The translations under genes and the position numbers were made by a program. A stretch of DNA of 35,032 nt from Bdellovibrionales bacterium (GTDB taxonomy: Bacteria > Bdellovibrionota > Bdellovibrionia > Bdellovibrionales > UBA1609). How positions within the stretch are numbered: the first letter of the stretch is position 1; each line of letters starts with the position of its first letter. The notes beneath the pieces were generated by a model, which had not been told where the DNA came from, did no database searches, and saw only the letters and a list, made by a program, of their open reading frames with translations. Shown one piece after another: positions 1 to 35,032 of the stretch. The stretch is from positions 1 to 35,032 of the forward strand of contig JAIBAM010000003.1 of the NCBI GenBank assembly GCA_019695175.1, given 5' to 3'.

Positions 1-81
1 TTTCACTGAGTGAAAAATTGATGCGCTAAAGCGCAACAGTCAATTGAGTTAAACAATTGGGTTAAAGCGGCCGTAGGCCGC
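1..81. repeat. Array of four consecutive short hairpins
   Basis: Four inverted repeats follow each other with almost no gaps. TTTCAC/GTGAAA pairs 1-6 with 10-15, TGCGC/GCGCA pairs 22-26 with 31-35, CAATTG/CAATTG pairs 41-46 with 54-59, and GCGGCC/GGCCGC pairs 67-72 with 76-81. Loops are 3 to 7 nt. The third hairpin is also a 13-bp tandem repeat (41-53 and 54-66, CAATTGRGTTAAA, one mismatch). No poly-T tract follows, so it is not a classical terminator. The only open frame entering from the left edge ends with TAA at 27-29, so part of this may be the 3' end and untranslated tail of an upstream gene. The function is unknown. Confidence 0.6.
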
Positions 82-104
82 CAAGGGATTGGTCCGTCCT
101 CCGC

Positions 105-218
105 ATGAAGATACTTACAAGGCAAATCACTTCCTCAACAGCTTGTTCCCAATGCCATGAAACCATTGAATCCCAACACAAATTTTGTCCCCATTGTGGT
201 TACAAAATAGCCGCCTGA
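105..218 (+). CDS. Small zinc-ribbon protein, 37 aa (possible)
   Basis: An ATG ORF of 37 codons encodes CSQCHETIESQHKFCPHC near its C-terminus. This is a textbook CX2C-X10-CX2C zinc ribbon followed by GYKIAA, so the product probably binds one zinc ion. The ATG at 105 is the only start in this frame after the TAA at 63-65. No Shine-Dalgarno sequence lies in front of it; the nearest purine run, AAGGG, is too far upstream. It sits directly after the hairpin array. It may be a genuine small protein or the surviving C-terminal ribbon of a larger decayed gene. The motif is clear; the gene status is uncertain. Confidence 0.4.
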   Translation: MKILTRQITSSTACSQCHETIESQHKFCPHCGYKIAA

Positions 219-423
219 TACTGCAAAAAATTAAAACGAACTTTGAATTATTTTGCACTCAAGAACCAAAGAGGACAACAGCCAAGGAAGACAACTCACT
301 TCGAACTTTCAATAGCTCCAGCACCGCAACCATTTAAATTTTTCCCCATCTATACTGACTATAATGAAAAAAAATTCCCTACCTATGCTGAAGAAAAAAA
401 TAAAGGATTAAATTGCCTGACTC

Positions 424-2583
424 CTAGCTGGCTTGTTTGGAGTGAGCATAGGTTTCTCTAAATAGTTTTCGTACATATTTTAAAAAAGCATCATTAATCC
501 CAAAATAAGTCATGGAACAGGAGTACTGCCCTTTTTCCTTGGGATGATTTTCGCAATGATAGAACCGACCCGCCAGACACTTGTTAGGTGCTTGGTCAAA
601 AACAAAACCACGCAAATAAAGCACGGTCCCTGGAGCGATGGGACGCGGCACTCTCACCGTAGCTCCAAACTCTGAAAGACTGTCCAGGTGAACCTCTTTG
701 GCCACATGAATAGGCAACGAAACGGAACACCAATGAACATTGTTAAAGCTGAGTAGGGATAATTCTGTCTGAAGTGTTTGTGCTACCAAAAAGGACAACT
801 GCTTTTGATCCAATGGTTTACGCAAAAGGCCCACAACGCTCTCGTGGAAAAATTCCCGACAATCTATGGCTTTATTTTCATCAATGGTTAAAATGATTTT
901 AAGTTTTGCTTCCGGTTTAAGAACCCCAGTACCACGAACTCTTTCCAATAGAGATTCGATAAAACCCTCTATGCTTCCACTGGCAATTAAAGACATATCT
1001 AAAATTAATAAATCTATATTATTTATTTTTTGAAAAGCATTGGAGGTCGCAATCTCTTCTAAATTCGGACGTAAAATTTGAACTTGAGTGCAACCCCCTG
1101 ATCCCTCTTTCTGAAAAGACATCCTCACTGAAACCTTTTCCCCTTCCTTTGTTTTGGCCAAAATCAAGCGACTCACTTTTGGGCCCCGTTCCGCCAATGA
1201 AACCATTTCTTGAATTAACTCTTGATTTCCTTTTATCGATAAAAAGGGCTGCATCCAAGATTTCCCATTAGTAAAATGATCTTCAATTAAACTCCCAAAG
1301 TAAGTTGATGCTTCACTGCTTGGATCCCCACGACCTTTCTTACCCAGGGTTTTTAGATCCAGTCCCATTGTCTCCAAGTTGGAGTTATTGATAGTGAAAA
1401 TCACCGGGGAAGCAAATAGATGGTGCTCCGAAACAGGTGGGACCGACGACGTGCCTTCAAAATCGTTACCTTCCAATCTTTGAGTGAAGGCTGTGTAAGT
1501 GTTTTCCACTGAGACCTGAAGTTGATCAATATCATGTTGCAATGCCCCCATCGTTAGATGCGTGTGGGATTCATCTAAATCTAAAAAAACCACAGAAGGT
1601 GAGGGGTGTTTTTTTTCCAAATTGAGCGGATAATTTGCTAAAAAATGTTCCCGTTTCGTATCAAGAAAAGGCTGATAGTTGGCTTCAACGAACCGCAAAT
1701 GTTTTTTAATTTTCAGTAAATTTGATTTCTCTATGCCAAAAAAAGAAAAATAGACTAAAAATTCGTGGGAGGATTGAGGATGAATCTCTGAGGCTATCAC
1801 TTGACCCCAAATGTTTATGGGAACACTTTCCTCTGGTAAAGTCAGGTAAAAATGGGCCATCAGTCCCTGAACCAATCGAACTGGATTGCGTATGGCCAAC
1901 CCAAACTCAGATAGTTTCTCTAAACGTGAAATTTTTGAAATTTCAATATCTAGATTAACCTCTTGTGTAAATAAAAATGATGGAGTTATTTTTTTAGGAA
2001 GCCCCAACAAAATCTCAATCTTCTGTAAAAAAATAAGTCGATCAAATGGAAGGTAAATGATGTCATCTAAACGTCGATGTAAAAAATCCAACTTGCTTTT
2101 TATATCATCCTCAAACTTCAGTAAAACAAATCGAGTGGTGTACTCCATGGGCAGATATTTCCCCAACCGCAACTGCAGCCAAATTTTATCAATCCAATTC
2201 TGCACTGAAAATGATGCTGAATAGCCAATGCTATCCAATTTAAAAAGAATTAAATCAATTTCACTTAAAATCTGCAGTTCCTCTTCTTCACCTTCTTCGC
2301 CTTCTTCACCTTCTTCACTGCGGGTTCCCCTCTTAGAAATCAAAGAAGGGTCTTCAATTGAAGAAACTTTAGCATCCATCGTTTGCAATGTTCCGCTCGT
2401 ATTTTCTTGTTTTCCTTTTTTTTCTTCAATCAATTCCCGTTGATTGGCAAAATACTTTTGTTCAAAATCGAGGGTTGAAGTAAAGTACCGCACATGGAAA
2501 TTGCTTTCATCAATTTCCTGTAAATAAGAATCTATCTGACTCTTAATTTTGTCGTCATCCACGATGACAATCACATTCGGCAC
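424..2583 (-). CDS. REC-PilZ-REC-PilZ type regulatory protein
   Basis: Signalling protein of about 720 residues. A receiver-like fold begins at VIVIVDDD and resumes after an acidic insertion with RFVLLKFEDD and a final IIYLPFDR, where the usual Lys-Pro has become Leu-Pro. A PilZ-like segment (LSEFGLAIRNP) follows near residues 210-300. A second receiver-like part has LLILDMS, KIILTIDE and GLLRKPLD. A second PilZ-like domain (LSEFGATVRVP, then CSMTYFGI) ends the protein. I read it as a duplicated REC-PilZ pair; c-di-GMP binding is possible, but no intact RxxxR motif is obvious. The insertion holds in-frame EEG repeats. I prefer GTG at 2583 (GGGGA 4 nt upstream); a TTG at 2607 in the same frame has no ribosome site. 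It lies downstream of pdxH on the same strand. Confidence 0.6.
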   Translation of the reverse strand: MPNVIVIVDDDKIKSQIDSYLQEIDESNFHVRYFTSTLDFEQKYFANQRELIEEKKGKQENTSGTLQTMDAKVSSIEDPSLISKRGTRSEEGEEGEEGEEEELQILSEIDLILFKLDSIGYSASFSVQNWIDKIWLQLRLGKYLPMEYTTRFVLLKFEDDIKSKLDFLHRRLDDIIYLPFDRLIFLQKIEILLGLPKKITPSFLFTQEVNLDIEISKISRLEKLSEFGLAIRNPVRLVQGLMAHFYLTLPEESVPINIWGQVIASEIHPQSSHEFLVYFSFFGIEKSNLLKIKKHLRFVEANYQPFLDTKREHFLANYPLNLEKKHPSPSVVFLDLDESHTHLTMGALQHDIDQLQVSVENTYTAFTQRLEGNDFEGTSSVPPVSEHHLFASPVIFTINNSNLETMGLDLKTLGKKGRGDPSSEASTYFGSLIEDHFTNGKSWMQPFLSIKGNQELIQEMVSLAERGPKVSRLILAKTKEGEKVSVRMSFQKEGSGGCTQVQILRPNLEEIATSNAFQKINNIDLLILDMSLIASGSIEGFIESLLERVRGTGVLKPEAKLKIILTIDENKAIDCREFFHESVVGLLRKPLDQKQLSFLVAQTLQTELSLLSFNNVHWCSVSLPIHVAKEVHLDSLSEFGATVRVPRPIAPGTVLYLRGFVFDQAPNKCLAGRFYHCENHPKEKGQYSCSMTYFGINDAFLKYVRKLFRETYAHSKQAS
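2283..2318 (-). repeat. 9-bp coding tandem repeat, 4 units (EEG repeats)
   Basis: Four units of CTTCTTCAC (one reads CTTCTTCGC) lie head to tail inside the REC/PilZ gene. On the coding strand they encode repeated Glu-Glu-Gly in an acidic linker that interrupts the first receiver domain. The unit is a multiple of three, so slippage would change linker length without breaking the frame. Confidence 0.85.
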
Positions 2584-2643
2584 ATATTCCCCGATGTAAG
2601 GCGACAAAGGTAGGGCGTCTATTTTATTCTAAATTAATTTTAT

Positions 2644-3264
2644 CTATGGGAAAAGCTGAACTTTCACCCATTCATTTGTTTTTTTTACTTGGGAAAAACG
2701 AACCCGGTCATGAAAACGAAATTCTTTCCCCACCCAAAACTCAAAAATCTCTGGCATTAATTGGTATCCACCCCAGTGTTCAGGACAAGGAATGTCCTGC
2801 CCGCGCCAAAGATGCTCCCCTTTTTCATAGACAATTTCTAGACTTTCGTCCCTTGGAACCTCCTCAGACTGATGGGAAGTCCACCCGGCCAACTGACTCG
2901 CCCGAGGTCGAGTTTTCCAATAATCCACAGACTGTTGTCTTGACACTTTTTTAACTAAACCTTTTATGTTTATTTGACGAAACAAAGGTCCCCAATAAAA
3001 TAACAAGGCCGCACGAGGATTTTGTTCCAACTCTCGCCCTTTTTGGCTTTTGTAATTGGTGTAAAACACAAATCCTTGTTGTGGAGAGAACTCTTTCAGT
3101 AAAACAGTTCTAAGGGAAGGATCCCCCTGCAAAGAGGAGGTGGCCAAGGTCATTGCGGTAGGTTCTATAACAGTTTTAATTTGGCGAGCGCGGTCCAACC
3201 ATTGGGCAAAAATAAAATAAGGGTCTTTACTAGCTAATAAACATTTTGCGTTATTGATTTCCAT
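2644..3264 (-). CDS. pdxH: Pyridoxamine/pyridoxine 5'-phosphate oxidase PdxH
   Basis: FMN enzyme that oxidises pyridoxine or pyridoxamine 5'-phosphate to pyridoxal 5'-phosphate in vitamin B6 synthesis and salvage; cytosolic. The 206-residue length is normal for the family. Family blocks are visible in order: LRTVLLKEF, GFVFYTNYKSQKGREL, NPRAALLFYWGPLFRQI, the VSRQQSVDYWKTRPRASQL block, WGGYQLMPEIFEFW and the C-terminal FRFHDRVRF, which carries the Arg-x-His substrate/FMN residues. The start region is odd. A 13-bp duplication creates an earlier out-of-frame ATG that is better placed behind the AGGAG ribosome site than the real start (see findings). The REC/PilZ gene follows downstream and may be co-transcribed. 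Confidence 0.93.
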   Translation of the reverse strand: MEINNAKCLLASKDPYFIFAQWLDRARQIKTVIEPTAMTLATSSLQGDPSLRTVLLKEFSPQQGFVFYTNYKSQKGRELEQNPRAALLFYWGPLFRQINIKGLVKKVSRQQSVDYWKTRPRASQLAGWTSHQSEEVPRDESLEIVYEKGEHLWRGQDIPCPEHWGGYQLMPEIFEFWVGKEFRFHDRVRFSQVKKTNEWVKVQLFP

Positions 3265-3280
3265 AAATGATTTCCATAAA
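3255..3280. repeat. Perfect 13-bp tandem duplication over the pdxH start
   Basis: TGATTTCCATAAA occurs twice without a gap (3255-3267 and 3268-3280). Each copy contains an ATG on the minus strand, giving two candidate starts 13 nt apart and in different frames. The upstream one opens an 8-codon ORF (MEIIYGNQ) whose TAA overlaps the fourth and fifth pdxH codons. Confidence 0.9.
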
Positions 3281-3438
3281 ATTTAAGTCTCCTGAAGTTT
3301 AATTTTGAAGAGTTTTGTCGAACAAGAAACTAGACCTCAACCCTAGAGTCGGTTCGAAGATGATCTGTTTCACTTAGAGTTAGAAACAAGGCTTCCGAGT
3401 CGGCTCTGAAATCAGAGTAGGTATAAACCTGAATTAAA

Positions 3439-4467
3439 ATGAAAGCAAAAACGAATCAAAATTCCCAACCTCGACAAGTTCTAGCCTTTGATATAGGTGG
3501 CACCAAAATTCGTTCGGCCCTTATTGATGAAAAGGCTTTGGTTCAAAAAGAAAAAACCGAACCTACCGTACTTCATTTAGGAGTTTCTGGTTTGATTCAT
3601 CAACTGAGAGAAATAATTATAAATTTGTCCCAAAATGAGACCCTACTTGGCGTGGGAATCGGTTGTGCCGGGCCGTTAGATGGCCGTACGGGTGAACTCT
3701 TAGACCCTACAAACTTTTTCACCAACGGGCAATCCTGGGGACGTGTTCCGCTCCTGGCACCCCTGCGTGAAATCTTTCCCCAATGGCCGTTTTTTCTCGA
3801 TAACGATGCCTCCGCCGCAGTCCTGGGTGAGGATTGGTTGAACCGTCCTTCCGAACCCCATCGCCATACAAACAAAAATAATTTACTTGTGATTTGTTTG
3901 GGAACCGGTGTGGGTGTGGGTGTTTTAAGTCAGGGGCAACTGATCCGCACAGCACAAGGGCTTCATCCCGAAAGCAGTCACATCCCGTTAAATATAAATG
4001 ACCCAACTGCTCCTTGCGGATGTGGTCAATACGGTTGCATTGAGGCCTATCTTTCAGGCCCTAATTTCGTACAACGCCTTTCCATACGTTGGAATGAGCC
4101 CTTACTATCTTCACAACAACTTCTACAAAGAGCTCAACTCCAAGAACAAAAAGTCCTTGAAGCCCTGAATGAATATGGAGAAACCTTAGCCCACGCTCTA
4201 AGGGCTCTCATCACAATCTATGGACAGCATCACATAAGTCTCACTGGTGGCTTCACCGCCTTTTCCCCTTGGTTTTTAACGGCGGCAAAAACCAAATTAC
4301 ACCATCTATTGAGCGTACGTCCCCCTTCCAAACCTAGTATTCAAACCTTTGTTTCCTTAAAAGTTTCCACAGGAGGAAATCAATTGGGTATTTTAGGTGC
4401 AGCACAATTTGTCTTCAAAGGACTGGAGGCCAAGAGATCAAATATTCCAAGGCCTCTTCAAAAATGA
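3439..4467 (+). CDS. ROK-family sugar kinase (glucokinase-like)
   Basis: ATP-dependent hexose kinase of the ROK family; cytosolic. The N-terminal phosphate motif FDIGGTKIRSAL lies at residues 17-28. The sugar/catalytic part GVGIGCAGPLDG and FLDNDASAA (with the catalytic-type Asp) follows. A second nucleotide motif, LGTGVGVGVL, precedes the ROK zinc signature CGCGQYGCIEAYLSG near residue 193, with an upstream His (ESSHIPL) in the zinc-ligand position. The 342-residue length is typical. Glucose is the likeliest substrate, but N-acetylhexosamine or fructose kinases look the same at this level. The ribosome site is weak. The stop overlaps the next ORF by 4 nt (ATGA), so the two are translationally coupled. 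Confidence 0.88.
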   Translation: MKAKTNQNSQPRQVLAFDIGGTKIRSALIDEKALVQKEKTEPTVLHLGVSGLIHQLREIIINLSQNETLLGVGIGCAGPLDGRTGELLDPTNFFTNGQSWGRVPLLAPLREIFPQWPFFLDNDASAAVLGEDWLNRPSEPHRHTNKNNLLVICLGTGVGVGVLSQGQLIRTAQGLHPESSHIPLNINDPTAPCGCGQYGCIEAYLSGPNFVQRLSIRWNEPLLSSQQLLQRAQLQEQKVLEALNEYGETLAHALRALITIYGQHHISLTGGFTAFSPWFLTAAKTKLHHLLSVRPPSKPSIQTFVSLKVSTGGNQLGILGAAQFVFKGLEAKRSNIPRPLQK

Positions 4468-5831
4468 AAGATAAAAAAAAACTGGTTTTAGTGGGTGCAG
4501 GTCACGCTCACATCCAACTTTTAAGACACCTTGAAAAAACCAAACCCCTATGGACACCCCACTGGTCTGTTTTTCTAGTGAATTCAATGGATCATTCGAT
4601 TTATTCTGGGGCCTTGCCTGGGGTTCTTGCGGGTTTGTTGCCACCCTCTCAAATGCAAATCCCTTTGGAGCCCCTTTGCCAGAAAGCCCAAGTGCATTTT
4701 CTTAAAACCCAAGTTCAGAGTCTTTTATTGGAGAAAAACTCTCTTCAACTTTACCAGGGCAACCAAATTCACTTTGATCAGCTCAGTCTCAATGTGGGAA
4801 GCCTTAACTCTCCCCTGCCCCATGATGAAACAGTTCCCGTCATTTCCCTTAAACCCATTGGGGACCTTCTATCCAAGTGGCAAAAGCTTTTAGATATTCT
4901 AGAACAGTGGGAACACTCCCGCCCTCCCCATGTAGCTCTAATAGGCGGGGGAGCTACGGGAGCCGAAATAGCCATGGCTCTGGCTGCGGCCCTCACAACC
5001 CAGCAGAAACTTCAAAAAAAACGATTAGCTAAAGCTTGGAACGAGCAACCTCTTGCAGCTTCGTCTGTAGCACCCGTAATTACTCTGTGGCAAAGGGAGG
5101 ACTTGCTACCTAATCTCAACCCTAGAGCGAGAAAAAAACTCATTCAAGCCCTACATCGTTGGCAGATCCAAATTCAAACTTACAGCCATGTGACTGGAGT
5201 TTTTAAGGGACAAATCCATTATGAAATTCAACCAAGACTGCCCTCAAACAACATCCTTTCTTTTGAAACTTCTAAAAAATCACCAGCCGGCCCTGGAGAC
5301 TCTCGAACCCAACCTGTGGATTTTGTGCTTTTAGCAACACCAGCTGCGCCCAACCCATTAATAAAAAACAGTTCCCTACCCCTCATTCCGCCAGGTTTTA
5401 TTGGTGTGGAACCCACCCTACAGGTTTCCCAGTATCCCCATATTTGGGCAGCAGGAGACTGTGTAGCCTTCCCAGCAGTTCCCTTTGAATCTCCGTTTTA
5501 TGATTCAACATCTTATGCAAATGCAAATCTTTATGGAACAAAAGTAAACTCTAGAACGTCAAAATCGGAAGTTCCTTTTTTGCCCAAATCTGGAGTCTAT
5601 GCAGTCAGGCAAGGGGCTCTTCTCAGTCATAATTTATGCCAATTACTAAGTAACAACCCCAACACTTTAGGCACCATTACTTTTAAAAATTATGTTCCCC
5701 AAACCCGAACCCTGGCCTTAATTGCAACAGCTGATCATCGTGCCATTGGTGCTTGGGGCCCTTTTGCAATGGATGGAACTTGGTTATGGAGGTGGAAACA
5801 ATATCTGGATCAGAGCTTCGTGCAGCCCTGA
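4464..5831 (+). CDS. FAD/NAD(P)-dependent oxidoreductase, SelD-associated type
   Basis: Flavoprotein of 455 residues with two dinucleotide folds: an N-terminal FAD motif (LVLVGAGHAHIQLLRHL, residues 4-20) and an NAD(P) motif (ALIGGGATGAEIA, near residue 160). The FAD-closing motif WAAGDC lies near residue 328 and PKSGVYAVRQG near 373. VGAGHAHxxLLR with PKxGVYAVRQG matches the NDH-2-like family often fused to or beside selenophosphate synthetase SelD, which I recall as TIGR03169. No SelD domain is attached here and no selD gene is in the window. The redox partner is unknown; quinone or selenium metabolism are possibilities. The start overlaps the ROK kinase stop by 4 nt, indicating an operon. 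No membrane segments are evident. Confidence 0.75.
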   Translation: MKDKKKLVLVGAGHAHIQLLRHLEKTKPLWTPHWSVFLVNSMDHSIYSGALPGVLAGLLPPSQMQIPLEPLCQKAQVHFLKTQVQSLLLEKNSLQLYQGNQIHFDQLSLNVGSLNSPLPHDETVPVISLKPIGDLLSKWQKLLDILEQWEHSRPPHVALIGGGATGAEIAMALAAALTTQQKLQKKRLAKAWNEQPLAASSVAPVITLWQREDLLPNLNPRARKKLIQALHRWQIQIQTYSHVTGVFKGQIHYEIQPRLPSNNILSFETSKKSPAGPGDSRTQPVDFVLLATPAAPNPLIKNSSLPLIPPGFIGVEPTLQVSQYPHIWAAGDCVAFPAVPFESPFYDSTSYANANLYGTKVNSRTSKSEVPFLPKSGVYAVRQGALLSHNLCQLLSNNPNTLGTITFKNYVPQTRTLALIATADHRAIGAWGPFAMDGTWLWRWKQYLDQSFVQP

Positions 5832-5836
5832 CGCCC

Positions 5837-5850
5837 CCCTCATTAGAGGG
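5837..5850 (+). terminator. Short GC hairpin after the oxidoreductase gene
   Basis: CCCTC-ATTA-GAGGG starts 5 nt after the oxidoreductase stop. The 5-bp stem is GC-rich, but no U-run follows, so termination activity is uncertain. Confidence 0.3.
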
Positions 5851-5911
5851 TGAGATGAAGTTGAGGATGTGGAGAAGGCCTTCACAGGATTTAAAAAAAC
5901 TCCGTTTACCA

Positions 5912-5945
5912 TAAAAAAAACCCCACAATTTTTAAAGTGTGGGGT
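5912..5945 (-). terminator. Rho-independent terminator of the secreted Gly/Ser-rich gene
   Basis: A perfect 8-bp stem pairs ACCCCACA (5920-5927) with TGTGGGGT (5938-5945). On the minus strand it is followed at once by eight U residues (plus-strand A-run 5913-5920). It lies about 100 nt past the stop of the minus-strand gene at 6046 and is oriented for it. It may also stop plus-strand read-through from the oxidoreductase operon. Confidence 0.85.
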
Positions 5946-6045
5946 CTGTTAAACTTGAATTTTGCCTTCACTTGTATACTCAGGAAGAACTATATGTCTG
6001 ATATTATTTGAAAGTCATAGATTATTTAAAAATATCACAATTTAT

Positions 6046-6990
6046 TTACCTAAAATTGCATATAGCACAGTTATTGCAAACGTAGTCAGCTGCATTTGCA
6101 GGACCCAATTCTCTAACAGCTGGATTAACTGGTTCCAATTCCTGAAACGCCTTAACTAGTGCTTGCTTACCGTCACCAGCTGATCCATCTTTAAAAAACA
6201 GCGCTCTAGTAGCTAAATGATGCAACCCTTCCACAGATTGCTCTATTTGATCAGGAGTATCCCCAAGCCCACCGCACCCCGGCCTCACCCCAACAATCGG
6301 TGACCCCGCTGGAAAACTTCTAACATTTCCACAAGCTCTAGCAACTTTAGCTTTTTCTCGGGCAGGGGCTATAGCTCGAGCGAAGGCAGCTGTACCAGCA
6401 TCTTCAACCGGAGAAAGTGCAGGTATCCCACCAATATTCCTATTCCGACGGTCACTCAGACTTACAACATTATCTGCACCAGGAGAGATCGAGGAACCCC
6501 CGACATCAGTAGTAGTTCCGCGTGGCTGTTCCAATCCTCTACCATTACCACCTAGTGCTTTACCAGGCGGTTTCCAATTGGAAGGTCTAAAGTCGCCTTC
6601 ACTTCCTCCCGCACCACCGCTGACGGTTGCACCACCAGAAGGTACCGCAGAACCATTTGAAGGGGAGGCTGAGAAACGTTCCCTACCCCCACCGCTGAAC
6701 CCCGTTCCTCCACCCGTAGTAGCTCCAGCTCTAGATTGCAATTCCAAAATTTTGCGAACAAGACCTTCTCTTCTAGCAGCGTCAAGTTCTTCACCCTTAA
6801 TTGCTCTCAATATATTTTTTGCAGAACCACTAACCTCTGGGTTCGCTGATTTCGCTAAACCGGCAACTGCCTCCAGTATTTGAGGAGTAGTCATTAAACT
6901 CCTAACCGCCACCGCTTGGGCAAAGACCACATTAGATTCTATAAATAAGGTTCCTGCGATAAGGACCGATACCATCGCTATCTTTCTCAT
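6046..6990 (-). CDS. Secreted Gly/Ser-rich protein with Cys-rich C-terminus
   Basis: Unrecognised protein of 314 residues. It has a clear Sec signal peptide (MRKIAMVSVLIAGTLF, cleavage probably after VVFA or AQA). A short helical region (about 25-88, with ILRAIKGEELDAARREG) leads into a Gly/Ser/Pro-rich low-complexity stretch (about 90-190) and a C-terminal domain. All five cysteines lie in the C-terminal third: ACGN, PGCGG and a terminal YVCNNCAICNFR, which forms CX2CX2C six residues from the end. The start has a strong ribosome site (AAGGAGAG). A perfect TATAAT lies about 60 nt upstream and a strong terminator downstream, so it is a self-contained transcription unit. Its base composition is more GC-rich than the exported genes opposite it. 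Function unknown. Confidence 0.75.
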   Translation of the reverse strand: MRKIAMVSVLIAGTLFIESNVVFAQAVAVRSLMTTPQILEAVAGLAKSANPEVSGSAKNILRAIKGEELDAARREGLVRKILELQSRAGATTGGGTGFSGGGRERFSASPSNGSAVPSGGATVSGGAGGSEGDFRPSNWKPPGKALGGNGRGLEQPRGTTTDVGGSSISPGADNVVSLSDRRNRNIGGIPALSPVEDAGTAAFARAIAPAREKAKVARACGNVRSFPAGSPIVGVRPGCGGLGDTPDQIEQSVEGLHHLATRALFFKDGSAGDGKQALVKAFQELEPVNPAVRELGPANAADYVCNNCAICNFR

Positions 6991-7047
6991 AAATCTCTCC
7001 TTTTTTCTAACTATTAAAAAAACACTATCAACTTAAATTTCCTAAAT

Positions 7048-7053
7048 ATTATA
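7048..7053 (-). promoter_or_regulatory. Candidate -10 box for the secreted Gly/Ser-rich gene
   Basis: A perfect TATAAT on the minus strand lies 57 nt upstream of the ATG at 6990. No good -35 box is present at 16-18 nt; the best six-mers there are TCTCAA-like. It may need an activator. Confidence 0.4.
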
Positions 7054-7076
7054 AAAAGCACCAAAACAATTTGAGA

Positions 7077-7094
7077 CTTATATAACTTATATAA
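7077..7094. repeat. 9-bp tandem repeat CTTATATAA x2
   Basis: Two perfect adjacent copies of CTTATATAA lie at 7077-7085 and 7086-7094, about 90 nt upstream of the minus-strand secreted gene, just beyond its candidate -10 box. This could be a repeated binding half-site or a simple duplication. Confidence 0.6.
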
Positions 7095-7279
7095 ACGTCT
7101 AAGCTCACCCCAAAAAAACGCACTCAATTTTTTCGAAGAAAACACTAATCTCTACTTTAAGTAAGACCTAAGAAAAAAGTACAAGCAGATTTGGAAAATT
7201 TTATAACAAATTCGCTTCCTCAACTGTCCTTCCCTATTTCTTTGCCTAACGAGAATCCATTCGTCTACTTTTGAACTTC

Positions 7280-7315
7280 TTGCAAATAACCTGCCAGTTG
7301 CAAATAACCTGCCAG
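7280..7315. repeat. 18-bp perfect tandem duplication
   Basis: TTGCAAATAACCTGCCAG is repeated exactly at 7280-7297 and 7298-7315, in the middle of the 796-bp non-coding region. Exact identity suggests a recent duplication or selection on a repeated site. Confidence 0.9.
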
Positions 7316-7534
7316 ACTATTTTGATTGTGCCTTCGATAATATTTTTCTGAATACAATTTCAACTCGCTAAATTTCTTTATCATGAAATATTTCAACCAT
7401 TGGATACACACTTTGTGAGTTACCCACGAAAATCAAAGGGTCACACTTATTTCCTTTTAGGTTTTAAGACTCATGCCTAAAGTTTATTCACCTCAGAACA
7501 ATTTTTGTAAAAAAATAAAATAAGATCAAAAGTT

Positions 7535-7582
7535 CCCTCCCCCTAAAGATTTGTGCCCCCAATCATATGTATATTGGAGGGC
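7535..7582 (+). other. Stem-loop with a competing pairing partner
   Basis: GCCCCCAAT (7555-7563) pairs with ATTGGAGGGC (7573-7582), leaving one bulged base and a 9-nt loop. CCCTCC at 7535-7540 can pair with the same GGAGGG, so two exclusive structures are possible. It lies about 200 nt upstream of the 1326-residue gene. It could be an attenuator-like leader, a terminator without a clean U-run, or chance. Confidence 0.4.
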
Positions 7583-7723
7583 GGTAACACTTTTAGTTAG
7601 TTTTATTGTTCTGAGTTCAACCGATTTGGCCTTCGTATTGCAATCTAATGAAACTAATAACGAATGTAAATAAGCTTAATAGTTAGCATAGAAGGTTTAC
7701 AACATTGTAAGTAATGGCATTTA

Positions 7724-7752
7724 TTAAATGCTTTGTTTTGTGAACCTATAAA
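7724..7752 (+). promoter_or_regulatory. Candidate promoter of the 1326-aa gene
   Basis: TTAAAT (7724-7729) and TATAAA (7747-7752) are separated by 17 nt. The -10 box matches 5 of 6 consensus bases; the -35 box is weak. It ends 34 nt before the GTG start at 7787. If it is active, the leader is very short and excludes the 7535-7582 stem-loop. Confidence 0.35.
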
Positions 7753-7786
7753 GTAATTAAATTGAGAAGCTTTTGAGGTAAATGTA

Positions 7787-10700
7787 GTGAACAAAGTTAA
7801 TAGTTTCATTTTCAATGTCATCAGGGAAGGATTTAAAGCAATTTTAAGCGCAAGCCTTTTAGTAACTACAACATCACTTCCAACGAAAGCATGGGGTCTG
7901 TCACTCACTCTATCAGGATCCTCTTCTTCTCAAATTCCACTTTCAGCCGCACCAATGAGTCCAATACCAAATCCGACTGGCCATACTCAGCAACTAGACC
8001 CCATAAGCACTATTGCAGAGAACGACATACCGTCTGATTTAATGAAATTTTATAAGCCAATATTTAGTTCATTAAGCTCTAAAGTAACATGCGCTTTGTA
8101 TTATGGCACACCTGGATTATGTAATTCACCACCCAAAGAGAATGAAATTTTCGAAATTGAAAAAAAGATAAGTGAATGGAGTAAATATATACAAGAAAAA
8201 TTAACTAATCCTCATGATGAGCTTGCATCCAATATAAAATACAATGCTTTAAGAAGCGGAATTACAATCTACCTCTATTTTTGTGCTGTTTATCTAATAG
8301 AATTATTAAGAACTTCTATCGATATCCCTCTCGACCCAGATAAATGGCGAGAAAAATATTCATTATTCATAGATATCAATGATCTGAAAAGTTCAGAGGT
8401 TCTGAACTTTCTAGTACAGGTTAATAGAGAAGCCACAAATAATCAGCGGGTTTTTACTAGTTATGAAAGAAAAAATGGTAAGGGACAACTTGTACTAAGT
8501 TTACCACTCAAATTAGTTCCTGATATTATTTACTTTAAAGAAGGCCACAGATTTTCTAAAGAAAAAAATGGAGCCAATTTAGCTTTACTAGTGGCCATAG
8601 ACTTTTTGCTTATGAATCAATTTACCGTAAGAAGATTGCTCAAGAACAGCAATTTAAAAGTTGATATTCCTCCCTCTTTACTTGCAAGATTTCCCTCCCT
8701 TCGTTTTAAGCAAAGCTCTATGGAAATTGAATTTAAATTAGCAAAGGATGATTTCATTCGGGGAAAGGCAATGGAAATGATCTTACCCATAATGAAAGAA
8801 CTTCATTCAACAGAAATGTACTTTGTTACCAATCAATTTCTAGTGGATAGTTACCTCATAAAATCAGAAAACATAGGGGATAATTATTCCACAACTATTC
8901 AAAAAAAATTACACGACAATGACGAGTCTTCACTATCCACCGTACAAAATATAAAATCGCTCATAGCCCTTATGCCGATTGAAGCTGGCACCCCCACAGA
9001 CTTTCTCGAATCTTTAAGTGGATCCATCGCTCACGCAAAAGCAATAGCTATGAGAGAGAAATATTTTTCGCCCGCCGAACTCAGAAACTCTAACGTTCAA
9101 CCTGAGTATCAAAATGAATATATAAACGAAATTGATCAAGTCATAAGATTACGAGCAGAAAAATACAAGGAAGAAATCAAACCCCTTCTCCAAAAGTATT
9201 CAAATAAACTTTCTTCTATGTATTTGGCCATGGACACCAGAGAGGTCACTAAACTAAGCACCAGTATTACAAATACAGCTAGAATCATTAGCTCTTTAGC
9301 AAAAGAAAAAAATCAACCCGTCAATTTTAAGACTCTGGTTAATTTACGAAAAGAACAAATTGAGAAAATTGTTAGTAACAAAAATTTTTTTAGCCCAAAT
9401 ATTGATTTTGAAAAAGATCCACTCATAGTCAATCTGAAAACGCTACTAAATTTTGAAAGCTATGAAATGGCTGCCTCATTTCACCAAGAGGTTCTTATAT
9501 ATCTTTTGTCTCAGTTCCAACCCAAACAACAAAAACCTGGCCTATCGCCAATGATGTCATCACCCCCTGTAGCTTTGGACATCAGTGATCCAGAAAATAT
9601 TATGCGATGGTTACAATTTGTTGAAGTTGGGAAAAACATGGAAAACCCAGCCAAAAGAACAGACAAAGTATCTCTAATGGCTCAAGATAAAATCAATGAA
9701 AAAAATGTAATGATAAAAGCGACCCAATTGGAAAACAATCTAAAAAAGTGGATAAGAATTGGCGATCTATTAGTCTTATTTAACGGAAGATTTAAAGATA
9801 AATTTCGCAATCCAATAAAAAAATCAATTATTGAACATAACGAATGGACGGGAGATAATTTAGGTTGGATGATGGCGTGGAATCAAGATGACGCTCCAAC
9901 TGCAATTGATACAAAAATTCCCACCGTAGCGGATTTAAACCTGTCCGATGACGAATATGCCGTTTATCAAAAAAATTTAAAACAGGTGTTATTAAAACCC
10001 TACCCTTTTTTAAATTTGAAAATGAGTCCAGGGGATTCTTCCTGGAACACAACCTCAGAACGAACCGGAGAATACACAATTTACGATTGGTTAATTTTTG
10101 AACCCTCTTCTCCCGAAGCCATCATTCAGATCGGACTGAAGAAAGTAGATGAAAATATTTCAAAACAACTACTTGCCCTTACCGGAGAAAAAGATTTTTT
10201 GACCTCATGGCGAGATAAAGCCCTAGGACTTATTAATCAAATAACGACAAGTTCACCTCAAGAAGTTACCTCAATAGAACACGCTGTCTTAATTCATGAT
10301 TCGTTGCTCCTACAAAAAGAAATCAGTCGCCACCCAGCACTATTATCATCATATGGAAAATTACAATCTAAACTAATAGAAAAATCAGATCCATACAAAA
10401 CTTGGGAGTCATCAAATAAATATATTGATAAAATGTTTATGACAATGATGGCTTGGCAGGCCTTAAAGATTTTCAAACACTTTCTTTTTGGTAACTATAT
10501 TGGATCGATCATGGGAATAATAGGAAGTTTATTTGATTTCCCAGGTTTAAAATTATTTAGTCATACCGTTAATACCTTATTTGCAATCAGTATAACTACA
10601 AAATGGATTGACAGCTTCATTGTGACTCCATTTTTATCAGAAGTCTCACGAAACTTTAGTATGTGTTTGGAAGAAAATAATTGTTTAATAACTCCTGAGG

Positions 10701-11767
10701 AGCAACAGACCCAATGGGACGCTAGAGTTAAAGGACAAAAAAATTCTTTCTTGCTTGAATTAGGGTTGCTAATTTTTGGGGCGATTGCAATTTACACAGG
10801 AATTTCCTTCTTTAAAAAAATGAGGATTCAGAGCCTCATACAGCGTGGAGAAAATCTTGAAAAACTATTAGCCAATATTGGGCTTGGCTCCCGTAGTACT
10901 AGGTTAGGTGAACCACTTGCTATAGATTCAACAGTGATTACAGATGAAGGATTAGACATTGCCACCCAAAGTTTACTTCATACACTTAGCAATTCTCGTA
11001 GAGTCGAACCAAAAAACGTTTTAAAAAGTGTTCCAGATGCTGCCCCCCCCCCCAATCAGGGTTCAGCTACAAAACCAAATTTTGCAACCCCTGTAAGACT
11101 ACCCCCACCATATAGTGTTAATTTTCAAACTCTACCTGCACAGATACGTCGTTGGATACAAGGAACACCATCCTCCTCAAGAAGCGACCTGATTTTTCAT
11201 ACTGAAGATGTTTTAAGGCAATGGGTGAGACGGCAAATATTACGTGATGCGTCAGCAGCTCAAAAAATAATAGATGAGCAAGTTGCATATTTTAAAAATT
11301 TTTATCAAAGGTACCGTCATCAATTATCCGTTCTGGGTTTAGAACACCTAACTTTTGACCAACTTCTTCTTATTAGAAGTATAGTCCCCGAACTCAATTC
11401 ACTTTTACAAATGGGTAAAATAACTTACGTTGAACACTCCATTAAAATGGGCGCACTTCGCGAAATTGAGCAAGAACTCGAACCCATCCTTGAGGTTCTT
11501 ATATCCCAGAAAAATCCTACCGCCAGAAGATTCTTGGCTAGCGCTCTCGTAAAACTCAGTTTCACTACAAAGCAAATTGGTGAGCTTACCGAGAAATTAC
11601 AACAAACGTATGGCCTAGCAGACTTTAGAGCTCTTATCCTGGGTGATTCTGTGACAACGGCTCAGCAACTAAAAGGCCCAAAAATGCCTGAAAATAATCC
11701 CACTCAATCTAAGTCCGTCTTTGTTATTTCTCCCGATTGGGTAAAATTTCTTAATGAGGTATTTTAG
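7787..11767 (+). CDS. Very large exported/membrane-anchored protein, unknown
   Basis: Protein of 1326 residues that I do not recognise. The GTG start is supported by GAGGTAA 5 nt upstream. A Sec-type signal region (residues 1-36, ending near PTKAWG) is followed by a Ser/Pro-rich stretch and a long, mainly helical, charged region. Hydrophobic segments lie near residues 885-950 (FLFGNYIGSIMGIIGSLF and beyond) and 987-1011 (LLELGLLIFGAIAIYTGISF). A Pro-rich linker then leads into a helical tail of about 200 residues. The layout suggests a large periplasmic part anchored in the inner membrane with a separate C-terminal domain. An uninterrupted C11 run encodes the APPP of the linker. The next gene starts 2 nt after the stop, so the two are translationally coupled. 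Confidence 0.8.
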   Translation: MNKVNSFIFNVIREGFKAILSASLLVTTTSLPTKAWGLSLTLSGSSSSQIPLSAAPMSPIPNPTGHTQQLDPISTIAENDIPSDLMKFYKPIFSSLSSKVTCALYYGTPGLCNSPPKENEIFEIEKKISEWSKYIQEKLTNPHDELASNIKYNALRSGITIYLYFCAVYLIELLRTSIDIPLDPDKWREKYSLFIDINDLKSSEVLNFLVQVNREATNNQRVFTSYERKNGKGQLVLSLPLKLVPDIIYFKEGHRFSKEKNGANLALLVAIDFLLMNQFTVRRLLKNSNLKVDIPPSLLARFPSLRFKQSSMEIEFKLAKDDFIRGKAMEMILPIMKELHSTEMYFVTNQFLVDSYLIKSENIGDNYSTTIQKKLHDNDESSLSTVQNIKSLIALMPIEAGTPTDFLESLSGSIAHAKAIAMREKYFSPAELRNSNVQPEYQNEYINEIDQVIRLRAEKYKEEIKPLLQKYSNKLSSMYLAMDTREVTKLSTSITNTARIISSLAKEKNQPVNFKTLVNLRKEQIEKIVSNKNFFSPNIDFEKDPLIVNLKTLLNFESYEMAASFHQEVLIYLLSQFQPKQQKPGLSPMMSSPPVALDISDPENIMRWLQFVEVGKNMENPAKRTDKVSLMAQDKINEKNVMIKATQLENNLKKWIRIGDLLVLFNGRFKDKFRNPIKKSIIEHNEWTGDNLGWMMAWNQDDAPTAIDTKIPTVADLNLSDDEYAVYQKNLKQVLLKPYPFLNLKMSPGDSSWNTTSERTGEYTIYDWLIFEPSSPEAIIQIGLKKVDENISKQLLALTGEKDFLTSWRDKALGLINQITTSSPQEVTSIEHAVLIHDSLLLQKEISRHPALLSSYGKLQSKLIEKSDPYKTWESSNKYIDKMFMTMMAWQALKIFKHFLFGNYIGSIMGIIGSLFDFPGLKLFSHTVNTLFAISITTKWIDSFIVTPFLSEVSRNFSMCLEENNCLITPEEQQTQWDARVKGQKNSFLLELGLLIFGAIAIYTGISFFKKMRIQSLIQRGENLEKLLANIGLGSRSTRLGEPLAIDSTVITDEGLDIATQSLLHTLSNSRRVEPKNVLKSVPDAAPPPNQGSATKPNFATPVRLPPPYSVNFQTLPAQIRRWIQGTPSSSRSDLIFHTEDVLRQWVRRQILRDASAAQKIIDEQVAYFKNFYQRYRHQLSVLGLEHLTFDQLLLIRSIVPELNSLLQMGKITYVEHSIKMGALREIEQELEPILEVLISQKNPTARRFLASALVKLSFTTKQIGELTEKLQQTYGLADFRALILGDSVTTAQQLKGPKMPENNPTQSKSVFVISPDWVKFLNEVF
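11043..11053 (+). repeat. C11 homopolymer inside the 1326-aa gene
   Basis: Eleven consecutive C residues encode Ala-Pro-Pro-Pro (about residues 1086-1089), between the last hydrophobic segment and the C-terminal helical tail. Slippage by one base would frameshift and remove about 240 residues. Long C/G runs are classic phase-variation tracts, and this one stands out in AT-rich DNA. Confidence 0.85.
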
Positions 11768-11769
11768 CG

Positions 11770-12987
11770 ATGAAACACTATCCCCTTAGAAATAATAACA
11801 GACAATTCATATTTGTTTTCTTTTTATGCATATTTTTTATGCCATTTATGGCAAGAAGCGAAAATACACTTCCAGGCCAAGAGATTCTTGTCTTACCAGA
11901 TTTTGATGCTTTTTCTAATTCGACATCTTTTCAACAACGACAAAAAATGTTATTCGCCATTCTAGAAGAAACTGCTACTCAAACTGTTGACTTCTATCGA
12001 AAAGAGCAAAGTAATAATATAAATATTTTCAAACACTGCTATCCAACTGATCCAATAGGCATTCTTTTTTCAGACTTGGCAAATTTAGATCAATCCCCAT
12101 ATTGTAAAATTATAAAGGATCTAGTGAAAAAATTTCGGGAATTGTCAACCCGTGATCATAATACATTCACTGCAATTTTGGTTTGGCACTATGTTGTAGA
12201 AGCGGATAGGGAATTAAAATTAGGTTGGGAACTACTTATAAACCACCTTACAGAACAGCTTGCCGATCAATTTCCCCGACCCTATGAGATGAAAGCTTTA
12301 GAAGGACTTAGCTTTTTAGTCAGTGCTTTTTCCGTAAAAACACTTTATGAATTGGTTGTAAAACAAAGAAATTCGAGATTGAAAATAAATGGTGATTTTC
12401 GCAATGATTTGAGTACTGTACGTATTGAGCATGAAATCGAACCAAAAGGAAAATTTTCTCGGAAAATTCGGACAAAATCTACTCTCATTGTTCTAACTGC
12501 AACAGTTGCTTACCTCTTTTATTTATTTTATCCAGAAGATTCAAAAGATCAAACCACCCTTGACCCTAATCAAAAAATCCCTCCCGCAGATATTTTAGGT
12601 TATGTTCAATCTCTTTTAGCTTGTAGTTATTCCCAAGCTATAGCCAAACTCATTGATACTTGTCAGAAAGCACCCGTGACCTCAGAGAACCCAGACTTAG
12701 TATGTCTTGATTCAGAGGATTCATCTCGACGAGACGAATATGTCAAGTATGTTACTAGTATCCAAAATTTAAATATGTCCCATCATCTTGATAATACCAT
12801 TGATATACAACCTATTGTGAATAGCTTTTATATTTTTAAAAATTCTTTACCCCAAGAATACGCTACCAATCTAAATGAAATGATTTCTTCAATTGTTAAT
12901 AAAGAATCCGTACCCCAATGCGATAGGGTCTCTGCAACAGATATGGTGATTAATGCATGGAATAAAGCTCTAGGTTACAGCAATTAA
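11770..12987 (+). CDS. Exported protein with one internal TM segment, unknown
   Basis: Protein of 405 residues, not recognised. The N-terminus is a strong signal peptide (FIFVFFLCIFFMPFMARSE; cleavage probably near MARS-EN). One clear transmembrane helix, STLIVLTATVAYLFYLFY, lies near residue 240 and is preceded by basic residues (KFSRKIRTK). The C-terminal part has several cysteines (LLACSYS, DTCQKA, LVCLD, PQCDR), consistent with disulfides outside the cytoplasm. The ATG lies 2 nt after the 1326-residue gene stop, so the pair is almost certainly co-translated and probably acts together. The ribosome site lies inside the end of the upstream gene. No enzymatic motif is visible. Confidence 0.75.
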   Translation: MKHYPLRNNNRQFIFVFFLCIFFMPFMARSENTLPGQEILVLPDFDAFSNSTSFQQRQKMLFAILEETATQTVDFYRKEQSNNINIFKHCYPTDPIGILFSDLANLDQSPYCKIIKDLVKKFRELSTRDHNTFTAILVWHYVVEADRELKLGWELLINHLTEQLADQFPRPYEMKALEGLSFLVSAFSVKTLYELVVKQRNSRLKINGDFRNDLSTVRIEHEIEPKGKFSRKIRTKSTLIVLTATVAYLFYLFYPEDSKDQTTLDPNQKIPPADILGYVQSLLACSYSQAIAKLIDTCQKAPVTSENPDLVCLDSEDSSRRDEYVKYVTSIQNLNMSHHLDNTIDIQPIVNSFYIFKNSLPQEYATNLNEMISSIVNKESVPQCDRVSATDMVINAWNKALGYSN

Positions 12988-13108
12988 TAAAATTTTTGCT
13001 CGTGATTCACAAAAATGAAAGTAAAATTTTTATCAATAGTATCAGTATGACTTCCGTAAGCTATTTTTCCAGGATCAAAATTAGACCTCTTCTTTGAAAC
13101 TTATAAGC

Positions 13109-13123
13109 GACTAATTTTTAGTC
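13109..13123. other. Short AT-rich stem-loop in the gap before the 518-aa gene
   Basis: GACTAA (13109-13114) and TTAGTC (13118-13123) form a 6-bp stem with a 3-nt loop in the 273-bp gap between the 405- and 518-residue genes. The gap otherwise holds only very short ORFs. It may separate two transcription units or be an operator. Confidence 0.3.
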
Positions 13124-13260
13124 ATTCAAGTGCAAAAAGCTACCTAGTGGTTTCAGTTTATCGCAAAATACAGATTACCCATTCACTATTCCTTAAATAA
13201 TTTAAATCAATTTTGCGCAGAAGCAAGTGATTGCATAAATTTTGCATCAATTATTGATAT

Positions 13261-14817
13261 ATGAAATTAAGACTTGATCAACTTATCACTATTTTTTTTG
13301 TTCCTACTTTTATAGGATTTTGGCTTAATGAAACCTACGCTTCTGGCAATATTCCTACCCCTCAACCGGATACAACGACCCACTACTTAAGTTGTCAAAA
13401 TAAAATCATCTTACCAGAAAATTCAGCTCAGAAACAAGAAGGTCAATTTACCGTGGATGAAGTCAATCCAAGTCGGATCAATGAAAATTTTTATCATAAT
13501 GAAATTAAAAAATTAGGAGTTGATGTTACTGATTTAATTTTAAATGAACTTCAAAATGGACGAAGCATTCTAGAAAATATGTTATCAGTTCTTGAAAACA
13601 ATTCTCTTTTTTACGAATCTGATTCTATAAATGAAATTGAAAGAAAAATTACAACCTGCACAAAAACAAGAACTTGCTCATTAGATTCTAATTCCTCAGA
13701 ATTTTTAAAAAAATTAACGGCTGTCTTTTCACATTTTCGTCTTTATTTGGCCATGTCTCAATATGTAATGTTTTCTGATACTGGCCTAGAAAGCTACCAA
13801 CCTCTCTATAAAATGATCAGTGCTCCCTATTACTTTAAAACAGAAAATTTATATGACCCTTTATCTAGTGAAGAAATTAAGACATTCAATGAGTTTTTAA
13901 AAATTTTTTGGGAAGGGAAAACATCATCAATAACCTCAGGATTTAAAAAAAATAAGAAAAGATCAGGTGGAGTGGTAGATCAATATATTCTTGTCCTAAC
14001 AAAAAAAATGAATCCCAACTATCAAAATCAAGAGGAACTAAAGACTCTTAGAATGTTAAGTGAATATAAGAATATAAATGATTTTCAAGAGAAAGTTAGA
14101 TCTTTTTTATCTATTAAGGATACAGGTTGGATCCTTTTTTTGAATCAGCAATTCAAAGAGTTCAAAAGGAACTTTAAATTATTGACATGGCAATATTTTA
14201 GTATGTTCAGACCCATAATCTACCTCACAAAATCTCAACCCACCATTGCAGATCTTAAACAAGCCCTCTTACTCGCGATGTCAGATAACATTCAACTCGC
14301 TACTGAATTTGAAAATAAAAAAAATATTATCAACAATTCTTTTAAAACGAAAGGAGCACCATTTGATGAAATAGACGATGTTCTTGACTACTCACTTTAT
14401 TTAGAAAAGTACCTGGTTGTCCACCCCCGTTCGTGTCAAATTGCTGAAACCAGATTCCGTCAAGTGGAACAACGAGAACGGGGAATTGTACCGTTATACG
14501 CTGCTGCTGTCATTGTACAAATAATGGCACCAATTTCTTTGTTCACATCATTAATAATTGATTCAGCTTTTATAGCAAAGAATATTTTAATACCTAACTA
14601 CCAAGAGAGTCAGAAAATTAAATCTGACTTGAACTTAATTCTCGTTGAGAATGAATGTGAAAAAGTTGGAATCCTCGCTAAAGCTTGTGACGACCAGTAT
14701 AATGATATTACAAGAAAACTTACTGAGCTCAACTTGAAATCTATGATTAGCATCTTCTCGATAGGATTAGGAATTCCTTCTTCAAATAAACTCTTACACC
14801 GTCTGGTTCCTCGTTAA
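13261..14817 (+). CDS. Exported protein with C-terminal TM segments, unknown
   Basis: Protein of 518 residues, not recognised. A signal peptide (LITIFFVPTFIGFWL, cleavage near ETYAS) starts it. A long helical, Lys/Asn-rich region with two cysteines (TTCTKTRTCSL) follows. A hydrophobic stretch, YAAAVIVQIMAPISLFTSLI, lies near residues 415-440, and a short cysteine-containing tail (ENECEK, AKACDDQ) ends it. The general plan resembles the 1326- and 405-residue proteins upstream: signal peptide, long helical region, late membrane segment and cysteines. That suggests one functional block, though no clear sequence homology is visible by eye. An in-frame TGA lies two codons before the ATG. The ribosome site is poor. 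Confidence 0.75.
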   Translation: MKLRLDQLITIFFVPTFIGFWLNETYASGNIPTPQPDTTTHYLSCQNKIILPENSAQKQEGQFTVDEVNPSRINENFYHNEIKKLGVDVTDLILNELQNGRSILENMLSVLENNSLFYESDSINEIERKITTCTKTRTCSLDSNSSEFLKKLTAVFSHFRLYLAMSQYVMFSDTGLESYQPLYKMISAPYYFKTENLYDPLSSEEIKTFNEFLKIFWEGKTSSITSGFKKNKKRSGGVVDQYILVLTKKMNPNYQNQEELKTLRMLSEYKNINDFQEKVRSFLSIKDTGWILFLNQQFKEFKRNFKLLTWQYFSMFRPIIYLTKSQPTIADLKQALLLAMSDNIQLATEFENKKNIINNSFKTKGAPFDEIDDVLDYSLYLEKYLVVHPRSCQIAETRFRQVEQRERGIVPLYAAAVIVQIMAPISLFTSLIIDSAFIAKNILIPNYQESQKIKSDLNLILVENECEKVGILAKACDDQYNDITRKLTELNLKSMISIFSIGLGIPSSNKLLHRLVPR

Positions 14818-14834
14818 ACAATTTTTTGATCAAA

Positions 14835-14850
14835 GCCTCACCCCGGAGGC
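14835..14850 (-). terminator. Weak stem-loop overlapping the HIT gene stop
   Basis: GCCTC (14835-14839) and GAGGC (14846-14850) form a GC-rich 5-bp stem that includes the HIT stop codon. Only UUU follows on the minus strand. A perfect TTTGATCAAA palindrome (14825-14834) lies next to it, between the convergent 518-aa and HIT genes. Weak terminator candidate. Confidence 0.3.
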
Positions 14851-15179
14851 CAATCCATAAAACGGCCACCCAGTATGTGGAAGTGAATATGAGGCACAGT
14901 TTGGCAACCATGTTCTCCAACATTGGTAACTAAACGATAGCCTTTTTGCGCAAAACCTTCTTGTTCTGCAATATAGGCAGCCTTCAGCATTAAATGCCCT
15001 AAAAGCAATTGATCTTCTTTTTGCACGGAAGCCAAAGAAGTAATTTCTTTTTTTGGTATCAATAAAATATGTTGAGGAGCTTGAGGATGACGATCCCTAA
15101 ATGCCAAACAAAGTTCGTCTTCGTACACAATATTTGCTGGAATCTGTCGCGAAATAATTTGACTAAAAAGGGTCGACAT
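14838..15179 (-). CDS. HIT-family (HINT-type) nucleotide hydrolase
   Basis: Small cytosolic protein of 113 residues. Its C-terminal histidine triad, HIHFHILGGR (about residues 97-106), matches His-x-His-x-His-xx and is preceded by GEHGCQTVPH. The N-terminal block (IISRQIPANIVYEDELCLAF, then HILLIPKKEI) is typical of the Hint branch, whose members hydrolyse purine nucleoside phosphoramidates and related adenylates. A strong ribosome site (AAAGGAGG) fixes the start. It lies 139 nt downstream of the ETF-QO gene on the same strand and could be co-transcribed. Confidence 0.92.
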   Translation of the reverse strand: MSTLFSQIISRQIPANIVYEDELCLAFRDRHPQAPQHILLIPKKEITSLASVQKEDQLLLGHLMLKAAYIAEQEGFAQKGYRLVTNVGEHGCQTVPHIHFHILGGRFMDWPPG

Positions 15180-15318
15180 AGTGCCTCCTTTGAAAATTTT
15201 TGAGATTCAGCCACCGCAAACACATCGAATAGATGAAAGTCAGCGGGCACAAATAAATAATTTTTGAGTCCAGGTTTTCAAACTCAAGCAACGTCACGTT
15301 ACATTAAATTAAATTTCA

Positions 15319-17034
15319 TCACATCATATTGTAGTTTGGACCACTTCCACCTTCGCGAGGTTGCCACCGCGGCCCTAACACATCTGTCGCTTTGCAGTCC
15401 ACACAGTTGGGAGCATTCACCACCAAATCATCCCCGCGTCTTTCGTAAACCCCCGCTGGACAAAGATGGGAATAAAATTCTGCAATTTCTGCAGTTACAT
15501 CCTTGCCCACTTTAAGATGGGAGGGAATATCATCACGAGTTTTATTTCCAGATAAATATACCGCATCCACTTTGCTCATACCCACTTGGGCTAACGGAGT
15601 GTTATGACGAGATATTTCTTTCCACTCCTCTGCATCTTCCAAACCATGACTGGAAGCACCAGGAAAAGTCCCACCAGTTAATGTCATTAATCCTGCTTTA
15701 AGTCCGCCCAGATAAAATCCACTTTTGAAAGCATGTCGCATGTTACGAACTTTTTTTAAATCTTCAAATACGTAACTGGAGCGTAGAGTTTCATCGTAAG
15801 ATTTGAGCGATTTGGCAGAAACATCTCCATTTTTTAGGGCTGCATAAATGGCTCGAGCTCCGTAAATTCCTGACTGAATGGCGTAGTGAATTCCTTTGAG
15901 GGCCGGGACATTTACCAAACCCGCCGCATCACCTAAGATTAAAACTCCATCCCCGTACATTCTTTCTGGCAAAGCATGATAGCCTCCCTCGGGAATAGTT
16001 TTGGCACCCCACTCAATACACTCACCACCTTCAAGAATTGGTTTAAATAATTTATGTTGTTTTAAATTTTGCAAAAGATGATGCACATCCAAATGGCTTT
16101 GACGATAATCTAAACCCACCACCAATCCAATAGCCACAAGATCTTCAGCTAAAGGATAAAGAAAACTGCCCCCAAAAGCATCTTTGGGCAAGGGCCAACC
16201 CATAGTGTGAATGATTTCCTTTGGCGCCTTTTTAACGCGCCAGATTTCTTTAACTCCCAAGGCATAAATTTGAGGTAAAGTGGATCCGATGTTCTGCCAT
16301 TGAGTGTAAGCCTGCGTAAGCAAACCTCGAGTCCCTTCCGCAAGAACAGTCACCTGTGCCGTGATTTCAGTTCCTGGATTGTATTGCGATCCTGGTTGCC
16401 CCTGTCGATCCAAACCACTGGCAGCAGTACTCACCCCCACCACTCGATTTTCCTGAACATGCAGTCCATTGGCAGGAAATCCACAAAATATATTTACACC
16501 CATTTCTTCTGCTTTTTGTCCCATCCATCGCACCACCTCACAAATGGAAGCAATGTAGTTTCCCTGATTACACATAGTCGGTGGTGTGGGAATTTTATAA
16601 TGCCCAGATTCCGACATAAAAAAAACTTTTTCTTCTTCAACAGGACGACGAAATGGAAAATCTTTAAGGTTCAGCTCCGGAAAAAGTTCTTGAAGCGACA
16701 CAGGGTTAATCACAGCACCGGAAAGATTGTGCCCCCCTAAACTATTAGCCTTATCTAAAACTCCGATTTCTAATGAGCTTAAGCTGCCTCCAGATTCCCG
16801 ATCTTTTTTCACCAATCGTGACAATTCAATGGCTCCAGCAAGTCCTGAGGGTCCCGCACCCACAAAAACCACATCCAATGGAACCACATTTTCTCCCTCT
16901 GGAAGAAAATTTTTAATAAGTTCAGATTGGGGTAAAGGCACCTGAAAGTGGGAAGGAACAAAACGATCTTTGCCAATTTTATCTTTTGTTGAAGAAATCA
17001 CGGAACACCTCATTGTCACATTAATTCGCAACAT
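15319..17034 (-). CDS. Electron-transfer flavoprotein:ubiquinone oxidoreductase
   Basis: ETF-QO passes electrons from acyl-CoA dehydrogenases, through ETF, to the quinone pool at the inner membrane. The FAD motif VVFVGAGPSGLAGAIEL is followed by GGHNLSGAVINP, LAEGTRGLLT, ALGVKEIWRV and LILGDAAGLVNVPALKG, all family landmarks. The C-terminal Fe-S segment reads LCPAGVYE...NAPNCVDCKATDV; the fourth cysteine of the classic 4Fe-4S set is a Thr here. ATG at 17034 is a plausible start. A TTG at 17049 has no ribosome site, and GTG at 17001, behind GAGGTG, is another candidate. The family core starts after all of these. fadD elsewhere in the window fits a beta-oxidation role. Confidence 0.93.
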   Translation of the reverse strand: MLRINVTMRCSVISSTKDKIGKDRFVPSHFQVPLPQSELIKNFLPEGENVVPLDVVFVGAGPSGLAGAIELSRLVKKDRESGGSLSSLEIGVLDKANSLGGHNLSGAVINPVSLQELFPELNLKDFPFRRPVEEEKVFFMSESGHYKIPTPPTMCNQGNYIASICEVVRWMGQKAEEMGVNIFCGFPANGLHVQENRVVGVSTAASGLDRQGQPGSQYNPGTEITAQVTVLAEGTRGLLTQAYTQWQNIGSTLPQIYALGVKEIWRVKKAPKEIIHTMGWPLPKDAFGGSFLYPLAEDLVAIGLVVGLDYRQSHLDVHHLLQNLKQHKLFKPILEGGECIEWGAKTIPEGGYHALPERMYGDGVLILGDAAGLVNVPALKGIHYAIQSGIYGARAIYAALKNGDVSAKSLKSYDETLRSSYVFEDLKKVRNMRHAFKSGFYLGGLKAGLMTLTGGTFPGASSHGLEDAEEWKEISRHNTPLAQVGMSKVDAVYLSGNKTRDDIPSHLKVGKDVTAEIAEFYSHLCPAGVYERRGDDLVVNAPNCVDCKATDVLGPRWQPREGGSGPNYNMM

Positions 17035-17127
17035 GTTAATGCGAGCCAAGAATCAAATCAACTCATTCATGGAAATTTTGAGCTGCTCATTGGCTGCTCA
17101 ATAATAAATTCAACAATAAAAAGGACG

Positions 17128-19491
17128 CTAATTGACCTTTCCAGAAATGGCATTTACAGGACCTCGTCCACGAAGTACTTTGGGTTTTTGAATTTCTTCG
17201 CGACTAAAATAAATAAATTTTAATTCTTCCTTAGAAGGAGTAACGGCAGTTTTGTTTTCATTCTGAGACAGAGGTTGCAGAGCGATTTGGACTCTTCCAC
17301 CTTCGCTTAGTTTTCCGAATAAAATTTCATCCACCATGGGCTTTTTTAAATACTCATCCACAGTGTTCGCAAAGGGACGAGCTCCATAAGCTGGATTGTA
17401 CCCTTGATTGTATATCCACTCGTGAACTAACGGATGGACTTCCAACTCAATCTGTTTTTCTGCCAACTGAATTTGCAATTCATTAATGAATTTTCCAATC
17501 ACTTGCAGAAGCAAGGGTTTATCCAAAGATTTAAATTCAATAAGCCCACTGAGACGATTGAGAAATTCAGGACGAAAAAACTGCTTTATCATCTCCATGG
17601 AAATTTTGGACCCGGACTCAGGATTGATACCTAATCCACCCTTTCCCACAGAATCCACCCCTGCATTGCTGGTCATAATAATAATGGCGTGGGTAAAATC
17701 CGCCGCCTTACCGTTAGAATCAGTTAACTTTCCAGCGTCCATAACTTGCAATAAAATATTGATCAAATCTGGATGAGCTTTTTCAATTTCATCCAACAGC
17801 AATACAGAATAGGGACTTTTTGTAATGGCGTCCGTTAGTAACCCACCTTCCTCATACCCCACATACCCTGGAGGAGCTCCCACCAATCTGGAGACCGCAT
17901 GTTTTTCCATATACTCAGACATATCAAATCTTAAGAATTGGATATTGAGATTTTCTGCCAATTGTTTGGCCACCTCAGTTTTTCCAACACCAGTGGGGCC
18001 GACAAACAGATAACTTCCTATGGGTTTGTTTTTACGGCCTAAACCACTTCGGGAAAGTTTAATCGCTGTGGTCAACTTGGCAATGGCTTCATCTTGCCCA
18101 AAAACAAGCAATCTCAATCTCAGTTCTAAATTTTTTAATTGTTCACGATCAGATGTGGTAACTGATCCTGCAGGAACTTGGGCCATACTGGAAATGATTT
18201 TTTCAACCCAACTCAAGTTTATAACCACAGGATTGTCATCCGTGGCTTCAATGCGCGCTCGAGCGCCCACCTCATCCATAACATCAATGGCTTTATCGGG
18301 TAAATGCCGCCCATGTAGATGTTGAGCGGACAACATCACCATGGCATGAATGACCTCTTGACTGTAAACCACTCGGTGAAACTCTTCATAACGAGATTTT
18401 AAACCCATAAGAATTTCAACGGCTTGCTCTGGAGTGGGTTCGTTCACATCAATTTTTTGAAATCGGCGAGCGAGGGCACGATCTTTTTCAAAATGAGTTT
18501 TAAATTCTTTAAACGTTGTGGATCCAATAAAACTTATTGATCCATCAGTCAGACAAGGTTTTAATAAATTTGCCGCATCCATGGCGCCACCGGAGGTTCC
18601 ACCAGCACCGACTAATATATGAATTTCATCTATAAACAAGATGGCATGGGGAAGACTTTTCAATTCTTTTAAAACAGCTTTGAGTCTTTCCTCAAAATCA
18701 CCGCGATATTTTGTGCCCGCAAGCAGAGCCCCCATATCTAAACTATAAATCACGGCATTTTTGATTCGCTCCGGCACTTTTCCATGAATTATTTTTTGCG
18801 CTAACCCATCTGCTAAAGCCGTTTTACCAACTCCTGCTTCCCCAATAAAAAGAGGGTTATTTTTGGTTCGTCGGGCCAAAACCTGGATCGCACGCGACAA
18901 AACATCTTCTCTTCCGATGAGAGGATCTGAGGCTCCCTGTTTGGCTTTTTCATTTAAATTCGTAGCATACTGTTTAAGCGCGGATAGAGTTCCAGAACTA
19001 TTAGTATTATTTTTTCCTGACGAAAGAGGATCTTCTTCTATTTTGACAGGAACCCCGTGACTAATGAAGTTGATGACATCAAATTGGGTTACACCTTGAT
19101 CTTCCAAAAAAAATCGCGCATGGGATTCGGACTCATGAAATAAAGCTACAAGAAGATGTCCACTGGATACAATTTTTTTTCCTGAGGACTGAACCTGCAA
19201 AGCGGCACGCTGCAACAGCCGGTGAAATGATAAAGTAAGTTCCGGCCTCCACTTGGGGTCGGCCAAAATTTCTTTTTCTGGAACTAAAGGAAGATGTTGT
19301 TGAATGTGATGACGTAACTGTACTAACAAGGATTTAATGTTTGCACCGCAACCATCCAAAATCTGAACTGTTTCTGGATCATGCTCAATAAGAGAGACCA
19401 AAAGATGTTCCAAGCTGACAAACTCGTAACGCCTCTCACGCGCCGTTTGAACAGCCATGTTCAAAGCACTTTCCAACTTAGGGCTAAGCAT
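17128..19491 (-). CDS. clpA: ATP-dependent Clp protease ATP-binding subunit ClpA
   Basis: AAA+ unfoldase of 787 residues that feeds substrates to ClpP. It has the double Clp N-terminal repeat ([20 protein letters not shown]), a first AAA module with Walker [11 protein letters not shown] and Walker [15 protein letters not shown], and a second with Walker [13 protein letters not shown] and Walker [11 protein letters not shown]. The ClpP-docking loop region reads [10 protein letters not shown], so the tripeptide is LGI rather than the IGL of E. coli. A C-terminal extension of about 40 residues (after LQPL) is unusual. It starts 3 nt after clpS, with its GGAGGA ribosome site inside the end of clpS, so the genes are translationally coupled. 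Confidence 0.96.
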
Positions 19492-19494
19492 AAC

Positions 19495-19863
19495 TTATTC
19501 CTCCAGCTCCATAATACATTTCAATGGATAACGTTGAGCTCGTGAATATTCATTCACCTGATAAACTTTTGTTTCCGCCAACTCAAAAGGGTAAATTCCC
19601 GCGATACCAGCGCCTTGACTATGAACCTCCATCATAATTCTAGCAGATTCCGCTTCTGATTTATGAAAAAATTTTTTTAGGATAGATATAACAAAGTCCA
19701 TGGGGGTAAAATCATCATTCAGAAGAATCACTTTGTAGAGTGAAGGTCTTTTAGTTTTATTTTTGACCTCTGTTATGACCTGGCCAACTTCTTCACTCTC
19801 ATTGTGTGGATTTCCCATGTGCAAATTAAAAATCCTATGCTTGACCAGAACCCGGGTTTTCAC
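19495..19863 (-). CDS. clpS: ClpS adaptor for N-end-rule substrates
   Basis: Adaptor that binds N-degron residues and delivers substrates to ClpA. The family blocks are clear: LYKVILLNDDFTPMDFVISI, HSQGAGIAGIYPFELAETKV and YPLKCIMELEE. The 122-residue form starts at GTG 19863 with GGGGAG 5-6 nt upstream. A later ATG (19818) has no ribosome site. The N-terminus is a variable, probably unstructured linker, as is usual. The order clpS-clpA is the common one. Confidence 0.95.
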   Translation of the reverse strand: MKTRVLVKHRIFNLHMGNPHNESEEVGQVITEVKNKTKRPSLYKVILLNDDFTPMDFVISILKKFFHKSEAESARIMMEVHSQGAGIAGIYPFELAETKVYQVNEYSRAQRYPLKCIMELEE

Positions 19864-20020
19864 ATCACTCTCCCCATTACAAAGAATGAAAATAACAAAG
19901 CTTGAACTTTTAGAGCTTATTCAGAAATCTCGATTCAACATCCGTTGACGCAGAATTTCCGACCCAGAGCTAAAGTTTTCTTAATTCCAAGGATCACAAA
20001 AGCCTTCCTCGGTCAAGATT

Positions 20021-20413
20021 TCATAGCCCTGCGATCTCCGGCTCCATTTTGCTTTGACCCAGACCCTTGCTTTTACCACCATTATCTAAGAGGTCTTCAA
20101 GAGCTTGATCGACGGATTCAGAAAAATGAATCTCCCCCATGAGTTGGGCTTCAAATAGTCGTTTAAATTCATTGCCCATACTTACAAATTTGATTCCCTT
20201 GAGATTGCGACTGGAGAGTTCCACAAGTAGAGTTACAAACTCAGTAATTCCAACCGATCCAACAAAGTGGAGATCTTTAAAATCAAAAACCACTTTATCC
20301 TGACTTAAATACCTTACACACTGATTTCGAAAAGGATCCAAAGAATGATAATCAATTTTACCTTTGAGATGAATCACAACAGTCAGACCTCGGCGCTCGA
20401 TCCATGCTTCCAT
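20021..20413 (-). CDS. STAS-domain (anti-sigma antagonist-like) protein
   Basis: Protein of 130 residues with the STAS fold pattern: TVVIHLKGKIDYHSLDPFR, VVFDFKDLHFVGSVGITEFV, LKGIKFVSMGNEFKRLFE and a final helix. These proteins act in partner-switching with kinase/anti-sigma partners. The usual D-S-S-G loop that carries the phosphorylated Ser reads G-S-V-G here, so the normal phosphosite appears to be lost. The last 20 residues are a low-complexity tail. The ribosome site GGAGGGG is very strong. It lies upstream of clpS on the same strand (157-nt gap) and is divergent from the adenylate cyclase gene. No cognate kinase or phosphatase is in the window. Confidence 0.8.
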   Translation of the reverse strand: MEAWIERRGLTVVIHLKGKIDYHSLDPFRNQCVRYLSQDKVVFDFKDLHFVGSVGITEFVTLLVELSSRNLKGIKFVSMGNEFKRLFEAQLMGEIHFSESVDQALEDLLDNGGKSKGLGQSKMEPEIAGL

Positions 20414-20624
20414 AACCCCTCCGATCTCACTCCCTAGTCTTCACCAGTGAATCTCTTCAGTCTAGCTTGCGATTTATATTCTAGTCCTGAGACATTGTCT
20501 TCTGGTCTTTGGCACAGTCGACTCTCTGGAGAAGAAATTCCTTTTTCCCTCTCACAAAAAATAATCTAGCAAAAAACTCAAACAAATAAGCATAATTGAG
20601 TAATTACAGCAAAGGGAAGACACC

Positions 20625-23324
20625 ATGAAAAAGTTTTTGCAAAAATTAAGTTTTCTTTTATCACCAATGGCCCTTGGACTCTATATCACCCTCGCTTTTA
20701 CTTGGTGGGCACTTCTCTTTTTCACCTCCCAAGGATTGTCCACCGATCAAATAGGTCCACTGGAAAGCCTTTTAATCACAGCCCACCAAAAATCCATCGA
20801 CTTTAGATTAAAAGCTCGTGGGGAACGCAAAGGCTCCAGCCAAGTGGCTTTACTGACGGTAGATGATCGAGCCGTTCAGACCGTGGGGCGCTGGCCCTGG
20901 CCAAGGGAAACCATTGCCAACGCCATTGAAAATGCCATCAAGTGGGGCGCTAAAGTGATCGCTTTTGACGTGGTATTTTCTGAACCCTCTGCAAACTCTT
21001 CTCAACAGGTTTTGAATTTAATTAACTCTGTCAGTCCCCTTCCGGAGCCCCTGCAACAAAAAATACAAACCCAAATAAACGAAAAAAATCCCGATCAAAT
21101 TTTATCCCAAACTTTAGCTCGCTTCCCTTCCCAGATTGTTTTGGGTGCTTTTGGAAGCATCAATAAAAGTCCCCATGGTCTTTTTGATTCCTGTTTTGAT
21201 CTCATATTTAATGCGTCTCCAGAGTATAAATTATGGACGGAAAAAGAAACCCCCATCATTGCTCTAGAAAATCGACCCGATCTCCCTGAAACCCTTAAAT
21301 CCTTTTACCGAGATCACTTAAATCATATTGATGAAGCCGTTCGTGAGGGTCGAAAAACCAACAACTCTTTGGAGCTCCATGATTTAAATCAGGAAGTCCT
21401 GCAACGAAAAATCCAATTTTGCGCGAATTGGTTAGATCCTAAAAATGATGAAACCTATTCTGCAATTGACTCCCAGTGGTCGCACCTAGTGGAGATAGAG
21501 GGAAAAGAATTTCAAGGCAAATACCCTACATTTTCCCATTGGGTGGAAACCTATCGATCTGAAAACCAAAACAACGCAGTACCCAATGTCCTAGAATGGA
21601 CGATGAATCTACCCTCATTGAGTCAATCCAGTGAAAACTACAACACAGCCTACTTCAACGCCGACCAAGATCCCGATGGAACCATTCGAAAAACCCATTT
21701 AATTTTGCGCAGTGGAAGCACTTATTTGCCCTCCTTGGCCCTTAAGGCATTTTTACTGGCCACCCACAACAATGCTAAAATAACTTTTGTTTACCACGCC
21801 CCTACTCAACGTAATGAAATCAGCAAATTCGAAATCACAGACGAAAATGGTGACCCAGTAGGATCCATCCCTGTGGATGCTTCGGGACGTCTCGCTATAA
21901 ATTATGCCGGAAGACAAAAAATGTTCCCCCATATCAGTCTTGCAGATTTACTGACCGAAAGTGATACTCTCACCTACGAAGAAAGGGAATTTGATCCCTT
22001 AAAAAAACGTTGGATCACAGCCACTAAAAAAGCCAAAAAAGCAGACATTATCAAAGACAAGGTATTCATTTTAGGCGCCACTGCCACAGGAATCTATGAT
22101 CTTCGCGTGACCCCCTTCGAAGAAAACTATCCTGGGGCTGAAACCCACGCCAATGTATTGGACAACCTACTCCGTAGTGACTTTTTAAAACAATATCCCA
22201 ATGAAGAGCGCCTGATGCTTTTAATTTTACTTGGGTTGGGAATTTTTCTCTCTATCTCTCTGGCCTACTTAAGTGCTTTACCTGGATTAACTCTGGTCTG
22301 CCTTTTACTTTTAGGAATGGGGTTGGTGGATAGATTTTTTATTTTCAATCATGGAACAATTGTTACGATTGTTCTCCCTCTCGCTTTAACCCTTACCCTT
22401 TTTATATTCCTAATTTCTTATCGTTATCTGACTGAAGAAAAAAGTAAAAGAGAACTCAAAGGAACATTCCAAAAATACGTTTCACCTGCCATTGTGGAAG
22501 AAATTTTATCCGACCCATCAAAAATTGAATTGGGAGGGCGCAAAGCCCGAGTTACCATTTTTTTCAGTGATGTTCGTGGTTTTACAACTATTTCCGAAAA
22601 ATTAGATCCCAGAGCATTAAGTGATTTACTTAATGAGTATCTGACTCCTATGACTGAATTGGTTTTCAAAAATAATGGGACTTTAGATAAATACATGGGT
22701 GATGCCATTATGGCTTTTTTTGGAGCGCCTCTTTCTTTCTCCCACCATGCCAAATCAGCTTGTCGGTGCGCCCTCCAAAGTATCGACAAACTTTTTCAGT
22801 TACAAAATGAGTTTAAAAAAAGAGGTCTTCCGGAAATTGATATTGGTATTGGGCTCAATACAGGTGAAGTCAGCGTAGGCAACATGGGTTCACAGACCGT
22901 ACGAAGCTACACTGTTATGGGTGATGCTGTGAATTTAGCCTCTCGTCTGGAAGGAATAAATAAACAATATGGAACAAGAATTATTATCAGTGAATTTACC
23001 TACAATGAAGTCAAGGATTCATTTACCTCCCGCGAAGTTGACTGGGTTCGTGTGAAAGGGAAAAATCAACCGGTCAAAATTTATGAACTTATCTGCGAAG
23101 GCACCCCAGAACCTGAAGTTGAAAATCTACTTTTACATTTCAACCAAGGATACCACTTGTACCATCAGATGAAGTGGGCTTTGGCCTTGGATGAATTTAC
23201 TAAAGCTTTGCAAACTGTCCCCACCGATGAAGTCACAAAACTCTACATTGAAAGATGCCAAGAATACCTTATCGATCCCCCAGAAACTCATTGGGATGGA
23301 GTTTTTGTAATGAAAACAAAATAA
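20625..23324 (+). CDS. CHASE2-domain class III adenylate cyclase
   Basis: Membrane-bound nucleotide cyclase of 899 residues. One N-terminal membrane helix (about 13-35) is followed by a large extracytoplasmic CHASE2 sensor (LLTVDDRAVQTVGRWPWPRE, then VIAFDVVFSEPS, down to about residue 520). Three membrane helices (about 525-605) and a short linker lead to the catalytic domain. The metal-binding Asp motif is IFFSDVRGFT (about 646). The base-selecting Lys and second metal Asp are in DKYMGDAIMAFFGAP (about 688). The transition-state Asn/Arg are in TVMGDAVNLASRLEG (about 762). All key residues are present, so cAMP synthesis is likely. A TPR-like tail (NQGYHLYHQMKWALALDEFT) ends it. The ribosome site is GGGAAG. 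Confidence 0.93.
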   Translation: MKKFLQKLSFLLSPMALGLYITLAFTWWALLFFTSQGLSTDQIGPLESLLITAHQKSIDFRLKARGERKGSSQVALLTVDDRAVQTVGRWPWPRETIANAIENAIKWGAKVIAFDVVFSEPSANSSQQVLNLINSVSPLPEPLQQKIQTQINEKNPDQILSQTLARFPSQIVLGAFGSINKSPHGLFDSCFDLIFNASPEYKLWTEKETPIIALENRPDLPETLKSFYRDHLNHIDEAVREGRKTNNSLELHDLNQEVLQRKIQFCANWLDPKNDETYSAIDSQWSHLVEIEGKEFQGKYPTFSHWVETYRSENQNNAVPNVLEWTMNLPSLSQSSENYNTAYFNADQDPDGTIRKTHLILRSGSTYLPSLALKAFLLATHNNAKITFVYHAPTQRNEISKFEITDENGDPVGSIPVDASGRLAINYAGRQKMFPHISLADLLTESDTLTYEEREFDPLKKRWITATKKAKKADIIKDKVFILGATATGIYDLRVTPFEENYPGAETHANVLDNLLRSDFLKQYPNEERLMLLILLGLGIFLSISLAYLSALPGLTLVCLLLLGMGLVDRFFIFNHGTIVTIVLPLALTLTLFIFLISYRYLTEEKSKRELKGTFQKYVSPAIVEEILSDPSKIELGGRKARVTIFFSDVRGFTTISEKLDPRALSDLLNEYLTPMTELVFKNNGTLDKYMGDAIMAFFGAPLSFSHHAKSACRCALQSIDKLFQLQNEFKKRGLPEIDIGIGLNTGEVSVGNMGSQTVRSYTVMGDAVNLASRLEGINKQYGTRIIISEFTYNEVKDSFTSREVDWVRVKGKNQPVKIYELICEGTPEPEVENLLLHFNQGYHLYHQMKWALALDEFTKALQTVPTDEVTKLYIERCQEYLIDPPETHWDGVFVMKTK

Positions 23325-23343
23325 AATTGAATTGGTATGGAAT

Positions 23344-23382
23344 CAATGGCGGCAAATTAATTCCCTTACTTGGCCGTCATTG
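23344..23382 (+). terminator. Long stem-loop after the adenylate cyclase gene
   Basis: CAATGGCGGCAA (23344-23355) pairs with TTGGCCGTCATTG (23370-23382) over 12 positions, with one G-T wobble and one bulged G. It starts 19 nt after the cyclase stop. No U-run follows, so it may terminate by another route or stabilise the mRNA 3' end. Confidence 0.45.
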
Positions 23383-23502
23383 TGATTAGAATTGATTTGA
23401 ATGAATTGGATCGATCCTGTGACCTCTTCCAATGAGTCGATAAAAAACTTTTATGCTGGTTTTGCTCTGGTTTTGCTCTGGGCCATATCTCCCTGGAAAA
23501 AG

Positions 23503-23531
23503 TTGACAAGATTCTTCACCTTCGGGTTAAG
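23503..23531 (+). promoter_or_regulatory. Candidate lptD promoter
   Basis: A perfect TTGACA (23503-23508) is followed after 17 nt by GTTAAG (23526-23531), a poor -10 box with only 3 of 6 matches. It lies about 145 nt upstream of the lptD ATG. Confidence 0.3.
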
Positions 23532-23675
23532 TTCTAATCTGGGAGCGTTTAAAAAGAAACACTTGTAACCCCAGATTTGGAACTCAAAAACTGGATCAGA
23601 AACATAACCCAAAAATGGAGCGCAAAAGCTTAGCCCAAAAACGTAGTCAGAGAACTTGGATTGGAAATTTTTGTA

Positions 23676-26036
23676 ATGAATATTCAACAACGGCAAACTC
23701 AGCACTCAACAATCCAATCGGTTTTTCTTTTACTGCGGCTCTTTCTTTCATTGTTATTTTTTTTCTGCCAAGGAAATGTTTGGGCCCAAACGACGGATAA
23801 AAATTCTGGCCTCATTGTAAATGCAGATCAAATGAATTCAGATTTCAAAGCAAAAACCACCCAATTAAAAGGAAATGTGCAAATTATTTTCCAGGGTCAA
23901 CATCTTTCCAGTAACCATGCCCTTATCGACTACAAAAACAAACGAATTGTTGCCTCAGGAAATGTGCGTCTTCAGTCTCCCACTGTTTATGCTGAGGCCA
24001 CTCGACTGACAGTTAATTATGGGCAAGAAACCGCAGTTTTCGAAAATGGTTTTCTTCTTTCTGGCCAAGTTTCTTTTGAAGGAACTCGAATTGAAAAAAC
24101 TGGTCCCACCACCTATGTTGCCAATGATGCTTCATATACGGCCTGTATTTCGTGCCCACCCACATGGAAATTCACGGGACAAAAAATTGAGGCTCAATTG
24201 GGTGGTTACGCTAAAATTAAAAGACCTGTCCTCCGCTTGGGCGGGATCCCGGTACTAATTCTCCCCGGTCTTTTAGTTCCATTAAAAACCACGCGTCAAT
24301 CAGGGTTTTTGGTCCCCTCGGCAGAATTTTCCAAAATTGGGGGATTTGCTCCGGCAGAGAGTTTTTTTTGGGCCATAAGCCGAAATCAAGACATGACCCT
24401 CACGGCAAGAAATTATGAGTTGCGGGGCTTCAAAGGTTCCATTGAATATCGTCATATGTTTTCCGATCAAAGTTACAGCCATTTACAAAGTGGTTATCTC
24501 AAGGATCGAGCTTTCACTCGGGAGTACCACTTGGGGAACGATGTGAATCGATGGTACGTCAACTATGAACACTACTTTTTATTGCCAGATAATTTTATCC
24601 AAAGAATGCGTATTCGACAGATTTCTGACCTCAGATATTTAAGAGATTTTCCCGATGAAATGGCCGGCAATGGTGAACCCGCTTTAGAAAACAGCGCTTC
24701 ACTAACTAAAAATTTTTCTGACCAACATTTTAGCTTCCTCACCAACTACAATGTCAACCTTCTTCAAAGTTATCCCCTTGGCAATAATGACGATTCCGTA
24801 CAAAAGTTCCCTGAAATTAGATATTCCTTGCTAGATAAACACATTTTTGGAAGCCCTCTGCTTTTTCGTTTTGACGGAGTTTATACTAATTTTGCTCGCA
24901 ATGGTTTTGCCTACGACGATATGAACAAAACCAGTTGCCCAGGAAAACAACCCCACTGTGCGACCGTAGACAATCAAGGTCAGGTTCAGAGAGACGGAAA
25001 ATTTAATCCCAATGAAGACTTTATCAGAACAGGACAAAGATTGGATCTTCGCCCCTCAGTAGCCCTGCCCTTTCAAGCCTTTAAATTTTTAGATATTGTC
25101 CCTGAGTTTACGTATCATGAAATGCAATATCACTTTGATATCAATGACAGCCTCTCGTCGAATTATGGGTCCAATGCAGCCCAGCGCTACCTCGAAACCA
25201 ACCTATTGGTCAGAACTTCACTCAGCCGAGTTTATGGTGGCAATAGTAGCGACCCTCACACTGAAAAGTACAAGCATGAAATCGAACCTGAAGTCTCCTT
25301 CAGTGACATCCCCTGGAGTCGTAGATCCAACCATGCATTTTTTGGTGAATTTGGCGGGCAACGATATGCACGAATTTTTGAACCCATCAGCGATAGTGAC
25401 CTTTATGGAAAAAATCGACTGCAATTTGACTACAATGACAGAATGTTTGACAAAAAGCTTGTGGAGCTTGCTCTTAATAATAAATTGACTCGAAAACGCT
25501 GGACAAATGGCAGCCCCACCTTTGAACCCATAGGAATTTTTCGAATTTCTCAGTCCTACGATTTTTACGAAGCCAAATCCACCCAACCCCAGCCTTGGTC
25601 AGCTATTAATGGACTTTTGAATGTCCATTTGGACTACTTTGAAACTTACACTTCAGCATCCTACAACCCTTATGCAAAAGTTACCAATACCTCTTCACGG
25701 ATTAAATTATTTGAACCCAAAGGAAATTTCATTCAATTCACTTACGAAAGAATTTTTCTTATTGATGAAAACAACAAGGTCACGGGACCTAATCAGACAG
25801 AAAATATCGGATTTGGGGCTGGACTGAAATCAAAATACCTAGATCTTGCGGGACAGATTGACTATTCCTCAGTAACCAGTCAGGTTCACTCCTGGCAATA
25901 TTTGGCAGGATTTAAATTGCCAGGAAATTGTTGGACGATCCAATTTGGACACAAACAAATTATTGGTGGGGAACCCAATTTGGAATTTAATATGTTCTTC
26001 AATTTTGGGGGGGAAAAAATAAATAAGGTGAATTGA
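23676..26036 (+). CDS. lptD: LPS-assembly outer-membrane protein LptD
   Basis: Outer-membrane beta-barrel that, with LptE, inserts lipopolysaccharide into the outer leaflet. A signal peptide (SVFLLLRLFLSLLFFFCQG, cleavage after WAQ) leads to an LptA-like OstA domain (DKNSGLIVNADQ, QLKGNVQIIF, VRLQSPTVYAEATRLTVNYG). The family block YTACISCPPTWKF, PVLRLGGIPVLILPGLL and RQSGFLVPS comes next, then a long barrel with alternating aromatic strands. About 786 residues from ATG 23676 is normal length; TTG at 23661 is a weaker alternative start. A G7A6 run near the 3' end affects only the last few residues. The ExoD-like gene follows 69 nt later. It shows that the organism makes LPS. Confidence 0.94.
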   Translation: MNIQQRQTQHSTIQSVFLLLRLFLSLLFFFCQGNVWAQTTDKNSGLIVNADQMNSDFKAKTTQLKGNVQIIFQGQHLSSNHALIDYKNKRIVASGNVRLQSPTVYAEATRLTVNYGQETAVFENGFLLSGQVSFEGTRIEKTGPTTYVANDASYTACISCPPTWKFTGQKIEAQLGGYAKIKRPVLRLGGIPVLILPGLLVPLKTTRQSGFLVPSAEFSKIGGFAPAESFFWAISRNQDMTLTARNYELRGFKGSIEYRHMFSDQSYSHLQSGYLKDRAFTREYHLGNDVNRWYVNYEHYFLLPDNFIQRMRIRQISDLRYLRDFPDEMAGNGEPALENSASLTKNFSDQHFSFLTNYNVNLLQSYPLGNNDDSVQKFPEIRYSLLDKHIFGSPLLFRFDGVYTNFARNGFAYDDMNKTSCPGKQPHCATVDNQGQVQRDGKFNPNEDFIRTGQRLDLRPSVALPFQAFKFLDIVPEFTYHEMQYHFDINDSLSSNYGSNAAQRYLETNLLVRTSLSRVYGGNSSDPHTEKYKHEIEPEVSFSDIPWSRRSNHAFFGEFGGQRYARIFEPISDSDLYGKNRLQFDYNDRMFDKKLVELALNNKLTRKRWTNGSPTFEPIGIFRISQSYDFYEAKSTQPQPWSAINGLLNVHLDYFETYTSASYNPYAKVTNTSSRIKLFEPKGNFIQFTYERIFLIDENNKVTGPNQTENIGFGAGLKSKYLDLAGQIDYSSVTSQVHSWQYLAGFKLPGNCWTIQFGHKQIIGGEPNLEFNMFFNFGGEKINKVN

Positions 26037-26105
26037 TCTAAACAACCAACAATAAATCTCAATGCTTAGATATCTTGAGTATTGAAAGAGGAGGAATAAA
26101 TTCCC

Positions 26106-26765
26106 ATGATATCTCCAACTTCACCTGAACCTATTGCAAACAACTACGAAGGGAGTCTTTCCTCTCAAATTCAAAAACTATTCAATTTGTGCCACGAAAA
26201 TAAAAAAAATCTTTTTCTCAAAGATGTTCACCTATCCATCGGAATGCATGGGCACGCCATCTTATGTCTTATTTTTTCCATTCCATTTCTTTTTCCCATA
26301 CCACTTCCTGGGCTCTCTATGATTTTTGGTTTCGTCATTATGACAAGTTCAGCTTCCATGGCCTTTAGTAAAAAGCCCTGGCTTCCTCAAATTCTTTTAA
26401 AGCAAAAAATTTCCACTAAAACTGTTTTGAAAATACTTCAAGTTGCTTTAAAAACCAGTCGTTTTATGGAACGTTTTGTTCGAATCCGAGGACTCACTTT
26501 ACAAAAAAAAATTCCTGTCAATGTCATCAGTGGGATCTTGATTTTTTTATCGGCATTTCTTTTGTCTTTACCCCTTCCGCCGGGAACCAACTTCCCACCC
26601 GCCACCACAATTTTTTTACTGAGTGTCGGCCAGATGGAAAAAGACCTCTTATTTAGCTTTTTAGGAATTCTTGCTTTTATTTTTAATATAACAATATTTA
26701 TTTATTTATACTTATACGGAGTCAAAGGATTCCAGTGGATTTGGACTCAAATGAGCGGGAATTAA
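26106..26765 (+). CDS. ExoD-family membrane protein
   Basis: Inner-membrane protein of 219 residues that resembles ExoD, named for a role in exopolysaccharide synthesis and alkali tolerance in rhizobia; its biochemical role is unclear. The landmark is the hydrophobic run FLFPIPLPGLSMIFGF followed by a basic loop with KKPWLPQILLKQKIS. A second hydrophobic half contains LSLPLPPGTNFPPAT. It ends with a strong membrane helix (LLFSFLGILAFIFNITIFIY). The ribosome site AGGAGGA lies about 10 nt before the ATG. It probably belongs to the lptD transcript. Its stop overlaps the convergent minus-strand gene by 4 nt. Confidence 0.85.
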   Translation: MISPTSPEPIANNYEGSLSSQIQKLFNLCHENKKNLFLKDVHLSIGMHGHAILCLIFSIPFLFPIPLPGLSMIFGFVIMTSSASMAFSKKPWLPQILLKQKISTKTVLKILQVALKTSRFMERFVRIRGLTLQKKIPVNVISGILIFLSAFLLSLPLPPGTNFPPATTIFLLSVGQMEKDLLFSFLGILAFIFNITIFIYLYLYGVKGFQWIWTQMSGN

Positions 26766-27364
26766 AAACAAAATGGGTCATCTTTAGAATTTTTTTGACC
26801 TTGGCATTTCACAATTTTATCCTCAACAAGTTGGAATGTTTTATTCTCTGGATTTTCGTTTTTATAACTAATGACAACTGAAAAACCATCCTTAACAATC
26901 CAGCTAATGTTTTCACCATCGCATATTCTATCATAAACAATCTTATTTTCTTTATTACTAAAAGGAGCAATAACATAGATTCTAGTCTTGTGAACACCCT
27001 CTCCAGTCTTTAAGAACAAAAGCGGTTCCCCATCCTTCAAATAGATCCATTCAACAGGATAATACAAACTAGAAGGCAAAGATATTTTCACAACAGCTGG
27101 ACGGCAGAAATCTCTCTTTGTCTCTTGCTTGCACTTATGTTTGTTAAACACTAACTTTTTGACTTCAAAACCACTTGAATCCTTTTTTTGATACACTATC
27201 ATCTTACCAAATCCATTCTGATCTAGGCTTTCGGTAAGCTTTAAGCCAGGCTCTTCATCAATGTAGTTATTTATGACAGCTTGTGCTTGTGACACCTTGA
27301 AGACAATTAAAAGTAAGAGCCAAAACCAAAAAAACTTTCTATTTTTACATTTTTTTTTCTCCAC
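26762..27364 (-). CDS. Small secreted protein, unknown
   Basis: Protein of 200 residues, not recognised. It has a signal peptide (FFWFWLLLLIVFKVSQAQA, cleavage after AQA) and a mature part rich in beta-type sequence. Cysteines lie in HKCKQETKRDFCRP, DRICDG, VKCQGQ and a C-terminal DDPFCF, which suggests disulfide bonding. In this frame the start is GTG at 27364. An ATG in another frame overlaps it by one base, and a run of nine A residues follows on the coding strand, so a one-base slip there could change which start is productive. It lies 87 nt downstream of the transglycosylase-like gene on the same strand and may be its partner. The 3' end overlaps the ExoD-like gene by 4 nt. Confidence 0.7.
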   Translation of the reverse strand: MEKKKCKNRKFFWFWLLLLIVFKVSQAQAVINNYIDEEPGLKLTESLDQNGFGKMIVYQKKDSSGFEVKKLVFNKHKCKQETKRDFCRPAVVKISLPSSLYYPVEWIYLKDGEPLLFLKTGEGVHKTRIYVIAPFSNKENKIVYDRICDGENISWIVKDGFSVVISYKNENPENKTFQLVEDKIVKCQGQKNSKDDPFCF

Positions 27365-27451
27365 ATTTCTTTCCTTTTTTCCATTAAAAATAATTTCTGC
27401 AAAAATGGGATTTCATTAATTGCAATTTTATATCACGATTGTGGTTTTTCC

Positions 27452-28603
27452 TTAATTTTTACAAACCACCTTTTTATAAAACTCGAAGGATCTTAATATT
27501 TTTTCGTCGGGTTTTAGATGAAATTGCGACTGTAACTTTTCTTTCTTCTGAGTCTTCTCCACCTTCCCATTTGTTTTCTTTGCTGGAGCCATCAATGCCA
27601 CTTTTGCTTTAATCTCGGGTTCCCTATTATCCACAATGGAAAGACATTTTACACTCAGTTCCGTGTTATCCTCATTTTTAGCAATACATTTCGCACAACT
27701 GTTGATGGCTTCCCCGTAGAATCTTCGTTCTTGATTCCTTTTCTTATCATTTGAAGAACAACCTGAGTAATAGTCACTATAAGATTCTTGAGAAATACTG
27801 GCTCCATAACAAGAAGAATTTTGGGTCCTTCTCACTCGAGCTTGTTTTTCGGCAAGGGTGTAAGCAATAATTTGTATTTGAAGCTCTGGCTGCAAAGAGA
27901 TTCTATCAAAAATACTGGATACTAATTTTTCTTTAGCTTCTTTCTTGTCCTTGTCGTTCATACTTTTTATTCTCTCAATCTCCCTATCCCACATTTCCAT
28001 ACCCTTCCAATTAAACTCACGATTTAAAGAGTTATATTTTTTATCCCCAAGTTGAAATGTTTTATCTGGTAATAAGTAATCCCATAAAGTATTCGCATTA
28101 ATCATTCCTAACCCTTTAGCAGTACTATCATTCGTACAGGCATTTGTATTCATAGCTAATGGTTCTAAAAAACCTGTTTCAGCGGCAGCGATACAGGGTA
28201 TGGCCCGATAGTCAATTTGAGGATGAGGAATAGATCCACTCTTTTGGGGGACTGATTGTGTTGGATGATTAATTTTATCTACACTTTCTTTTGCCAAACG
28301 CAAAACTTCTTCATATCGTCCCTTTAGATCTTTAGAAAACCAAACCGATTTATTACAAAAAAGTGTCCTCAAATTAGACCCACATTTATTAGGAACTGAC
28401 TTGGCCAGATTTAGCACCGCTGAAAATGTCGGATCTCTGGCACTCGTACTAGATTGGTTGTCACTAATCGAAACTGCTCTCGAATCAGAAGCTAGAGGTG
28501 CAGTTTCAGCAATCAGATTTTCCAGACCACAAAAAAAATAAACAATAAAAGATAAAAAAATTTGTGGAACACGTTGCCCCCCAAGCATAATCTTGAAAAC
28601 CAC
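27452..28603 (-). CDS. Secreted lytic-transglycosylase-like (SLT) protein, divergent
   Basis: Protein of 383 residues with an N-terminal signal region (PQIFLSFIVYFFCGLENLIAE). The central stretch CIAAAETGFLEPLAMNTNAC, then STAKGLGMINANTLWDYL, matches the SLT/goose-lysozyme pattern (E-[ST]-G-F-x-P-x-A ... G-L-[GM]-M/Q), with Glu of AETGF as the likely catalytic acid. Downstream YTLAEKQARVRR and many cysteines (SSCYGAS, YSGCSSN, NSCAKCIAKN, SVKCL) point to a disulfide-rich periplasmic or secreted enzyme. A basic tail ends in VVCKN. If active, it would cleave peptidoglycan glycan strands. The start may be GTG 28603 or ATG 28588. The divergence is large, so the function is an inference. Confidence 0.6.
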   Translation of the reverse strand: MVFKIMLGGQRVPQIFLSFIVYFFCGLENLIAETAPLASDSRAVSISDNQSSTSARDPTFSAVLNLAKSVPNKCGSNLRTLFCNKSVWFSKDLKGRYEEVLRLAKESVDKINHPTQSVPQKSGSIPHPQIDYRAIPCIAAAETGFLEPLAMNTNACTNDSTAKGLGMINANTLWDYLLPDKTFQLGDKKYNSLNREFNWKGMEMWDREIERIKSMNDKDKKEAKEKLVSSIFDRISLQPELQIQIIAYTLAEKQARVRRTQNSSCYGASISQESYSDYYSGCSSNDKKRNQERRFYGEAINSCAKCIAKNEDNTELSVKCLSIVDNREPEIKAKVALMAPAKKTNGKVEKTQKKEKLQSQFHLKPDEKILRSFEFYKKVVCKN

Positions 28604-28614
28604 CTTTTCACCAG

Positions 28615-28636
28615 ATTAAGATCTTTTATTAAGATC
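28615..28636. repeat. Direct repeat ATTAAGATC, 13-bp period
   Basis: ATTAAGATC occurs at 28615-28623 and 28628-28636 with a TTTT spacer, just upstream of the transglycosylase-like gene start. It may be a repeated operator half-site. Confidence 0.5.
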
Positions 28637-28701
28637 ACATTAAAGCCCAGTTAAAAGAAAAATAGAGTAATATAAATTATATTTATTCTAAAAAATTATT
28701 A

Positions 28702-28881
28702 TCAATGACAGATTGGATAACTACAATAATTATTTACTAAAAAATCAAGAGGGGGGTTGGGATTATCGAATCGACAAGTTAAAATATATTGGGCACTTCT
28801 TTCCAGTCCACCTTCTAAGAATTTTTTCAGTTCATATTCAGTGCTTTTTCGGCTCAGATTCAGCTCCAGCAAACTGTGCAA
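28702..28881 (-). CDS. Possible small cysteine-containing protein, 59 aa
   Basis: A 59-codon frame opens at TTG 28881 directly after a TAA. AAGAG lies 4 nt before it as a ribosome site. The product begins HSLLELNLSRKSTEYELKK, has a helical basic first half and a Pro/Asn/Cys-rich second half ending NNYCSYPICH. Composition looks protein-like, unlike the surrounding AT-rich spacer, and it lies in the same orientation as its neighbours on both sides (49 nt after the DUF6580-like gene). It has no signal peptide. It may be a small protein or the remnant of a larger gene. Confidence 0.35.
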   Translation of the reverse strand: MHSLLELNLSRKSTEYELKKFLEGGLERSAQYILTCRFDNPNPPLDFLVNNYCSYPICH

Positions 28882-28929
28882 AAAACTCTTAAGTTAAAAC
28901 CGACGCAGAAAGTATAAAAAACAATTTTT

Positions 28930-29538
28930 TTAAATTCTACCCTCCGCCTGAGAGGATGTACGGTGGATTAAGAAATAAGAAACAAGACTAAGGCCCATGG
29001 AATAAATAAAGCTTGAAGCCAATGTATTGGGGAAAAAAGGCAGTCCTGCCACATAGCAATTTACCAAGCCCACCAAAGACTTTTCATAAATATTTTGTGT
29101 TGACCAAACCCCAAAGTTGCTCACCAAGAAAAAGATCACTGCACCCAAAAGACTGTTTAAACCCATATGAAAAAATGGTGATTTTTTTGTATCCAATTGG
29201 GTTCGACCTAAAAAGGTCAACAAGATAAGACCAGCGTACACAAATCCGAAGGTTTCATGCCAACCAAGCCATATATCGCTGAGCAAAACTGAAACCACTG
29301 GAACAAAAAAGGCCAAGGTCCGATTCCTTAAAAAAGCTCCTGAAAATAAAGCCACACCTAAAAGAGGCGTGAAGTTATCAAAGTGAGGAATTATCCTTCC
29401 TAGCAGACTTAAAATCACAAGACCTGAAGCCACCAAAAGTTCCATAAGAAATCTTTTAGCCTCAAATTCCATTCCAGTTTCTGAATCATTGCAATTTATT
29501 TTTTGATTTTTTACCACTTCATTTTTCATTGCCTTCAT
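28930..29538 (-). CDS. DUF6580-like integral membrane protein
   Basis: Membrane protein of 202 residues with about six hydrophobic segments, resembling what I recall as DUF6580. The characteristic parts are RIIPHFDNFTPLLGVALFSG, LLSDIWLGWHETFGFVYAG, FFLVSNFGVWS and GLVNCYVAGLPFFPNTLASS. The overall plan is similar to small S-component-like or cobalt/vitamin uptake membrane proteins, but the substrate is unknown. The first 28 residues are polar. GAGGAAAG gives a good ribosome site. A 33-codon ORF overlaps its start by 20 nt and may couple its translation. I found no cobalamin- or thiamine-type riboswitch motif upstream. Confidence 0.7.
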   Translation of the reverse strand: MKAMKNEVVKNQKINCNDSETGMEFEAKRFLMELLVASGLVILSLLGRIIPHFDNFTPLLGVALFSGAFLRNRTLAFFVPVVSVLLSDIWLGWHETFGFVYAGLILLTFLGRTQLDTKKSPFFHMGLNSLLGAVIFFLVSNFGVWSTQNIYEKSLVGLVNCYVAGLPFFPNTLASSFIYSMGLSLVSYFLIHRTSSQAEGRI

Positions 29539-29620
29539 TGTCTTTCCTCGCTTTATAATTAAAATCGAGAACGAAATCTAAGCCTTGGAGTTCTACTCGG
29601 ACTTTTTCTCGAACTTTCAT
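29519..29620 (-). CDS. Possible leader ORF, 33 aa, overlapping the DUF6580-like start
   Basis: ATG at 29620 has AAGGA 5 nt upstream and opens 33 codons (begins MKVREKVRVELQGLDFVLDF, very charged). It ends with TGA at 29519-29521, inside the first codons of the DUF6580-like gene. Such an overlap is typical of translational coupling. It could be a leader peptide, a decayed gene end, or chance. Confidence 0.35.
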   Translation of the reverse strand: MKVREKVRVELQGLDFVLDFNYKARKDNEGNEK

Positions 29621-29805
29621 TTTGATCCTTCTTCTCGGACCCGTATACCCGTCTACTGTTATAAAGCCCCACTCCTAAATAGTTTAGAGCTTCAGAAACA
29701 CCTCGGTGCACCGCTCAAAAGCGGAAGGGACGATTTGTGATAAAGGCGAACTTATAACCTAATGCATAAAAACTCAACGGGTAATTAATTTCCATGACGG
29801 CAAGC
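29621..29805. other. Gap with alternative hairpins upstream of the leader ORF
   Basis: CCGC-TTTTGA-GCGG (minus-strand sense) shares its 3' arm with the palindrome CGGTGCACCG, so only one can form at a time (around 29704-29727). Nothing else gene-like is visible. The left edge of the IS4 remnant begins at 29806. Confidence 0.4.
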
Positions 29806-30530
29806 TCAGCTCAACGGCAGCAGGTTAAGCTCCTTTCTGCTTATGAAAAGTACAAATATTTGCTGACTTTTTAAGCCCCAGGACTTGATGGGTTGAATGG
29901 AAACCCTTTGATAACTTCGCCCTGGTCGAACCTTATATTTTACCGCACGGACGTCGCGCAGAATTTGATCAGCCAATTCTCTCGGCCTTTGATTTGTAAT
30001 TTTGCGGTCAATGATTGCAAATATATTTCGCCTGATGACTTCGGTTACGTTTTTGAAATTTGGCAACTCGATTTTTGGATCAATTTTGTCCTCTTCAACC
30101 ACGGCATTTACCACCATAACTGAAAGTGAGAGAGTCTAGAGATTTGCAAAAAATTTCCGTCATAATCCCATTTTACGCTCTGGCGTGATGTTTTTCGAGA
30201 TTAAGTAGATTCTTGACCCGATTGTAAAGCATTTCGACGGCCCATCTTTTTTGGAAAAGTTCGATGATGTCTTCTCGAGGCTACCGTTTTTTGCCAATCA
30301 AATTTATAACAAACACAATAGGTTTCCCCTCGCTATCGATGGGTCCCAGAATCAGGCGCACTTTCATCTGGCGAGAACTGCCAGTCTTTTTCCTGACTTC
30401 GTCGCTTTGGAAATAATTTGCATTCCTTTCCAAATCGACGAATCTTCTCATTCTTAATAAAATTAAAAACAACTAGACCTTCACCCGACAGAAGGCCCGC
30501 AAGAAGTTCATATACAAAAAGATCACCTCC
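29806..30530 (-). pseudogene. IS4-family transposase remnant (C-terminal half)
   Basis: Decayed DDE transposase. Reading the minus strand, QMKVRLILGPIDSEGKPIVF and FVINLIGKKR run into a TAG (30281-30283). The same frame continues with ELFQKRWAVEMLYNRVK, which carries the IS4 YREK signature (F for Y; R, the catalytic E and K kept), then NLLNLEKHHARA, a second stop and a frameshift. The last piece ends in YKVRPGRSYQRVSIQPIKSW and ISRKELNLLPLS, a typical IS4 C-terminus. The N-terminal half and at least the first catalytic Asp are missing or unrecognisable. At least two stops and one or two frameshifts make it non-functional. Confidence 0.8.
29812..29926 (-). mobile_element. IS4-like element 3' end, copy 1
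   Basis: This segment matches, in inverted orientation, the one at 32456-32572. Both encode PGRSY.RV...KSQQ...ISRKELNL.PL, and the DNA identity is roughly 80% by eye (for example CATAAGCAGAAAGG is shared exactly). It marks one end of a decayed island. Confidence 0.75.
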
Positions 30531-30644
30531 AGTCGATCAAAATACTAGAATGAATTTGCCCTGCTGCATATAACTAAATTCCCACCAAATTTGGAACGGT
30601 ATCAACGTGGGCGCAACTTTTAAAATACACCCTAGATTCTGGAG

Positions 30645-32245
30645 TCACCTTTGAGGAACTTGGTCTTCAAAACTTGATAAATAATCAATGAGTTTATCCA
30701 ATGAAGCTGCAACTTTTCTCTTAAGTACATCTATGCCTTCGCCCACACCTACTCTATGCAGTTCGGGAACATCACGACCCCTCACAGTTTTACTTAAAAT
30801 ACCCTTAAAAATAACGATACTACCGAATCGCCAAGGGCTATCGTCCCCATTCGGAAAATAGTACTTTCTTAGAGCATACAATATCTTTTTAGGACTTAAC
30901 GTCATGAATATTTCTTGACCGTCATCTCCCTGAACACTCGTGAGCGTCTCATGAAAGATATAAAATAAAAACAGTGAAGCTACCTCTTGATCGAAAACAT
31001 TCTGCTGATCAAGCCATCTGAGTAAGTTCATGGCAAAATCAAGTTGAGGACTTACAAGTCCTAATACAAATAGAAATCTGGATCTTAAATCTTCAGCAGT
31101 GACTTCTGGACTTGAGATCGGCGGGAATAAAGGGCTAACCATAGCAAAACGAGACCCAAGACGCGCCAAAAAAATACTACCCACATGATTTATGTCATGC
31201 CGGATAAAATTTGCTACTGATTTCAAATCACCATCAACTATTTGCTGACTGTCGGTCAATTGAACCGAACCCAGTAAAGGAATTACTGATCTTAGGACAA
31301 TATCAACAATGCTTAATCCCTGAGGGGATACTACGGTCAAGAGTAAGGGAAGTTGATTAAGAAGTGTATCTCCATTATCACGAAACCCACCTCTTTCTGT
31401 CTTAAAGACGTCAGTTTCAAGCATATCCGCCACAGTGATATAATCCTCCATGGCGAAAACAATAAATTCATAGCTTATTGCTTGATCTGAACTTAATATC
31501 TTCTGAAGATTAACAATAAAATCTCTTATGAAGGTTTTTTCTTCTTGTGGAAAAGTATTTTTATCAAAGTGCCTTTTTATTAATACAGATTCATTGAAAG
31601 GAATAAAATTTTCATCTCCTTTTAACGTAACAACAGAAGGCAAAAAATCTTGACCAAAACCCTCAACTACTGTTGCCTCTAACCTCCCTAAAATCCAACT
31701 CACAGTATCTCTGAAGCTAGGATGAGTAAATTTCCGCGGACTCCTTCCGTCCGCAACCCAGCGTACGAATTCAATATAATGGTGCAGAACCTCAAGCAAT
31801 TTTCTCGCAGAGGATTGCAACTCTGGCGACTTCAAATTGTCAATCAAACCCTGTAGAGCTGTAGTTTGGGATTGGATCTGAGACATCATTGCTTCAATTT
31901 TTACCCGCTGTTCAGCTGGGAAGGATAAGGTTTGTTTTGTTTTGTTTTGTTTTGTTTTGTTTTGTTTTGGTTTGTTACCAACAATGCACAAACATTAGCT
32001 TCAAAACCAGAAGTAAGGGGGCGTTGACCCATCACAGTCCCACTAGCAGATGACCAATTTTGAAAAACAACCGCGTTAATGAAAAAAGTGAACAGGACCT
32101 GATAGACGATCACTCTTCTTCTATCTGGATATTTTTTTGTTTCCACAATAAACCCTTCCAAAAGTTGTGAATGTTGTAATTGATTACCCTTAAGTACAAC
32201 GAGAACAATTTCTTTATTTAAAGAATGCAAGATCTGTTCCAGCAT
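30645..32245 (-). pseudogene. Exported protein gene, frame-split at a TTTTG repeat (phase-variable?)
   Basis: Two minus-strand frames overlap at a pentanucleotide tract. The first (32245 to 31901, 114 aa) holds a hydrophobic signal-like segment (VIVYQVLFTFFINAVVF then WSSASG). The second (through the tract to 30645) carries about 425 residues of unrecognised, mostly helical protein (begins TLSFPAEQRVKIEAMMSQIQ, ends SSFEDQVPQR). The frames differ so that removing one 5-nt unit joins them: 1601 minus 5 is 1596 nt, or 532 codons including the stop. Repeats read NKTKQ in every cycle and contain no stops in any frame. ATG 32245 has no ribosome site; GTG 32113 would give a compact signal peptide. 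I read it as one gene in an OFF state; ordinary decay is the alternative. Confidence 0.65.
31931..31969 (-). repeat. Pentanucleotide tract, seven TTTTG units plus a partial
   Basis: TTTG is followed by seven perfect TTTTG units (31935-31969); the coding strand reads CAAAA repeats. The tract sits exactly where the two frames of the split gene meet. Five is not a multiple of three, so each unit gained or lost changes the frame. It is the longest simple repeat I see in the window. Confidence 0.95.
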
Positions 32246-32247
32246 TT

Positions 32248-32284
32248 AATAAGATTCGTTTGTTTTATATAATAAGATTCGTTT
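32248..32284 (-). promoter_or_regulatory. 14-bp direct repeat upstream of the split gene
   Basis: AATAAGATTCGTTT occurs at 32248-32261 and 32271-32284, a 23-bp period, immediately before the ATG at 32245 of the frame-split gene. The 9-nt spacer gives ATATAAAAC on the coding strand, a possible -10-like element. The spacing of about two helical turns suits a repeated protein-binding site. Confidence 0.45.
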
Positions 32285-32370
32285 ATTATTAATTTTTAAC
32301 GGAAGGCAAAAGAGTGTCTAAATGAGCTCAGTTTTTGAACCACTGCCGGCCACTGTCAAAAAGTTAAATA

Positions 32371-32574
32371 GTGAGATGTTTCTTTTACTCCATTTTGGAG
32401 GGATTGATAGCAAGGAGGCTTTTTTTAGTCCTAATTCTTCGAATACACCCAAAACAACCAGGGCGAAGTTATCCAAGAGTTTTCATGCAACCCATCAGAT
32501 CTGGAACCTCAAAAAGTCAGCAAAGATTTGCACTTTCCATAAGCAGAAAGGAACTTAACTTACCGCCATTGTAA
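32371..32574 (+). pseudogene. IS4-family transposase C-terminal fragment, copy 2
   Basis: Only the C-terminal portion is recognisable: QPGRSYPRVFMQPIRSG, then KSQQRFALSISRKELNLPPL. It matches the end of the remnant on the other strand at 29806. The homologous DNA runs from 32456 to 32572. The upstream part (32371-32450) does not resemble a transposase, so the element is truncated or replaced there. It lies inverted relative to copy 1 and the two flank the frame-split gene. Confidence 0.7.
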
Positions 32575-32596
32575 TTAATATCCACAACTTCTTCGC

Positions 32597-32670
32597 GCTG
32601 ACTCATTCTCGCTTAACTCATTCTCGCTTAACTCATTCTCGCTTAACTCATTCGCGTTTAACTCATTCGC
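32597..32670 (+). repeat. 15-bp minisatellite, five units
   Basis: Units based on GCTTAACTCATTCTC run head to tail: a 14-bp variant at 32597-32610, two identical copies (32611-32640), a copy ending CGC (32641-32655) and GTTTAACTCATTCGC (32656-32670). It lies between the IS4 fragment and gpmA. There are no spacers between units, so it is not CRISPR. It may be a polymorphic locus or a multiple binding site upstream of gpmA. Confidence 0.9.
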
Positions 32671-32821
32671 GCTTAGATGAAGTAAACTGAGCCGACACTT
32701 GGACGTAACTTCTACGAAAACTCTAAAAATTCTTAAAAAGATTTGCCAGCAGATCTTCTAGCCGCTACTTTTTCAACAAATATTTTCTAATGTAATTTGT
32801 TGGATTAAAAAGGTGGGCCTC

Positions 32822-33526
32822 ATGTCTTTTTTAGTTTTATTGCGTCATGGTGAAAGCCAGTGGAATCACGAAAACCGATTCACCGGATGGGTTGACGTAG
32901 ATCTTTCCGCTAAAGGTGAAAATGAAGCCCAATCTGCAGGTAAACTCATTAAAAAATCGGGTCTTATTTTTCAAGAAGTTCATACTTCAATTTTGAAACG
33001 CGCCATTCGAACTTCTTGGTTGGTCCTCGAGCAAATTGATCAAACCTATTTGGAAATAAAACATAGTTGGAGACTTAATGAACGACACTATGGTGCCCTT
33101 CAGGGTCTCAATAAAGACGAAACCAGTGAAAAATATGGCCCAGAACAAGTTTTCATCTGGAGAAGAAGTTATGACATTGCCCCTCCTCCAATGCCAGAGC
33201 CCCTTTATCAAAATCAACTGAGTGAACAAAGATTAAAAAAGCTTTTAGTTCAAGATATCCCTCGCACAGAGTCCTTACTTATGTGCCAACAAAGAGTCCT
33301 CCCCTATTGGGAACAAACTCTTGCACCGGCTCTAAAGCAAAACCAAAATCTCCTTGTTGTTGCCCATGGGAACTCCTTACGAGCGTTGATCAAGCTATTA
33401 GACCAAATACCCGATTTAAAAATCGCCGAACTTAATATTCCCACGGGTCAACCTCTAGTTTACGAATTCGATCCGAAAACCATAGGCCCCAAATTAGGTC
33501 CTATGAAATACTCTTATTTGAACTAA
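32822..33526 (+). CDS. gpmA: 2,3-bisphosphoglycerate-dependent phosphoglycerate mutase
   Basis: Glycolytic enzyme that interconverts 3- and 2-phosphoglycerate through a phosphohistidine. The active-site motif LLRHGESQWNHENRFTGWVD is near the N-terminus, then SILKRAIRTSW, WRLNERHYGALQGLNK and the second catalytic His in VVAHGNSLRALIK. It ends with NIPTGQPLVYEFD. I place the start at ATG 32822, with AGGTGG about 6 nt upstream; a GTG at 32813 falls within that ribosome site. The stop lies directly against the stop of the convergent lipoprotein gene. The minisatellite lies about 150 nt upstream. Confidence 0.95.
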   Translation: MSFLVLLRHGESQWNHENRFTGWVDVDLSAKGENEAQSAGKLIKKSGLIFQEVHTSILKRAIRTSWLVLEQIDQTYLEIKHSWRLNERHYGALQGLNKDETSEKYGPEQVFIWRRSYDIAPPPMPEPLYQNQLSEQRLKKLLVQDIPRTESLLMCQQRVLPYWEQTLAPALKQNQNLLVVAHGNSLRALIKLLDQIPDLKIAELNIPTGQPLVYEFDPKTIGPKLGPMKYSYLN

Positions 33527-34135
33527 CTAGGATTCATCACCGTCTGTCTCTACGGAGGCAGGCTTTTTGTTAACATTAACTTCGTGGTTTCTTGCTTTCA
33601 GAGCCGCATTGCAGATATCAACTTTTTCCTCATATTCATCTTGACGCTTTTCTAAAATTTGACGGTATTTGCGAAATCGCTCCATACGGTCTTTTAAAAA
33701 CTCCTCAGAGACACCCACAATTTGATTTTTTTCATCCACACCGAAGTTAAATTCTGTCTCTTTGTCTGTGACTCGATCCACAGGTTCCGTCCACATTAAT
33801 TTTCCATCACCACCCAATTCTTTGGAAGAAAGTTTTGCTCTACAGTCCTTTAAAGTCCCGTACAATCCTTTAGAACCAAATTTTCTATTGCCATACACAT
33901 GATCTTCCAATTCGTACACCTCATATTGCAACCGACGAAGCTCTTCTGCCATCTCTACCTTTTTTTGCACGACTAAGTTTCCGTCTTTGACCCCTATTTT
34001 TTCATCTGAAACTACAGATTCTTTTTCCATATTTGTGGATATTTTTTTAGCTTTGTAGGGATTGTGACTGCACCCCCCCAAAAAAATCCCTACTGAAATT
34101 AATAATACTTTATTGCCTCCCCAAAACTTTCCCAT
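33527..34135 (-). CDS. Lipoprotein with coiled-coil-like body, unknown
   Basis: Predicted lipoprotein of 202 residues. The signal peptide KVLLISVGIFLGGC ends in a good lipobox (L-G-G-C, Cys22), so it should be lipidated and anchored in the inner or outer membrane. The mature part is highly charged and helical (VEMAEELRRLQYEVYELEDH, then DRMERFRKYRQILEKRQDEYEEKV) with few hydrophobic residues, which suggests coiled coils. I place the start at ATG 34135, with AGGAGGG 4 nt upstream; the longer frame to 34183 has no ribosome site. A T7G7 run on the coding strand (plus 34073-34086) encodes part of the lipobox and may slip. It is convergent with gpmA and divergent from fadD (279-nt gap). Not recognised further. 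Confidence 0.75.
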   Translation of the reverse strand: MGKFWGGNKVLLISVGIFLGGCSHNPYKAKKISTNMEKESVVSDEKIGVKDGNLVVQKKVEMAEELRRLQYEVYELEDHVYGNRKFGSKGLYGTLKDCRAKLSSKELGGDGKLMWTEPVDRVTDKETEFNFGVDEKNQIVGVSEEFLKDRMERFRKYRQILEKRQDEYEEKVDICNAALKARNHEVNVNKKPASVETDGDES

Positions 34136-34414
34136 ACACCCTCCTCTAAATTCTAAGAATATCCAGTCTGGCGCTAAAAGCACTCCAGCCCTGAATCTTT
34201 AAGTTCCAAAGATCTCATCATAACTCATGAAAAATGAAAAGTGCAAATAGGCTTGTCCTTCTCCCTCTTTGCGTTCCAACCCACTTTTCTACAAAAAAGC
34301 AATGACGCCCATTATATGAAAAAAATATTTTCCCTTCAGATCAAGATAAAATGCTTCCTCTTTCTTTAAGTTTCGCGCTAAAAGTCTAGCCAACGTTCAT
34401 TCAAGGGGGGATCT

Positions 34415-35032
34415 TTGGAAAAAATTTGGTTAAAACAATATCCTAAAGGTGTGTCCGAAGAGATCCACCCTGAACTATACTCTTCCCTCCCCGATATGTT
34501 TCACAAAACTTGTGAGCGATGGAAAGACAAAACCGCTTTTATTAATATGGGCGCTGAACTTTCCTTTGATGAGCTCAGTGATTATGCCAGAGATCTCTCT
34601 GCATTTTTTCAAACGAAAGCAGGACTTAAAAAAGGTGACGCCATAGCCATCCAATTACCCAACGTACTCCAATATCCCATTGCTATTTTTGCTGCCCTGC
34701 AAGCAGGACTCGTCGTCGTCAATACCAACCCGCTCTACACCAGTCGTGAGATGAAGCACCAACTAGTTGATTCTGAAGCTAAAGCCATTCTTATCTTAGA
34801 AAACTCGGCGCACCATTTGCAGGAAATTATTGCTCATACCCAAATAAAGACCGTGATTGTAACTGGAGTTGGTGACCTCCTTGGTTTTCCAAAAAGCTTG
34901 CTGGTGAACAGTGTGATAAAGTATGTCAAAAAAATGGTTCCGAGTTATGAAATTAAAAACCACTATACTTTTTGGCAAGCGCTGGATCTTGGTCGGGACT
35001 GTTCTTTTCAACCCGCTCCAGTTGACAAAGAA
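34415..35032 (+). CDS. fadD: Long-chain fatty acyl-CoA synthetase FadD, 5' part
   Basis: ATP-dependent activation of fatty acids to acyl-CoA; usually membrane-associated. Only the first 206 codons are in the window; the gene runs off the right edge. The N-terminus, EKIWLKQYPKGVSEEIHPEL, and SLPDMFHKTCERWKDKTAFI line up well with FadD from E. coli. LKKGDAIAIQLPNVLQYPIA, VVVNTNPLYTSREMKHQL and KYVKKMVPSYEIKNHYTFW follow. The AMP-binding signature lies beyond the edge. The start is TTG 34415, with AAGGGGG 4-5 nt upstream. With ETF-QO in this window it suggests fatty-acid oxidation. Confidence 0.93.
   Translation, partial: MEKIWLKQYPKGVSEEIHPELYSSLPDMFHKTCERWKDKTAFINMGAELSFDELSDYARDLSAFFQTKAGLKKGDAIAIQLPNVLQYPIAIFAALQAGLVVVNTNPLYTSREMKHQLVDSEAKAILILENSAHHLQEIIAHTQIKTVIVTGVGDLLGFPKSLLVNSVIKYVKKMVPSYEIKNHYTFWQALDLGRDCSFQPAPVDKE

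Follow-up and report, generated by a model that had tools for sequence, protein, structure and literature searches.

The question raised by this locus is whether two long minus-strand reading frames that meet at a short tandem repeat are the two parts of a single gene, and whether the number of repeat units then decides if its full-length product is made. The window (the whole stretch of DNA analysed, 35,032 nucleotides) corresponds to C24:1-35032 of a 2.6-Mb assembly in 56 contigs, and the comparisons drew on one genome per species.

A pentanucleotide array at a frame break

The N-terminal frame (31901-32245, minus strand) and the C-terminal frame (open from 31994 to 30645, minus strand) overlap by 94 nt, from 31901 to 31994, and the seven perfect TTTTG units at 31935-31969 lie inside this overlap, as a sequence-only reading of the window had described. 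Its arithmetic also holds: one unit fewer or two units more joins the frames, and one repeat phase in three gives a full-length product. Whichever frame is read, the array encodes KTKQN repeats. It lies between the conserved Cys and the protein body, in agreement with the earlier placement just after the signal region, and the stretch of about 16 residues that it encodes is probably an insertion in the linker, judged by comparison with the two paralogues described below. A TTTTG run of four or more units occurs nowhere else in the 2.6-Mb genome, and a 219-kb sample of it held no other array in which a 2-9-mer is repeated five or more times. At the array density of that sample, the chance of one array falling in a given 94-nt stretch is about 4e-4, a figure calculated post hoc. 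The published repeat cut-off for pentanucleotides is five copies (PMC6321876); the seven units found here lie inside the reading frame, and changing their number shifts translation between a single full frame and premature stops.

The 532 codons (stop included) reported previously are correct if translation is counted from ATG 32245, but GTG 32146 is probably the better start (Table 1). Since ATG 32245 has no Shine-Dalgarno sequence, the upstream extension is probably not translated. The joined product from GTG 32146 has 498 residues instead of 531, and the frame as assembled ends after 81 residues, leaving the gene OFF.

Table 1. Positions of the features of the locus within the window.
Feature	Position	Strand	Remarks
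Body in the -1 frame	30645..31934	-	Open over 429 codons
Conserved HE pair (IFHE)	30948..30953	-	
FIRHDINH, invariant HDxxH motif	31185..31208	-	
N-terminal frame, probable GTG start to stop	31901..32146	-	81 residues as assembled; shares hydrophobic segment and Cys with homologues
Perfect array (TTTTG)7; coding strand (AAAAC)7	31935..31969	.	No other TTTTG run of four or more units in the genome
Cys codon, the family's single conserved N-terminal Cys	31988..31990	-	By match to homologues
Signal-peptide hydrophobic core (VIVYQVLFTFFINAVVF)	32060..32110	-	
Upstream part of the earlier ORF, from ATG 32245	32147..32245	-	No Shine-Dalgarno; probably untranslated
Shine-Dalgarno-like GGAAGGG	32153..32159	-	6 nt before GTG 32146; from sequence
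15-bp tandem array, 5 copies	32601..32675	.	Divergent intergenic region upstream of the gene

The two frames match one exported protein family

Searching with the body found one paralogue, and these two together with one distant single-ORF homologue gave a three-member core profile. Only this core profile opened the family; close profiles searched directly in viral and genome collections found none. A 22-sequence profile then matched 79 of the 369 genomes of the phylum at E <= 0.05, the weakest of these matches probably being due to chance, and matched the window member, itself part of the profile, at E 1.9e-27. Matches include Bdellovibrio qaytius, B. bacteriovorus kdesi, and Pseudobdellovibrio and Bdellovibrio MAGs. 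These named records assign the window to the phylum Bdellovibrionota, and genomes of its order contain such close matches too, one of them at the position of the B. qaytius locus. The family is new and unnamed, being absent from Pfam, NCBIfam and PHROGs. Its members share one layout, in which a signal peptide and a single conserved Cys are followed by H-D-x-x-H and further on by F-x-x-x-H-E.

Outside this genome we counted about 73 distinct members uncut by a locus or contig edge. Homologues that stop naturally at either frame had been named as evidence against a joined gene; instead, about 66 of the 73 are a single ORF in which the hydrophobic signal shares the frame of the body. A Cys follows within 35 residues of the signal core in 60 of 64 scored intact homologues, compared with a chance expectation of about 3%. 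Cysteine is otherwise nearly absent (0.08%) from these exported family members.

The window protein has the same layout. Its N-terminal frame holds a signal peptide, with the signal-like segment noted previously measured as a 12-residue hydrophobic stretch of mean hydropathy 2.48, followed by one Cys, and its C-terminal frame holds HDxxH and F-x-x-x-HE. Because the signal and the family Cys are in one frame and both motifs are in the other, these comparisons show the two frames to belong to one gene for a putative exported protein. The incomplete genome from the same genus lacks even the neighbouring gene.

Predicted structure and possible function

The AlphaFold model of the window body is mostly helical (pLDDT 77.8), and that of a homologue from the same order reached a pLDDT of 91.7. 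Neither model had a PDB structure match at E <= 0.001; the best VIA Z values against the PDB (4.7 for the window body and 6.6 for the homologue) are in the range expected of helical models, and such weak matches between a predicted model and the PDB do not demonstrate a new fold. PDB sequence searches gave no match of note, and domain scans with Pfam, NCBIfam and PHROGs gave none. One viral model, of an uncharacterised Cafeteria roenbergensis virus protein, matched the family's fold (model m094fe74dd39b) at E 8e-5, hinting that the domain may occur in giant viruses too. A weaker match of the family fold to a Terrestrivirus protein was also seen. The combination of HDxxH and HE is perhaps a metal site, and a metal-dependent hydrolase would be a guess. 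What the analysis points to is a widespread, unnamed exported family with a strict HDxxH/HE signature that is confidently modelled and has no clear PDB match.

Accuracy of the assembled repeat count

A frame break in a repeat could be produced by an assembly or base-calling error in the number of units, with the gene really in frame, and repeat counts are the likeliest site of error in an assembly of 56 contigs. Nevertheless, ordinary short reads are much longer than the 35-bp array, and the 142 intact ORFs of the 219-kb sample run in frame through hundreds of A/T homopolymers of 6-9. No other frame-broken pair was established in those 219 kb, by a screen whose score threshold missed the C2 paralogue. 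We therefore consider a miscount very improbable. Of five overlapping ORF pairs flagged in the 219 kb and family-scanned, three were separate complete genes (thiolase with CoA-transferase, GspG with a GspH-like pseudopilin, and SecD with SecF) and two had no family match. Systematic homopolymer error was rejected, since A/T tracts in intact ORFs are read correctly and those neighbouring pairs for which a check was possible are separate complete genes.

G/C tracts were also recorded. The genome, with 39% GC, contains about 20 distinct tracts of 9 or more, and in genomes of the same family the number of matches ranges from 0 to over 100. The longest in the 219-kb sample is an in-frame C11 at 11043-11053 of the window, inside a 1326-aa ORF. 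At L167, L181, L185 and L186, nine-base poly-G tracts lie immediately upstream of ATG starts or are separated from them by a few bases, resembling an over-long Shine-Dalgarno sequence.

Broken family members in this and other genomes

Both paralogues in the genome are likewise split by a -1 frameshift, one at C2:46782-47959 (L008:4783-5960, plus strand) and the other on C3 (L064:4100-2755, minus strand), the first frame of each carrying the signal peptide and Cys and the second HDxxH/HE. Their frame overlaps contain T6 and T8 tracts, respectively, and not the repeat of the window gene; all three family breaks in the genome are -1. The sequence-only reading of a phase-variable locus for an exported protein stands in so far as one gene is broken at a slippage-prone repeat; it did not foresee the breaks in the paralogues or the relaxed selection that they may reflect.

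Members are broken in 3 of 3 cases here versus 7-9 of 73 elsewhere (Fisher p ~0.002-0.003), indicating that the family is unusually broken in this genome, which can mean either phase variation or relaxed selection. Under the latter, the family would no longer be needed in the lineage, repeat slippage would be the first lesion of a recent pseudogene, and a return to ON would be unselected. The concentration of broken members is compatible with such decay, as is the state of members in other genomes: a T7 tract in the signal peptide of L141, tandem copies at L106:331-3254 of which one is interrupted by TGA in frame and one is shifted by -1 close to A7, a -1 shift without a repeat in L116, an in-frame TAG in L108, and truncation of L105 and L107 (L091 is possibly disrupted as well). 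T6 and T8 tracts are moreover unremarkable, with 143 and 27, respectively, in the 142 intact ORFs of the 219-kb sample, and the A/T tract cut-off used for phase variation in Campylobacter is ten (PMC6321876). Because the paralogue tracts are common in intact ORFs and fall under that cut-off, simple decay is as good an explanation of the paralogue breaks as switching. On the other hand, there is one lesion per gene in all three, and none has lost HDxxH or HE; the window gene has all of its motifs and one frameshift, rather than several lesions or lost conserved residues, and a seven-unit array unique in the genome is more than ordinary decay needs. A recent pseudogene is a serious rival, although we regard it as somewhat unlikely.

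That all three breaks are -1 could also suggest programmed -1 frameshifting or transcriptional slippage, by which a joined protein would be made from every split gene. T TTT TTA lies in the zero frame of the C3 paralogue, whose T8 tract may permit programmed frameshifting, and the sequence in the C2 paralogue is GTT TTT TAG. However, a single-base deletion gives -1 as well, and programmed frameshifting cannot explain the window locus because (AAAAC)7 contains neither a slippery heptamer nor a long homopolymer. As an account of all three genes it is highly unlikely.

A probable reversible repeat-length switch

The best reading of the window locus, and one that we consider reasonably probable, is a reversible repeat-length switch in a gene that is now OFF; both slippage in living cells and its usefulness to them are presumed. 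One gene for an exported protein would carry an out-of-frame (AAAAC)7 in its linker, slipped-strand mispairing during replication would add or remove units, and one phase in three would yield the protein of ~498 aa, the assembled phase yielding 81 residues. In favour of this switch are the position of the array exactly within the frame overlap, a copy number above the cut-off, the Cys in the N-terminal frame, the retained body motifs, and an otherwise intact gene whose homologues are unbroken single ORFs with signal peptides. Against it are the two paralogues, out of frame at T6 and T8, and the lack of arrays in other homologues: none of four or more units was present in any other family member examined.

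An extension to all three members, each switched by slippage in a different tract ((AAAAC)7, T6 and T8) to form a small combinatorial repertoire, is doubtful; if it were so, a predatory-bacterium lineage would possess an ON/OFF repertoire of exported proteins. Most known cases of ON/OFF switching by repeats come from host-associated pathogens, and to our knowledge none has been described in a predatory-bacterium lineage. If the switch is real, it would suggest that predators, too, experience fluctuating selection on their exposed proteins, whether from prey, from phages or from hosts.

Comparison with known phase-variable systems

The closest parallel is offered by the Neisseria opa genes, in which a CTCTT pentanucleotide repeat within the leader region switches the frame (PMC6803597). 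Both cases have an intragenic pentanucleotide near an exported N-terminus, a frame set by the number of units, and several members per genome. Unlike in opa, the AAAAC repeat of the window is placed after the signal region, the paralogues lack a shared repeat and the switch is a presumed one. The window protein is predicted to be a mostly helical HDxxH/HE protein, whereas Opa proteins are outer-membrane adhesins; membership of the Opa family was rejected on the lack of a Pfam or NCBIfam match and of a PDB sequence match of note, and on the mostly helical model. The tetranucleotide contingency loci of Haemophilus influenzae show translational ON/OFF control by intragenic repeat slippage (PMC2651432) and share the principle proposed here, with a different unit, phylum and gene product. 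Within the family itself, the members in B. bacteriovorus kdesi, B. qaytius and the MAGs have the same layout as the window gene but no array of this kind, and most are unbroken. No report of repeat-driven phase variation in Bdellovibrio was found in the open-access literature. The presumed mechanism is of a known kind, and the protein family and the phylum are new for it.
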